52,257 nt of DNA from an uncultured bacterium (lineage in GTDB: Bacteria; Actinomycetota; Actinomycetes; S36-B12; CAIKAW01). The DNA is taken from positions 1 to 52,257 of the forward strand of contig CAIKAW010000044.1 in assembly GCA_903825575.1 (NCBI GenBank), in the 5' to 3' direction. The notes below the pieces were generated by a model. It did no database searches, was not told the origin of the DNA, and saw nothing but the letters and a program-made list of their open reading frames with translations. This document shows, piece by piece, positions 1 through 52,257 of the stretch. Both the position numbers and the translations under genes were made by a program. How positions within the stretch are numbered: position 1 is the stretch's first letter; each line of letters opens with the position of its first letter.

Positions 1-199
1 GCTGCTCCAAGAAGTCTGGGGCTATCGCCATGCAGCCGACACCAGACTTGTCAACGTGCACGTCCAACGACTGCGTTCGAAGATCGAAATCGACCCAGAA
101 CATCCAGACATCGTGCTGACCGTACGCGGCGTCGGATACAAAGCCGGCGGCGCCACTGGGGACCGGGCAACCGTGGTTGGGCTTGGCGGCACGGAGTGA
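1..199 (+). CDS. mtrA: Response regulator MtrA, C-terminal end only (partial)
   Basis: The reading frame is open from position 2 to a TGA at 197-199 and encodes the last 65 residues of an OmpR/PhoB-type winged-helix DNA-binding domain. The recognition-helix stretch [13 protein letters not shown] and the closing hairpin VRGVGYKAG are typical of this family. The receiver domain lies outside the window. The assignment to MtrA rather than another OmpR regulator rests on the sensor kinase that follows (GTGA overlap) and on lpqB after it, an order conserved in Actinobacteria. MtrA is known to control cell-wall and division genes. The exact ortholog is inferred from context. Confidence 0.88.
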
Positions 200-1854
200 A
201 GCCAGCCGCGGAGCGATCCGCGGGGAAGGCCGGAGTCGCAGTGCCTCGGGCCGGGACGTCGGGACTTCTAGGTCCGTGGCGGCGATCACTGCAGTTGCGA
301 GTCGTCGCCACCACTCTGTTGGTGTCACTGGTAATCCTGACCAGCCTTGGATTCATGCTGCTCAACCGAGTCAGCGATGGTTTGGTTACCGCAAAGGTGC
401 GCGTGAGTCTGGTCGAGGCGGCCGCCGGCCAGGTGGAAGCACAGCGCATCCTGGATGCGGCTGGCGCAAGTACGACACCGCTCAGTCCGCAGTCATTGGT
501 GGACCAGGTGGTAACCGTGCTGTTGTCGCGTTCTGGGAGTCCACCACTCTTTGAGGTCTTGCTGCTCTCGGCGTTGCCGACGGGATCGGTAGCACCCGAG
601 CGCGGAAGTTACTTGGTGTCAGAAGTGAGTCTGCCGGCTGATCTTCGTAGTTCCGTGCGCCATGGACAGAATCAGCAGTACACGTTCACCACCATCAAGT
701 ATCTAGACGGGACGGCCGCCCCCGGACTAGCAGTCGGGGCGCCCCTGACGGTTCGCAGTATCGGACCTTACGAGTTGTATTACCTGTTCCCTCTCACCCA
801 GGAGCAAGAAACCCTTGATCTGGTGCGCCGCACAGTGCTCGGCACCGGGGCCCTCCTTCTGGCGGCTGTTGGACTACTGGCCGGATACGTGACTCGACAG
901 GTGGTGCGCCCGGTGCGACAGGCGGCTGAAACGGCCGAACGCTTGAGTAGTGGTCAACTCGGCGAACGCATGCGGCCTCACGGGGATGACGAATTAGCCA
1001 GACTCGGCCGATCGTTTAATGACATGGCCGAGAGTTTGCAGCGGCAGATTGGTCAGCTCGAGGAGCTCTCGCGAGTCCAGCAGCAATTCGTTGCTGATGT
1101 GTCCCACGAACTTCGGACGCCGCTGACTACAGTGCGGATGGCTGCTGACGTGTTGTTTGAATCCCGATCGTCTTTCGACGCCGGAACTGCGCGCTCTGCT
1201 GAGTTGTTGCAGACTCAACTCGATCGATTCGAAGCGATGCTCGGTGACCTACTTGAGATCAGTCGGTTCGACGCTGGGGTAGCAGTTCTTGATCTTGAGC
1301 CCGTAGACCTGCGGTTGGTTGCATCGCGAGTCGTCGAACGCACATTGCCACTGGCGCAGCGGCATCGCAGCATGGTTATCGTCGCCAGCGCACCGAGCCA
1401 ATGTATTGTCATGGCCGATCCACGCCGAGTCGAACGAATCCTGCGTAACCTCGTGGTAAATGCCATCGAACATGGCGAAGGTCATCCGGTGCGAATTTGG
1501 TTTGGTGCCGACGCCGACGCCGTCGCAGTCGGTGTCCGGGACTATGGCGCCGGCCTCGACGAGGCTGAGAGTGGGCTGGTGTTCAATCGCTTCTGGCGCG
1601 GAGATCCGGCTCGGGCGCGCACAACCGGCGGCACTGGGCTAGGACTTTCAATCTCGAGGGAAGATGCGGGACTGCATGGCGGATGGTTACAGGCTTGGGG
1701 GGCGCCGGGACGCGGTTCGCATTTTCGACTTACCTTGCCTCGCGATAGGACTGTGGTGCTCAAGTCATCACCGCTTCCGTTGCATCCTCCGGATGCCGGA
1801 GCAGCTATCCCAGCCGCAGCAAATGTTGAAGCAGGTGTAGCTGATGCGAACTAG
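196..1854 (+). CDS. mtrB: Sensor histidine kinase MtrB
   Basis: This 552-residue membrane histidine kinase pairs with MtrA. A membrane helix at about residues 35-57, an extracellular sensor region (about 58-212) and a second helix (about 213-234) precede a HAMP domain (about 235-287). The phosphoacceptor motif [10 protein letters not shown] places the histidine at residue 304. The ATPase domain shows an N box ([10 protein letters not shown]), a G1 box ([10 protein letters not shown]) and a G2 box ([10 protein letters not shown]). The GTG start overlaps the mtrA stop as GTGA, so the two are probably translationally coupled. The gene overlaps the start of lpqB by 11 bases. Length and order match the conserved mtrAB-lpqB operon. 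Confidence 0.93.
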
Positions 1855-3553
1855 AACGCGACGGACGCTGCTTGCATGTGTTGCAAGCGGCTTGCTGTGT
1901 GCCTGCGCAACTATTCCGACTTCTGGCCCGATCAAGGCTGGGGTGGCTGTTGGTGCCGGAAGTGGCGCACAGGCGATTCGAGTGATCGCGGCACCGCCCC
2001 GAGCGGGAATGACGCCGACTGAGATTGTTCAAGGTTTTCTGGTCGCCAGTGCAAGTTTCTCGGATCAGGCCGCGACTGCCCGGGAGTATTTGACACCCGC
2101 CCGCGCTTCATCATGGCACCCGGGAATCGGAGTCCAGGTCTTTGCCCAAGATGGGCTGCAACTTGCGGCAACAGATAGCGATGTCAGCGCCCACGGACAG
2201 TTAGTGGCCACGATTGGCCCGACGGGGGAGTATCGGCTGGCAGCTGCTCCGATATCGAAATCGATTCCGTTCGCGCTGACTCGCGTTGCAGGGCAGTGGC
2301 GCATTTCATCCGTGCCGGACGGACTGCTCCTGTCAGAGTTCGATGTCGCAAGAGCTTTCAGGAGTTACGACGTCTACTACTTCGATCCGAAATTCCAAGT
2401 GTTGGTTCCAGATCCGCTAACACTTCCCGTACTAGGTTCGGCGGCCGCGACACAGGTCGTTCAAAATCTACTGGCCGGACCCACTCCGTGGTATGCAAAA
2501 TCGGTACGCACGGCGTTCCCACCCGGCACCCACTTGACAGTCGATGCGGTGCCGATTGTCAACGGCGTTGCGGAGGTAGACCTGTCCAGTGCAGTGTTGG
2601 CAGCCGGTAGTGCCTCTCGGGTAGCGTTGGCCGCGCAATTGGTATGGAGCCTTAAGACGCTGCCGGAAATCTCGGCGGTGCGAATAACTGTGGCTGGCCA
2701 ACCCTTCCTTGTGCCTGGTGCATCCAGCGTCGAGTCGGCCGACTCGTGGCCGCAGTTCGATCCGTCCGCCAGCGGGCCGGACAACTCCGCCGTGGCTCTT
2801 GTCGATGGGACAGTACGCGGCTTTAGTCCATCGACCGCGTCGCCGACCGCAGCATTGGCTACCTCAGGTTCTGGTACTGCACCGTTTGCCGCGATCTCTT
2901 GGGACGGCGCGACGGTGGCGGCCGCTGGCGCGGGAGGGATCTCGCTAGGCCCGATCGGTGTCAAGGCGCTGCGCCTGATCAACGAATCGGTGATGGCAAG
3001 GCCTTCGTTCGACCGGTTCGGCGGTCTTTGGTGGGTCAGTTTGGGGCGCTTACGCTACCTTTCTGACGCCGCTCCGCTTGAGCCCAAGATCGCTGGCACC
3101 CAAAGACCGGTCACGATCGCCATTCTCGGACTTGCGAAGGTGAGCTTGGTGTCGATCGCAGTTGCACGCGACGGCATCCGGGCTGCGGTAATCGTCAAGA
3201 CTTCGAGCGGAAACCAACTGCTGTTCGGGAGGGTGAGCAACAACGGCGGACTTCTGCTGGACGGACTTCGTCGCGGTATCGCGATTGACCTTGACGTCGC
3301 TGCCACCGCTTGGGCTGACGCAGACCACGTCGTCGTTTTGGGTTCGGTAGCTGATGGCGAACCGCAGGCCTACTTGGTGGACGTTGCGCACGGCGCGAGT
3401 CAGCCGTTAGGTGCTCCCAGTAGCCCAATGTCGATAGCCGCGCTTTCGGGTCAGCCAATTCTGATCGGAGCCGCGGACGGGTTGGTGTATCAGTCAATTG
3501 GTGGTGCGTGGACGGCCACTGGTAGTGGATCAAATCCGACTTACCCAGGCTGA
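1844..3553 (+). CDS. lpqB: Lipoprotein LpqB (MtrAB accessory lipoprotein)
   Basis: This 569-residue predicted lipoprotein has an N-terminal signal with arginines, a hydrophobic stretch and a lipobox-like LCAC with the lipidated cysteine at residue 21. A GerMN-type domain sits around residues 195-300 (VLVPDPLTLPVLG onward), followed by a C-terminal half with the repeating character of a beta-propeller. In mycobacteria LpqB contacts the extracytoplasmic part of MtrB and tunes its signalling. The ATG start lies inside the end of mtrB, so the three genes form one operon. The 50 bases between this gene and the next hold no clear terminator. Confidence 0.9.
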   Translation: MRTRTRRTLLACVASGLLCACATIPTSGPIKAGVAVGAGSGAQAIRVIAAPPRAGMTPTEIVQGFLVASASFSDQAATAREYLTPARASSWHPGIGVQVFAQDGLQLAATDSDVSAHGQLVATIGPTGEYRLAAAPISKSIPFALTRVAGQWRISSVPDGLLLSEFDVARAFRSYDVYYFDPKFQVLVPDPLTLPVLGSAAATQVVQNLLAGPTPWYAKSVRTAFPPGTHLTVDAVPIVNGVAEVDLSSAVLAAGSASRVALAAQLVWSLKTLPEISAVRITVAGQPFLVPGASSVESADSWPQFDPSASGPDNSAVALVDGTVRGFSPSTASPTAALATSGSGTAPFAAISWDGATVAAAGAGGISLGPIGVKALRLINESVMARPSFDRFGGLWWVSLGRLRYLSDAAPLEPKIAGTQRPVTIAILGLAKVSLVSIAVARDGIRAAVIVKTSSGNQLLFGRVSNNGGLLLDGLRRGIAIDLDVAATAWADADHVVVLGSVADGEPQAYLVDVAHGASQPLGAPSSPMSIAALSGQPILIGAADGLVYQSIGGAWTATGSGSNPTYPG

Positions 3554-3603
3554 TTTAGCGACGATCGCTCGTCCACTGATTGCCGTAGCTCGGTCCACGT
3601 GCG

Positions 3604-4386
3604 TTGAAGTCAGCCAAGAATGAGCCGGTGCGAACCGATTCTGCCGCTGCCCTGCTCGATCTAATCCTGCCCCGCGAATGTGCCGGCTGCGGTTCGGCAG
3701 GACGACGATTCTGCAACGTTTGCCGCCAGTCGCTCGAACGCGAACAGGTCAGGCCTGCGTTGGGCCAGGTCGCCGGCCTTCCGCTTGCGGCCGTGGCCCA
3801 ATACGGCGGAGTGACTCGCTCATCGCTGATCGCCTACAAGGAACACGGCGCACTAGCAGTTGCCGCTCCACTCGGGGAGGCGTTGGCACAGGCGGTGGCG
3901 CGGCTGCCAGGTCTGGATGCGCGGTGTCTGACGCTCTGGCTCATTCCCGCCCCAAGCGGTCGTGGGGTCGATCGGCGCCGGGGATCTAGTCCGATGCTCG
4001 AGCTCGCGAAGGAAGCTGCCAGTGCCCTGCGACGACACGGCTGGCGGGTCGTCGTCTGCCCCGCGGCCATCTCAGTGCGGCACCGACTTGATCAAGTGGG
4101 GCTGTCTGAGAATGAACGTCGAGCCAATCTGTCGGGGGCCATCGCTCTGCGGCCGATCCGGATTCCAATTGACGCGGCCATCATCCTCGTAGACGACATC
4201 AGTACCTCGGGAGCAACTTTGACCGAATTGGCGCGCGCAGTCAGGGCTGGCGGTCACATACCATTCGGGGCAGCGGTAGTAGCGCTGACAAGTGCCGAAC
4301 AGCACCTGCGCTCGGCCGCCACCGGGACTAACGTGGAAGTCGTTCGCGAAAGGCGTCCGAAGAGCGTTCCTCGCTCTTCGATTTGA
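3604..4386 (+). CDS. ComF-family phosphoribosyltransferase-like protein
   Basis: The protein has 260 residues. Two CxxC pairs (C26/C29 and C37/C40) form the N-terminal zinc-binding 'double zinc ribbon' of the ComF family. The C-terminal part carries the PRPP-binding loop IILVDDISTSGAT. The family includes ComF/GntX, linked to DNA uptake in competent bacteria; its role in actinobacteria is not established. The start used is a TTG at 3604. I see no better in-frame ATG before the zinc motif, so the N-terminus is uncertain by some residues. It lies between lpqB and hpf in the order common in Actinobacteria and is followed after 12 bases by hpf. Confidence 0.82.
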   Translation: MKSAKNEPVRTDSAAALLDLILPRECAGCGSAGRRFCNVCRQSLEREQVRPALGQVAGLPLAAVAQYGGVTRSSLIAYKEHGALAVAAPLGEALAQAVARLPGLDARCLTLWLIPAPSGRGVDRRRGSSPMLELAKEAASALRRHGWRVVVCPAAISVRHRLDQVGLSENERRANLSGAIALRPIRIPIDAAIILVDDISTSGATLTELARAVRAGGHIPFGAAVVALTSAEQHLRSAATGTNVEVVRERRPKSVPRSSI

Positions 4387-4398
4387 AGGGGGTCAGCT

Positions 4399-5016
4399 GT
4401 GAATACCGCCGTAGCAGTTAGCGTGAGGGGTCGCCACCTTGAGGTGTCGCAAGGATTTCAAGATCACGCGGCCGCCAAGTTCGACCGGATTGCCCGATTC
4501 GGTGTTCCCCTTTCACATATAGACGTTGAAGTGTCCCGTGAGAGCAGTTCTCGTCGCGGCGAAATCGCTTTTGAGGTTGAGTTGACCTGCATTGGTTCTG
4601 GACCAGTCATTCGGGCCGAAGCCGCGGCTGCAGACAAATACGCCGCACTAGATCTGGCCTACACCCGACTTGAGGAGCGGCTACGTAGGGCGGCGGATCG
4701 CCGTCGTGATCACCGCACTGCAGATTCCCATCACGGCACCGGCATGGCGGCGATGAGCGAGGCAACTCCAGCTAGCGAACCTTCGGATGCCGAAGGCGAT
4801 GATGAAGTCTTTGCCCAAGGCGCTGTGGTCGTGCGCGAGAAGACCCACGCGGCAGGCCAGATGGATGTTGAGCAGGCGCTCTACGAGATGGAGTTAGTCG
4901 GCCACGACTTCTTTCTGTTCCGCGAGTTACAGACCGGACAAGCGGCCGTGGTTTATCGCCGCCGCGGGTATGACTACGGCCTGATTCGCCTGGGCGAAGA
5001 ACCCGCGGCGGTTTGA
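4399..5016 (+). CDS. hpf: Ribosome hibernation promoting factor, long form
   Basis: The product has 205 residues. The N-terminal half (about 1-105) is the ribosome-binding HPF/YfiA beta-alpha fold. An acidic, low-complexity linker (about 106-145) leads to the C-terminal dimerisation domain (about 150-200), recognisable from MDVEQALYEMELVGHDFF and VYRRRGYDYGLIRL. Long HPF pairs 70S ribosomes into inactive 100S dimers in stationary phase or stress. The GTG start at 4399 has a purine-rich site (GAAGGGGGT) just upstream, which overlaps the end of the previous gene. It converges with the ycaQ-like gene, leaving only 12 bases between the two stops. Confidence 0.92.
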   Translation: MNTAVAVSVRGRHLEVSQGFQDHAAAKFDRIARFGVPLSHIDVEVSRESSSRRGEIAFEVELTCIGSGPVIRAEAAAADKYAALDLAYTRLEERLRRAADRRRDHRTADSHHGTGMAAMSEATPASEPSDAEGDDEVFAQGAVVVREKTHAAGQMDVEQALYEMELVGHDFFLFRELQTGQAAVVYRRRGYDYGLIRLGEEPAAV

Positions 5017-5028
5017 AGCGCAGTGTTG

Positions 5029-6231
5029 CTAGCGAGCTAACGCAGCCAGCAATGGCTTGCGAGCAACGTCAGGTGTAACTCGGTCGATCCGAATATCGGT
5101 GGAGCCGATCCAGCTGGATGCGTTCTTCAGCGCGGTAGCTACCCCGCTGATCGCGCTCCTTGGAACAGCGCCGTTCGCGACTTCGAAAGTCACATGTTTA
5201 GCCACTAGCGTGCTGCCTTCGCGGCCTGGGTCGACGCGGGCGATGAGTTCACCCTTATGGAGCACGGGCATTGCGAAGTAACCGTGGATTCGCTTCGCAG
5301 CTGGCGTATACGCCTCAAGTCGATGTTCAAGGCCGAATAGCCGGGCGGTCCGAGCGCGATTCCAGACAAGTGAGTCGAACGGTGAGAGTAGGGCGGTCGC
5401 AGTTGTAACCGGTCGGTCTACGGAGCGAAGCGCGGCGGGATCTGCGTAGCAGCCATTGGGCCAGCCTTCAACCGTTACAGGCACAAGCCCGCTCTCAGCG
5501 ACAACGCTTCGGACCTGAGCACTACTCAAACGGTGAACATCTGCAAGATCCGTGGTGGTGCCGACGCCGAGTGTCTGGCCGCTGCGGCGAACCAGTTCGG
5601 TCAGACAAGCACGGTCATCCGGGAGCAGCTCGAGTAGCGAAGCGGGGAGCGCCCGTTCAGCCAAGTCGTAGACGCGTCGCCAACCGGCCCGTCTGGTGAC
5701 GACGACTTCGCCGATGTCCCAGAGCCATTCGACGGCGATCTTGGTTTCCGACCAGTTCCACCACTCGGCTCCCGCCTTTGCGCCACCGAGTTCGTTAGCT
5801 GTCAGGGGTCCCTCAGCCGCCAGCCGTTTGAGTACCCCCTTCAGCGCCTGACGCGGAACGTCGTGCCAGCGGTACCCGCGCGCTACGAATTCCCGCCGCC
5901 GGAATCCGAACCAGGGGTAACTATCCAGGGGCAGGATGCACGCGGCGTGTGACCAGTATTCGAACGCGTTGGGCGGATCTGACCAATAACCGGCCTCGAT
6001 CGCTGAACGTTCGAGAGCCCCTAGGCGGGAGTAGGCGACGAGTTCGTGGGAGCGGGCTAGGACGCTGATCGTGTCTAGTTGTACGGCGCCAAGTTCAGCC
6101 ACCATCCGGACGACTCGGTTTCGCTGCGCTCGCGTCCCACCAGCTGCGACCGAGTTGGATCCAGCGGCAAGTCCTTGCGCGCGCAATGCCAGGTGGCGCG
6201 CCTGAGCAATGGAAAGCGTCGCTGGCGTCAC
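5029..6231 (-). CDS. YcaQ/AlkX-type winged-helix DNA glycosylase (HTH_42 family)
   Basis: This 400-residue protein belongs to the winged-helix DNA-binding family of E. coli YcaQ (AlkX) and Streptomyces AlkZ, glycosylases that excise alkylated bases and unhook interstrand crosslinks. The catalytic QxD motif appears as GAVQLDTI (Q51, D53), matching the QxD of the AlkX branch rather than the QxQ of AlkZ. Conserved segments such as FEYWSHAACILP and the C-terminal VARVDPGREGSTL are present. Its start overlaps the end of lysX by four bases (ATGA), so it is probably co-translated with lysX. The substrate is inferred from the family, not shown. Confidence 0.85.
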   Translation of the reverse strand: MTPATLSIAQARHLALRAQGLAAGSNSVAAGGTRAQRNRVVRMVAELGAVQLDTISVLARSHELVAYSRLGALERSAIEAGYWSDPPNAFEYWSHAACILPLDSYPWFGFRRREFVARGYRWHDVPRQALKGVLKRLAAEGPLTANELGGAKAGAEWWNWSETKIAVEWLWDIGEVVVTRRAGWRRVYDLAERALPASLLELLPDDRACLTELVRRSGQTLGVGTTTDLADVHRLSSAQVRSVVAESGLVPVTVEGWPNGCYADPAALRSVDRPVTTATALLSPFDSLVWNRARTARLFGLEHRLEAYTPAAKRIHGYFAMPVLHKGELIARVDPGREGSTLVAKHVTFEVANGAVPRSAISGVATALKNASSWIGSTDIRIDRVTPDVARKPLLAALAR

Positions 6232-9200
6232 GACTCGGGACGCGTCAATGGAAACAAGATGGTGTCCCGAATGCCCCGGCCAGTTAGGAACATGACCAGC
6301 CGGTCAATCCCCATTCCTTGGCCACCGGCCGGGGGCATGGCGAATTCCAGCGCCCGCAGGAAGTCTTCATCAAGTTCCATTGCTTCCGGATCGCCTGCCG
6401 CCGCAAGTAGTGATTGCTCTGTCAGTCGAGCTCGCTGGTCGATCGGATCGGTCAGTTCGGTATAGGCCGTACCGAGTTCGGCGCCGATGGCCACCAAATC
6501 CCAACGTTCGGCGAGGTCGGGCGCGCCGGGCTTGCTGCGCGTGAGTGGGGATGTTGCTCGTGGGAAATCGCGCCAGAAGGTTGGCTGGACGGTGTAACGC
6601 TCACAGGTTTCCGCGTAGAGCCTTTCGATGAGTGCCCCAACGCTCTCGCCTTCCGGTGCGTTAAGCCCTAACGCAACGCAGTGACGCCGCAACGTGGCTT
6701 CGGATGTGGCTACCGTGACGTGTTCGCCAAGGGCTTCAGAGATGCCCGTGCAGACGTCACGTTGGCTCCACTCTTCCGCAAGGTCTATCTCGTGCGTTGA
6801 GCCATCAGGCAGAGCGCGAATAAGCCGCGTTGTCCCGAGGACGTTGCTTGCCGCTTCAATGATCAACTCACGGGTCAGCTCGCGCATGGTTTCGTAATCG
6901 CCATACGCCTCATACATTTCCAGGCTCGTGAATTCCGGATTGTGTGAGCTGTCAACGCCTTCATTACGGAAGTTTCGGTTCAGTTCGAATACTTTCTCTA
7001 CCCCTCCTACCAGGAGTCGTTTGAGGTACAGCTCCGGAGCGATGCGAAGGTAAAGGCGTAGGTCGTAGGCATTGCTTCGCGTAACGAACGGCCGGGCGTT
7101 CGCTCCGCCATGAATCGGTTGGAGCATCGGTGTTTCCACCTCGACGAATCCGCGACTCCATAGCGATTCTCGAATGCTGCGCGTGACGCCCGACCTAATG
7201 TGCAGCAAATCCCTGGATTCAAGATTGACGATCAAATCTAGGTAGCGGTGACGAACTCGAGCTTCGCTGTCGGTCAGACCTTTGTGTTTGTCGGGCAACG
7301 GATGCAAGCACTTGCCAAGGAGAGTCCAATCGGTGGCGAGTACGGAAAGTTCGCCACTCTTTGACGTGATCACCTCGCCGGTAGCGCCGACCTGATCGCC
7401 AAGATCGATATCTGATTTCCATTTTGCTAACAACTCAGGTCCGGTGGTCTCAGCGGAGAGCATGACCTGTAGGTCACCTGACCCATCTCGGATGGAGGCA
7501 AACGTCAGGCCACCACCGACTCGATTGCGCATGACGCGGCCGGCAACCGTGACGCTGCTGCCCGTTTTAGTGTCCGGAGGCAGATCCTGGTGAGCAGCTC
7601 GCACTTCTGCAGTCGTGGCATTGCGCCGGAATGATGCCTGGAAGGGGTCCGATCCTTCGGCGCGCATTCGCTCGAGTTTTGCCAGGCGAACTTGGTCCTG
7701 TTCGGGGCGGCGGTCTGACTCGGAGGTGTCTGCTACGACAGGTGCTACTTGTTGCAGAGCTTCGTCAACCAATGCTCCGACACTTTGGCCGCCAACAGTG
7801 TCAACGGCGGCCCGCCGCAGGCTTGCCAATGGCGTACGAGTCGTCAAGAAACCTTCCGCGCCGGCGGCCGCAATCAGTACCCGCGGCAAGTCGCCTGCGG
7901 CGTCATAGCAAAGCAATCGTGGCACCCAGTCGGGCTGATACTTGGCGTTTGCCCGATACAACGATTCGATTTGCCAGAATCGCGAAAGAAACAGCAGCAT
8001 GGCGCGACCTGCGCGTAGGAACGGCCCGGCACCGATTCGTTCGCCTTCTTCAAACACCGATCGCATGACCGCGAAGTTCAACGATGCTCGTTCGACTCCC
8101 AGTCGCGGTCCACAGGCAACAAGTTCGCTGACCATGTACTCCATTAGACCGTTATCGGCGGCCCGGTCGCGTCGCATCAGATCCAAAGACACCCCACGCT
8201 GGCCCCACGGCGAGAGCGAAAGCAACGCTCGCAGTTCACCGTCCGCGTCTACGGCCTCTACTAGCACGCAACGACCGTCAGCGGCGTCTCCGAGGCGTCC
8301 AAGTGCCATGGAAAAGCCGCGCTCGGTTTCGGTGTCGCGCCAAGCGTCGGCGGCGAAGACGACCTGCGACATTTGCTCCGCGGGAATATCGCAGTGCCGA
8401 CGCACTCGAGTCGTGTAGCCAGCGCGCTCTACGCGCCGAACCGCTTGGCGGACCACGCGCATCGCACGTCCATCCAAGCGGAAATCAGCGAACTCAACGA
8501 TTGCTTCGTCGCCGATGGTTAGCGCGGCAAGCCCAGCGCGCGTATAGGCCGAAGCCCCGGTTTCACTGGCGCCAACGACGGCTGGGGCCCACGCAAAGGC
8601 CCGCGCCTCATCGATCCAAGCGTCGATTGCGCCGGGCCAGGCCTCGGGGTCTCCGATCGGATCGCCGCTGGCAAGGCTCACTCCGCTTTGGACCCGATAG
8701 GTGATGGCCGCCTTGCCGGTAGCCGAGAACAGCACCGATTTGTCGCGCCTAGTGGCGAAATATCCAAGCGAGTCGCGGTCCCCGTACTCGGCAAGTAGAG
8801 CGCGGATCGCCACCTCGTCAGCTATGGAAAGTCGCTCATGTTTACGGCGGGGGCGCACAAGCGCCCAAGCCGCAGCGAGATATGACAGGGCTCCGAGCAG
8901 CGCAAGTGTGAAAGCGACGATTCTCGGAGGGTTGCCGATAACGGTTGCGTTGCCGCCCACGACCTGCGAGATGGTGTAGGGGAGGCGACTAGCGGTTGTA
9001 AGGGAACCATGCAAGGTTTCAACAATCAGCCAACCAGAAACCAGGCTGACAGACATCGTTATGACTAGGACTACCGCAGCCCAGAGCAAACTTCCCTTGG
9101 TCACCTTGGCGTAGAACTCGCGCCGTGAAAACAACATGATCAGCAGCACGACGAGCGCGAAGATCGCGTTGGGGACAAATTCAGGGTCGACCACCGATGT

Positions 9201-9527
9201 CGGAATTGCGATCACGGCCACCAACGTGTGCCAGGTAACCACATACCACCACGCAACCCGTTTGCGCTTCCGCAGGGACGAAGCGACGATCGCGAGCAAT
9301 GCTGCCCAGGCCAGGTTCGGCGCGGCCGAGATGAAGAAGTACTCCAAGAACGTCCGCAGTGGGGCTGCCGGTGTTCGAAGTTCGGGGATCAGCGCAGTGA
9401 CCAGGCTGAACGTGGCGACCAGCCCGTAAACCACTGCGCCAACTCGCGGGACCTGCCGGCGCCAGTCCGTGCTGACAGCTTTGGCGTGCGGCCGTGGAGC
9501 CGTTTGCCGGGGCAAGGTCAGGGACAT
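6228..9527 (-). CDS. lysX: Bifunctional membrane lysyltransferase / lysyl-tRNA synthetase LysX
   Basis: This 1099-residue fusion protein starts with about six membrane helices (residues ~32-230) and a cytoplasmic DUF2156/GNAT-like transferase domain (~240-560). An OB-fold tRNA-binding domain (~640-730) and a class II lysyl-tRNA synthetase core (~750-1095) follow. Class II motif 2 is visible as FRNEGVDSSHNPEFTSLEMY and motif 3 as MGIDRLVMFLTG. In M. tuberculosis LysX makes Lys-tRNA and moves lysine onto phosphatidylglycerol, which protects against cationic peptides. Whether a separate lysS exists cannot be seen here. Its ATG is six bases from a candidate -10 box, so the mRNA may be leaderless. 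The ycaQ-like gene follows with an ATGA overlap. Confidence 0.93.
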   Translation of the reverse strand: MSLTLPRQTAPRPHAKAVSTDWRRQVPRVGAVVYGLVATFSLVTALIPELRTPAAPLRTFLEYFFISAAPNLAWAALLAIVASSLRKRKRVAWWYVVTWHTLVAVIAIPTSVVDPEFVPNAIFALVVLLIMLFSRREFYAKVTKGSLLWAAVVLVITMSVSLVSGWLIVETLHGSLTTASRLPYTISQVVGGNATVIGNPPRIVAFTLALLGALSYLAAAWALVRPRRKHERLSIADEVAIRALLAEYGDRDSLGYFATRRDKSVLFSATGKAAITYRVQSGVSLASGDPIGDPEAWPGAIDAWIDEARAFAWAPAVVGASETGASAYTRAGLAALTIGDEAIVEFADFRLDGRAMRVVRQAVRRVERAGYTTRVRRHCDIPAEQMSQVVFAADAWRDTETERGFSMALGRLGDAADGRCVLVEAVDADGELRALLSLSPWGQRGVSLDLMRRDRAADNGLMEYMVSELVACGPRLGVERASLNFAVMRSVFEEGERIGAGPFLRAGRAMLLFLSRFWQIESLYRANAKYQPDWVPRLLCYDAAGDLPRVLIAAAGAEGFLTTRTPLASLRRAAVDTVGGQSVGALVDEALQQVAPVVADTSESDRRPEQDQVRLAKLERMRAEGSDPFQASFRRNATTAEVRAAHQDLPPDTKTGSSVTVAGRVMRNRVGGGLTFASIRDGSGDLQVMLSAETTGPELLAKWKSDIDLGDQVGATGEVITSKSGELSVLATDWTLLGKCLHPLPDKHKGLTDSEARVRHRYLDLIVNLESRDLLHIRSGVTRSIRESLWSRGFVEVETPMLQPIHGGANARPFVTRSNAYDLRLYLRIAPELYLKRLLVGGVEKVFELNRNFRNEGVDSSHNPEFTSLEMYEAYGDYETMRELTRELIIEAASNVLGTTRLIRALPDGSTHEIDLAEEWSQRDVCTGISEALGEHVTVATSEATLRRHCVALGLNAPEGESVGALIERLYAETCERYTVQPTFWRDFPRATSPLTRSKPGAPDLAERWDLVAIGAELGTAYTELTDPIDQRARLTEQSLLAAAGDPEAMELDEDFLRALEFAMPPAGGQGMGIDRLVMFLTGRGIRDTILFPLTRPES

Positions 9528-9533
9528 GAGGAC

Positions 9534-9562
9534 ATTGTGCCGGGCTTGGGCCTCGCTGACAG
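9534..9562 (-). promoter_or_regulatory. Candidate leaderless promoter of lysX
   Basis: On the minus strand CACAAT (positions 9539-9534) stands exactly six bases before the lysX ATG, the spacing of actinobacterial leaderless genes. A weak -35-like CTGTCA lies 17 bases further upstream. No Shine-Dalgarno sequence is visible. The call rests on spacing and the -10 resemblance only. Confidence 0.35.
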
Positions 9563-9563
9563 G

Positions 9564-9590
9564 TTGCCGGTCGGGCGGCCCGTCTAGGAT
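9564..9590 (+). promoter_or_regulatory. Candidate promoter of secA
   Basis: TTGCCG (9564-9569) and TAGGAT (9585-9590) resemble sigma-A -35 and -10 boxes, but the 15-base spacer is short. The element lies in the 137-base divergent gap between lysX and secA and would give secA a leader of about 65 bases. Confidence 0.33.
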
Positions 9591-9664
9591 GGCTAGGCGG
9601 CGGGAGCCCGTCGCGCAGTCTTTCCCGGTGGGGAAGGGCCGCCCCTCTCGTCCGGGAGATCCGA

Positions 9665-12442
9665 GTGTCCGCGATTCTCGACAAGATCCTGCGAGCTGGC
9701 GAGGGTCGAATCGTCCGCCGACTGGCCGGACTGGCTAATCAAGTAAACGCGCTCGAGGACGATTTCGTCGCCCTGTCTGACGCCGAGCTGCGGGCGCTAA
9801 CTCCGCAGTATCGCGAGCGGCTGGAAGCTGGCGAAAGTTTGGACGACCTACTGCCAGAGGCGTTCGCCACAGTGCGTGAAGCGGCCCGCCGGACTTTGGG
9901 GCAGCGGCACTATGACGTTCAACTCATGGGTGGTGCGGCGCTGCACTTAGGCAATATCGCCGAGATGCGTACTGGTGAGGGCAAGACTTTGGTTTCGACG
10001 CTGCCCGCTTACCTAAATGGGCTAGCGGGCAAGGGCGTTCACGTCATCACTGTGAACGACTACCTAGCCGAACGCGACTCTGAGTGGATGGGTCGGATCC
10101 ACCGCTTCCTAGGCCTAAGCGTGGGCGTCATCCTGTCGACAATGACGCCTGCCGAACGGCGCGAGGCCTACAACTGCGACATCACGTACGGAACTAACAA
10201 TGAGTTCGGCTTTGACTACCTACGCGACAACATGGCTTGGGATCTAGAAGAGCTAGTCCAACGCGGCCATAATTTCGCCATAGTCGACGAGGTTGACTCG
10301 ATCCTGATCGATGAGGCCCGTACGCCGTTGATCATTTCCGGACCTGCTGACGAAGCCACGAAGTGGTACGTCGAATTCGCCAAACTCGTGCAGCGGTTGC
10401 GTACTGAGGACGACTACGAGGTCGACGAGAAGAAGCGAACCGTCGGCATCACCGAACCGGGCGTGGAGCGCACCGAGGATTGGCTAGGAATCGACAACTT
10501 GTACGAAGCGGTAAACACCCCGCTTGTCGGCTACCTAAACAATGCGCTGCGGGCCAAGGAGTTATTCAAGCGCGACCGCGACTACGTGCTTATGAATGGT
10601 GAGATTCTCATCGTCGACGAACACACCGGGCGCATCCTGCAAGGACGGCGTTATAACGAAGGCCTGCATCAAGCCATTGAGGCTAAAGAAGGCGTCGAGA
10701 TTAAGGCCGAGAACCAGACGCTGGCGACGATCACACTGCAGAACTTCTTCCGCATGTACGACAAGTTGTCGGGCATGACAGGAACGGCCATGACCGAAGC
10801 ATCTGAGTTCAACCAGATTTACAAGCTCGGCGTGGTCCAGATCCCGACCAATCGTCCGATGATCCGGGGCGATGAAGCTGACCTCGTGTACCGCACCGAG
10901 GACGCCAAGTACGTCGCTGTAATCGAAGACATCGCCGAGCGATACGAGAAGGGCCAGCCGGTGCTGGTTGGGACCGTCAGCGTCGAGAAGAGTGAGCACC
11001 TGTCCGGTCTGCTCACGCGGCGCGGAATCCCGCACGAGGTCCTGAATGCCAAGCACCACGACCGCGAGGCGTCGATCGTTGCTCAGGCTGGGCATAAGAG
11101 TGCAATCACAGTTGCTACCAACATGGCCGGTCGAGGCACCGACATCATGCTCGGTGGCAACCCTGAGTTCATGGCCGCCGCCGAGTTGACCCGAGCGGGC
11201 TTGAGTCCGGTTGACGATGCTGAGGCCTACGAGGCAGCTTGGCCGGCCGCCCTGACCACAGCCAAGAATGCGGTAGCAAGCGAGCACGAAGAGGTGGTGG
11301 CTCTGGGTGGCTTGTACGTCCTAGGCACCGAGCGCCACGAGTCACGTCGTATCGACAACCAGTTGCGCGGGCGTTCCGGTCGTCAAGGCGACCCGGGCGA
11401 AACTCGGTTCTACTTGTCCCTGGCCGACGATTTGATGCGGCTCTTCAAAGCCGACCTAGTCGACGCCTTCCTTCGTCGCTTCAACGTGCCCGATGATGTG
11501 CCGATTGAAGCGAAGATGGTTTCCAATGCCATCCGCAGCGCACAGACTCAGGTTGAAGCCCAGAACTTCGAGATCCGCAAGAACGTCTTGAAGTACGACG
11601 AGGTGCTAAACCGCCAGCGGACTGTTGTCTACGACGAACGTCGTCGCGTGCTTTCCGGTGAGGATTTGCACGAGCAAGTGCGTCACTTCATCGATGCCAC
11701 GATCGACGTCTCGGTGACAGCGGCTACGGCAGAGGGCTACCCCGAGGACTGGGACCTCGACCTGCTCTGGACTCAATTGCGTACGACGTACCCGATCGGT
11801 CGCACCATTGAAGAGTTGGAAGAAGAGTGCGGCGGAAGTCGAGCTGGTTTGTCCCGTGACTACTTGATCGCCGAACTCACCGAAGATGCCCAGCATGCTT
11901 ACGACAGCCGCGAGGAATCTCTCGGCGAAGAAGTAACGCGCGAACTCGAGCGACGGGTAATCCTTTCGGTGCTTGATCGGCGCTGGCGTGAACATCTGTA
12001 CGAGATGGATTACCTACAAGAGGGCATCGGCCTGCGTGCCATGGCTCAGCGTGATCCGCTCGTTGAGTATCAGCGTGAGGGCTTCGACTTGTTCCGCGCG
12101 ATGATGGACTCGATCCAGCACGAAGCGGTGGCATATCTATTCAACGTCGAAGTTGAGGTCGAAGCCACAGCCGTCGAAGGGTCCGAAGTTGCGCACGATC
12201 ATCAACCCGGCCACGACCATAGTCACCCGACCGTCTCGGCGCCGGGTCTGGCCCCAGCCCGTCCCGCGGCCTTGCAGTATTCGGCACCGACGGTTGATGG
12301 TGCGGCCGAAGTAAGTCGGACGGCGGCCCACACTGATCAGGGTGAGTACGGCGACGTTGCGCGCAATGCCCCATGCCCCTGTGGCTCGGGGAAGAAGTTC
12401 AAGCGGTGCCATGGTGATCCCCGGAATCGGTCGGCAAGCTGA
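9665..12442 (+). CDS. secA: Preprotein translocase ATPase SecA
   Basis: This 925-residue motor drives unfolded proteins through the SecYEG channel. The Walker A motif MRTGEGKT is at residues 101-108, the DEAD-like box is [15 protein letters not shown], and the helicase motif [18 protein letters not shown] is intact. The cross-linking, scaffold and wing regions are contiguous. The C-terminus carries the zinc-binding SEC-C motif [14 protein letters not shown], preceded by a His-rich linker. The GTG start has GGGAG seven bases upstream. The position after hpf and lysX fits the housekeeping actinobacterial secA1 locus. Confidence 0.97.
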
Positions 12443-12476
12443 TTTAGCGGTGAGGTGGCTGCGCCAATGACCGGAA

Positions 12477-13109
12477 TCAGCCAACTTCGAGTGCGGTGCA
12501 ACGCCAACGTCCGTCCAGCCCCTCGAGTCGCAACGCTATAGCTCGGCTGCGCCGTGATCCAAGCACGACTGCGCTGGCTTCGACAACTCCGTCAGCCGGA
12601 GCCGTAACACGAATGCTGCCAACCCGGCGTCGGCTCCGGTGCCGCCGAACTTCGACGCCGACTTGATTGGTCGCGCGGGAATGCGCAACTACTGCAGCGT
12701 GGATTTCTGGGGTGAGCCACCGTGTCAACTGTTGGGCCGGACGTTCGCCGGCAAGTACTTCAACGATGGCCTGCACTAGTCGTCCGGTCCACTCAACTGG
12801 TTCAGCGAGTTCACTCGTATGCGACCTCTGAACAGCAAAAAACGAATCGTCCTCGACGCTCGCACGTCCCGGCGCGGCCTCCGGGGCAGCTTCCGGAATT
12901 GGATCGGGGACCGAGAACAGGGTGGCGCCTAGGGTTTCCGGCAGGGCGCCCGGGATCGTGAATTCCATTGCTAACTGGTCTGGGCCAACCAAAGTCAACG
13001 GAGCTCGCTTGGCGGCCTCGTTGGCTGGGGGATCTAGGTCCGGTACCGATACCAACCACAGCAGTGGGCGAGCGGCGATGGGGATGTCGGAGCGCTGGAC
13101 TTGGCTCAT
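12477..13109 (-). CDS. Rv3235-family protein (DUF6459)
   Basis: This 210-residue protein of unknown function has a conserved C-terminal half (about 90-210). A helix containing LVQAIVEVLAGERPAQQLTRW is followed by a beta-rich tail that ends in GRWRCTALEVG. This layout matches the Rv3235 family found beside secA in many Actinobacteria. The N-terminal 85 residues are proline- and alanine-rich and look disordered. It converges with secA (34 bases between stops). No function is established for the family. Confidence 0.75.
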   Translation of the reverse strand: MSQVQRSDIPIAARPLLWLVSVPDLDPPANEAAKRAPLTLVGPDQLAMEFTIPGALPETLGATLFSVPDPIPEAAPEAAPGRASVEDDSFFAVQRSHTSELAEPVEWTGRLVQAIVEVLAGERPAQQLTRWLTPEIHAAVVAHSRATNQVGVEVRRHRSRRRVGSIRVTAPADGVVEASAVVLGSRRSRAIALRLEGLDGRWRCTALEVG

Positions 13110-13142
13110 TGTCGACCCGATTTCCGTAGGGCTGATCCGGCC

Positions 13143-13172
13143 GGTTGCCTGTGTTTGCCTGTGGTTGCTTGT
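13143..13172. repeat. Three short 10-base tandem copies
   Basis: Positions 13143-13152, 13153-13162 and 13163-13172 read GGTTGCCTGT, GTTTGCCTGT and GGTTGCTTGT, differing by one base from the first copy. They lie upstream of the minus-strand Rv3235-like gene in the 167-base gap before the IclR gene. A role is unknown; it may be chance slippage. Confidence 0.5.
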
Positions 13173-13276
13173 CTAGACCTGCAGTTGGGGCGAGCCAATT
13201 GGTTTACGGGATTCGTGGATAACGGGCCAGCCCAAGGCGTGCCCGGGCCAGGGATCTTGGCGGGGCGTAGCCGAGA

Positions 13277-14038
13277 TCAGTTACCCGGACCGAGTCGGCG
13301 GCTGAGCCGATCTGCTGTGAGGACCACGGCTTGGGCGGGCTGGCTCAAGTCAGTCCAGCGATCCCGGGCGAAGGTCACACCTACGGCCCCAGTCGGCCAT
13401 CCATCGGGACCGATTACGGCTGCGGACACAGATGCGAGCCCAACGGTGACTTCTCCGTCCTCGGCCGACCAGCCGCGTTCCGCTTCGGCGGCCAGCAACG
13501 CGTTAAGTTCGCGCCCGGTCTGCGGTCCTCGCCCCGTGCGATTCGGGTACACGTAATCGCGCGGATACAAAGCGGCCCGTTGTTTGGCAGGCAAGGCCGC
13601 AAGCACGGCTCGCCCCGAAGCAGTCAGACTCGCCGGTAGCCGGACCCCGACGTCGGTAACCAACGGGGTAGCGCGCGGGGTGGATTCCTTTACCAGATAT
13701 AGAAAATCGGTGCCATGGAGGACGCCGAATTGGGCCGTAACATGCAGTTTCAGTGCCAACTTTTGCAGTTGTGGGCGCGCAAGTCGTTCCAGCGGGCCTT
13801 GGCGCAGGTAAGCAGTTCCGATTTCGAATGCGCCGATACCAAGCCCCCAACTACCGTCATCGATGAAGTGGGTTGCGAAACCGGCATCGCTTAGGGCGCG
13901 CAAGATGCGATAGGTCGAAGCCCGCGGGAGCTTTAGCTCGCGAGCGATAGTGGCTGCAGCCGTGGGCTCGGTTCGGGTCGCTAGAAACCGCAACACTGCT
14001 ACCGCTCGTTCCGGGCCGCGGGGCGCTGGCGTCGTCAC
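13277..14038 (-). CDS. IclR-family regulator, probably of histidine use (HutR-like)
   Basis: This 253-residue IclR-type repressor or activator has an N-terminal winged helix (about 8-70, with LPRASTYRILRALSDAGF as the recognition region). The C-terminal ligand-binding domain (about 75-250) ends in the characteristic GAVGVTFARD. It is divergent from hutU with 124 bases between them, and a 14-base inverted repeat lies 11 bases before its GTG start. In corynebacteria an IclR-type HutR controls the hut genes. The function here is inferred from position and family. The ligand (histidine or urocanate) cannot be read from the sequence. Confidence 0.82.
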   Translation of the reverse strand: MTTPAPRGPERAVAVLRFLATRTEPTAAATIARELKLPRASTYRILRALSDAGFATHFIDDGSWGLGIGAFEIGTAYLRQGPLERLARPQLQKLALKLHVTAQFGVLHGTDFLYLVKESTPRATPLVTDVGVRLPASLTASGRAVLAALPAKQRAALYPRDYVYPNRTGRGPQTGRELNALLAAEAERGWSAEDGEVTVGLASVSAAVIGPDGWPTGAVGVTFARDRWTDLSQPAQAVVLTADRLSRRLGPGN

Positions 14039-14048
14039 CGGCGCAGTA

Positions 14049-14062
14049 TCTCAGATATGAGA
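14049..14062. promoter_or_regulatory. Inverted-repeat operator, probable IclR/HutR site
   Basis: TCTCAGATATGAGA has perfect five-base arms (TCTCA/TGAGA) around GATA. It lies between the divergent IclR gene and hutU. Length and layout resemble the 14-base TCT...AGA motif I recall for corynebacterial HutR. It sits 11 bases from the regulator start, suggesting autoregulation. Confidence 0.55.
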
Positions 14063-14162
14063 CGAGGATTTCGACGCGTGGGTATCGCAGGCCGCGAGGG
14101 CGGGTGATGATGCTTGCTGGACCGGGGTTGCCGGTCTGCCTCGGCCGGGAAACGGAGTTCTC

Positions 14163-15818
14163 ATGTCTGGTAGCCGAATCGTCAGGTCTCCACACGGCAC
14201 GACGTTGACTGCTCGTTCGTGGCCTCAAGAAGCCGCCATGCGAATGCTGCAGAACAATCTGGACCCAGCCGTTGCCGAGCACCCTGAGAACTTGGTCGTG
14301 TACGGCGGAACCGGCAAGGCGGCGCGCGACTGGAACTCTTTCGACGCGATCATGCGGACGCTGACCACATTGAAGGACGACGAAACTCTGCTGGTGCAGT
14401 CCGGACGTCCGGTAGGCGTGATGCAAACACACGAGTGGGCGCCGCGCGTACTGATCGCGAACTCAAACCTCGTCGGCGACTGGGCAAACTGGCCCGAATT
14501 CCGCCGGCTCGAGGCCATGGGCCTAACCATGTACGGTCAAATGACCGCTGGATCATGGATTTACATTGGAACGCAAGGGATCTTGCAGGGTACGTACGAA
14601 ACGTTTGGCGCAGTTGCAGCGAAGCGATTCAACGGCACTTTGGCTGGCACCCTTACGGTGACTGCCGGCTGTGGCGGGATGGGCGGTGCGCAACCGTTGG
14701 CAGTCACGATGAACGATGGTGTTTGTCTGATTGTTGATATCGACGCGACCAGGTTGCAGCGCCGGGTAGTTGACCGCTATCTCGACGAAATGACGGACGA
14801 TCTTGACGACGCAATTGCGCGGGTGCTAGCGGCGAAGGCCGCTAGGCGCGCGTTGTCAGTCGGGCTCGTAGGAAATGCGGCGGAGGTACTTCCAGAGCTC
14901 CTCCGTCGCGGAGTCGCTGTCGACATCGTCACCGACCAAACTTCGGCGCACGACCCGCTCGCATACGTCCCCGAGGGCATCGAATTCGCGGATTCGCACG
15001 AGTACGCAGCCGCTAAGCCAGAGGAATACACCGACCGCGCTCGGGTTTCGATGGCGCACCATGTCGAAGCCATGGTCGGCTTCATGGATGCGGGGGCCGA
15101 GGTCTTCGACTACGGCAATTCAATTCGCGACGAGGCTCGTCAAGGTGGCTACGGTCGCGCCTTTGATTTCCCCGGTTTCATTCCGGCCTACATTCGTCCG
15201 TTGTTCTGCGAAGGCAAAGGACCTTTTCGTTGGGTGGCGCTTTCAGGTGATCCGGCCGACATTCGGCGCACCGATCAGGAAGTGCTCAAGTTGTTCCCCG
15301 ACAACGAAGGCCTGCGGCGGTGGATCACCTTGGCGCAAGACAGAGTGGCGTTCCAAGGCTTGCCCGCTCGGATCTGTTGGTTGGGATATGGCGAACGCGA
15401 TGTCGCCGGATTGGCATTCAACGAACTGGTTGCGAAGGGCGAAGTTAAGGCGCCGATCGTAATCGGGCGTGATCATCTCGACTGTGGCTCGGTGGCATCG
15501 CCTTACCGAGAAACCGAATCCATGCTCGACGGGTCTGACGCTATCGCCGACTGGCCGTTGCTCAATGCGTTGGTCAATACCTCCTCCGGGGCCTCATGGG
15601 TGTCAATCCACCACGGCGGAGGCGTAGGTATTGGGCGCTCGCTGCATGCGGGCCAGGTGTCAGTGGCGGACGGCACCGCACTTGCTGCCCAGAAGTTGGC
15701 GCGCGTCCTGCGCAATGACCCGGGAATGGGCGTAATCAGGCACGTTGATGCCGGCTACGACTTGGCCGATACCGTTGCAGCAGAACGCGGAGTTCGAATC
15801 CCAATGCAGGAGGCCTGA
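14163..15818 (+). CDS. hutU: Urocanate hydratase (urocanase)
   Basis: The enzyme converts urocanate to imidazolone propionate, step two of histidine breakdown, with tightly bound NAD. Its 551 residues match the usual length. The hallmark NAD-site motif GCGGMGGAQ is at residues 169-177, and the conserved cysteine region [14 protein letters not shown] places the cysteine at residue 405. The ATG start has GGAG five bases upstream. hutH begins two bases after its stop, so hutU, hutH and hutI form one operon, here with hutU first. Confidence 0.96.
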
Positions 15819-15820
15819 GG

Positions 15821-17359
15821 ATGGAAGACGTCCTGCTCGGTACCAGCGGTGTTACGGCTGCAGATGTTATTGCGGTTGCTCGCGGAAATGCCCGGGTGAT
15901 CATCTCGGCCCCGGCTCGCGAAGCAGTGGCTGCTGCGCGCGTGGTGATTGAGAAGTTGGCGGCGGCTGAGACGCCGGCCTACGGAGTCTCTACCGGCTTT
16001 GGGGCGCTTGCCAATCGTCACATCTCGTTGGAATTGCGAGCCCAACTGCAGCGATCGCTGGTGCGCTCGCATGCCGCTGGCATGGGACCCAGCGTTGAGA
16101 CCGAAGTGGTCCGCGCATTGATGTTCCTACGATTGAAGACTTTGGCCTCCGGTCGAACCGGAGTGCGTCCCGTGGTTGTGGAGACGATCGCGGCGATGCT
16201 CAACGCGGGCATCACCCCTGTGGTGCACGAGTTCGGATCCCTTGGCTGTAGCGGGGACCTCGCTCCTTTGGCCCATGCCGCACTGGTGTTGATGGGCGAG
16301 GGTTTGGCTTTCGATGCCGCTGACCAGATTCAGTCCGGGGCAGAAGTCCTTGCGGCAGCCGGAATTGAACCGGTGGTGCTGGAAGCCAAGGAAGGTCTGG
16401 CGCTGATCAACGGCACCGACGGCATGCTCGGCATGCTGTTGATGGCTGGAGCTGACCTGGTCGAACTGTCCAAGATTGCCGACATCACTGCTGCCATGAG
16501 TGTCGAGGGTCTGCTCGGGACCGATCGGGTGTTCCAACCCGAGCTACATGCGCCGCTGCGCCCACATCAGGGGCAAGCCGCAAGTGCGGCAAACTTGACT
16601 CGACTGCTGGCGGATTCAGCAATCGTGTCGTCGCATTTAGAGGGCGACACGAAAGTACAGGACGCTTATTCGCTTCGGTGCGCCCCGCAAGTTGCTGGGG
16701 CCGTTCGCGACACCATCGCATACGCCATGTCTGTTGCCGCCAACGAACTAGCGGCGACGATCGACAATCCAGTAGTGCTGCCGGATGGTCGAGTCCAATC
16801 CAACGGAAACTTCCATGGCGCTCCTGTTGCTTACGTGCTGGACTTCTTGGCCATTGTTGCTGCCGATCTAGCGTCCATTTCAGAACGACGTACCGACCGG
16901 ATGCTGGACCCAGCCCGGTCGCACGGGTTGCCGGCATTCCTTGCCGCTGACCCCGGCGTTGATTCTGGAATGATGATCGCCCAATACACCCAGGCTGCAC
17001 TGGTGAGCGAGATGAAGCGCCTAGCTGTACCTGCGAGCGTCGATTCGATTCCCAGTTCGGCAATGCAGGAGGACCACGTCTCGATGGGATGGTCGGCCGC
17101 GCGCAAACTTCGAACGTCGATCGACAATCTACGTCGAGTTCTGGCGGTTGAATTGGTTGCGGCGGCTCGAGCCCTAGATCTGCGGGCGCCACTGCAACCT
17201 GCACCGGGTACCGGAGCCGCGCTGGCATGTTTGCGGCAAGCAGTTCCCGGGGTTGGGCCCGACCGGTTCTTGGCCCCGGAGCTTTCGGCGGCCGAAGAGT
17301 TGTTGCGTTCTGGCACATTGCTAGCAGCAGTGGAGTCAACGATTGGACCCTTGGGCTAA
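15821..17359 (+). CDS. hutH: Histidine ammonia-lyase
   Basis: This 512-residue member of the MIO ammonia-lyase family deaminates histidine to urocanate. The MIO cofactor is formed from three residues in GSLGCSGDLAPLAH, here C143-S144-G145 instead of the usual Ala-Ser-Gly. Cys at the first position is tolerated in the family. Other conserved parts are the Tyr loop YGVSTGFGA and the segment NGNFHGAPVAYVLDF. A related aromatic ammonia-lyase is possible in principle, but its place between hutU and hutI settles the assignment. Confidence 0.94.
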   Translation: MEDVLLGTSGVTAADVIAVARGNARVIISAPAREAVAAARVVIEKLAAAETPAYGVSTGFGALANRHISLELRAQLQRSLVRSHAAGMGPSVETEVVRALMFLRLKTLASGRTGVRPVVVETIAAMLNAGITPVVHEFGSLGCSGDLAPLAHAALVLMGEGLAFDAADQIQSGAEVLAAAGIEPVVLEAKEGLALINGTDGMLGMLLMAGADLVELSKIADITAAMSVEGLLGTDRVFQPELHAPLRPHQGQAASAANLTRLLADSAIVSSHLEGDTKVQDAYSLRCAPQVAGAVRDTIAYAMSVAANELAATIDNPVVLPDGRVQSNGNFHGAPVAYVLDFLAIVAADLASISERRTDRMLDPARSHGLPAFLAADPGVDSGMMIAQYTQAALVSEMKRLAVPASVDSIPSSAMQEDHVSMGWSAARKLRTSIDNLRRVLAVELVAAARALDLRAPLQPAPGTGAALACLRQAVPGVGPDRFLAPELSAAEELLRSGTLLAAVESTIGPLG

Positions 17360-17362
17360 GCC

Positions 17363-18541
17363 ATGTCGACTTTGATCACGGGTATCTCCGAACTGCTAAC
17401 TAACGATCCGGCTATTGGTGAAGGAGTCGGTCGGATCAAGTCAGCGGCTTTGCTGATCGAGAACGGGGTTGTGGCTTGGACCGGTCCAGCCGCGACGGCG
17501 CCGCCCGCCGATTCGGTGATCGATGTCGGTGGTCGGGCGGTGTTTCCGGGATTCGTTGATAGTCACTCGCATCTAGTCTTCGGTGGCGACCGAGTCGACG
17601 AGTTTGTGGCCCGAATGGCGGGGCAGACCTACGCCGCCGGGGGGATCAAGAGCACTGTTGCTGCTACTCGGGAGGCCAGCGACGATGACTTGCGGGTGCG
17701 CACCGCAAAGCTAGTTGCCGAAATGTTGCGGCAGGGAACCACGACTGTCGAGATTAAGTCCGGCTATGGCCTAACGGTCCAAGATGAGGCACGAAGTCTG
17801 CGCATTGCCGCCGAGTTCACATCGGAGACGACCTACTTAGGCGCCCATGTTGTGCCGGCCGGTCTAGCTGCAGACGAATACGTTGGTCTTGTTACCGGCG
17901 ACATGTTGAAGGCTTGTGCGCCGCATGCGAAGTGGATTGATGTGTTCTGCGAACGCGGTGCGTTCGACGCGGATCAAGCTCGGGCCGTGCTAACAGCTGG
18001 TAAGGCCGTGGGCCTAGGCCTACGCATTCATGCCAACCAGTTGGGCCCGGGTCCAGGGGTGCGGTTGGGCTGCGAGTTGGGTGCCGCCGCAGTTGACCAC
18101 GTCACCTACATCGATGACGAAGATATCAGCGCGCTTGCGCAAACTGGCACGGTTGCGACGCTGTTGCCCGGCGTTGAGTTCTCCACGAAGCATCCTTATC
18201 CCGATGCCCGACGTCTGTTGGACGCAGGTGTGGTCGTCGCTCTGGCCTCTGATTGCAATCCCGGCTCCTGCTTCACGTCGAGCCTGGCTTTTTGCATCAC
18301 CCTTGCGGTGCGCGAGATGGGACTCACTCCGGACCAGGCGATCTGGGCTGCGACTGCCGGTGGGGCACGTGCGCTTCGTCGCACAGACGTCGGGCACCTT
18401 GGAGTCGGTGCTCAAGCGAACTTCGTTGTGCTTGACGCGCCGGCAGCTGCGTATTTGGCCTACCGCCCGGGAGTTCCGCTGGTGCGCGATGTTTGGTCGG
18501 CAGGGCGGCAGCGCATTGGTCCGGGCTCGAGTCTGGGCTGA
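17363..18541 (+). CDS. hutI: Imidazolonepropionase
   Basis: This 392-residue metal-dependent amidohydrolase opens imidazolone propionate to N-formimino-glutamate. The metal motif [12 protein letters not shown] (H68, H70) and the downstream conserved segments [15 protein letters not shown] and ASDCNPGS are present. It begins three bases after hutH and has no strong ribosome site of its own, consistent with coupling. The next enzyme (HutG or HutF plus HutG) is not encoded in the window, so the pathway must be completed elsewhere. A long open frame across its 3' end in another phase is a shadow. Confidence 0.94.
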
Positions 18542-18563
18542 GTGCTGGGCGTACGTTGCTTGG

Positions 18564-19118
18564 GTGTCCGGAGCGAAGCCTGATCCTGATTCGGTCGAGT
18601 ACTTTCTTGCGGCGTTAGACGCCCGGGCCGTAGCCGAGGGTTTCGTTGATCTAGCCTCCGAGGTCACGGAGCGAATCGCGATCGAGACTTCGCACATCTA
18701 TCTGATCGATCGCTTACGTGCTGCGGTTGGCGGCCATTTGGTTATTGAAGTCGGTGGACGGAGTTACTCCGGGGTCCTGGTGCAGGTGCTTTTCGACGCA
18801 CTCCGAGTGGACTGTGATGGGCGCGCGTGTCTGGTCGCATCCAGTGCGATCGATACCGTGCTGGGCCTAACCGAATGCTGCGTAGATCCTGGTGGGTTGG
18901 GTCAAGTGGAACGACGTCTTGGGATGGCTTCGGTCCTGCGCCGCTGGCTGACCCTGCGGGTCTGCGTTGAGTTGCGCGACGGCACAAGGAGAGCAGGCTC
19001 CTTGATCCGCGTGGGGGCAGACCAAATAGATCTAGTGACCGCTAGTGCCCGGGTGAGCATTGCGACCGAAGCGATCTGCGTCGTCGAACTTGCTTGTGGC
19101 GTCGACTTTGCGGGATAA
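18564..19118 (+). CDS. Conserved actinobacterial protein with two small beta-barrel repeats, unknown function
   Basis: The protein has 184 residues from a GTG at 18564, 22 bases after hutI. Two similar segments, around residues 57-95 (GGHLVIEVGGRSYSGVLVQV) and 130-180 (VCVELRDGTRRAGSLIRVGA), each look like a short Sm/SH3-type barrel: a strand, a charged turn, a strand, a glycine, then 'V-hydrophobic-D'. This suggests a duplicated barrel, but I cannot name a function. Its last 87 bases overlap the tail of the minus-strand HTH gene. Similar proteins are often found beside this HTH gene in Actinobacteria (recalled, unchecked). The start could differ. Confidence 0.65.
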   Translation: MSGAKPDPDSVEYFLAALDARAVAEGFVDLASEVTERIAIETSHIYLIDRLRAAVGGHLVIEVGGRSYSGVLVQVLFDALRVDCDGRACLVASSAIDTVLGLTECCVDPGGLGQVERRLGMASVLRRWLTLRVCVELRDGTRRAGSLIRVGADQIDLVTASARVSIATEAICVVELACGVDFAG

Positions 19119-19346
19119 GCCGACCCTGCCTGATTCGCCCAAGGGGTGGGCCAGGACGAAGTCGGCAGTCTGCGCGTAACTGCGTTCGATATACGCCTCG
19201 AGTTCACTGGTCTCGACCCGCCATTGGCCCCGACCGCCGACCTTCATGGCCCGGAGTTCACCTGCACGCACCAGCGCATAGGTCTGGGCCGCCGAAACAT
19301 TTAGCGTTTCGGCGACGTCCGCGAGGGTAAGGAAGCGCTGTGACAT
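19032..19346 (-). CDS. Excisionase-type helix-turn-helix DNA-binding protein
   Basis: This 104-residue protein begins with a MerR/excisionase-like winged helix (residues 1-56): FLTLADVAETLNVSAAQTY, then LVRAGELRAMKVGGRGQWRVE, then a helix ELEAYIERSYA. The remaining 40 residues are polar and lack clear structure. Such small HTH proteins are widespread in actinobacterial chromosomes and are not necessarily phage excisionases; no integrase lies nearby. It diverges from the CpaB-like gene (144 bases apart) and overlaps the barrel-protein gene tail to tail by 87 bases. Targets are unknown. Confidence 0.8.
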   Translation of the reverse strand: MSQRFLTLADVAETLNVSAAQTYALVRAGELRAMKVGGRGQWRVETSELEAYIERSYAQTADFVLAHPLGESGRVGLSRKVDATSKFDDADRFGRNAHPGTSGH

Positions 19347-19396
19347 CGAGAAGATTTTGCCACTGACGTGGGTGTAGCGGGGGCGGGGCGGTGCAA

Positions 19397-19426
19397 GTTG
19401 TGGACAGAGCGTTGGCGGTTGTGGAC
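19397..19426. repeat. Direct repeat GTTGTGGAC, two copies
   Basis: GTTGTGGAC occurs at 19397-19405 and 19418-19426, 21 bases (two helix turns) apart, in the divergent gap between the HTH gene and the CpaB-like gene. The spacing suits a protein binding one DNA face, possibly the adjacent HTH protein. This is an inference from spacing. Confidence 0.4.
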
Positions 19427-19490
19427 GCAGGTAAGCGCAGGCGGTTGAGCGACGTCAGACTGGCGCCCCACGGCCGGTACGGGAGGACAC

Positions 19491-20114
19491 ATGTTTCACT
19501 GGCGAACCCCGGATTCCATTGATCGACTCACTCGTCGTCGTCGCGGGCGAGATCCACGACTGATTGTGGGAGTTTTGCTGATCATTTCCAGTGCCGGAAT
19601 TGGGGCGCGCATTCTTACTTCCGCTGGCGCTCAGGTGCCGGTCTGGTCCGCGTCACACGACCTAGCCGGAGGATCGGTTCTAAAGACCGGCGATCTGGTT
19701 GCAGTGCCCGTGCATCTAGGGGCGGTTCAGGGTCGATATCTACCCACTGCGGGTTCAAGCCCGGTCGGTCAGCGACTGCTTACGGCAGTTTCCGCCGGGG
19801 AGTTAGTACGTCAGGGCGCCCTCACGGCTGGGGCAGATCGGCGCCTAGTGACATTGCCGGTAGAGCCGCTGCACCTACCGGCTGATTTGGCTCACGGTGC
19901 CAGCGTTGATGTTTATGTGACCCCTCGTGATTCGGCTGGTGCGAGTGAAGTATCTCGACTAGTCCTAGCGGCTGCACTCGTCGCAACTGTCTCAACCGAC
20001 CAAAGCAGTTCCGGTGAAGTCGCGGTCGTACTCGATGTGGCTCCGGGCCAAGCAGCGGAGCTGATTTCGGCGCTGCGTAGTGGTTCGGTCGATTTGGTCG
20101 GTAGAACCACATGA
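19491..20114 (+). CDS. CpaB/RcpC-like SAF-domain pilus assembly protein
   Basis: The protein has 207 residues. A basic N-terminus is followed by one membrane helix (about 24-44), then a SAF domain (about 50-115: VWSASHDLAGGSVLKTGDLVA through GELVRQGALT) and a beta-rich C-terminal part similar to RcpC/CpaB. In Tad pilus systems this protein helps assemble the pilus at the membrane. GGGAGG lies just upstream of the ATG. The next gene, a CpaE-like ATPase homolog, overlaps by four bases (ATGA), which supports a pilus role, although the main tad cluster lies 11 kb away. Confidence 0.72.
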   Translation: MFHWRTPDSIDRLTRRRRGRDPRLIVGVLLIISSAGIGARILTSAGAQVPVWSASHDLAGGSVLKTGDLVAVPVHLGAVQGRYLPTAGSSPVGQRLLTAVSAGELVRQGALTAGADRRLVTLPVEPLHLPADLAHGASVDVYVTPRDSAGASEVSRLVLAAALVATVSTDQSSSGEVAVVLDVAPGQAAELISALRSGSVDLVGRTT

Positions 20115-21391
20115 AGACCGGCCTTTTGCTTGCGCTGGGGTCGGCACATTGGGAGACAGGGTTGGTCGCTGGCCTCGCGCGTGCTGATAGTGGTTTCGCT
20201 GTCGTTCGAAGGTGTCCGGATCTAGCCGATCTACTCGCTGTGGCAGCGGTTCGTAACGGCGCTGTCGCTCTCATAGCCAATTCCGTGTCTCGACTCGACC
20301 GGTCGGCGGTGGCGTATCTACACGAATCCGGAGTCCTGGTTGTTGGGTTGTTCGATGCCGAAAACGATGCTGGCGGTGCGCACCTGATCGCACTCGGATG
20401 CGATGCGGTTGTGGCTGTTGGCGAGGACGTTACTGGCGCCATTGACGAACTGGCCAATGTTGTCGAGCAGCGGTTGGAGCGGCCGCGACTTGTTGCTGTG
20501 TCCCAAGATTGCGTTGCACAAGGTCCGGGGGCTGGGCGAATCGTCGCAGTTTGGGGGCCGGTTGGTTCGCCTGGGCGTAGCAGCGTTGCTCTCTCACTTG
20601 CCGATGAATCAGCTCGGGCCGGCGTGGAGACCTTGCTGATCGATGCAGATCCGACGAGTCCGACGCTAAGTGCGCTCCTCGGACTTTGCGACGACGTGCC
20701 GGGGCTGCTAGTGGCGGTTCGACGGGCTGGACGGGCAGGGTTTGCTTCAACCGACCTGTCTCAACTGACCGCGCGGATCGGTCACCGCCTCAGCTTGCTC
20801 GCCGGCGTGCCCAGTCAACATTCCGGCGAACTCCGACCGGCCGGGCTGGCGGCGATCTGGAGCGCGGCCGCGCAACTTGTGCCACTGACGATTATCGATG
20901 TCGGGAGCGACCTAGCCGCGATTGCGGACGGTTTTGTTGGCCGTTCGGGATCGGTCGCGGTGTCTGCACTAACTGCCGCCGACACAGTCATTGTCGTCGG
21001 CTCCGCTGATCCGATTGGATTGGCGCGTTTAGTTACCGGGCTGCCCCGACTGCGCGAGGTAGTTCGGGGCCGCGACCTTCGATTAGTGATCAATCGTGTT
21101 CGGCGTGGTGCGGTCGGGCCGTTCCCGGAGCGTGCGATCTGTGAAGCCCTTGCTGAGCACGTGAGCGAAACGCCTTGGTTGGTGCCCGATGATCGGCCCG
21201 CATTTGACGAGGCCGTCCTAGCCGGACGCACGATCGCCGAGGTTGCTCCAAACTCGCTGGCGCGTCGCTCGCTAGCCGAATTCGGTGAAGCGTTGCGAGC
21301 TGATCTGTTGACCTCAGCTTTCGCCGACGATGTCAGCCTTGGGCACCGTCGGCTCATCCCCAGCCTGCTTCGTGACGTCGACACGGGGTAG
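20111..21391 (+). CDS. CpaE/TadZ-like MinD-family protein with degenerate P-loop
   Basis: This 426-residue protein has an N-terminal receiver-like region (about 1-130) and a MinD/ParA-like domain (about 140-420). The nucleotide-binding loop reads GPVGSPGRSS, where the deviant Walker A of true MinD proteins would be KGGxGKT; the expected lysines are replaced, so ATP hydrolysis may be weak or lost. The Walker B-like LLIDADPTSP remains. The actinobacterial relative Rv3660c (Ssd) is linked to septum placement and sits next to a tad cluster. CpaE/TadZ proteins place the pilus machine at a cell site. The last 78 bases overlap the MFS gene on the other strand. Confidence 0.75.
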   Translation: MKTGLLLALGSAHWETGLVAGLARADSGFAVVRRCPDLADLLAVAAVRNGAVALIANSVSRLDRSAVAYLHESGVLVVGLFDAENDAGGAHLIALGCDAVVAVGEDVTGAIDELANVVEQRLERPRLVAVSQDCVAQGPGAGRIVAVWGPVGSPGRSSVALSLADESARAGVETLLIDADPTSPTLSALLGLCDDVPGLLVAVRRAGRAGFASTDLSQLTARIGHRLSLLAGVPSQHSGELRPAGLAAIWSAAAQLVPLTIIDVGSDLAAIADGFVGRSGSVAVSALTAADTVIVVGSADPIGLARLVTGLPRLREVVRGRDLRLVINRVRRGAVGPFPERAICEALAEHVSETPWLVPDDRPAFDEAVLAGRTIAEVAPNSLARRSLAEFGEALRADLLTSAFADDVSLGHRRLIPSLLRDVDTG

Positions 21392-22939
21392 CAACAACGT
21401 TGCGAGCAGTCCCAAGAGCACCCACGCGGCTGCTGCCCACGCGACTGCTCTAGTGGAGCTCACGAAGGCCGCATCAACCGCAGCCCGCACAGCGGCGCTG
21501 TCAGGGAATCCAGCCAAGGCCGGAAGAGCCTGGGCTGGCGCTGTGGCGACTAGATCGGCCAAGTGCCCCGCTTGGTCAGCCGGGACTCCGATGTGTCCAA
21601 GTTCGCGGCTCACGCCCCGCCCAAGCGACACCACGAGCACCGCCCCGAGGATGGCGGTTCCCAGTGCTGCTCCCACCTGCCGGGTGGTGCTTTGCACCGC
21701 CGAGGCTTGGCCGGAGGCCGCGATGGGCACATCGGCCAGCACTACGCCAGTAAGTTGAGCGGTGGCAAATCCGACGCCAGCGCCGTATACGAGAAGGCCG
21801 GCCAGCAGGGACCAGAGAGACAGATGCGTCGACAGAACGGCACCAAGGAACCCGATCGCGATCACTTCAAGCAGCAGGCCTAGTCGCACCACCATTCGGG
21901 CACCATGGCTGGCGGTGAGTTTGGCCGAGAAAGGACTCGAGAGGAAGGTGCCGACCGCGAGCACTGCGAGCACAGCTCCGGTGCGTAGCGCCGAGTAGCC
22001 AAGCGCACTTTGCAGGAAGAGCGGCAGTGCGAAAAGCAGGCCGAACTCGCCCAAGCTGACAATCATCGCTGCGATGTTTCCGTAGCGGAACGAGCGAATC
22101 TCAAACAGTTTTAGGTCGAGCAAGATGTGCTTGCCCTGCTGGGCTCGCAGTCGCTGGACTGCGACAAACGCGAACAGAGCCACTGCCGATACGGCGAACG
22201 CAACTACGCTGGGCGAGCTGCCGCCAAACGTCCGGACCAATGAGTCATTTGCGAACGCTGGCTTGGCGTGCCACCAGCCGTACCGCTGCCCTTCGATCAA
22301 GCCGAAGACGAGTGCTCCAAAGCCCAAGGTGCTCAGCAGCGCACCAACGAAATCGATGCGTTTGGTGGCTGTCGGGTCGGAAGTTTCAGGCGCAAAACGC
22401 CAAACGCCGAAAGCGACGATCAAACCGATGGGCAGGTTGATCAAGAACGCCCAGCGCCACGAGAACTCGGTGGTGAGCCAGCCGCCAAGAAGTGGCCCAA
22501 GTGCCGCTGCACCACCGATCGTCGAACCCCAGATGGCGAAGGCAATTCCGCGATCGCGACCGTGATAGGTGGCGTTAACGGTTGACAGCGACGAGGGGAG
22601 CAGCAGGGCACCGCCGATTCCCTGGAGCACCCGCCCGAATATAAGGACACCTGGTCCGGGTGCCAGCGCCGCAACGAGACTGGCTGCAACGAAAATTGCC
22701 GTCCCTAACAGGAACATGCGCCGCCGGCCAAACGCGTCACCAAGTCGACCAACCGTAAGTAGCAGCGAAGCAAACACAAGGGAGTAGGTGGCGTTCACCC
22801 ACTCGGCTGTGGTGGTCGTCAGGCCGATCGTGCGGATCATTGATGGGATCGCAACGTTGACGATGGTTGCGTCGATGATGATCATCGCGACGCCTAGGGC
22901 GATGAATGGCAGTGGGCGCCAGCGGCTGCGCTCGGTCAT
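21314..22939 (-). CDS. MFS drug/solute exporter, DHA2 (14-helix) family
   Basis: This 541-residue membrane protein has about 14 hydrophobic helices. The motif A loop appears as GRLGDAFGRRRMFL and a motif C-like segment as IWGSTIGGAAALGPLLGG, both typical of DHA2 (EmrB/QacA) proton-driven exporters. The ATG at 22939 was preferred to one 21 bases upstream because GAGAGG lies six bases before it. The N-terminal acidic residue in helix 1 (IIDATIVNVA) is the family's usual proton-relay aspartate. The substrate cannot be predicted. Its 3' end overlaps the CpaE-like gene by 78 bases. Confidence 0.9.
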   Translation of the reverse strand: MTERSRWRPLPFIALGVAMIIIDATIVNVAIPSMIRTIGLTTTTAEWVNATYSLVFASLLLTVGRLGDAFGRRRMFLLGTAIFVAASLVAALAPGPGVLIFGRVLQGIGGALLLPSSLSTVNATYHGRDRGIAFAIWGSTIGGAAALGPLLGGWLTTEFSWRWAFLINLPIGLIVAFGVWRFAPETSDPTATKRIDFVGALLSTLGFGALVFGLIEGQRYGWWHAKPAFANDSLVRTFGGSSPSVVAFAVSAVALFAFVAVQRLRAQQGKHILLDLKLFEIRSFRYGNIAAMIVSLGEFGLLFALPLFLQSALGYSALRTGAVLAVLAVGTFLSSPFSAKLTASHGARMVVRLGLLLEVIAIGFLGAVLSTHLSLWSLLAGLLVYGAGVGFATAQLTGVVLADVPIAASGQASAVQSTTRQVGAALGTAILGAVLVVSLGRGVSRELGHIGVPADQAGHLADLVATAPAQALPALAGFPDSAAVRAAVDAAFVSSTRAVAWAAAAWVLLGLLATLLLPRVDVTKQAGDEPTVPKADIVGES

Positions 22940-22981
22940 ATGGTTCCTCTCGCGATACATGACTACCCTAGGGGCAGTTGG

Positions 22982-22996
22982 CCGACCTCGGGTCGG
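22982..22996. promoter_or_regulatory. Inverted repeat in the MFS/HAD divergent gap, possible operator
   Basis: CCGACC-TCG-GGTCGG is a perfect six-base-arm palindrome between the divergent MFS and HAD genes. A second palindrome, CCCTAGGG, lies about ten bases away. No regulator gene lies next to it, so the binding protein is unknown. Confidence 0.35.
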
Positions 22997-23040
22997 TGAC
23001 CAATCCAGTACGCGTCTGAACTGCCCGGCCTAGGAGCCAA

Positions 23041-23700
23041 GTGCTAGATCCTGATGGCGTAATCGCCTTGATCGTCGACTGGGGCGGTGTGCTGACTGAC
23101 GGCATCTCCACAGTGGTCGACAAATGGACCGCCCAAGAAGGGGTCAGTCCGGCGGACTATTACGCAGTGCTGGGCGAATGGCTGGCTCCTGATGGATCTG
23201 CATCGGCGCTCATCAACCCGATCCATGAGCTCGAACGCGGACAACTGACGGTTCCAGACTTCGAACAACAACTTGCGACTGCTCTGACTGTCCGAAACGG
23301 TCTTACGTATGAGCCGGTAGGCCTATTGGACCGTATGTTTGAGTTCTTCGAACATGCCCACGACATGGTTGGGCTGGTGCACCGGGCGCACGCCGCTGGG
23401 GTGCACACGGCGCTCTTGTCTAACTCCTGGGGGAACACTTACCCAAGGGATGGATGGGACGAGATGTTCGACGTGGTCGTGATCAGCGGCGAGGTCGGCA
23501 TGCGCAAGCCAGAAGAGCGGATCTTCACCCACACTCTGGATCTGCTTGGGCTGGCCGCTAGCCAATGCGTCTTCGTGGATGATCTGCGGCACAACGTGAG
23601 CGCGGCAGTCAGTCTTGGCATGGTCGGGGTTCACCACGTCGACTACGACACGACAGCGTTGGAGCTTGAAGCGATCCTCGGGATTGCCCTCCGCGACTGA
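23041..23700 (+). CDS. HAD-superfamily hydrolase (subfamily IA-like)
   Basis: The protein has 219 residues. Motif I is VDWGGVLTD: the nucleophile aspartate is present, but the usual second aspartate is glycine, as in a known HAD branch with (D)xGGVL. Motif II is LLSNSWG, motif III includes the lysine in MRKPEERIF, and motif IV is FVDDLRHNV. The family handles phosphate esters or, less often, haloacids; loss of the second Asp leaves the reaction uncertain. The GTG start has AGGAG four bases upstream. It is followed by the WS/DGAT gene in the same direction. Confidence 0.82.
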   Translation: MLDPDGVIALIVDWGGVLTDGISTVVDKWTAQEGVSPADYYAVLGEWLAPDGSASALINPIHELERGQLTVPDFEQQLATALTVRNGLTYEPVGLLDRMFEFFEHAHDMVGLVHRAHAAGVHTALLSNSWGNTYPRDGWDEMFDVVVISGEVGMRKPEERIFTHTLDLLGLAASQCVFVDDLRHNVSAAVSLGMVGVHHVDYDTTALELEAILGIALRD

Positions 23701-23719
23701 CCTGCGGGCTAAGCCGTGC

Positions 23720-23725
23720 CACGAT
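23720..23725 (+). promoter_or_regulatory. Candidate -10 box of a leaderless WS/DGAT transcript
   Basis: CACGAT stands six bases before the ATG at 23732, the distance expected for leaderless transcription, and no ribosome site is evident. The match to TAnnnT is imperfect, so confidence is low. Confidence 0.28.
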
Positions 23726-23731
23726 GGGCGG

Positions 23732-25159
23732 ATGGACCGGTTGAGCACCATGGATGTCTCCTTCTTGTATTTCGAGGAGGCGAACACCCCTATGCACGTG
23801 GGGGCTGTGTTGATCTGCGAGGTGCCCACCGAGGGGTTCGACTACGACCGACTCGTGCGCCTGATCACCGAGCGAATTGCCCTCGTTCCCCGCTACCGCC
23901 AACGAATCAAGTGGGTTCCGGCGCACTTGGCCAATCCGGTCTGGGTTGACGATCCAGCCTTCGATATCGCCTACCACGTTCGTCGCTCGGCACTTCCTCG
24001 CCCGGGTACTGACGAGCAACTGCAGGAACTTGTCGGGCGCATCATGTCGCGGCCGCTGGATCGGGATTGGCCGCTGTGGGAGATGTATCTGGTGGAGGGA
24101 GTGTCAGAAGGACGTTTCGCTCTGATCTCCAAGACGCATCACGCACTGGTCGACGGCCTCGGCGCCATCGACATTGGCCAAGTGATCCTCGACGAGACTG
24201 CCGAACCGGCCCGGTCAGAAATTGTCCCGTGGGTCCCGCAACGCTCGCCCTCGTCACTTGATCTGGTGACGGGTGCGATTGCTGACGCGGTGCGCAGCCC
24301 AGCGTCGATCCTGGAAAGCATCCGATCCGAAGCCGTCGATTTGCAGCGACTTGCCAATCGGATCGGTGAGAAGTCCCTTGGGGTGCTTTCGGCCATGCGC
24401 ACAGTTGCCAGGCCACCTCAGAGCAGTCCGCTAAACGCTCCGGTTGGGCAGGCTCGGCGCTTCGCTTGGGCTGCCGCTGATCTGGCTGACTTCAAAGCCT
24501 TACGCATTGCACACGGGGTGACCATCAATGACGTTGTACTCGCTGTTGTAGCCGGAGCTTTGCGATCGTGGATGCAGCAACGCGGCGAACCGGTGACGTT
24601 GCGTTCGACGGTTCGCGCATTGGTCCCGGTCAGTGTGCGTGATGACGGCGAATCGAGCAGCGGCAACCATATTGCCGCCTTCTTGTGTGACTTGCCGATC
24701 GGCGAGCCGAAGGCGCTGTTGCGATTGCAGCGCATCGCCTACGAGATGGGCCAACATAAGTCGACCGGACAGTTGACCGGGGCTCAGGCGTTGGCCGGAC
24801 TGGCTGGCTTCGCCCCGCCCACGTTGCACAACTTGGGTGCGCGAGTTGCCAGCGGCATGTCGCGCCGGCTGTTCAATCTGGTTGTCACCAACGTCCCTGG
24901 CCCGCAAGTTCCGCTCTTCGCAGGCGGTGCGAGGCTTTTGACTTGCTATCCGGTTGTGCCGCTGGCCCGCGGACAGGCGCTGAGTATCGGTGCCACCTCG
25001 TACAACGGCCAAGTGTTCTTCGGCCTGAATGCCGATCGCGAGGCCTTGCCGGACGTCGACCTGCTCGCTGGATTGCTTCTGGAGGAACTAGCCATCCTGC
25101 GGACCACCGCTAAGGGACGTTCGGGGCTGGGCAGTGATCGTTCGAGTGCGGGAGAATGA
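23732..25159 (+). CDS. Wax ester synthase / diacylglycerol acyltransferase (WS/DGAT)
   Basis: This 475-residue enzyme transfers acyl groups from acyl-CoA to long-chain alcohols or diacylglycerol, making wax esters or storage triacylglycerol. The active-site motif HHALVDG is at residues 136-142. The C-terminal DUF1298 domain shows NDVVLAVVAGALRSWM and the conserved NVPGPQVPLF. The start is the ATG giving MDRLSTMDVSFLYFE, the usual family beginning; a longer open frame upstream overlaps the HAD gene and is not needed. Substrate preference cannot be read. The next gene starts five bases after its stop. Confidence 0.9.
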   Translation: MDRLSTMDVSFLYFEEANTPMHVGAVLICEVPTEGFDYDRLVRLITERIALVPRYRQRIKWVPAHLANPVWVDDPAFDIAYHVRRSALPRPGTDEQLQELVGRIMSRPLDRDWPLWEMYLVEGVSEGRFALISKTHHALVDGLGAIDIGQVILDETAEPARSEIVPWVPQRSPSSLDLVTGAIADAVRSPASILESIRSEAVDLQRLANRIGEKSLGVLSAMRTVARPPQSSPLNAPVGQARRFAWAAADLADFKALRIAHGVTINDVVLAVVAGALRSWMQQRGEPVTLRSTVRALVPVSVRDDGESSSGNHIAAFLCDLPIGEPKALLRLQRIAYEMGQHKSTGQLTGAQALAGLAGFAPPTLHNLGARVASGMSRRLFNLVVTNVPGPQVPLFAGGARLLTCYPVVPLARGQALSIGATSYNGQVFFGLNADREALPDVDLLAGLLLEELAILRTTAKGRSGLGSDRSSAGE

Positions 25160-25163
25160 CCAA

Positions 25164-25544
25164 ATGACGCAAGTGCGACGGGTCTACGTGCCGGTCACCG
25201 CCAGCCAACTTCGCACCTTGCTGGCCGACCGACGGTTGCCTTTGGCAGCCGGATTCGCAGTGACACCTTCATTGCAAGACTGGTATGGAACTGGCGACGA
25301 CGAACAACTCGAACACGCCGCTTGCTTCCGCGCCAGTGAATCCGCCGCCGCCGGAACTCGCCGCATTGTGCTGCCGCTAGAAGTGCCGGAATCCGGCGTC
25401 GAGGACGTAGGAACGTCGGACGACCCTGGGGCGGTTCGAATCACCGCCGTGATCGAACTTTCGTGGGTCGCTGCGATTCTGGCCGGCGATGACGAAGATT
25501 TGGCTTGGTATGGCGTTCAGGAGGCTGACCAGGTGCTCGGCTAG
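25164..25544 (+). CDS. DUF6912-family protein, unknown function
   Basis: This 126-residue soluble protein begins MTQVRRVYVPVTASQLRTLL and resembles the DUF6912 family of Actinobacteria, short proteins that start with an (R)VYVPAT-like strand. The ATG at 25164 is preferred because GGGAGA lies eight bases upstream; an earlier in-frame start would overlap the WS/DGAT gene. It is acidic, without membrane helices or a recognisable active site. The pruA start lies 43 bases downstream, so the genes may be co-transcribed. No function is known. Confidence 0.68.
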   Translation: MTQVRRVYVPVTASQLRTLLADRRLPLAAGFAVTPSLQDWYGTGDDEQLEHAACFRASESAAAGTRRIVLPLEVPESGVEDVGTSDDPGAVRITAVIELSWVAAILAGDDEDLAWYGVQEADQVLG

Positions 25545-25587
25545 GTCCGGTTCGGCACCGGCCGAGCGGGGAGGGATGGAGTCCGTC

Positions 25588-27213
25588 GTGGATATTCGAA
25601 GCCAGGTGCCGCTGCCGCACAACGAGCCGATCCAGAACTATGCACCGGGCAGTCCCGAACGGTCGCGACTGCAACTGCAGTTGACCGAGTTGGCCGGTGA
25701 AGTGCGAGACCTGCCGATGACCATCGGCGGGCAGCGACGAATGGGTTCGGGCTCCATCGACGAAGTTGTTCAGCCGCACGCGCGCCGGAATGTGCTGGGT
25801 GTCACGCGCGAGGCGACCGAGTCCGATGCCGCCGCTGCCATTGCTGCGGCCAGTGCCGCAGCAGCCGATTGGCGCAACACCTCATTCGATGAGCGAGCCG
25901 GCGTCTTGCTACGCGCGGCCGATCTACTTGCCGGCCCTTGGCGCGAGCGACTCAATGCGGCGACGATGCTTGGACAATCCAAGACGGTAATCCAGGCTGA
26001 GATCGACGCGGCCTGTGAACTGATCGACTTCTGGCGGTTCAATGTTTCCTTTGCGCAGGCCATTCGTTCGGAACAACCGATCTCATCGCCCGGTGTTTGG
26101 AACCGGGTTGACTATCGTCCGCTCGAAGGCTTCGTGTACGCAGTCACACCGTTCAACTTCACGGCTATTGCTGGCAATCTGCCGACCGCGCCGGCGCTAA
26201 TGGGCAACGTGGTGCTGTGGAAGCCTGCTACGACGCAACTGCTTGCAGCAACGTTGCTCATGGAGTTGCTAGAGGCGGCCGGTCTGCCCCCTGGTGTGAT
26301 CAATCTTGTGACCGGTCATGGTCGCGCCGTTACCGACGTCGCGCTTTCTCACCCTGATCTGGCTGGAATTCACTTCACCGGTTCCACAGCGGTCTTCCAA
26401 TCGTTCTGGCAGCGCATCGGCACCGGGATAGCTGATTTCCGGTCCTACCCTCGAATCGTCGGCGAGACGGGTGGCAAGGATTTCGTTCTTGCCCATCCAT
26501 CGGCCGATCCGGATGTGCTGCGAACTGCTCTAGTCCGGGGATCATTCGAGTATCAGGGCCAAAAGTGCTCGGCCGCATCGCGGGCCTACGTTCCCCAAAG
26601 TGTTTGGGACCAGATGGGGGCCGATTTCCTGGCCGAGGTTGATGCACTCGCTATGGGCCCGGTGACTGATTTCACCAACTTCCTCGGCGCGGTCATCGAC
26701 GAACGCGCCTATGCCCGGGTGACGGCTGCCATTGAACGCGCCAAGGCTGACCCGAGCGTCGAGATTGGGGCCGGAGGAACTTACGACGACACCGCTGGTT
26801 GGTTCATTCGCCCGACGGTGCTGCTTTGCGCTGACCCAGCCAGCGAGTACTTCCGGGTTGAGTATTTCGGACCGCTTCTCGCGGTACATGTCTTCGCCGA
26901 TCGCGACTACGACGCGGTGGTCACGCAACTTGAATCAATCGCGCCTTACGCGCTGACGGGTTCGATCATCGCGCAAGATCGCAGCGCGGTCGCCGCCGCA
27001 ATGGCCAACTTGCGTTTTGCGGCCGGCAACTTCTATATCAACGACAAACCAACAGGAGCGGTCGTTGGACAACAGCCTTTTGGCGGTGCCAGAGCAAGCG
27101 GTACAAACGACAAGGCCGGATCAGCGGCGAACCTAATGCGCTGGACGAATGTGCGTTCAATCAAGGAGAACTTGTTACCACCGGTCATTTCTAGCTATCC
27201 GCACCAAGGGTAG
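25588..27213 (+). CDS. pruA: L-glutamate gamma-semialdehyde dehydrogenase (P5C dehydrogenase)
   Basis: The enzyme oxidises glutamate semialdehyde (from proline) to glutamate with NAD. From the GTG at 25588 the protein has 541 residues, the usual length for stand-alone PruA. This start has GGAG six bases upstream and gives VDIRSQVPLPHNEPI, close to family N-termini. The catalytic cysteine is C327 in EYQGQKCSA, and the activating glutamate lies in VGETGGKDF. The C-terminal substrate loop NDKPTGAVVGQQPFGG is typical. No proline dehydrogenase gene is next to it. It lies near the NAD-glutamate dehydrogenase, which would take the glutamate onward. Confidence 0.95.
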   Translation: MDIRSQVPLPHNEPIQNYAPGSPERSRLQLQLTELAGEVRDLPMTIGGQRRMGSGSIDEVVQPHARRNVLGVTREATESDAAAAIAAASAAAADWRNTSFDERAGVLLRAADLLAGPWRERLNAATMLGQSKTVIQAEIDAACELIDFWRFNVSFAQAIRSEQPISSPGVWNRVDYRPLEGFVYAVTPFNFTAIAGNLPTAPALMGNVVLWKPATTQLLAATLLMELLEAAGLPPGVINLVTGHGRAVTDVALSHPDLAGIHFTGSTAVFQSFWQRIGTGIADFRSYPRIVGETGGKDFVLAHPSADPDVLRTALVRGSFEYQGQKCSAASRAYVPQSVWDQMGADFLAEVDALAMGPVTDFTNFLGAVIDERAYARVTAAIERAKADPSVEIGAGGTYDDTAGWFIRPTVLLCADPASEYFRVEYFGPLLAVHVFADRDYDAVVTQLESIAPYALTGSIIAQDRSAVAAAMANLRFAAGNFYINDKPTGAVVGQQPFGGARASGTNDKAGSAANLMRWTNVRSIKENLLPPVISSYPHQG

Positions 27214-27218
27214 AGCGG

Positions 27219-27716
27219 CTAGCGATTAAGCCAGTCTCGTCCCATCGTCTCTTCGAACTCGACGGCGTTCTCGAGTTGGTCGCCAACGATCTCTTCGAGT
27301 TTGCTGCCAAAGAACGGCACCGAAGCCGTGACCGTCAAGTCAAGGGTGGCGCTAGCCGAGGTTGCATCGCCAACGAGTCGGATCGTGCCGATTACCGAGA
27401 CTGGGGCACCGCTGAACCCGACCTTGACCTTGCCGTGGCGCTCACCGGCATTGTCTGAGGGGGCCCAGTCGTGGGTTTCGGTGACCGTGATGCGTTCGCC
27501 CACGAATGGTTTGGCCGCCGGGGGAACGTCGGCGGGGATCGAGCGCCCGCAGACGACCCGATCACCACCGTCGTCGGTCACAGACACCTCGGCGACAATT
27601 TCGGTGCCTTCTAGGGCTGCGGCCTTGGCTGCAACGTAGGAGGGGTCTAGGAACATCGCAAACACGCGATCGATTCCTGCCGGATAGGACATGGTGGCGC
27701 TAAGTTCTCGGGTCAC
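27219..27716 (-). CDS. DUF2505-family protein (START-like fold)
   Basis: The protein has 165 residues from the GTG at 27716. It begins VTRELSATMSYPAGIDRVFAMF, the typical opening of DUF2505, a family with the SRPBCC/START-like lipid-pocket fold found in Actinobacteria. The C-terminal helix (GSKLEEIVGDQLENAVEFEE) is also typical. A TTG seven codons upstream would extend it and cannot be excluded. It converges with pruA, with five bases between the stops. No ligand or function is known. Confidence 0.78.
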   Translation of the reverse strand: MTRELSATMSYPAGIDRVFAMFLDPSYVAAKAAALEGTEIVAEVSVTDDGGDRVVCGRSIPADVPPAAKPFVGERITVTETHDWAPSDNAGERHGKVKVGFSGAPVSVIGTIRLVGDATSASATLDLTVTASVPFFGSKLEEIVGDQLENAVEFEETMGRDWLNR

Positions 27717-27806
27717 GCTCAGACTCTGCCACAACAATGAGTGGCTTGGGGGCTAGGGTGGTCTAGGCCCACAACGGCGTGGATCGAACTAGGCGGAGGC
27801 TTACGC

Positions 27807-30800
27807 GTGTCCGATGTTTTTGCCTCGGAGTCAATCGCTGTCGACCCTTCCGAAGACCTCCTCGTCGGCAGCGGCACGATCCAACTGGAAGCCGCCCGAA
27901 CCCAACTGTTGGCGGCCGCATGTGAGCAGGCCAAAGCTGATGCCGGACTTGTTGCCCAGTACTACCGCCACGTGTCAGCTGAGGACTTACTCGATCGCGA
28001 TGTGCCCGCCGTTCTGGCAGCAGCTCTCGGGCACCGCGACCTAGCCTTGGCCCGGCCGCAGGGCGTCGCCTTGGTTCGGATTCAGAACCCGACCCCGCCA
28101 GATCGTTCCGCGCATCGCACGGTCCTTGAAATCGTCACCGACGACATGCCTTTCCTGGTCGACTCGATCACCGCGGAGTTGTCACGACGCGGCCGAGCAA
28201 TCCACTTAGTGGCTCACCCGTTGCTAGCCGTTGTGCGCGACGTGGCCGGATCGTTGCACGAAGTACTCGACATTGACCCGAGCGATTTGCCCGCCGATAG
28301 CGCTGCGCTTCGCGAATCCTGGATTCGGATGGAGATCGATCGGATCGCCTCTGCGGAGGATCGCGACGCGCTCAAGGCCGCGGTCGTATCCGTTTTACGC
28401 GACGTCCGCGAGGCGGTCGAGGACTGGCCCCGCATGCGGCACGCGGCAGTGCAGATTGCAGCCGAACTTCAGGCCTCGAGCGGCTCGGCACTGAGCGAGA
28501 ATTCCGAAGCGGCGGCTTTGTTGGAGTGGTTGGTTGAGGACAATTTCACGTTCCTTGGGTATCGCGAATATGACTTACGCGGTGACGAGGGCGACGAGTT
28601 ATTGGCCGCCATTCCCGGCACCGGGCTCGGAATTCTGCGTGCCGACCATCCTGTTTCGGCGGCATTCGCCAAACTTCCGGCTTGGGTTCGGGTCAAGGCC
28701 CACGAGCGAGTGCCGTTGGTTCTGACTAAGGCCAACAGCATCTCGACTGTGCACCGTTCGACCTATCTCGACTACGTCGGCATCAAGCGTTTTGCCGCCG
28801 ATGGCAGCGTCATCGGCGAACGTCGCTTCTTGGGTCTGTTCAGTGCCGTTGCCTATACGCAATCCATTCGCAACATTCCCGTGCTTCGACGTAAGGCCGA
28901 GGTGCTGCTCGAGCGGGTGGGCCTGGCGAACAAGTCGCACTCGGGCAAGGACCTGTTCCAGTTCCTTGAGACCTATCCGCGCGACGAGTTGTTCCAAGTC
29001 GACGTTGATGACCTGGTCGCAGTCGCCGAAGGGGTGCTCCACCTTCAGGAGCGCCGACAGACGAAGCTGTTCATGCGCCGTGATGCCTACGGCCGTTTCG
29101 TCTCGTGCTTGGTCTACCTGCCGCGCGATCGATACAACACTGCGGTTCGACTTCGCATCGCCGAGTTGCTGCGTTCAGCGCTAAATGGACGAAGCGTCGA
29201 GTACACGGTGCGGGTCACTGAGTCAGTCCTCGCGCGATTGCACTTCGTCGTCCGAGTCGACCAGTCCGAGCAACTGACTGACATTGATCCCGACGAGGTC
29301 GAAGCTCGCCTGGTTGAAGCGACCAGGTCTTGGGTCGACGATTTGTTCGTCACCCTGAGCGTCGAGTTTGATGAACACGATGCGGCCAGTTTGTGGGGGC
29401 AGTACTCCGACGCTTTCCCTGAGTCTTACAAGGAGGACTTCCCAGCTGCCGTCGCAGTTTCCGATTTGCTCCATCTCGAGGCGCTCGGCGCAGCCGATGA
29501 CCCGACCTATTTGCTGTACGAGCCCGTGGATGAATTCCTTGGACGCCGCTTCAAGATCTTCCGAGTTGGGGCTCCGATATCGCTGTCCGCGGTCCTACCT
29601 GTCCTTCAGTCAATGGGCGTCGAGGTCGTCGACGAGCGGCCTTATGAGTTGCAGCGGGCCGATGGTTCGGTTGCGTGGATCTACGACTTCGGGCTCCGAT
29701 TCGATCCGGGTGCAGTTGTTGATGTCGACAGCCTGCGCGATCGTTTCCAGACGGCCTTTGCAGCGGCTTGGCGCGGTGAGGCTGAGGCCGACGGATTCAA
29801 TTCCTTGGTACTGGCGTCGGGATTGACTTGGCGTGAGGCCGCGGTGATCCGGGCCTACGCCCGCTACTTGCGTCAGACGAACTTCACGTTTTCCCAGGCC
29901 TACGTCGAACGCGTCACTGCCGTCCACGGTCCGATAATCCGGGCGATCCTCAACCTCTTCGCAGTGCGGTTCGATCCAGATTTTGGCCAAGATCGTGACC
30001 TTGGTGCTGCCAGGTTGATCGTCGAATTCGAGGCCGCCTTGGAATCCGTCGCAAGTCTGGACGAGGACCGGATTTTGCGAGCCCTTGGCACCCTCGTGCG
30101 CGCCACTCTGCGCACCAATTACTACCAGGTCGATGCGGACGCCCGCCCCAAGTCGTACATCTCCTTCAAGCTCGATCCGGCGCAGGTTCCGGACCTGCCG
30201 CTGCCGCGCCCAAAGTATGAAATTTGGGTTTACTCACCCCAGGTCGAGGGCGTTCACCTGCGCTTTGGTCAAGTAGCGCGTGGGGGATTGCGCTGGAGTG
30301 ATCGCCATGAAGATTTCCGCACCGAAATCCTCGGGCTGGTGAAGGCGCAGATGGTCAAGAACGCTGTGATCGTTCCCGTAGGTGCCAAGGGTGGGTTCGT
30401 AGTTCGTCGGCCCCTGGTTGGCGGTGACCGGGAAGCCATCCTGGCCGATGGGATCTCGTGCTACCGCCGTTTCATCAGCGGGCTACTCGATATCACAGAC
30501 AACCTCGTCGGTGGCGAAGTCGTTTCACCCAAACGGGTCGTACGACATGACGGCGATGACACCTACCTCGTGGTGGCTGCCGACAAGGGCACAGCGACCT
30601 TCTCCGACATCGCAAATGGTGTCGCGGCCGAATATGGCTTCTGGCTTGGCGATGCTTTCGCCTCCGGAGGGTCGGTCGGATACGACCACAAGGTCATGGG
30701 AATCACGGCTCGGGGCGCTTGGGAATCGGTCAAGCGACACTTCCGCGAACTCGAACACGACACCCAAACCCAAGACTTCACCGTCGCCGGGGTAGGCGAC

Positions 30801-32675
30801 ATGTCTGGCGATGTATTTGGCAACGGGATGTTGCTTTCTGAGCACATTCGGCTCGTTGCCGCATTCGATCATCGCCACGTCTTCCTTGATCCGAATCCAG
30901 ATGCCGTGGTCTCTTATGCCGAGCGTCGTCGAATGTTCGACTTGCCGAGGTCTTCTTGGGCCGACTACAACGCCGCGCTTTCAAATGGCGGCGGCATCTA
31001 CCCGCGCACCGCGAAGTCGATCCCCATCAGTTCCGAAGTCCGAACGAGTCTTGGGATCGCAGACGGTATCGAGGCTATGAGCCCGGATGAATTGTTGCGC
31101 GCAATCCTGCTTGCGCCGGTGGACCTGCTGTGGAACGGCGGGATCGGCACTTACGTGAAGTCCTCGACCGAGGTGAATGCGCAGGCCGGAGACAAGGCCA
31201 ACGATGCGATTCGTGTCAACGGTTCGCAGTTGCGCTGCCGCGTAGTTGGCGAGGGCGGAAACCTCGGGCTGACCCAACTTGGTCGGGTTGAGGCTGCTCG
31301 CGCAGGGGTGCGCATCAACACCGATGCCATCGACAATTCCGCCGGCGTCGATACCTCAGATCACGAGGTGAACATCAAGATCCTGCTTGATCAGGTTGTG
31401 CGCGATGGCGCCATGACTTATGAAGAGCGAAACGAGTTCCTCGCGAGCATGACCCAAGAAGTTGCCGAACATGTATTGCGCGACAACTACGAGCAGAACA
31501 TTCTTCTCGGTGTTGCACGTGAGCGAGCGCACACTCTGTTACCGGTGCATCGTCGCCTGATCGACCAGCTTGTTGCACGCGGGATCTTGGACCGTGACAT
31601 TGAGTTCTTGCCGTCGGATTCGGCGCTGGCACAGCGATACTCGGTTGGTGAAGGACTATCGTCGCCAGAGTTAGCAGTCTTGTTGGCGTACGCGAAGATC
31701 TCGGTTACAGACGACCTCAACGAGAGCGCTCTTAGCGCAGACGCCTGGTTCGAGCGTGACCTGCGTTCGTATTTCCCGCCGCAAATTGTAGATCGGTTCG
31801 CCGATCGCTTGGCGGCCCACCCGCTGAAGCGTCAAATCATCGGCACTCTTGTTACGAATGAGCTGATTAACCGCGGCGGTATCACGGCAGTCTTCCGGGC
31901 CGCCGAGGAGACCGGGGCATCGCCGGTCGAAATCGCAAAGGCGTTCGCTGTGGCAAGCCAGGTCTTCGACTTCCCAAGCCTCTGGGCACGAATTGAGGTC
32001 CTCGATCGCGAATCGGGCATCTCGGCTCAGCGCGAACTAATCGTCGAAGCTCGGCGGCTCTTGGACCGCGCTGCGCGTTGGTTGTTGCAGACGCGCGGTG
32101 GTTCGATCAACGTCGCCGCCGAGGTCGAGCGGTTTGCTGCGCCCATGGCGCGACTTTCGCCCCTGATCCCCGAACTTCTGGTGGGCAATGAACGGGCCCG
32201 GTTGGAACGACGCACCGCCGAGTTTGTTGCCAAGGGTGCGCCGGCAGATTTGGCGCGCGAAGTGGCATCGCAACTCGATGAGTTCGCGCTGCTAGATGTG
32301 GTGGAGATTGCGCGTGCTTCGAACCTCGAGCCCGAGGAGGTTGGCCGGCTGTACTTCGCAGTCTCCGAGCGTTACGAGGTGGACCTGCTGCTGCATCGGA
32401 TTACTGGCCTTCCGCGTGCCGATCGTTGGGCCACGCTTGCCCGCAGCGCGTTGCGTAGCGACCTTTACACCGCGCTAGCGGGCCTGACCACTTCGGTGCT
32501 GCGCCTAACGCCTGACGGTCTCGAACCGGTCGAGCGGATTGCCCGTTGGGAGAGCACGAATTCCGAAGGCTTGGCCCGAGCCCGAACAACTCTGGACGAG
32601 ATCCTCGCGCTTGAATCCCAGGATGCGGCCACCTTGTCGGTTGCGCTGCGGACGATCAGAAACCTTTCCGGCTGA
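27807..32675 (+). CDS. gdh: NAD-specific glutamate dehydrogenase, large type
   Basis: This 1622-residue enzyme of the about 180-kDa L-GDH class deaminates glutamate to 2-oxoglutarate and ammonia. The N-terminal half (to about residue 700) holds ACT-like regulatory regions, and the catalytic core follows. The catalytic lysine is K861 in VPVGAKGGFV. Other core motifs are GGLRWSDR, AADKGTATFSD, VAGVGDMSGDVFGNG and LLWNGGIGTY. The GTG at 27807 has GGAGG seven bases upstream and is preferred to upstream ATGs. In mycobacteria this enzyme is controlled by GarA. The 219 bases after it hold an ACCAC/GTGGT hairpin without a T-run and no convincing gene. Confidence 0.95.
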   Translation: MSDVFASESIAVDPSEDLLVGSGTIQLEAARTQLLAAACEQAKADAGLVAQYYRHVSAEDLLDRDVPAVLAAALGHRDLALARPQGVALVRIQNPTPPDRSAHRTVLEIVTDDMPFLVDSITAELSRRGRAIHLVAHPLLAVVRDVAGSLHEVLDIDPSDLPADSAALRESWIRMEIDRIASAEDRDALKAAVVSVLRDVREAVEDWPRMRHAAVQIAAELQASSGSALSENSEAAALLEWLVEDNFTFLGYREYDLRGDEGDELLAAIPGTGLGILRADHPVSAAFAKLPAWVRVKAHERVPLVLTKANSISTVHRSTYLDYVGIKRFAADGSVIGERRFLGLFSAVAYTQSIRNIPVLRRKAEVLLERVGLANKSHSGKDLFQFLETYPRDELFQVDVDDLVAVAEGVLHLQERRQTKLFMRRDAYGRFVSCLVYLPRDRYNTAVRLRIAELLRSALNGRSVEYTVRVTESVLARLHFVVRVDQSEQLTDIDPDEVEARLVEATRSWVDDLFVTLSVEFDEHDAASLWGQYSDAFPESYKEDFPAAVAVSDLLHLEALGAADDPTYLLYEPVDEFLGRRFKIFRVGAPISLSAVLPVLQSMGVEVVDERPYELQRADGSVAWIYDFGLRFDPGAVVDVDSLRDRFQTAFAAAWRGEAEADGFNSLVLASGLTWREAAVIRAYARYLRQTNFTFSQAYVERVTAVHGPIIRAILNLFAVRFDPDFGQDRDLGAARLIVEFEAALESVASLDEDRILRALGTLVRATLRTNYYQVDADARPKSYISFKLDPAQVPDLPLPRPKYEIWVYSPQVEGVHLRFGQVARGGLRWSDRHEDFRTEILGLVKAQMVKNAVIVPVGAKGGFVVRRPLVGGDREAILADGISCYRRFISGLLDITDNLVGGEVVSPKRVVRHDGDDTYLVVAADKGTATFSDIANGVAAEYGFWLGDAFASGGSVGYDHKVMGITARGAWESVKRHFRELEHDTQTQDFTVAGVGDMSGDVFGNGMLLSEHIRLVAAFDHRHVFLDPNPDAVVSYAERRRMFDLPRSSWADYNAALSNGGGIYPRTAKSIPISSEVRTSLGIADGIEAMSPDELLRAILLAPVDLLWNGGIGTYVKSSTEVNAQAGDKANDAIRVNGSQLRCRVVGEGGNLGLTQLGRVEAARAGVRINTDAIDNSAGVDTSDHEVNIKILLDQVVRDGAMTYEERNEFLASMTQEVAEHVLRDNYEQNILLGVARERAHTLLPVHRRLIDQLVARGILDRDIEFLPSDSALAQRYSVGEGLSSPELAVLLAYAKISVTDDLNESALSADAWFERDLRSYFPPQIVDRFADRLAAHPLKRQIIGTLVTNELINRGGITAVFRAAEETGASPVEIAKAFAVASQVFDFPSLWARIEVLDRESGISAQRELIVEARRLLDRAARWLLQTRGGSINVAAEVERFAAPMARLSPLIPELLVGNERARLERRTAEFVAKGAPADLAREVASQLDEFALLDVVEIARASNLEPEEVGRLYFAVSERYEVDLLLHRITGLPRADRWATLARSALRSDLYTALAGLTTSVLRLTPDGLEPVERIARWESTNSEGLARARTTLDEILALESQDAATLSVALRTIRNLSG

Positions 32676-32894
32676 GCGCTGGACTTAGTGGTGACGCTCA
32701 GCCCGAACCACACGCGCGTGGTCCGCGGTGTGCGGCGGATCGCTGGTGGGCGCGTCCACAATCTCCCAACTCGCCTTGTTTGCGCCCCGTGTCACTTCTA
32801 ACGTCTCGGAGCAGACGCGGCTCGGTGCTCGGGGGACGTCGGGCCCGTCTGCCCCATTCGCCAGAAGTTTGGCGGGCCCAACGGAGGCGCAACC

Positions 32895-34112
32895 TTGTAC
32901 ACACCCGAACAGCTCGCAGACTGGGTCCGAGCTACCGCACAATCGCGCGGATTGGATCTGGTGACCGATGCCGGAGCCGTTCGATCTCTGGTCGCCGACG
33001 CTGTTGCCGACCACGTTGATGAGTCAGACCTAGCCGCCAGTGACCTTGCTATCGAGGTGTATGCGCGAGTTGCCCCATTTGGGCCGTTGCAGGAACACCT
33101 TGACGATCCCGAGGTCGAGGAACTCTGGATCAATGAGCCGGGTCGAGTGTTCGTCGCCCGCAGCGGTCGAAGTGAACTGACCGCAACGATTCTGACTGCC
33201 GAGGCCGTCCGGGATTTGGTCGAACGCATGCTGCGCTCAACGGGCCGACGCGTGGATTTGAGTTCCCCATTCGTTGATGCCTCGTTGCCTGATGGCAGCA
33301 GATTGCATGTTGTGATCCCGGATATCACGCGCCAGCACTGGTCCGTGAACGTACGTAAGTTCGTTGTTCGGGCGCGCCATGTCGATGATTTGGTGCGGCT
33401 GGGCACCCTGCCTGCCGATGCGGCGGAATTCCTCGCGGCGACTGTTCGGGCCGGACTTAACATCATCGTTGCTGGCGGCACGCAGGCGGGCAAGACCACG
33501 ATGCTAAATGCGCTACTCGGTTGCGTTCCGTCTGGCGAACGAGTCATAACCTGCGAAGAAACCTTCGAACTCCAGGTTGACCTTGCTGACTGGGTGGCGA
33601 TGCAGACAAGGCAAGCAAGTTTGGAGGGCACGGGCGAAGTCAGGCTTCGTCGGTTAGTCAAAGAAGCCTTGCGGATGCGGCCAACCCGGCTGGTTGTTGG
33701 AGAAGTGCGACAAGAGGAGGCACTTGATCTTTTGCTTGCCCTCAACTCAGGCATGCCAGGAATGTGTTCAATACATGCGAATAGTGCACGCGAAGCGGTT
33801 GCGAAACTGTGCACGCTGCCGCTGCTGGCAGGGGAGAATGTGAGTGCTGCATTTGTCACACCAACGGTTGCCGCAGTTGTTGACATTGTTGTACACGTCG
33901 AGACAACGCCGGACGGAAGTCGGCGTGTCAGCGAGATCATCGCGCTCCCCGGTCGGACGGAGAACGGGGTCGTGGTTATTGCCGAGTTGTTCGTATCGGA
34001 TGGCTTGGATCTCGTGCGCGGAATGGGGTACCCACCGCACGTCGATCGCTTCGCGCGAGCCGGGATTGACTTAGCGGCCTTGCTCGATTCGCCACCCCTC
34101 CGCGTGGCGTGA
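32895..34112 (+). CDS. tadA: Tad pilus assembly ATPase TadA/CpaF
   Basis: This 405-residue secretion ATPase powers assembly of Flp/Tad pili. Walker A is GGTQAGKTT (residues 194-202). The Walker B region with TRLVVGEVRQEEALDLL and the His-box segment GMCSIHANSA are present. The TTG start at 32895 has a strong GGAGG seven bases upstream, which decides the start despite the rare codon. Downstream genes overlap by four bases each, indicating one operon: tadA, tadB, tadC, pilin and the TadE/TadG-like genes. Confidence 0.93.
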   Translation: MYTPEQLADWVRATAQSRGLDLVTDAGAVRSLVADAVADHVDESDLAASDLAIEVYARVAPFGPLQEHLDDPEVEELWINEPGRVFVARSGRSELTATILTAEAVRDLVERMLRSTGRRVDLSSPFVDASLPDGSRLHVVIPDITRQHWSVNVRKFVVRARHVDDLVRLGTLPADAAEFLAATVRAGLNIIVAGGTQAGKTTMLNALLGCVPSGERVITCEETFELQVDLADWVAMQTRQASLEGTGEVRLRRLVKEALRMRPTRLVVGEVRQEEALDLLLALNSGMPGMCSIHANSAREAVAKLCTLPLLAGENVSAAFVTPTVAAVVDIVVHVETTPDGSRRVSEIIALPGRTENGVVVIAELFVSDGLDLVRGMGYPPHVDRFARAGIDLAALLDSPPLRVA

Positions 34113-34960
34113 TGGCGGGCATCGAAGTGCTCCTCGTACTTGTCGTCTGGGTGCTAGGCGCCACGGTGTTGCTCGTGCGCTGGATTAGACCTGTCACCAA
34201 CCACGGCGACGTCGCGGGGTTGGCCCACGGTCCTAGCGTGCGATTCCGGGAGGGCCGCAAGATCGTCCTTGTTGCAGCGACGGCTGCTGTGTGCACGGCG
34301 CTGCTGGTGGTTTTGGCTACCGGTTTGCCGGTGCTTGCAGTGACGGCCGGGGCCGGGAGTTGCTGGCTGCCGTTTACGTTGGTGCGCCACCGCGATCAGC
34401 GTCTCGCCCGGGACCTACATGGAGCCTGGCCGGATGCGATTGATGTGCTTGCCGCAGGTGTGCGAGCCGGATTGAGCCTTCCGGAAGCGGTTGCTGACCT
34501 AGGAATCCACGGCCCGGAGCCGCTGCGTCCGGCGTTCAATGCTTTTGCGGCTCACCTACGGACGGATTCGAACTTCGCAACTGCCCTGGATCGGCTTAAG
34601 GACGACCTTGCTGACCCAGTTGCAGATCGGGTTATCGAATCGCTGCGGATTGCCCGAGATGTCGGAGGGATGGATTTGGGGCGACTCTTGCGCACCCTTT
34701 CTATGGCGCTGCGCGACGAAGGACGACTTCGGGCCGAGGTGACATCTAGACAGAGCTGGACGGTGAATGCGGCCCGACTGGCGGTTGTCGCGCCATGGCT
34801 GACGCTGGCATTGCTCGCACTTCGACCCAGTTCGCTCGCGGCTTACGGCACTCCCACCGGCGGACTAGTTCTTGCAGGTGCCGGCGTTACCTGCTGGGTC
34901 GCGTACCGCATGATGCTGCGAATCGGCCGGCTCCCCGTTGAAGCGCGGGCCCTGCGGTGA
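34109..34960 (+). CDS. tadB: Tad pilus inner-membrane platform protein TadB
   Basis: This 283-residue type II secretion F-domain protein has N-terminal membrane helices (about 5-22 and 52-85), a cytoplasmic T2SSF region with LPEAVADLGIHGPEPLRPAF and ARDVGGMDLGRLLRTLS, and C-terminal helices. The GTG start overlaps the tadA stop; an ATG three bases later is an equal choice. It forms the platform on which the ATPase acts, probably with TadC. The assignment to TadB rather than TadC follows gene order. Confidence 0.88.
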   Translation: MMAGIEVLLVLVVWVLGATVLLVRWIRPVTNHGDVAGLAHGPSVRFREGRKIVLVAATAAVCTALLVVLATGLPVLAVTAGAGSCWLPFTLVRHRDQRLARDLHGAWPDAIDVLAAGVRAGLSLPEAVADLGIHGPEPLRPAFNAFAAHLRTDSNFATALDRLKDDLADPVADRVIESLRIARDVGGMDLGRLLRTLSMALRDEGRLRAEVTSRQSWTVNAARLAVVAPWLTLALLALRPSSLAAYGTPTGGLVLAGAGVTCWVAYRMMLRIGRLPVEARALR

Positions 34961-35853
34961 TCTTCTACCCAGCGGCCCTGGCTTGTGCAAGTTGTGCCGC
35001 GTTCGGTTGCATTGGCTTGTTCAAATGGGCATTGGACGCGCGGCAACCGGCTTTGTCTCGGCGGTTGCGCAATGTCGTCAGCCCTGCCTTGACTGAGCCG
35101 GCGACGCTGAGCCGCGCCGCGATCGCGCAGGTGCGGGCACAACTCGGGCGACTCCTGCAGCGTTTTGGGTCGGACCGAGACCTAAGTCGACGGCTACATC
35201 GCGCGGGTTCGTCGCTGTCGCCGGATGGGTATCGGATCCTGTTAGTTGCCGGTGCACTGATTGGCGGCCTTACCTGTGTTTGGCTTGCCTCCTTGTCTGG
35301 ACGCGTGACCACGGCGCCTGTGGTGATCCTTGGTCTGACATTGGGAGTAGGCATTGGCCTGTTACTGGTCGATCGGATCTTGACGATGGCGATTCGGCGG
35401 CGCGAAAGCCGGATGGCCGCCGAATTCCCAGCGGTAGCCGAGTTGTTGGCTTTTGCCGTGGCAGCCGGGGAAAGCACCCCCGGAGCCTTAGCGCGGGTAG
35501 TCGATTGTTCGAGCGGACACCTTGCGGCTGAACTCGCGGACCTGCTGGCCGAGGTTCGCGCGGGTTTGCCTCTGTTGACTGCGCTGGGCAACCTAGCTGA
35601 TCGGATCGAAGTCGCTCAGATTCAAAGGTTTGTCGATGGAGTGGTGGTCGCGCTCGATCGTGGTACTCCGCTGGCCGAAGTGTTGCGGGGGCAGGCTGCC
35701 GATGCCCGGGCCCACGGTCACCGCCTACTTATCGAAGCCGCCGGCCGCCGCGAGGTGTTCATGCTGATGCCGGTCGTATTTCTGATCTTGCCGACTGTGG
35801 TAGTTGTCGCCCTATTCCCGGGGTTGAGAGCCCTGACTCTGACCGTGCCCTGA
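34957..35853 (+). CDS. tadC: Tad pilus inner-membrane platform protein TadC
   Basis: This 298-residue T2SSF protein is the partner of TadB. A short N-terminal membrane helix, a basic cytoplasmic stretch, two central helices (about 85-125) and a T2SSF domain (FPAVAELLAFAVAAGESTPGALARVV) lead to two C-terminal helices ending in LFPGLRALTLTVP. Its GTG overlaps the tadB stop by four bases. The next gene starts 30 bases downstream with its own strong ribosome site, so pilin translation is probably set separately and higher. Confidence 0.88.
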   Translation: MIFYPAALACASCAAFGCIGLFKWALDARQPALSRRLRNVVSPALTEPATLSRAAIAQVRAQLGRLLQRFGSDRDLSRRLHRAGSSLSPDGYRILLVAGALIGGLTCVWLASLSGRVTTAPVVILGLTLGVGIGLLLVDRILTMAIRRRESRMAAEFPAVAELLAFAVAAGESTPGALARVVDCSSGHLAAELADLLAEVRAGLPLLTALGNLADRIEVAQIQRFVDGVVVALDRGTPLAEVLRGQAADARAHGHRLLIEAAGRREVFMLMPVVFLILPTVVVVALFPGLRALTLTVP

Positions 35854-35883
35854 ACTCACAGTGTGATCTCCAAGGGAGGAAAG

Positions 35884-36090
35884 ATGTCCAGATTCGAAGA
35901 CTGGCTCACCCGGCGGTTGACCGGTTGGGCATTGCAATTTTCGTCGGCCAACGATGACCGCGGCGATGTGCCGGGCTGGGTGCTCGTGACAGTTATGACC
36001 GCCGGACTCGTGATGGCCATTTGGCTGGTGGCCGACACGCAACTCAAGGACATTCTCGGCAAGGCGATCACGTCAGTAACTAAGCCGTGA
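35884..36090 (+). CDS. Small Flp/Tad-type pilin candidate
   Basis: This 68-residue protein has a polar N-terminus (MSRFEDWLTRR...) followed by DDRGDVPGWVLVTVMTAG, a hydrophobic helix and a short polar tail. Size, layout and place between tadC and tadE fit the major Flp-type pilin; processing would occur near the glycine before the helix. The Glu at position five after the cleavage site, usual in type IV pilins, is absent. The ATG at 35884 is preceded by GGGAGG four bases upstream; an upstream in-frame ATG (35863) is less likely. It could be annotated as a DUF4244-like protein. Confidence 0.72.
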   Translation: MSRFEDWLTRRLTGWALQFSSANDDRGDVPGWVLVTVMTAGLVMAIWLVADTQLKDILGKAITSVTKP

Positions 36091-36464
36091 TTCGTCGCGC
36101 GGATAGCAGTGGCGCTGCCGTGGTCGAGTTCGTACTGGTCGCTCCACTGGTGTTGCTGCTCGCGTTGGGGACGATCCAACTCACGCTTGCGCTGTACGTA
36201 CGAAACACGTTGATTGCCGCTGCCGCCGAAGGGGCTCGATTGGCTGCGGTTGCTGGGGGCAGCCCGACGGCCGGAGTGGCCCTTACACGTGGTGTCTTGG
36301 CAAATCAGCTGGCTGGCGGAGTGGTTACCGACGTGAGTTCGGGACGGCTTCTGCGCAGCGGTGTCGCGTTCCAATACGTCCAAGTACGTGCGCGGTTACC
36401 GCTTGTGGGGTTGCTCGGACCGGCCTCGCTTGTGGTGACTGGGCACGCATTGCTTGAGAAGTAA
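36087..36464 (+). CDS. TadE-like pseudopilin
   Basis: This 125-residue TadE-family protein has the N-terminal motif DSSGAAVVEFVLVAPLVLLLALG, with the conserved glutamate before a single membrane helix and a downstream globular part of short strands. TadE-like proteins are minor pilins processed by the prepilin peptidase. The GTG start overlaps the pilin stop by four bases. No prepilin peptidase is visible in the window, so it must be encoded elsewhere. Confidence 0.85.
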   Translation: MIRRADSSGAAVVEFVLVAPLVLLLALGTIQLTLALYVRNTLIAAAAEGARLAAVAGGSPTAGVALTRGVLANQLAGGVVTDVSSGRLLRSGVAFQYVQVRARLPLVGLLGPASLVVTGHALLEK

Positions 36465-36916
36465 TGGCCAGCTTCGCCGCCGGAAATGAGCGAGACGACG
36501 CCGGCTCGGCGGTCGTTGAATTCGTCTGGCTCGGGTTGCTTTTGCTCGTTCCGCTGATCTACCTGGTGCTATGTGTCATGCGCGTACAAGCAGCCGCGTT
36601 CGCGGTGACGGAAGCGGCGCGGGCAGCTGGTCGCGCGTACGCCCAGGCTGACTCGACTTCCGTGGGGCTGACTCGTGCCCGGGCCGCTGCGGGCATCGCG
36701 GCCGCCGACCAAGGCTTCACGCTAACAACTGGATCCCTGCGAATCACTTGCCGACTCGGCGCTTGCCTGACTCCGGGAAGCATCGTCGATGTGAGAGTGC
36801 AACTCAATGTCGCATTGCCGTTAGTGCCGCGCGTGCTCGCGGGAGCCAGTGCGACCACCATTCCGATCTCTGCCCTGCACAGCGAACGTATCGATGTCTA
36901 TCGGCGCTGGCCGTGA
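36464..36916 (+). CDS. Second TadE/TadF-like pseudopilin
   Basis: This 150-residue protein has RDDAGSAVVEFVWLGLLLLVPLIYL, again with the conserved glutamate and one membrane helix. It then carries a helix rich in alanine (VTEAARAAGRAYAQ) and a small beta-rich domain with two cysteines (CRLGAC). The ATG start shares one base with the preceding stop. It is probably a minor pilin partner of the first TadE-like protein, corresponding to the Rv3655c-type position in mycobacteria. Confidence 0.82.
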   Translation: MASFAAGNERDDAGSAVVEFVWLGLLLLVPLIYLVLCVMRVQAAAFAVTEAARAAGRAYAQADSTSVGLTRARAAAGIAAADQGFTLTTGSLRITCRLGACLTPGSIVDVRVQLNVALPLVPRVLAGASATTIPISALHSERIDVYRRWP

Positions 36917-37383
36917 TGGCGCCCCGTCAGAGCGACCTCAAAGCCGAGCGCCAACCCGACGATGCCGGCACGGTGTTGCTGCTGGTCATCGCTGTGGCTG
37001 CCGTCGCCATCGGACTGATCATTGCAATGTCTGACGTAACCGCGCTGTATTTGGGTCGTCGAGCAGTTGCGGCGGCAGCCGATGCCACCGCCCTTGCGGG
37101 CGCTCAAGGGGCGGACTTGGCAGCCATCTACGCGGGTAAAGCGACCGTCGGGCTGCCGTTGTCATCGATCGCAGTGCGTCAGGCGGTCACCGACTACGTT
37201 TCGACGGCCGGCCTAGCGACAACGTTGCGAGGGTTCAAGGTCGAGTCGGTGAGCACCGACGGGCATTCGGTCCGGGTCGTGATCTCGGCAGTGGTGGTGC
37301 TCCCGTTCGCTGGCCTGATCTCGACCGGAGCCGGTTCGGTCACGGTCAGGGCAGCTGCCCGGGCGATGGCGCCGGTCGCCTGA
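36916..37383 (+). CDS. TadG-like / Rv3654c-like secreted pilus-associated protein
   Basis: This 155-residue protein starts with a hydrophilic stretch and a TadG-like opening, DDAGTVLLLVIAVAAVAIGL, forming one membrane helix. The family signature RRAVAAAADATALAGAQGAD and a beta-rich tail follow. This is the short actinobacterial version of Flp-pilus-assembly TadG (helicase/secretion-neighbourhood TadE-like protein); the long von Willebrand part of proteobacterial TadG is missing. It starts at the ATG sharing the TGA of the previous gene (a GTG three bases earlier is possible). The tad operon ends 35 bases before prfB. Confidence 0.8.
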   Translation: MAPRQSDLKAERQPDDAGTVLLLVIAVAAVAIGLIIAMSDVTALYLGRRAVAAAADATALAGAQGADLAAIYAGKATVGLPLSSIAVRQAVTDYVSTAGLATTLRGFKVESVSTDGHSVRVVISAVVVLPFAGLISTGAGSVTVRAAARAMAPVA

Positions 37384-37406
37384 ATTAGCTGCGCCGGCGG
37401 GTCGAC

Positions 37407-37412
37407 TACCCT
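37407..37412 (+). promoter_or_regulatory. Candidate -10 box for leaderless prfB
   Basis: TACCCT lies six bases before the GTG of prfB. Only a weak AAGG sits too close to the start to act as a ribosome site. Spacing and the TAnnnT match suggest a leaderless transcript. Confidence 0.4.
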
Positions 37413-37418
37413 CAAGGC

Positions 37419-38525
37419 GTGGCCATCATCGATTCGACCGAAGCCCTGCGCGAGCTTGCCTACACGCTTTCCAGCGTTGAAGCGGTTGTCGACCTGCCCG
37501 CGCTGAAGCAGGAACTGGCTAACTTGCAGGAGCAGGCGGCTGAGCCCGACTTGTGGAATGACCAGGAGCACGCGCAATCCGTGACTTCGCGCCTCTCCTA
37601 TGCGCAGGGCGAAATCCGACGCCTGGAGACGCTGCGGGGCCGAGTCGACGACCTACCGATCATGTTCGAACTGGCCGCGGCGGAAGAGGACGCGGAGGCT
37701 TTGGCCGACGCTGAACGTGAACTGGCCGAGGTTGCTGCGGCGATCGGCGAACTCGAGGTCCGCACTCTGCTGTCAGGCGAGTATGACCAGCGTGAGGCGC
37801 TCGTCACGATCCGCTCGGAGGCTGGTGGCGTCGACGCGGCTGACTGGGCCGAGATGTTGCTGCGGATGTACACGCGTTATTGCGAGCGGCACAACTGGCC
37901 GATCGAGGTGTACGACGTTTCCTACGCCGAAGAGGCTGGCATCAAATCGGCCACGTTTGCGGTCAAGGCGCCCTACGCCTACGGAACGATGAGCGTTGAG
38001 CAAGGCACGCACCGACTGGTTCGGATCTCCCCGTTCGACAATCAAGGTCGACGCCAAACCTCGTTTGCGGCCGTCGAGGTGTTGCCGGTGGTCGCCCAGA
38101 CTGACCACATCGAGATCCCTGACGACGAATTGCGCGTTGACGTGTATCGCTCCAGCGGCCCTGGTGGTCAAGGTGTGAACACCACCGACTCGGCAGTTCG
38201 CATCACCCACCTACCCACCAACATCGTGGTGTCCTGCCAGAACGAGCGCAGCCAGATTCAGAACCGAGCCAGCGCCATGGCGGTCTTGCAGGCCAAGTTG
38301 CTCGAGCGCCGCCGGCAAGAGGACCGGGCCAAGATGGATGCGCTGAAGTCCGATGGCGGGTCCTGGGGCAACCAGATGCGCTCATACGTGCTGCATCCCT
38401 ATCAAATGGTCAAGGATCTGCGCACCGAAGTTGAGACCGGGAACACCGCAGCCGTACTCGACGGTGAAATCGATGGGTTTGTGGAGGCTGGGATTCGCTG
38501 GCGCCGCCAGCAAGAGCGCGCCTAG
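37419..38525 (+). CDS. prfB: Peptide chain release factor 2
   Basis: This 368-residue factor frees the finished protein at UGA and UAA stop codons. The codon-recognition tripeptide SPF is at residues 204-206, and the peptidyl-transferase GGQ motif is at 249-251 ([16 protein letters not shown]). The gene is one uninterrupted frame without the autoregulatory UGA frameshift found in E. coli prfB. The GTG start is 35 bases after the tad operon, with a possible leaderless promoter. The order prfB-ftsE-ftsX-smpB is conserved in Actinobacteria. Confidence 0.96.
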
Positions 38526-38557
38526 CCTGAGAGTTGTCGGCAGCGCGATTATCCACC

Positions 38558-38586
38558 TTGAGCCCTTTTAGATAACGAAATGATAA
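38558..38586 (+). promoter_or_regulatory. Candidate promoter of ftsEX with GATAACGA direct repeat
   Basis: TTGAGC (38558-38563), a 17-base spacer and TGATAA (38581-38586) resemble a sigma-A promoter in the 188-base gap between prfB and ftsE. GATAACGA occurs twice (38571-38578 and 38582-38589), 11 bases apart and partly within the -10 box, so a regulator could bind there. Confidence 0.4.
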
Positions 38587-38713
38587 CGACCCTGGGCTCG
38601 GTTGGCTGCGTGGGATCAGGGCCGGGTCGCCGCCCTGACATCTGGGGCGACGTAGACTTCCACACGGTCGAATCCCCGGCCACAGCCTGTGCCCGCCGAG
38701 CGATCGAGGCCGC

Positions 38714-39403
38714 GTGATTCGCCTAGAGGACGTCGTCAAGCTCTACTCGGCGCAGACGCGCCCTGCCCTCGATGGGTTGAGCCTGGAGATTGAGAAGGGC
38801 GAGTTCGTCTTTCTTGTGGGTGCCTCGGGGTCAGGGAAGTCGACCTTCCTGCGCCTGATCCTGAAAGAGGAAAGCCCGACTTCGGGCAGAGTCTTCGTAG
38901 CAGGCAAGGATCTGGGCCGGTTGTCCAATTGGAAGGTCCCGGCGTTGCGCCGCCAAATCGGAACCGTGTTCCAGGATTTCCGGTTGCTGCCGAACAAGAC
39001 GGTGACGCAGAACGTCGCCTTCGCACTTGAGGTCATTGGTCGATCCCGAAGCCAGATCAAGGCAGTGGTGCCCGAGGTGCTTGAGCTTGTTGGTCTTGGC
39101 GGCAAAGGCGAACGAATGCCGGATGAACTGTCCGGCGGCGAACAGCAGCGGGTGGCGGTGGCCCGGGCGTTCGTGAATCGACCGATGATTCTGATTGCCG
39201 ACGAACCCACCGGAAACCTTGATCCGGCAACCAGCGTCGGGATCATGAAGTTGCTTGATCGAATCAACCGCACCGGCACGACGGTCATCATGGCAACGCA
39301 CGATGCTGCCATCGTCGATTCGATGCGCAAACGGGTTATCGAACTGGAAGGTGGGCACCTCGTTCGCGACCAGAACCGCGGTGTCTATGGGTACGCCAGA
39401 TGA
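38714..39403 (+). CDS. ftsE: Cell division ATP-binding protein FtsE
   Basis: This 229-residue ABC ATPase works with FtsX to switch on peptidoglycan hydrolases at the septum. Walker [10 protein letters not shown] (residues 36-44), the signature [14 protein letters not shown] and Walker [14 protein letters not shown] are intact. The region [11 protein letters not shown] is the family's usual opening. The GTG start has no strong ribosome site visible; the nearest purines are in GAGGCC. ftsX starts 52 bases downstream. Confidence 0.95.
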
Positions 39404-39454
39404 TCGGGGCTACTGGCTTGGCCAGCGTCGGTACATTCACGGTCGGCGGCTGAA

Positions 39455-40378
39455 GTGCGCTTCCGCTTCGTCTTTAGTGAGATCGCGATTGGGCTTAGAC
39501 GCAACCTGACGATGACAGTTGCCATGATCATCACGGTGGCTATTGCGCTTGCCCTGTTCGGGTCGAGCCTGATCATGCGGGCACAGGTGTCGACGATGAA
39601 GGACTACTGGTACGACAAGGTCGAGGTGTCGATCTTCTTGTGCGGTAAGAACAGCGGTGGGCCCACTGGTACCCCTTCTTGTTCGGCTGGCGCGGTAACC
39701 GACGCTCAACGAGCGCAGATCTTGGCAGACTTGACTGCTCTGCAGCCGACTTATGTACAAGCGATCTATCACGAAACACCGCAACAGGCTTACGCGCACT
39801 TCAAGGAGTACCTCAAGGGTTCGCCGCTATTGGACAACGTCAGCGCCGACATGTTGCCGGAGTCGTTCCGCGTCAAGTTGACGCATCCAGATCAAGTGGC
39901 GGTTGTGGCGACCGAGTTTCAGGGGCGCAAGGGCGTGCAAGATGTGCGCGATCAGCGCCAAGCCTTAGCCAAACTCTTTCGAGCTTTGAGTGCCCTCCAA
40001 CTTGTTGCGTTGACTATTGCTATTGCAATGGTGATCGTCACAGTGCTGCTCGTCGTCAACACAATGCGCGTGGCCGCGTTCAGTAGGCGAAGAGAGACGG
40101 GCATTATGCGGCTGGTTGGGGCATCGAATTTCTACATCCAACTACCGTTCTTAATGGAGGCCGCGCTTGCGGCACTAGTGGGTGCGGCGTTCGCGGCCAT
40201 GGCATTGGTTGTCGTGAAAGCAGTGATCATTGACCATTGGCTGGCGTCTACTTTCACCTTCACTGCGTTCATTGGATGGCCAGTGGTCTTGACGATCATC
40301 CCGATCGTGGTGGCGATCGGCGTCGTCCTGGCTGTGATTGCGGCCTTCTTCACCCTGCGCAAGTACCTGCGGGTTTGA
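39455..40378 (+). CDS. ftsX: Cell division membrane protein FtsX
   Basis: This 307-residue permease-like partner of FtsE has an N-terminal helix (about 20-42) and a large extracellular domain (about 45-175). This domain has two cysteines (FLCGKN and PSCSAG) that may form a disulfide. Three C-terminal helices (about 180-210, 235-265 and 275-303) follow. The extracellular domain transmits the ATPase state to a cell-wall hydrolase (RipC in mycobacteria). The GTG start follows a short gap after ftsE, and smpB begins three bases after its stop. Confidence 0.94.
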   Translation: MRFRFVFSEIAIGLRRNLTMTVAMIITVAIALALFGSSLIMRAQVSTMKDYWYDKVEVSIFLCGKNSGGPTGTPSCSAGAVTDAQRAQILADLTALQPTYVQAIYHETPQQAYAHFKEYLKGSPLLDNVSADMLPESFRVKLTHPDQVAVVATEFQGRKGVQDVRDQRQALAKLFRALSALQLVALTIAIAMVIVTVLLVVNTMRVAAFSRRRETGIMRLVGASNFYIQLPFLMEAALAALVGAAFAAMALVVVKAVIIDHWLASTFTFTAFIGWPVVLTIIPIVVAIGVVLAVIAAFFTLRKYLRV

Positions 40379-40381
40379 GTC

Positions 40382-40861
40382 ATGGCGCGCGAGCAGGGGC
40401 AGAAGCTAATTGCCCAGAACCGTAAGGCGCGCCACGACTATCACCTCGAGGACTCAATCGAGGCCGGATTGGTCCTTATGGGCACCGAGGTCAAGTCGCT
40501 ACGGGCGGGCCGGGCTTCGCTGGTCGATGGATTCGCTGAGGTGCGCGACGGCGAAGTGTGGCTGCGCAACGTTCACATCCCCGAATACGATCCGGGAACT
40601 TGGACAAACCACGAACCCCGTCGGGCCCGAAAACTTCTGTTGCACGCCCGCGAGATCCACAAGTTGATCCTGGCGACGCGTGAATCCGGCGCGACGTTGG
40701 TTCCTTTGGCTCTGTATTTCAAGGACGGTAAGGCCAAGGTTGAGATCGCGGTTGGCCACGGCAAGAAGGCCTACGACAAGCGGGCAGCCATGGCCGAACG
40801 TGACGCAAAGCGGGAAACGAGTCGGGCAGTGGGCCGACGGAACAAAGGCATGAGCGACTGA
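40382..40861 (+). CDS. smpB: tmRNA-binding protein SmpB
   Basis: This 159-residue protein binds the tRNA-like part of tmRNA and brings it to stalled ribosomes. The beta-barrel core with [37 protein letters not shown] and the C-terminal basic tail ([17 protein letters not shown]), which fills the mRNA channel, are all present. The ATG start is close behind ftsX. Its RNA partner ssrA lies about 4.1 kb downstream in the same direction. Confidence 0.97.
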
Positions 40862-40886
40862 TGGGCCCACTAACAGGGGGAGTGTA

Positions 40887-42314
40887 GTGAGCAATCCGCT
40901 TGATGGTTTCGGGGACTTCCTCGATTCCTTCTATCCCTATCGCGATGCGGCGCCGGTCCATTCCACGCTTGACGCGCCCGCGCGGGATCGTGCCGACGTG
41001 TTGGCAGAGGTCGCCGGCATGGCGCGGCGTGAGGATGCCCAAGGTGACCTCGGACGGGTGTCGGGTTCGCTGTACTCCGGCGATCACGAGCACTATCAGT
41101 TCTTGTCGGAGGTGTTCGCCAACTTCGCGCACGCGAACGTGCTCCAGCGTGACATGTATCCGTCTGCAACTAAGTTCGAGGGCGAGATCATCGCGATGAC
41201 TTTGGCGATGCTGCATGGTGATGCAGTGGCTGAGTTCAAGCCCGGGCAAGAGGCTGTCGGTGTACTCACTAGCGGTGGGTCCGAAAGTTTGATGACAGCG
41301 GTGCTGACGTATCGCGAACAGGCGCGGACGGAACGTGGCATCGTCGCGCCGAACATTGTGCTGCCGGTTACTGCCCATGTGGCGCTACAGAAGGGCGCGC
41401 ACTACTTCGGCATCGAGGTCCGTAAGGCGCCGCTCGGTCCGGATCACCGGGTCGACGTTGCTGCCGTTCGCGAGTTGATCGACTCGAACACGATCGCGCT
41501 AGTCGGTTCGGCCGGCGACTACGGACACGGCTTGATCGATCCGATCGTTGAACTAGGCGAGCTGGCCCTTGAGCACGGCATTGGCTTGCACGTAGATGGT
41601 TGTTTGGGCGGTTTCTTGTTGCCGTGGTTGGAACGGGCGGGGTATGACGTCCCACTCTGGGACTTCCGCGTGCCGGGTGTTACCAGCATCAGCGCCGACA
41701 CGCACAAGTACGGCTATGCGCTCAAGGGCACGAGCGTTTTGCTCTATCGCGGTCGTGACCTGCGGCGCCACCAGTACTTCACTGTTCCAGATTGGCCCGG
41801 CGGCCTGTACGTCTCGCCGGGGATGGCTGGGTCGCGTTCCGGTGGTCTGATAGCGGCAACCTGGGCCTCGATGGTGACGATGGGCGCGGCCGGGTATCTG
41901 GCGGCAGCGACTGAGATTGGTGCCACTGCGGCCAAGTTGAAGGCTGGGATTAGGGAGATCCCGGAGTTGGAGATCTTTGGCGATCCCCTTTTCTTGGTCG
42001 CTTTCAAGTCGGATGTCGTCGATATCTACTTGGTCAACGATGCACTCACAGCGGCAGGCTGGCGCATGAACGCGCTGCACTTACCGGCCGGGCTCCACTT
42101 CTGTGTGACTCGCCCGAACACTAAGCCCGGGATCGCTGATGCTTTCGTGGCGGATTTGGCTAAAGCTGTTGAGTACGCGAAGGCACGCGCGGGGGAGCCG
42201 GCCCAGTCGGGTGCGATGTACGGATTCGGCGGCACGCCGCAGGGTGAAATCACGCTGACAGCGTTGATGTCGGGATTCCTGGACATGATGCAGTCGCTGG
42301 CGCCAGAAGCATAG
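40887..42314 (+). CDS. PLP-dependent lyase, sphingosine-1-phosphate-lyase-like
   Basis: This 475-residue fold-type I enzyme has a pyridoxal-phosphate lysine predicted at K274 in SADTHKYGYALKGTSVLLYR. That motif, the preceding LHVDGCLGGFLLPW, and WPGGLYVSPGMAGSRSGG further on, are the arrangement of eukaryotic and bacterial sphingosine-1-phosphate lyases. Glutamate decarboxylases, also related, differ in this part. The family cleaves long-chain base phosphates to an aldehyde and phosphoethanolamine; the natural substrate in this bacterium is unknown. A GGGGGAG ribosome site precedes the GTG start. The stop codon lies in the first copy of a 13-base tandem repeat. Confidence 0.83.
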   Translation: MSNPLDGFGDFLDSFYPYRDAAPVHSTLDAPARDRADVLAEVAGMARREDAQGDLGRVSGSLYSGDHEHYQFLSEVFANFAHANVLQRDMYPSATKFEGEIIAMTLAMLHGDAVAEFKPGQEAVGVLTSGGSESLMTAVLTYREQARTERGIVAPNIVLPVTAHVALQKGAHYFGIEVRKAPLGPDHRVDVAAVRELIDSNTIALVGSAGDYGHGLIDPIVELGELALEHGIGLHVDGCLGGFLLPWLERAGYDVPLWDFRVPGVTSISADTHKYGYALKGTSVLLYRGRDLRRHQYFTVPDWPGGLYVSPGMAGSRSGGLIAATWASMVTMGAAGYLAAATEIGATAAKLKAGIREIPELEIFGDPLFLVAFKSDVVDIYLVNDALTAAGWRMNALHLPAGLHFCVTRPNTKPGIADAFVADLAKAVEYAKARAGEPAQSGAMYGFGGTPQGEITLTALMSGFLDMMQSLAPEA

Positions 42315-42375
42315 TTCGGGCGCATAGTTCGGGCGCATAGCTCGGGCGCATAGTTCGGGCGCATAGTTCGGGCGC
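42311..42375. repeat. Five tandem copies of a 13-base repeat at the end of the PLP-lyase gene
   Basis: The unit ATAGTTCGGGCGC is repeated five times without gaps. Copy three has one change (T to C, ATAGCTCGGGCGC). The first copy includes the TAG stop of the upstream gene. Because 13 is not a multiple of three, the TAG of successive units falls in all three frames. The array is too short and uniform to be a CRISPR and has no spacers. Confidence 0.95.
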
Positions 42376-42404
42376 TGGGCCCCGCCAGACCCGCATGCCC
42401 TTTT

Positions 42405-42449
42405 GGATATCGCCAACTGCAGTTTCCTACTGAACGTGTAGTTGGCGTT
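42405..42449. repeat. 45-base inverted-repeat element, copy 1
   Basis: Starts GGATATCGCCAACTGC and ends TAGTTGGCGTT. Perfect eight-base arms CGCCAACT (42411-42418) and AGTTGGCG (42440-42447) surround a 21-base middle. The ends match copy 2, and the middle differs. No T-run follows, so a simple terminator is unlikely. Confidence 0.85.
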
Positions 42450-42521
42450 CTTCAAATACCTATTGGGCTTCCCGTGGCTGCCGCCCGCCCGTGCCCGCCC
42501 GCCCGGGCACCCCTGCCTTGT

Positions 42522-42566
42522 GGATATCGCCAACTGCGCTTTCCATCAGCACGCATAGTTGGCGTT
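42522..42566. repeat. 45-base inverted-repeat element, copy 2
   Basis: Same length and ends as copy 1. Arms are CGCCAACT (42528-42535) and AGTTGGCG (42557-42564). The right arm, ACGCATAGTTGGCG, matches the 13-base tandem unit except for two inserted bases. The copies are separated by a C/G-rich stretch and lie 46 bases before the winged-helix gene. Confidence 0.85.
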
Positions 42567-42612
42567 ATCAAGAATGGGCGGCTGGTAACTGGGCGCTGGA
42601 AAGGGGTTTCGC

Positions 42613-43266
42613 ATGGATCTGTGGCGCCCATTCCTGCTGGTCACCACGACTCTGGACGGCGACGTCCTACAAGCCCTGGCAATGAGCCGCGACGAGGTTA
42701 CGGTCGGCCAAATCCAGCGTGCCATCGGACGCGGCTCACTCCCCGGACTTCGCAAGGTTCTCGTGCGTCTAGTTGGGCAGGGCCTTGTTGAGAGCGAACG
42801 GGTCGCCAACACGGTGGTCTTCTCATTGCGCGAAGAGCACCTTGCCGCCCCTTTGATTCGTGGACTCGCGTCGCTACCCAACCAAATCATTCACCTGACT
42901 GAGCAGACGTTGGCTGCGTGGGAGGTGCAGCCACTTTTCGGCTGCATTTTGCACAACCGGGCGCGTTGGGCGCAGGCGATAACTCTGCTCCTGATTTCAC
43001 CTGACCTGGCCACAACTGACTTGTCCGCGATCGGGGCACGCGAATTGTGGCTGCGCCAATGCAAGGAACTGGCCCGCGACCTGTCCGACTGGACCGGTTC
43101 AACAATCATCATCGATGACAAGGATCTGCCGGGACTGCTTCAACAAATCAAGGAAGTCAAACAAAACGGGCAGCAAATGAGCGGCGCAGTGGCAGGCGGC
43201 GACGTTGTTTGTGGGTCACGCGATTTCATAGATCTCGTGCGAATGGGGCGCATAACGCCGGGGTGA
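42613..43266 (+). CDS. Winged-helix protein fused to a decayed nucleotidyltransferase domain
   Basis: The protein has 217 residues. Residues about 10-78 form a winged helix (LAMSRDEVTVGQIQRAIG ... RLVGQGLVESERV). The rest follows the layout of an actinobacterial family with a Pol-beta-type nucleotidyltransferase: WEVQPLFGCILHNRARW sits where the catalytic GSxARGxxxxxSDxD normally lies, and RDLSDWTGSTIIIDDKDLPGL matches its later part. The catalytic Gly-Ser and the acidic pair are not visible, so nucleotide transfer is probably lost; DNA binding may remain. AAGGGG precedes the ATG. The fold assignment by eye is moderately secure. Confidence 0.6.
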   Translation: MDLWRPFLLVTTTLDGDVLQALAMSRDEVTVGQIQRAIGRGSLPGLRKVLVRLVGQGLVESERVANTVVFSLREEHLAAPLIRGLASLPNQIIHLTEQTLAAWEVQPLFGCILHNRARWAQAITLLLISPDLATTDLSAIGARELWLRQCKELARDLSDWTGSTIIIDDKDLPGLLQQIKEVKQNGQQMSGAVAGGDVVCGSRDFIDLVRMGRITPG

Positions 43267-43285
43267 CTCGCGGGAGCAATACGCT

Positions 43286-44896
43286 GTGCCTGTGGCAGCG
43301 ACCGACCCGACGGACAGCCCCGACCTAGGCCAATGGATCTTGGCAGTTGATCTTGGCAACGGTGGTCCAAAAGTTGCCGCCGTCACGCCGACTGGTGAAA
43401 TCTTGGCTACAGCTTTTCGCCCCTGCGACGTTCATATCGGAACCGATGGCGCTGCTACCCAGGATGCGCGCCAGTGGTGGACCGGCCTAGTCGAAGGAAT
43501 CCGCGAAATCGTCCAAGCCGCCAACGTTGCGCCTACCAAACTGCATGCGATCGGCATCACCGGCCAGTGGGGTTCAAGCGTCCCGGTGGGCGCGGATACC
43601 CAGCCCGTGGGCCCGGTACTGCTGTGGGCCGACACGCGGGCCCGACACCACGTAGCCGATGTGATCGGGGGAAAGATCAGCGTTCAAGGGATCGCCCCGC
43701 ACAAGGCGCTGCCATTTGTGCGCGTGACCGGTGGTGCGCCGAGTCCATCGGGCGCTGACCCGACCGGGCATTCATTGCTGTTGCAACGAGATCATCCCGA
43801 CGTCTACGCCAAGACGACCGTGCTGCTCGAACCCGTCGACTACGTAGGCCTGCGTTTCACCGGGCGTGCTGCCGCGACTCCGGCTTCGATGATCTTGTCG
43901 TGGTTGACGGATAACCGACTCGGCGCTGAACCGGCGTATCACCCTCCGCTGGTTCGCCGAACCAAGCGCGACCCCGAACGTTTGCCCGAACTTCTCAAAA
44001 CGGGTTCGGTGCTCGGGCCACTGCTGCCCGACGTTGCCGCAGAACTCGGCCTCCTCCCGGGTGCTGCGGTCATTTGTGGCATCCCTGACCTGCATGCGGC
44101 GGTAGTTGGTTCCGGTGCGGTCGAGCCATTTCAAACTCACATCGCGATCTCAACCACCGCTTGGATTGGTACCCAAGTTCCGTTCAAGCGCACCGACGCG
44201 CTGCATTCGATCGCCACAGTTCCAGGCTTCACCGCTGACCTGCCGATGGTCGCCAACAATCACGAGACCGGTGGTGCCTGCCTGCAATGGTTACGCGACG
44301 AAGTGCTATTCCCAGACGACGGCTTGATCCCGCTACAACGCCCCAGCTTCGAGGCGCTGATCGCCACTGCAGCCAACGTCCCCGCTGGCTGCGAAGGTTT
44401 GCTCTTCATGCCGTGGCTAAACGGTGAGCGTAGCCCGGTCGAAGATAAACGGTTGCGCGGTGGATTCTTGAATATGACGTTGCGCACGGATCGTGCGGCG
44501 ATGGTTCGTGGCGTTCTCGAAGGCGTCGCGTTCAATGCGCGGTGGTTGTTCGATCAGTACGAAAAATTCCTGCGCACGAAGGTGACTTCCACGCGGATTC
44601 TTGGGGGCGGCGCTCAGTCAGACCTTTGGTGTCAGATCCACGCCGACATTCTCGGCATCCGCGTCGAACAGGTCGACGATCCACGTAATGCCCAACTACG
44701 AGGTGTCGCCCTGTATGCCAGGACCGCATTGGGCGAGATCAGCCTCAGCCAAGCCGCGGAACTGATCCCGGTGGCGAAGGTATTCGACCCGATTCCCGCG
44801 AACCAGGCGGTCTATGCGCCGCTCTACGCGGAGTACCGAAAGCTCTATCCGGCGGTGAAGGGCCTATATCGCCGACTCAACGCGAATCTGGGCTGA
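43286..44896 (+). CDS. FGGY-family carbohydrate kinase, xylulokinase-like
   Basis: This 536-residue sugar kinase has the N-terminal ATP-fold motif LAVDLGNGGPKVAAVTPTGE and the central ITGQWGSSVPVG. The C-terminal FGGY region GGGAQSDLWCQIHADILG is present, with RVEQVDDPRNAQLRGVALYAR following. The family phosphorylates sugars such as xylulose, ribulose or glycerol; the closest type appears to be xylulokinase, but the substrate is not certain. A GGGAG site lies nine bases before the GTG. No sugar isomerase or transporter gene lies beside it. It ends 66 bases before ssrA. Confidence 0.82.
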   Translation: MPVAATDPTDSPDLGQWILAVDLGNGGPKVAAVTPTGEILATAFRPCDVHIGTDGAATQDARQWWTGLVEGIREIVQAANVAPTKLHAIGITGQWGSSVPVGADTQPVGPVLLWADTRARHHVADVIGGKISVQGIAPHKALPFVRVTGGAPSPSGADPTGHSLLLQRDHPDVYAKTTVLLEPVDYVGLRFTGRAAATPASMILSWLTDNRLGAEPAYHPPLVRRTKRDPERLPELLKTGSVLGPLLPDVAAELGLLPGAAVICGIPDLHAAVVGSGAVEPFQTHIAISTTAWIGTQVPFKRTDALHSIATVPGFTADLPMVANNHETGGACLQWLRDEVLFPDDGLIPLQRPSFEALIATAANVPAGCEGLLFMPWLNGERSPVEDKRLRGGFLNMTLRTDRAAMVRGVLEGVAFNARWLFDQYEKFLRTKVTSTRILGGGAQSDLWCQIHADILGIRVEQVDDPRNAQLRGVALYARTALGEISLSQAAELIPVAKVFDPIPANQAVYAPLYAEYRKLYPAVKGLYRRLNANLG

Positions 44897-44930
44897 TTGC
44901 CCGAATCTGGGCGAGGCTGGCGAATCTCGG
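44883..44930. repeat. Three CGAATCT(G/C)GG copies at exact 19-base spacing before ssrA
   Basis: CGAATCTGGG occurs at 44883-44892 and 44902-44911 and, with one change (CGAATCTCGG), at 44921-44930, exactly 19 bases apart. The first copy is within the end of the kinase gene. The third lies just upstream of TAGACT (44940-44945), a possible -10 box for ssrA. Function is unknown. Confidence 0.8.
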
Positions 44931-44962
44931 GGTTGCGAGTAGACTCTGCCCATAACTGCACA

Positions 44963-45328
44963 GGGGGTGAACGGTTTCGACAGCGGAGGCCGTGATAGGA
45001 GAAGCGGGCCGAGGACCGGCGGTTAACTCGTTAACGATCCGTCGAAAACAATAAGTGCCAACACACAGCGCACTAGTCTCGCCCTCGCTGCCTAAGCGAG
45101 TATCGGGACCGTCGGCCTGGGAATGCCTTCGTCCCAGTCACCGGCGTCATCTAGAAGGCTTACCGATCATCCCGGTTCCGGGGGTGTGAGGAACAACTAA
45201 CAGAAACTGGGCCGTGTTTCCCGTTGAGCCACTCGAAGCGGGAAGGCCGAGAACACGCCATCGTGGCTGCGCCCGGAGAAGCCCTTGATCGTTGCCGTTG
45301 GACCCGGGTTCGATTCCCGGCACCTCCA
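44963..45328 (+). ncRNA. ssrA: Transfer-messenger RNA (tmRNA)
   Basis: This about 366-base RNA rescues ribosomes stalled on broken mRNA. Its 5' end GGGGGUG pairs with CACCUCC near the 3' end (45321-45327) to make the acceptor stem. The conserved GAACGGTTTCGAC follows the 5' end, and the T-arm GGGTTCGATTCCC closes the tRNA-like part. The tag frame (45057-45095) encodes ANTQRTSLALAA and a TAA stop, an actinobacterial-type tag. The terminal CCA is not encoded (ACA follows) and must be added. The TAGACT at 44940-44945 may be its -10 box. A terminator follows. Confidence 0.97.
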
Positions 45329-45331
45329 CAA

Positions 45332-45357
45332 GTGAGTAGTTCACGTTGACTACTCAC
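45332..45357 (+). other. Hairpin just after ssrA
   Basis: Nine-base arms GTGAGTAGT and ACTACTCAC surround an eight-base loop immediately after the tmRNA 3' end. It has no T-run, so it may help 3' processing or fold with the terminator hairpin that follows. Confidence 0.6.
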
Positions 45358-45374
45358 AAAACCCCTGTGTTGAA

Positions 45375-45411
45375 GGCCCCTGACGAGAAATCGTCGGGGG
45401 CCTTTGCTTTT
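45375..45411 (+). terminator. Rho-independent terminator of ssrA
   Basis: A 12-base stem (GGCCCCTGACGA paired with TCGTCGGGGGCC, with one T-G pair) closed by a GAAA tetraloop is followed by TTTGCTTTT. It is a strong intrinsic terminator about 50 bases after the tmRNA. Confidence 0.9.
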
Positions 45412-45575
45412 CTTCGCCCGAGCGTGGTCTCGGGGCCGCCGGCGAGTTCCGCGTAGGCCGATTTGTGTCGCCGAACTCCTTCCGAGGCCCGTCTGTAAAC
45501 ATGGCTGTGACCCTGTTGGCTCGTGGCCCTCAGGGTCGAAGCGTTCTGTTCAGGGTTTCCGGAGTCTTGCTCGGG

Positions 45576-47615
45576 CTAGGTTGGCGGGTCTGACGATCGC
45601 CCGCGAGGCGCCACGGTCGGTGTCATAACGATGCGAAGCGCTTCGGCAATCACGTCGGGGTCGAGCCCCGAGTAGTAGCCGGGGTCGAGGGCGTGAGCGC
45701 CCTGCTTCATGACGAACGAGTACAGCTGCCTAACCCAAGCGGCGAGCGCGATGAAGCCGTATGCCAAGTTCCACTTCTTCGCGTGGACCCGGATCGAGTG
45801 CCGGCCGAGTCCGTAGTGGTGGTGGGTGACGGAGAAGTCGGCTTCTGAAAGGTTCCTCCTGTAGTACGCCTTCGCCCACCTCGTGGATCCCCAGAGCAGA
45901 GGTTCGAAGGAGGAAGGCATTTCTTGGCGACTGACAGTGAACGTGAGCGAGCAACCACATGGCTCGCCCTTCGTGCAGGTTGTGATCGCGGTGACCAGGG
46001 TCCTGTCGACAAGCTTGTAGAACGGCGAGTTCACGCACCGTGCTCGGACACCGCGGACTGCGGTCGGTCGACCTTTGGAATCGCGTGTGATCTGGTCGGG
46101 GACTGCTGGTCCGCGCATCTTGAGTCCGCCGCTACTGGTCTTCCCGCTGGGTCGGAACATGAAGGGACGGCGTTGGTCGAAACGTCGTTGTGATGCACGT
46201 AGTTCGTCACGGTTCGCTTTCATGCCAGGGCGAGTTAGGTCAAGTAGTCCGGCGGGCATGCCGTCGGTGAAGAAAGCGCCGTCGATCAGATCAACTCCGG
46301 TTTGGAACGTTTTCCTCTCTCGCTGTTGATGTTTGAGGTCCTTGATGAGGGTGAAACCCATGTCTTGAGCGATCTGTTCGAACTCTTGGGCTGGGAGTTC
46401 GGTGTAGATACGGTCGAGTTGTACTTGGACGTTGTGCATTCCGTTGTTCGCAGCGTGCCCGAACACGGTCAGGGCTGCTTCACCTTTGTGATCCCCTCCA
46501 GGTGCAGCGTGGTAGGCAGCGACCAATGGGGGATAGGGAGTTCCGTCGGGGAACCGGCCGGAAGAGATCAGTTTGTGTTCGTCGCGGCCGTTGAGAACTT
46601 CGCTGCGACGAAAGTTGCCGCTGCCTCGGTACGCGTTGCGAGCACCTTCATCGTGGGTCCAGATCAGTCGCTTGTCTTCGCCGAGTTGGGGGAACCGACG
46701 ATCCATACGCGTGAAATCCCCAGTCACCACAGGGCCCGCCGGAATGGGTGCCCGAGATTTCGAGTCGCGTGGGTCGGGCGCGGGAGCGTTCGCCAGGATC
46801 TGATCGAGTTGGGCTTTGAGGGTATCTGTCGCTTGCTTGGGTCGCTTGTCTTGTCGTAGCTGGATCAGATTGCCGCCGACGGTTTCTTTGTCAACGTCCT
46901 GCACCCAATCGGGGTCGATGTTTGCTTTCGGGCCGTGGCCCCGGGTGACGTTGTGGGTCTCGACAACTGAGGAATCTAACGCGAACTCGTCCGAGAATGG
47001 CATGCCCGAGTAGTCCCACAGTCGGCACAACATTGCATTGAAAACTGTTTCCATCTCTGCGCCTCGCGGGCAGTCGCTCGTGCAATCGAATGTGCTGGGA
47101 GCGAGGTCGTGCTCATCAGTAGGTGAAAGGAACTCGCCGTCGGGAGACCACAGGTTGCCGTCGAGTTCAAAGATGTGGTTGTGGTTGTTCAACCGTGGGT
47201 TGAACGCGAACGCGATCTGTTCGAACAGGTAAGCGACCTGCCGTTCAGTGACCACTTTCTCGCCGCCCCTGTTCGGGTCAGTCCAACGAACGCCAAGGTA
47301 GCGCTGCTCTCCGGGGTCAAGGGACGCGAGCAACGCTTGGATGCCACGAACATGAGAGTCGGACTGTTTGCCTGCCGCGTTGGCGATCCCAGCTGCGATC
47401 AGTACGGCAACACGCAGCGCGCGGGGCCGACCGGTGTCATGGTCCACGCGCGTCTGAATCAGTTCGAGCACGCGGGAGTCGCGCAGCGCGTCACGAATGA
47501 ACCGGACGATATCGCGGGTCTTGATGTCGGCAACGTTGCGTGGCTTGACCGCGTACTTCTTCCCGAACGCCAGCGGCCGGTAAGGCACCGGCACTTCTAT
47601 GGTTGATCGGCTCAT
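45576..47615 (-). CDS. DDE-transposase-like protein of a two-gene mobile unit
   Basis: This 679-residue protein resembles large DDE-type (IS4/IS1182-like) transposases. A first Asp candidate is in FALDSSVVETH. A segment like the family's 'DxDA ... GYK' region is IWTHDEGARNAYRGSG. A second Asp candidate is in DLIDGAFFTDG, and a Glu candidate in YYRRNLSEADFSV, followed by a helical tail. Two cysteine clusters (CTSDCPRG and CTKGEPCGC) could bind metal. It overlaps the upstream recombinase-like gene by four bases (ATGA), so the two are co-expressed. Terminal inverted repeats were not found, so mobility is unproven. The family is recognised by pattern only. Confidence 0.6.
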   Translation of the reverse strand: MSRSTIEVPVPYRPLAFGKKYAVKPRNVADIKTRDIVRFIRDALRDSRVLELIQTRVDHDTGRPRALRVAVLIAAGIANAAGKQSDSHVRGIQALLASLDPGEQRYLGVRWTDPNRGGEKVVTERQVAYLFEQIAFAFNPRLNNHNHIFELDGNLWSPDGEFLSPTDEHDLAPSTFDCTSDCPRGAEMETVFNAMLCRLWDYSGMPFSDEFALDSSVVETHNVTRGHGPKANIDPDWVQDVDKETVGGNLIQLRQDKRPKQATDTLKAQLDQILANAPAPDPRDSKSRAPIPAGPVVTGDFTRMDRRFPQLGEDKRLIWTHDEGARNAYRGSGNFRRSEVLNGRDEHKLISSGRFPDGTPYPPLVAAYHAAPGGDHKGEAALTVFGHAANNGMHNVQVQLDRIYTELPAQEFEQIAQDMGFTLIKDLKHQQRERKTFQTGVDLIDGAFFTDGMPAGLLDLTRPGMKANRDELRASQRRFDQRRPFMFRPSGKTSSGGLKMRGPAVPDQITRDSKGRPTAVRGVRARCVNSPFYKLVDRTLVTAITTCTKGEPCGCSLTFTVSRQEMPSSFEPLLWGSTRWAKAYYRRNLSEADFSVTHHHYGLGRHSIRVHAKKWNLAYGFIALAAWVRQLYSFVMKQGAHALDPGYYSGLDPDVIAEALRIVMTPTVAPRGRSSDPPT

Positions 47616-48613
47616 GTGCGGTCTCGCATGGGGTGACGCATCGCTGCCAGAGCCTCGGTCTCTTCGGGGTCGGGCATGAACTCGGTCATGTCGATCAGGA
47701 ACGACAGCGACTTCAACCCCGCCAGGTCACGCAGTACACGAGGGTCGACGCCAGCACGCATCCGGTCGACCATCCACGTGGTCCGCAACCGCTGCGGCGA
47801 GATCGCTGGGACGTCGCGGCCGAGGTCGACTGAGCGGATCGCGTTCGCGTAGGCATTTCGTCCAGCAGTTATGCGAATGAACGGTTCACTCGAATACTCA
47901 GCCGCCAACGCCATGAGCGGATCGACCCACACGTCGACGACAGGCACGAGACGTTCGCGATACTCACCGAGGGCAGCAAATACACCCTTAGCGGAGCTAA
48001 CAACGTCGCGGCCGGTGAACGCTTGAGCTTCAGCGACGGTCGGGCCGAACCCGAGACCCATCACAAGCGTTCCCCACGCCAGACGCTTCTTATCTCCTTC
48101 CGCCATCGCCTGAACTGCCCGGACCACCTGTTCGACCTCGGAGTCGGGGTAACCGCGACGGATACCTTTCTGCGATCCGCCGGGAACCCGGCTCGCCTTC
48201 ACTGGCCACCCACCGGATTCGTTCAAGACAGGACCTAGACGACGCAACAAAGTCTTGTAGTCGCTCACCGACCCTTTCGTCAGACGAACACCACGCCCGG
48301 CCTTCACTTCGGTTTGCTGCCAGGTAGCCCACGTCTCAACCAACTCGAGGTGAAATACACACTCACGAGTCAGAGGGAAACCCCGCAGGTGTGCCCAAGT
48401 TAGGAACGGCATCAAGCCGCGGGCGTCTCGGTAGAACGACATCACAGACGGTGGGTTCAGGACTGCGAGGCAATCCAAGAACAACGGCCGAATCTGATCC
48501 CACACGTGGTCGGAAAGACCATAAGGACGGTAGTCCAGCGCACGCTCAATGACCTCGTCCAAATCGATCGGGGCGATCATGCGTCGAGCCTCGGCATCTG
48601 CCAGGGGTGGCAT
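47612..48613 (-). CDS. Tyrosine-recombinase-like protein lacking catalytic residues
   Basis: The protein has 333 residues from the ATG at 48613, chosen because GGAGG stands seven bases upstream; an earlier in-frame start lacks a site. It follows the layout of phage integrases: an N-terminal SAM-like DNA-binding domain (about 40-125) and a catalytic-type domain (about 150-325). The usual arginine site reads GFGPTVAEAQ, the HxxR box reads SPQRLRTTW, the G-H site reads AGLKSL, and no tyrosine stands in the final helix. It is therefore probably inactive in strand exchange but may still bind DNA. It precedes the DDE-like gene with an ATGA overlap. The 284 bases upstream, before hsdM, hold nothing I recognise. 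Confidence 0.6.
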   Translation of the reverse strand: MPPLADAEARRMIAPIDLDEVIERALDYRPYGLSDHVWDQIRPLFLDCLAVLNPPSVMSFYRDARGLMPFLTWAHLRGFPLTRECVFHLELVETWATWQQTEVKAGRGVRLTKGSVSDYKTLLRRLGPVLNESGGWPVKASRVPGGSQKGIRRGYPDSEVEQVVRAVQAMAEGDKKRLAWGTLVMGLGFGPTVAEAQAFTGRDVVSSAKGVFAALGEYRERLVPVVDVWVDPLMALAAEYSSEPFIRITAGRNAYANAIRSVDLGRDVPAISPQRLRTTWMVDRMRAGVDPRVLRDLAGLKSLSFLIDMTEFMPDPEETEALAAMRHPMRDRT

Positions 48614-48897
48614 CCGAATGCCTCCAAGTCGCCCCAAACAAGCGGGGAGCGCAGCCGCAACCAACGGCTATCCCGCTGGCTGCGCGGACCCATCGGCCCC
48701 ACTCGCGACTCGCCCGCCCCCGCCACGGGGGAAACATCCCGAAACTTCACAAAGGACGTCCTATCGCAATCGCGCCGACAACCCTGGACGGCCGGCTGCG
48801 GCGATGCCAGCCCAACGTCGCTGGTCGCCGATAGGCTCAATGAGGAAGAAGTCGAGAAACACGGCACCGAAGGTGCGCAGAAGGGGGTCCACCGAAC

Positions 48898-51333
48898 GTG
48901 GCAATCAAGAAATCGGAGCTCTACAGCTCTCTCTGGAAGTCCTGCGACGCCCTGCGCGGCGGAATGGACGCATCCCAATACAAGGACTACGTCCTCGTCA
49001 TCCTGTTTGTGAAGTACGTTTCCGACCGTGCGCGTGCCGGCCAGACACTCCTCGACGTCCCCGCGGGAGGATCTTTCCAGGACCTTCTCGCGCTGAAGAA
49101 CGACCCAGAAATCGGCGACAAGACCAACAAGGTCATCGCCAAGTTGGCGGCGGCGAACGACCTTCAGGGTGTCATCGACCTGGCCGACTTCAACGACCCG
49201 GACAAACTAGGTCGAGGCAAGGAGATGGTCGACAAGCTGACCGACTTGTTCGGCATCTTCGATCGACCAGAACTCGACTTCGGAACTAACGCTGCCGAAG
49301 GCGACGACCTCCTTGGCGATGCCTACGAGTACTTGATGCGGCACTTCGCAACCGAGTCAGGGAAGTCCAAGGGGCAGTTCTACACGCCCGCCGAGGTCTC
49401 GAGGATCCTGGCGAAGGTCGTCGGCCTTGATGGTGCCACCAACAGCGACCAGACCATCTACGACCCAACCTGCGGCTCGGGGTCGCTACTCCTGAAGGCT
49501 CACGCAGAAGCTCTGGCAAGCACCGGGCTTGACTTGGCTGTGTACGGCCAGGAGATGGACAACGCAACTGCTGCCCTCTCCAAGATGAACATGATTCTCC
49601 ATGGCGTGGAGGGGGCGGAGATCTGGCAAGCCAACACCCTTAGTTCACCGCACTTCAAGGACGAGCGGGGGCGCTTGCAGGCTTTCGACTTCGTTGTCGC
49701 GAACCCGCCATTCTCTTCCAAGTCGTGGACCACGGGCGTGGACGTCGCCAACGATCCCTTCGGTCGGTTTCAGTACGGAACTCCTCCGCCGAAGAATGGT
49801 GACTACGCGTTCTTGCTGCACATGCTCAGCAGCCTGAAGGCTGACGGTAAGGCGGCAGTGATCTTGCCCCACGGAGTCCTGTTCCGAGGGAACGCGGAGT
49901 ATGGGATTCGGAAGGAGCTAGTCCGGCGAGGCTTCATCAAGGCGGTGATCGGCTTGCCTGGGAACCTGTTCTACGGAACAGGGATCCCTGCCGTCATCAT
50001 CGTGCTCGACAAGGAGGGCGCCGGTTCACGCGACAGCATCTTCATGATCAATGCAAGTACTGGATTCATGAAGGACGGGGCCAAGAACCGACTTCGCGAA
50101 CGCGATATTCACAAGATTGTGGACACATGCCGAACGAGTGTTGAGATCGAAGGCTTCTCGCGAGCCGTTCCGCTCTCGGAGATCTCCAACAAGGAGAACG
50201 ACTACAACCTGAACATTCCTCGCTACATCGAGGGAGCTGCACTTAGCCCGCGCCAGGACCTATCGGCTCACCTCTATGGGGGTGTTCCCGAGCGAGACCT
50301 TGACCACTTCGCCAACGCATGGAAGATCATGCCGTCACTCCGTGGGGAGCTGTTTGCGGAAGCTCGCCCAGGCTACGCGGAGCCTCGCCTGGCGCCTGCC
50401 GAGGTGGCCAGCTGCGTGGCTTCGTCTGCAGAGTTTCGGGCATGGTGGGACTCCGTCGATGCGGCCTTGTCTGAGTGGGCAGAGCGCGCAGCAACACTTC
50501 TAACCTCGTTGAGCCCCGGCGACAAGCCGAAGCTGGTTGTCCAGACCTTGGCGGAGGATCTACTGGCGACGTATAGGCCACTTCCGCTCGTGGATGAGTA
50601 CGCCGCGTATCAGGCGCTCCTCAGCTACTGGGCGACGGTCATGCATGACGACGTGTTCGCCGTCGTGTCATCGAACTGGATGGAAGCGATGAAGCCCATC
50701 CGAGTGACCGACAGTAAGGACGTTGCGGACTACACAGTCGGCAAGACTCGTTTCCGTTCCCAGCTGTTGCCGGCCGAGTTCCTGGTCGCAGCGAAGTTCG
50801 CGAACTTGGCGAACGACCTCAATGATGCGGAGAGCGCGGAACGAGCAGCGAGCGCGATCATCGACGAACTATTGGAAGAACAGAACGTCGAGGAAGCTCC
50901 GCTGTATGACTTGGTGTCAGATGGCACCAAGGTGACCAAGCGGACTGTGCAGGAGCGCCTCAAGGCGGTCGGCACTAGCCAGGGCACGACAGATGAAAGC
51001 GCAGCCCTGACCACGCTCATCGCGCAGTTCGATGCCCTGGACAAGGCCAAGAGCAAAGTGAAGGGCGCACGCGAGAAGCTCAACGCGGCTCTGGGCACCG
51101 CATATGCGTCATTGACGCTCCCGGAAGTCATCGAGCTCTCTGTCCGGGGGAAGTGGTTGGCGCAGATCGAGCGGGATGTCCGACGGGAAATGGATCACGT
51201 CGCGGTGGGTCTTACCGACGATGTCGCCCAGCTAGTCGCCCGGTATCGCAAGACCCTCGCCGACGTCACCCAGGAGGCGCGCGAGCTCGCGGCCGAAGTC
51301 GACGAGTACTTGAAGCGGATGGCCAAGCCGTGA
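48898..51333 (+). CDS. hsdM: Type I restriction-modification methyltransferase subunit HsdM
   Basis: This 811-residue N6-adenine methyltransferase has the N-terminal HsdM domain (about 1-130) beginning KKSELYSSLWKSCDALRGGM. The SAM-binding motif DPTCGSG is at residues 189-195 and the catalytic NPPF at 269-272. It is longer than the usual roughly 500 residues: after about residue 440 comes an extra, mostly helical and coiled-coil-like region of about 370 residues. A GGGGG-rich site lies before the GTG. It overlaps hsdS by four bases (GTGA). The restriction subunit HsdR must lie beyond the window. Confidence 0.93.
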   Translation: MAIKKSELYSSLWKSCDALRGGMDASQYKDYVLVILFVKYVSDRARAGQTLLDVPAGGSFQDLLALKNDPEIGDKTNKVIAKLAAANDLQGVIDLADFNDPDKLGRGKEMVDKLTDLFGIFDRPELDFGTNAAEGDDLLGDAYEYLMRHFATESGKSKGQFYTPAEVSRILAKVVGLDGATNSDQTIYDPTCGSGSLLLKAHAEALASTGLDLAVYGQEMDNATAALSKMNMILHGVEGAEIWQANTLSSPHFKDERGRLQAFDFVVANPPFSSKSWTTGVDVANDPFGRFQYGTPPPKNGDYAFLLHMLSSLKADGKAAVILPHGVLFRGNAEYGIRKELVRRGFIKAVIGLPGNLFYGTGIPAVIIVLDKEGAGSRDSIFMINASTGFMKDGAKNRLRERDIHKIVDTCRTSVEIEGFSRAVPLSEISNKENDYNLNIPRYIEGAALSPRQDLSAHLYGGVPERDLDHFANAWKIMPSLRGELFAEARPGYAEPRLAPAEVASCVASSAEFRAWWDSVDAALSEWAERAATLLTSLSPGDKPKLVVQTLAEDLLATYRPLPLVDEYAAYQALLSYWATVMHDDVFAVVSSNWMEAMKPIRVTDSKDVADYTVGKTRFRSQLLPAEFLVAAKFANLANDLNDAESAERAASAIIDELLEEQNVEEAPLYDLVSDGTKVTKRTVQERLKAVGTSQGTTDESAALTTLIAQFDALDKAKSKVKGAREKLNAALGTAYASLTLPEVIELSVRGKWLAQIERDVRREMDHVAVGLTDDVAQLVARYRKTLADVTQEARELAAEVDEYLKRMAKP

Positions 51334-52257
51334 CGGTCTCGCAGCGCGTGCCTGACGAGTGGACTCTGGTAGCGCTGTCGTCCGCGGGCTCGGTCTACGG
51401 TGGATTGTCCGGGAAGACCAAAGACGACTTTGGCAGTGGAACTTCGTTCTATGTGCCCTTCACGAACGTCATACGCAACGTTGTGATGGACCCGCTCCAG
51501 CTGGAGCGGGTCCGAATCAGACCATCGGAGTCGCAGAACCTCGTTCGCCCCGGAGACGTCCTGATGAACGGGTCTTCAGAGGTTCCAGAAGAGGTGGCAT
51601 TCGCTTGCTATGTCCCCGACGGTGTCGATGAGGCGCTGCATCTCAACAGCTTCTGCTTCGGATTCCACCCCTTCCCTCAACCCACGATCCATCCCTCATA
51701 CCTGGCGTATCTCATGCGCAGTTCCGTCGGTCGAGAAGCCGTCAGGGCGTTGGCGCAAGGATCCACGCGCTACAACATTTCGAAGTCGGCCTTGCTGGCA
51801 ACGAAGTTCTACGTTCCCGGTATCGAAGAACAGTTGATCATCGTCAAGGCTCTGGACAGTCTGCGAGAACTGAGTTCGAAGCAGGAGGAACTTCTAGCGA
51901 AGAAGATCCAGATCCGAAGCGCAGCTCTCGAGGCGCTCCTGTCTGGGGAGGTCGTAAGTCCTCTCACCCCAGAGCGGACAACGCGCGTGAGAGTTCGGAT
52001 CGATGACCTCGCGGTACCGATTCGCGGCGTCTCTTATGACCCGGACAGGGACCTGCACTCAGGCGATCGAACGACCACGGTCCGTCTGCTTCGCTCCAAC
52101 AACGTCCAGGACGCTCGCCTGAACATCGATGAGATTCAGTACGTCGACGAGTCGAGGGTGTCTGACCGCCAGTACATGAGACCTGGCGACATCCTGGTAT
52201 GTACGGCGAACGGCAGCCGTGCGCTTGTCGGCAAAGCTGCGCCGTTCCGCGCTGCCC
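51330..52257 (+). CDS. hsdS: Type I restriction-modification specificity subunit HsdS (partial)
   Basis: The first 309 codons run to the window edge. Residues about 10-185 form the first target-recognition domain, ending in GSTRYNISKSALLATKFYVP, the usual TRD/helix junction. A conserved helix (SLRELSSKQEELLAKKIQIR) follows, and a second domain starts around residue 225 (VRIDDLAVPIRG). HsdS reads the bipartite DNA target for HsdM and HsdR. The GTG start overlaps the hsdM stop. The target sequence cannot be predicted. Confidence 0.92.
   Translation, partial: MTVSQRVPDEWTLVALSSAGSVYGGLSGKTKDDFGSGTSFYVPFTNVIRNVVMDPLQLERVRIRPSESQNLVRPGDVLMNGSSEVPEEVAFACYVPDGVDEALHLNSFCFGFHPFPQPTIHPSYLAYLMRSSVGREAVRALAQGSTRYNISKSALLATKFYVPGIEEQLIIVKALDSLRELSSKQEELLAKKIQIRSAALEALLSGEVVSPLTPERTTRVRVRIDDLAVPIRGVSYDPDRDLHSGDRTTTVRLLRSNNVQDARLNIDEIQYVDESRVSDRQYMRPGDILVCTANGSRALVGKAAPFRAA

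Follow-up and report, generated by a model that had tools for sequence, protein, structure and literature searches.

A pair of overlapping genes located behind the tmRNA gene (ssrA) of an uncultured actinomycete belongs, on the evidence of sequence comparison, to a family of widespread cargo-carrying bacterial transposons whose insertion sites are the 3' tips of tRNA and tmRNA genes. Our preferred interpretation, to which we give a probability of roughly 0.55, is that these elements are two-component DDE transposons in which a catalytically dead tyrosine recombinase would serve as the target selector at the tRNA/tmRNA tip. The family is apparently undescribed, and it matters because its elements carry restriction-modification and other defence genes.

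The locus

The window, by which we mean the whole stretch of 52,257 nucleotides that was analysed, contains the following features.

44963-45329, (+) strand: ssrA (tmRNA), found by ARAGORN; probable insertion target
45330-45365: predicted left terminus of the element, AAGTGAGTAGTTCACGTTGACTACTCACAAAACCCC, placed by position and by a TTCACG motif as in relatives
45576-47615, (-) strand: DDE transposase gene, ORF of 679 aa, Tn5/DDE_Tnp_1-like
47612-48580, (-) strand: tyrosine-recombinase-fold gene, ORF of 322 aa, predicted to be catalytically dead
48898-51333, (+) strand: hsdM, type I methyltransferase, putative cargo (PADLOC MTase_I, 1082 bits; Pfam N6_Mtase and HsdM_N)
51330-52257, (+) strand: hsdS, type I specificity subunit, putative cargo, cut by the contig end at 52257

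The 679-aa and 322-aa ORFs are joined by a 4-nt overlap (ATGA), and the smaller gene has an in-frame alternative ATG start at 48613. The pair lies tail-to-tail with ssrA, with 246 bp between the transposase stop and the ssrA 3' end, which agrees with the two-gene unit that an earlier, sequence-only reading of this DNA had placed behind ssrA. The hsdM/hsdS operon is upstream of the pair on the opposite strand, and its hsdS product matches Pfam Methylase_S with an E value of 4.5e-4, slightly below the cut-off. The transposase is present as one copy in its genome.

A DDE transposase and a dead tyrosine recombinase

Neither window protein has a match in Pfam, PHROGs or NCBIfam at E values up to 10, in keeping with the earlier remark that no family name was at hand for the pair. 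Searching with the larger protein by tblastn gave relatives of approximately 29% identity on Streptomyces and Rhodococcus plasmids, while a transposase HMM retrieved relatives in 30 of 396 sampled Actinomycetota genomes and in 13 of the 166 genomes from the window's order. A search of genome contigs and viral contigs with the window transposase returned no relative, and none of the phage records searched was matched.

Only four positions, G62, D214, D401 and E591, are invariant in 28 transposase sequences, the last three being the catalytic triad of the larger protein, which has an RNase-H-like fold. Relatives match Pfam DDE_Tnp_1 and DDE_Tnp_1_6, one of them (L028) exceeding the DDE_Tnp_1 cut-off at 23.7 against 23 bits. 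The best structural match of the AlphaFold model (pLDDT 75.5, pTM 0.75) is Tn5 transposase (Foldseek E 2e-3, probability 1.00; Z 15.5 over 281 residues). Next in rank come piggyBac and retroviral integrase cores, the latter at a Z of about 10. With its triad invariant and its model matching Tn5 transposase, the larger protein, which had previously been proposed to be of DDE type, is on sequence and predicted structure a DDE transposase of the DDE_Tnp_1/Tn5 type.

The model of the smaller protein (pLDDT 89.8) has XerA, XerH, Cre, Tn1549 Int and other tyrosine recombinases among the PDB matches listed, with Foldseek E values of 4e-7 to 1e-5 for XerA, XerH and Cre, and both the core-binding and the catalytic domain of the tyrosine-recombinase fold are found in it. 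To locate the active site, catalytic columns were set by alignment to active XerC-like recombinases; the small-family HMM also retrieves active recombinases that have no DDE partner (e.g., L166, L168 and L169), and these were the guides for the columns. In the window protein Arg I is replaced by T, the HxxR His by Q, the second His by T, the box-III His/Trp by L and the Tyr by M, and Arg II is the sole catalytic residue kept. Arg II is present in all 37 of the family members aligned, Arg I in 7/37 and the Tyr in 10/37, with the HxxR His and the box-III His/Trp each at 0/37, and no member of the 37 has a complete catalytic set. These counts indicate that loss of the active site is family-wide and graded between members. 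The alignment thus upholds the earlier claim that the recombinase is catalytically dead, and the structural check that had been suggested for both proteins returned a tyrosine-recombinase fold and a DDE fold. Judged by sequence and model together, the 322-aa protein is a tyrosine-recombinase fold with a ruined active site.

Some loci contain more than one recombinase-like gene. At L026 two are found in tandem (3736-4863 and 5400-6539), both keeping the Tyr and one of them also retaining Arg I. Two or three tandem recombinase-like genes also precede the transposase in L089, L095, L097 and L098, and in such sets the upstream members can be strongly reduced.

Conservation of the pair

In nearly every case a full-length transposase gene is preceded on the same strand by one to three recombinase-like genes, and a 4-nt overlap like that of the window (ATGA or GTGA) occurs at approximately 15 of 28 loci. 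All strong matches of the small family (E<1e-30) adjoin a DDE transposase, so that the earlier suggestion of a coupled pair, as opposed to homologues occurring singly, holds. On plasmids, the matches to the small protein and to the transposase come from the same records. The pair recurs as one operon across Actinomycetota and, as far as sequence comparison can tell, the pairing is recurrent and no chance neighbourhood. One exception is G782 (locus L091), where an intact transposase has no recombinase-like gene; none was seen with the truncated copies L034, L035, L092, L102, L104 and L105 either, and broken copies are numerous among the relatives (L009, L010, L034, L102).

The branching of the transposase and small-protein trees is largely the same, with the window and L086, the two copies at tmRNA, forming a sister pair in each. 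Given this agreement, the trees do not tell which of the two proteins sets the target. Two further groups of copies have no adjacent tRNA gene. L164 (5294-6196) and L165 (5220-6056) hold a divergent recombinase-like/transposase pair that may have another target, and L007 (6421-9149) and L008 (5480-9077) are plasmid-borne, on pSCL3 of Streptomyces clavuligerus and on a plasmid of Rhodococcus opacus.

Insertion at tRNA and tmRNA 3' ends

In 29 of the chromosomal loci sampled, the transposase gene lies tail-to-tail with a tRNA or tmRNA gene, the two 3' ends usually being 180-260 bp apart (extremes 76 and 261). Eleven kinds of RNA gene are targeted: Leu (cag, gag, taa), Ser (cga, gga), Ala (cgc), Tyr, Gly (ccc), Met, Val and tmRNA. 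By a rough estimate, which takes a genome of 4 Mb with about 60 RNA genes, an interval of 300 bp and a fixed orientation, the chance of one such neighbourhood is about 0.2% per locus. When a Streptomyces transposase was used as the query, 22 of 26 named Streptomyces loci were at tRNA-Leu(gag) in the same arrangement. A suitable tRNA gene is lacking at the plasmid copies, L164/L165, L031, L097, L103 and copies near contig ends, and L095 and L098 lie 1.6 and 4 kb from tmRNA, with the L095 end motif directly at the tmRNA.

For the window's own target, ssrA was present in 30 of the 32 good-quality genomes searched (its own included). Similarity generally ends at the ssrA 3' end (query positions 367-375), and several relatives have a native hairpin terminator directly 3' of the gene. 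In L229 and L232, from the window's order, perfect 22/23-bp-spaced repeats occur directly behind ssrA with no recognisable transposase nearby; they may be remnants or belong to a more distant type of element.

Element ends and target duplications

Alignment of the flanks across genomes, an approach put forward with the sequence-only reading, revealed imperfect inverted repeats and 5-bp duplications at tRNA tips in relatives. The left end, directly after the tRNA tip, comprises two repeats of about 10 bp at 22-23 bp spacing, the motif varying between elements and the two copies agreeing inside each element. Repeats of this spacing scored at least 8/10 at 17 of the 29 ends; interior controls gave a mean of 0.25 and a maximum of 2. 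The far end has a single inverted copy of the repeat, after which 5 bp of the tRNA tip recur; of the duplication lengths tried, 5 and 6 bp, the former in exact register fitted best. End pairs reach 16-17 matches out of 20 in six elements, compared with at most 15 in 702 mispaired decoys. Terminal inverted repeats (TIRs) and duplications were obtained as follows.

G389, 18.3 kb element: TIR and 5-bp duplication GCCGA
G875: TIR and 5-bp duplication CCAGC
G656: TIR and 5-bp duplication TCCAC
G252: TIR and 5-bp duplication ACCAA
G241 and G230: TIR and 5-bp duplication (GCCAC)

The ends of G486, G782 and G401, at 13-14/20, are inside the decoy range and are supported by a second repeat or by tandem ends. 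The reconstructed empty site of G389 is continuous across the junction in the congeners G214 (93%) and G841 (90%), the same site being split by 18.3 kb in G389 itself, where the two junction pieces have only 7 bp in common. Inverted copies of the first 46 bp of the element were searched for and not found, because the far end has one short motif only. Right ends were not located in many elements, the Streptomyces group included.

Closely related Streptomyces elements, with cores mostly 94-96% identical, begin with the same GGGACGTTCACGA, and the five bases preceding it differ widely. We take this constant start behind varied 5-mers to mean that the copies inserted separately into host sequence just past the tRNA, in the manner of a DDE transposase, with drift of a short spacer in inherited copies as a less likely alternative. 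In the Streptomyces elements (L192-L211) a conserved palindrome, TGACATGYGGCCGSTTAACCGGCCA, marks an abrupt limit of the shared core, with differing cargo on its other side; the palindrome is present again close to where the core operon begins (e.g., L099 8358-8389 and 11064-11095), and it looks like a point of cargo exchange. Tandem left ends were also seen, at +11170 from the tRNA end in G486, +9199 in G252, +6604 in G230, +7091 in G049 and +7426 in G241 (loci L030, L093, L096, L035 and L089, respectively). Here a second left-end-like pair directly follows the far end, as if elements stack at one tRNA gene.

The window's own copy is less complete. The sequence after ssrA, AAGTGAGTAGTTCACGTTGACTACTCAC, contains the TTCACG motif and lacks the 23-bp direct pair (score 4/10), so the exact first base of the left end is a prediction. 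An earlier search for TIRs had found none in the flanks 45412-45575 and 48614-48897, which applies to those intervals, as the predicted left end at about 45330-45365, at ssrA, lies outside them. The right end is beyond the contig and was sought elsewhere in the window's own assembly, where matches were no more than in the control; the most promising candidate, L191, was rejected as it is inside an apparent housekeeping coding region. Both the window (45333-45358, GTGAGTAGT..ACTACTCAC) and L086 (6420-6471, GGCAGGTTCAC..GTGAGCCTGCC) have an inverted, not a direct, repeat at the end, which may be a different end layout of the tmRNA-targeting clade or a leftover ssrA hairpin. From the sequence, the window element would begin at the ssrA 3' tip, carry hsdM/hsdS and run off the contig, with both of its ends predicted. 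The ends and targets of the family, together with the point at which ssrA similarity stops, support insertion at ssrA well at the level of the family, not end to end. The notion that the pair is a mobile element is therefore borne out by the ends, duplications and empty site of relatives, and has to be amended as to its extent, which is larger than the two genes and includes hsdM/hsdS.

Cargo

Defence cargo is common among elements with both ends found. G252 carries a type I restriction-modification system, and a second G252 element a type III system. The five ORFs of G230 (6.6 kb, both ends known) encode the transposase, the recombinase-like protein, an EcoRI-type methylase, a GmrSD/HNH nuclease and AbiD. 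An OLD-like ATPase-TOPRIM protein is found in G782 and a CHAT protein in G875, and the cargo of G389, judged by eye from its sequence, reads as metal transport and resistance proteins.

Mechanism and alternative explanations

In our proposal the two genes would make up the transposition module of a DDE transposon that bears cargo and targets tRNA/tmRNA 3' tips. The Tn5-like transposase would bind the short imperfect terminal repeats, two about 23 bp apart on the tRNA side and one inverted at the other end, cut and join with a 5-bp staggered target cut, and always leave its own end beside the tRNA. The dead recombinase would bind or bend the tRNA gene end and recruit the transposase. In integrases the tyrosine-recombinase fold commonly recognises tRNA 3' ends, and for the dead recombinase we infer a role as target selector like that of TnsF in Tn6022 (PMC10293859). 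The earlier idea of the recombinase-like protein as a DNA-binding helper fits the fold, the conserved linkage and the targeting of tRNA ends, which all agree with it. The assignment of each protein to its DNA, the cut-and-paste mechanism and current activity of the elements are likewise offered as probable. We see even odds for the fuller proposition of a Tn7-independent two-component system in which the dead recombinase would be the sole selector of differing tRNA/tmRNA ends and deliver a non-specific Tn5-like transposase, with specificity evolving with the pair.

A counter-case is G782, a complete-looking element with both ends at tRNA-Leu and an intact transposase, from which the partner gene is absent. 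Either the partner was lost after insertion, or it is supplied in trans, or the transposase targets alone. The strongest alternative, which we still consider unlikely, keeps the same transposon and places the dead recombinase at the ends of the element itself, where it would bind the 23-bp-spaced repeats, pair the ends or set the tRNA-proximal polarity, while the transposase would pick the tRNA tip. Repeat units of 10 bp at two-turn spacing would suit paired DNA-binding subunits, and G782 sits at a tRNA gene without the partner. However, the end repeats of G782 persist and are recognisable although the partner gene is absent, which suggests that it is the transposase that binds them, and Tn5-type transposases are not known to be tRNA-specific. 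In favour of an own-ends role, Dada elements, which are DDE transposons of eukaryotes, insert into tRNA and snRNA genes although no partner of this kind is described for them (PMC3706591).

That the window copy is a domesticated or decayed remnant fixed beside ssrA and no longer mobile in this genome is improbable. It is a single copy with incompletely recognisable ends, and many relatives are broken; against this, both window ORFs are intact, the triad, fold and overlap are conserved, and elements elsewhere differ in host, tRNA and cargo. A conservative integrase-type element, with the repeats as attP core, a tyrosine recombinase (perhaps in trans) integrating and the DDE protein as accessory, would draw on the classical use of tRNA 3' ends as integrase sites, the resemblance of inverted repeats flanking a 5-bp overlap to a recombinase core, the tandem left ends and the residues kept by the L026 proteins, but it is very improbable given that no family member has the catalytic set, that the DDE triad is invariant, that the duplication is merely 5 bp with no long block of tRNA identity, and that a constant element end is separated from the tRNA by varying bases. 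Taken together, the DDE triad, the inverted ends and the 5-bp duplication argue for transposase chemistry and not conservative tyrosine recombination.

Comparison with known systems

No described family for the pair was found in the libraries or in the literature, mostly openly accessible, that we consulted; the only relevant systems were TnsF/Tsy, CASTs and Dada. Tn5 (IS50) shares the catalytic fold and the D-D-E order of DDE_Tnp_1/DDE_Tnp_1_6. Tn5/IS50 has one transposase gene, makes 9-bp duplications and shows little target specificity, whereas the present family has 5-bp duplications, a partner gene and RNA-gene targeting. Assignment to Tn5/IS50 (IS4 family) was rejected on duplication length, as 5 bp fits best and the G389 junction pieces share only 7 bp. 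A tyrosine-integrase element at tRNA was also rejected, as the active site is lost and only 5 bp are repeated at the far end.

Dada elements are likewise DDE transposons that are specific for RNA genes (tRNA and snRNA) and leave short target duplications, but they are eukaryotic, have a transposase of another superfamily, make 6-7 bp duplications inside the RNA gene and have no recombinase-like partner reported (PMC3706591). Tn7-like elements typically carry defence cargo and many lie downstream of tRNA genes; those Tn7-like elements and CASTs that home to tRNA through TnsD are likewise defence-rich cargo transposons beside tRNA genes (PMC8649781). CAST I-D inserts 30-33 nt downstream of the tRNA via TnsD and TnsABC (PMC10293859), whereas the present family inserts at the tRNA tip with a Tn5-type transposase.

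The closest parallel is TnsF of the Tn6022-type Tn7-like transposons, which is required for transposition and directs insertion into comM (Faure et al. 2023, PMC10293859). There, as here, a tyrosine-recombinase domain with a lost active site serves a DDE transposon (PMC10293859), and the gene for such a domain is transposase-linked in the present family too. TnsF bears zinc fingers at its N terminus and acts together with TnsABC and TniQ, whereas the present small protein has no apparent zinc fingers, the target is the tRNA/tmRNA 3' tip and not comM, and there are two core proteins; TnsA, TnsB, TnsC and TniQ are absent from G230, in which all five ORFs are assigned. The Tsy elements share a recombinase-fold target protein, site-specific insertion and cargo, but transpose by active tyrosine recombinases, target comM and have no DDE transposase (PMC10293859). 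Membership of Tsy was rejected, as none of the 37 small-family members has a complete catalytic set.

TnsF already exemplifies the principle of a dead recombinase selecting the target of a DDE transposon; what differs here is the type of transposase, the economy of two genes and the use of tRNA/tmRNA genes as targets. If our interpretation is correct, the family would provide a second instance, apparently independent of TnsF, in which a dead recombinase has become a target selector, with a partner set much simpler than that of TnsF, namely one transposase and no AAA+ ATPase or TniQ. It would account for some of the restriction-modification and other defence cassettes behind tRNA/tmRNA genes in Actinomycetota that have no integrase and, being compact, site-specific and naturally varied in its targets, such a DDE system could offer a direct route to understanding how transposases gain specificity.
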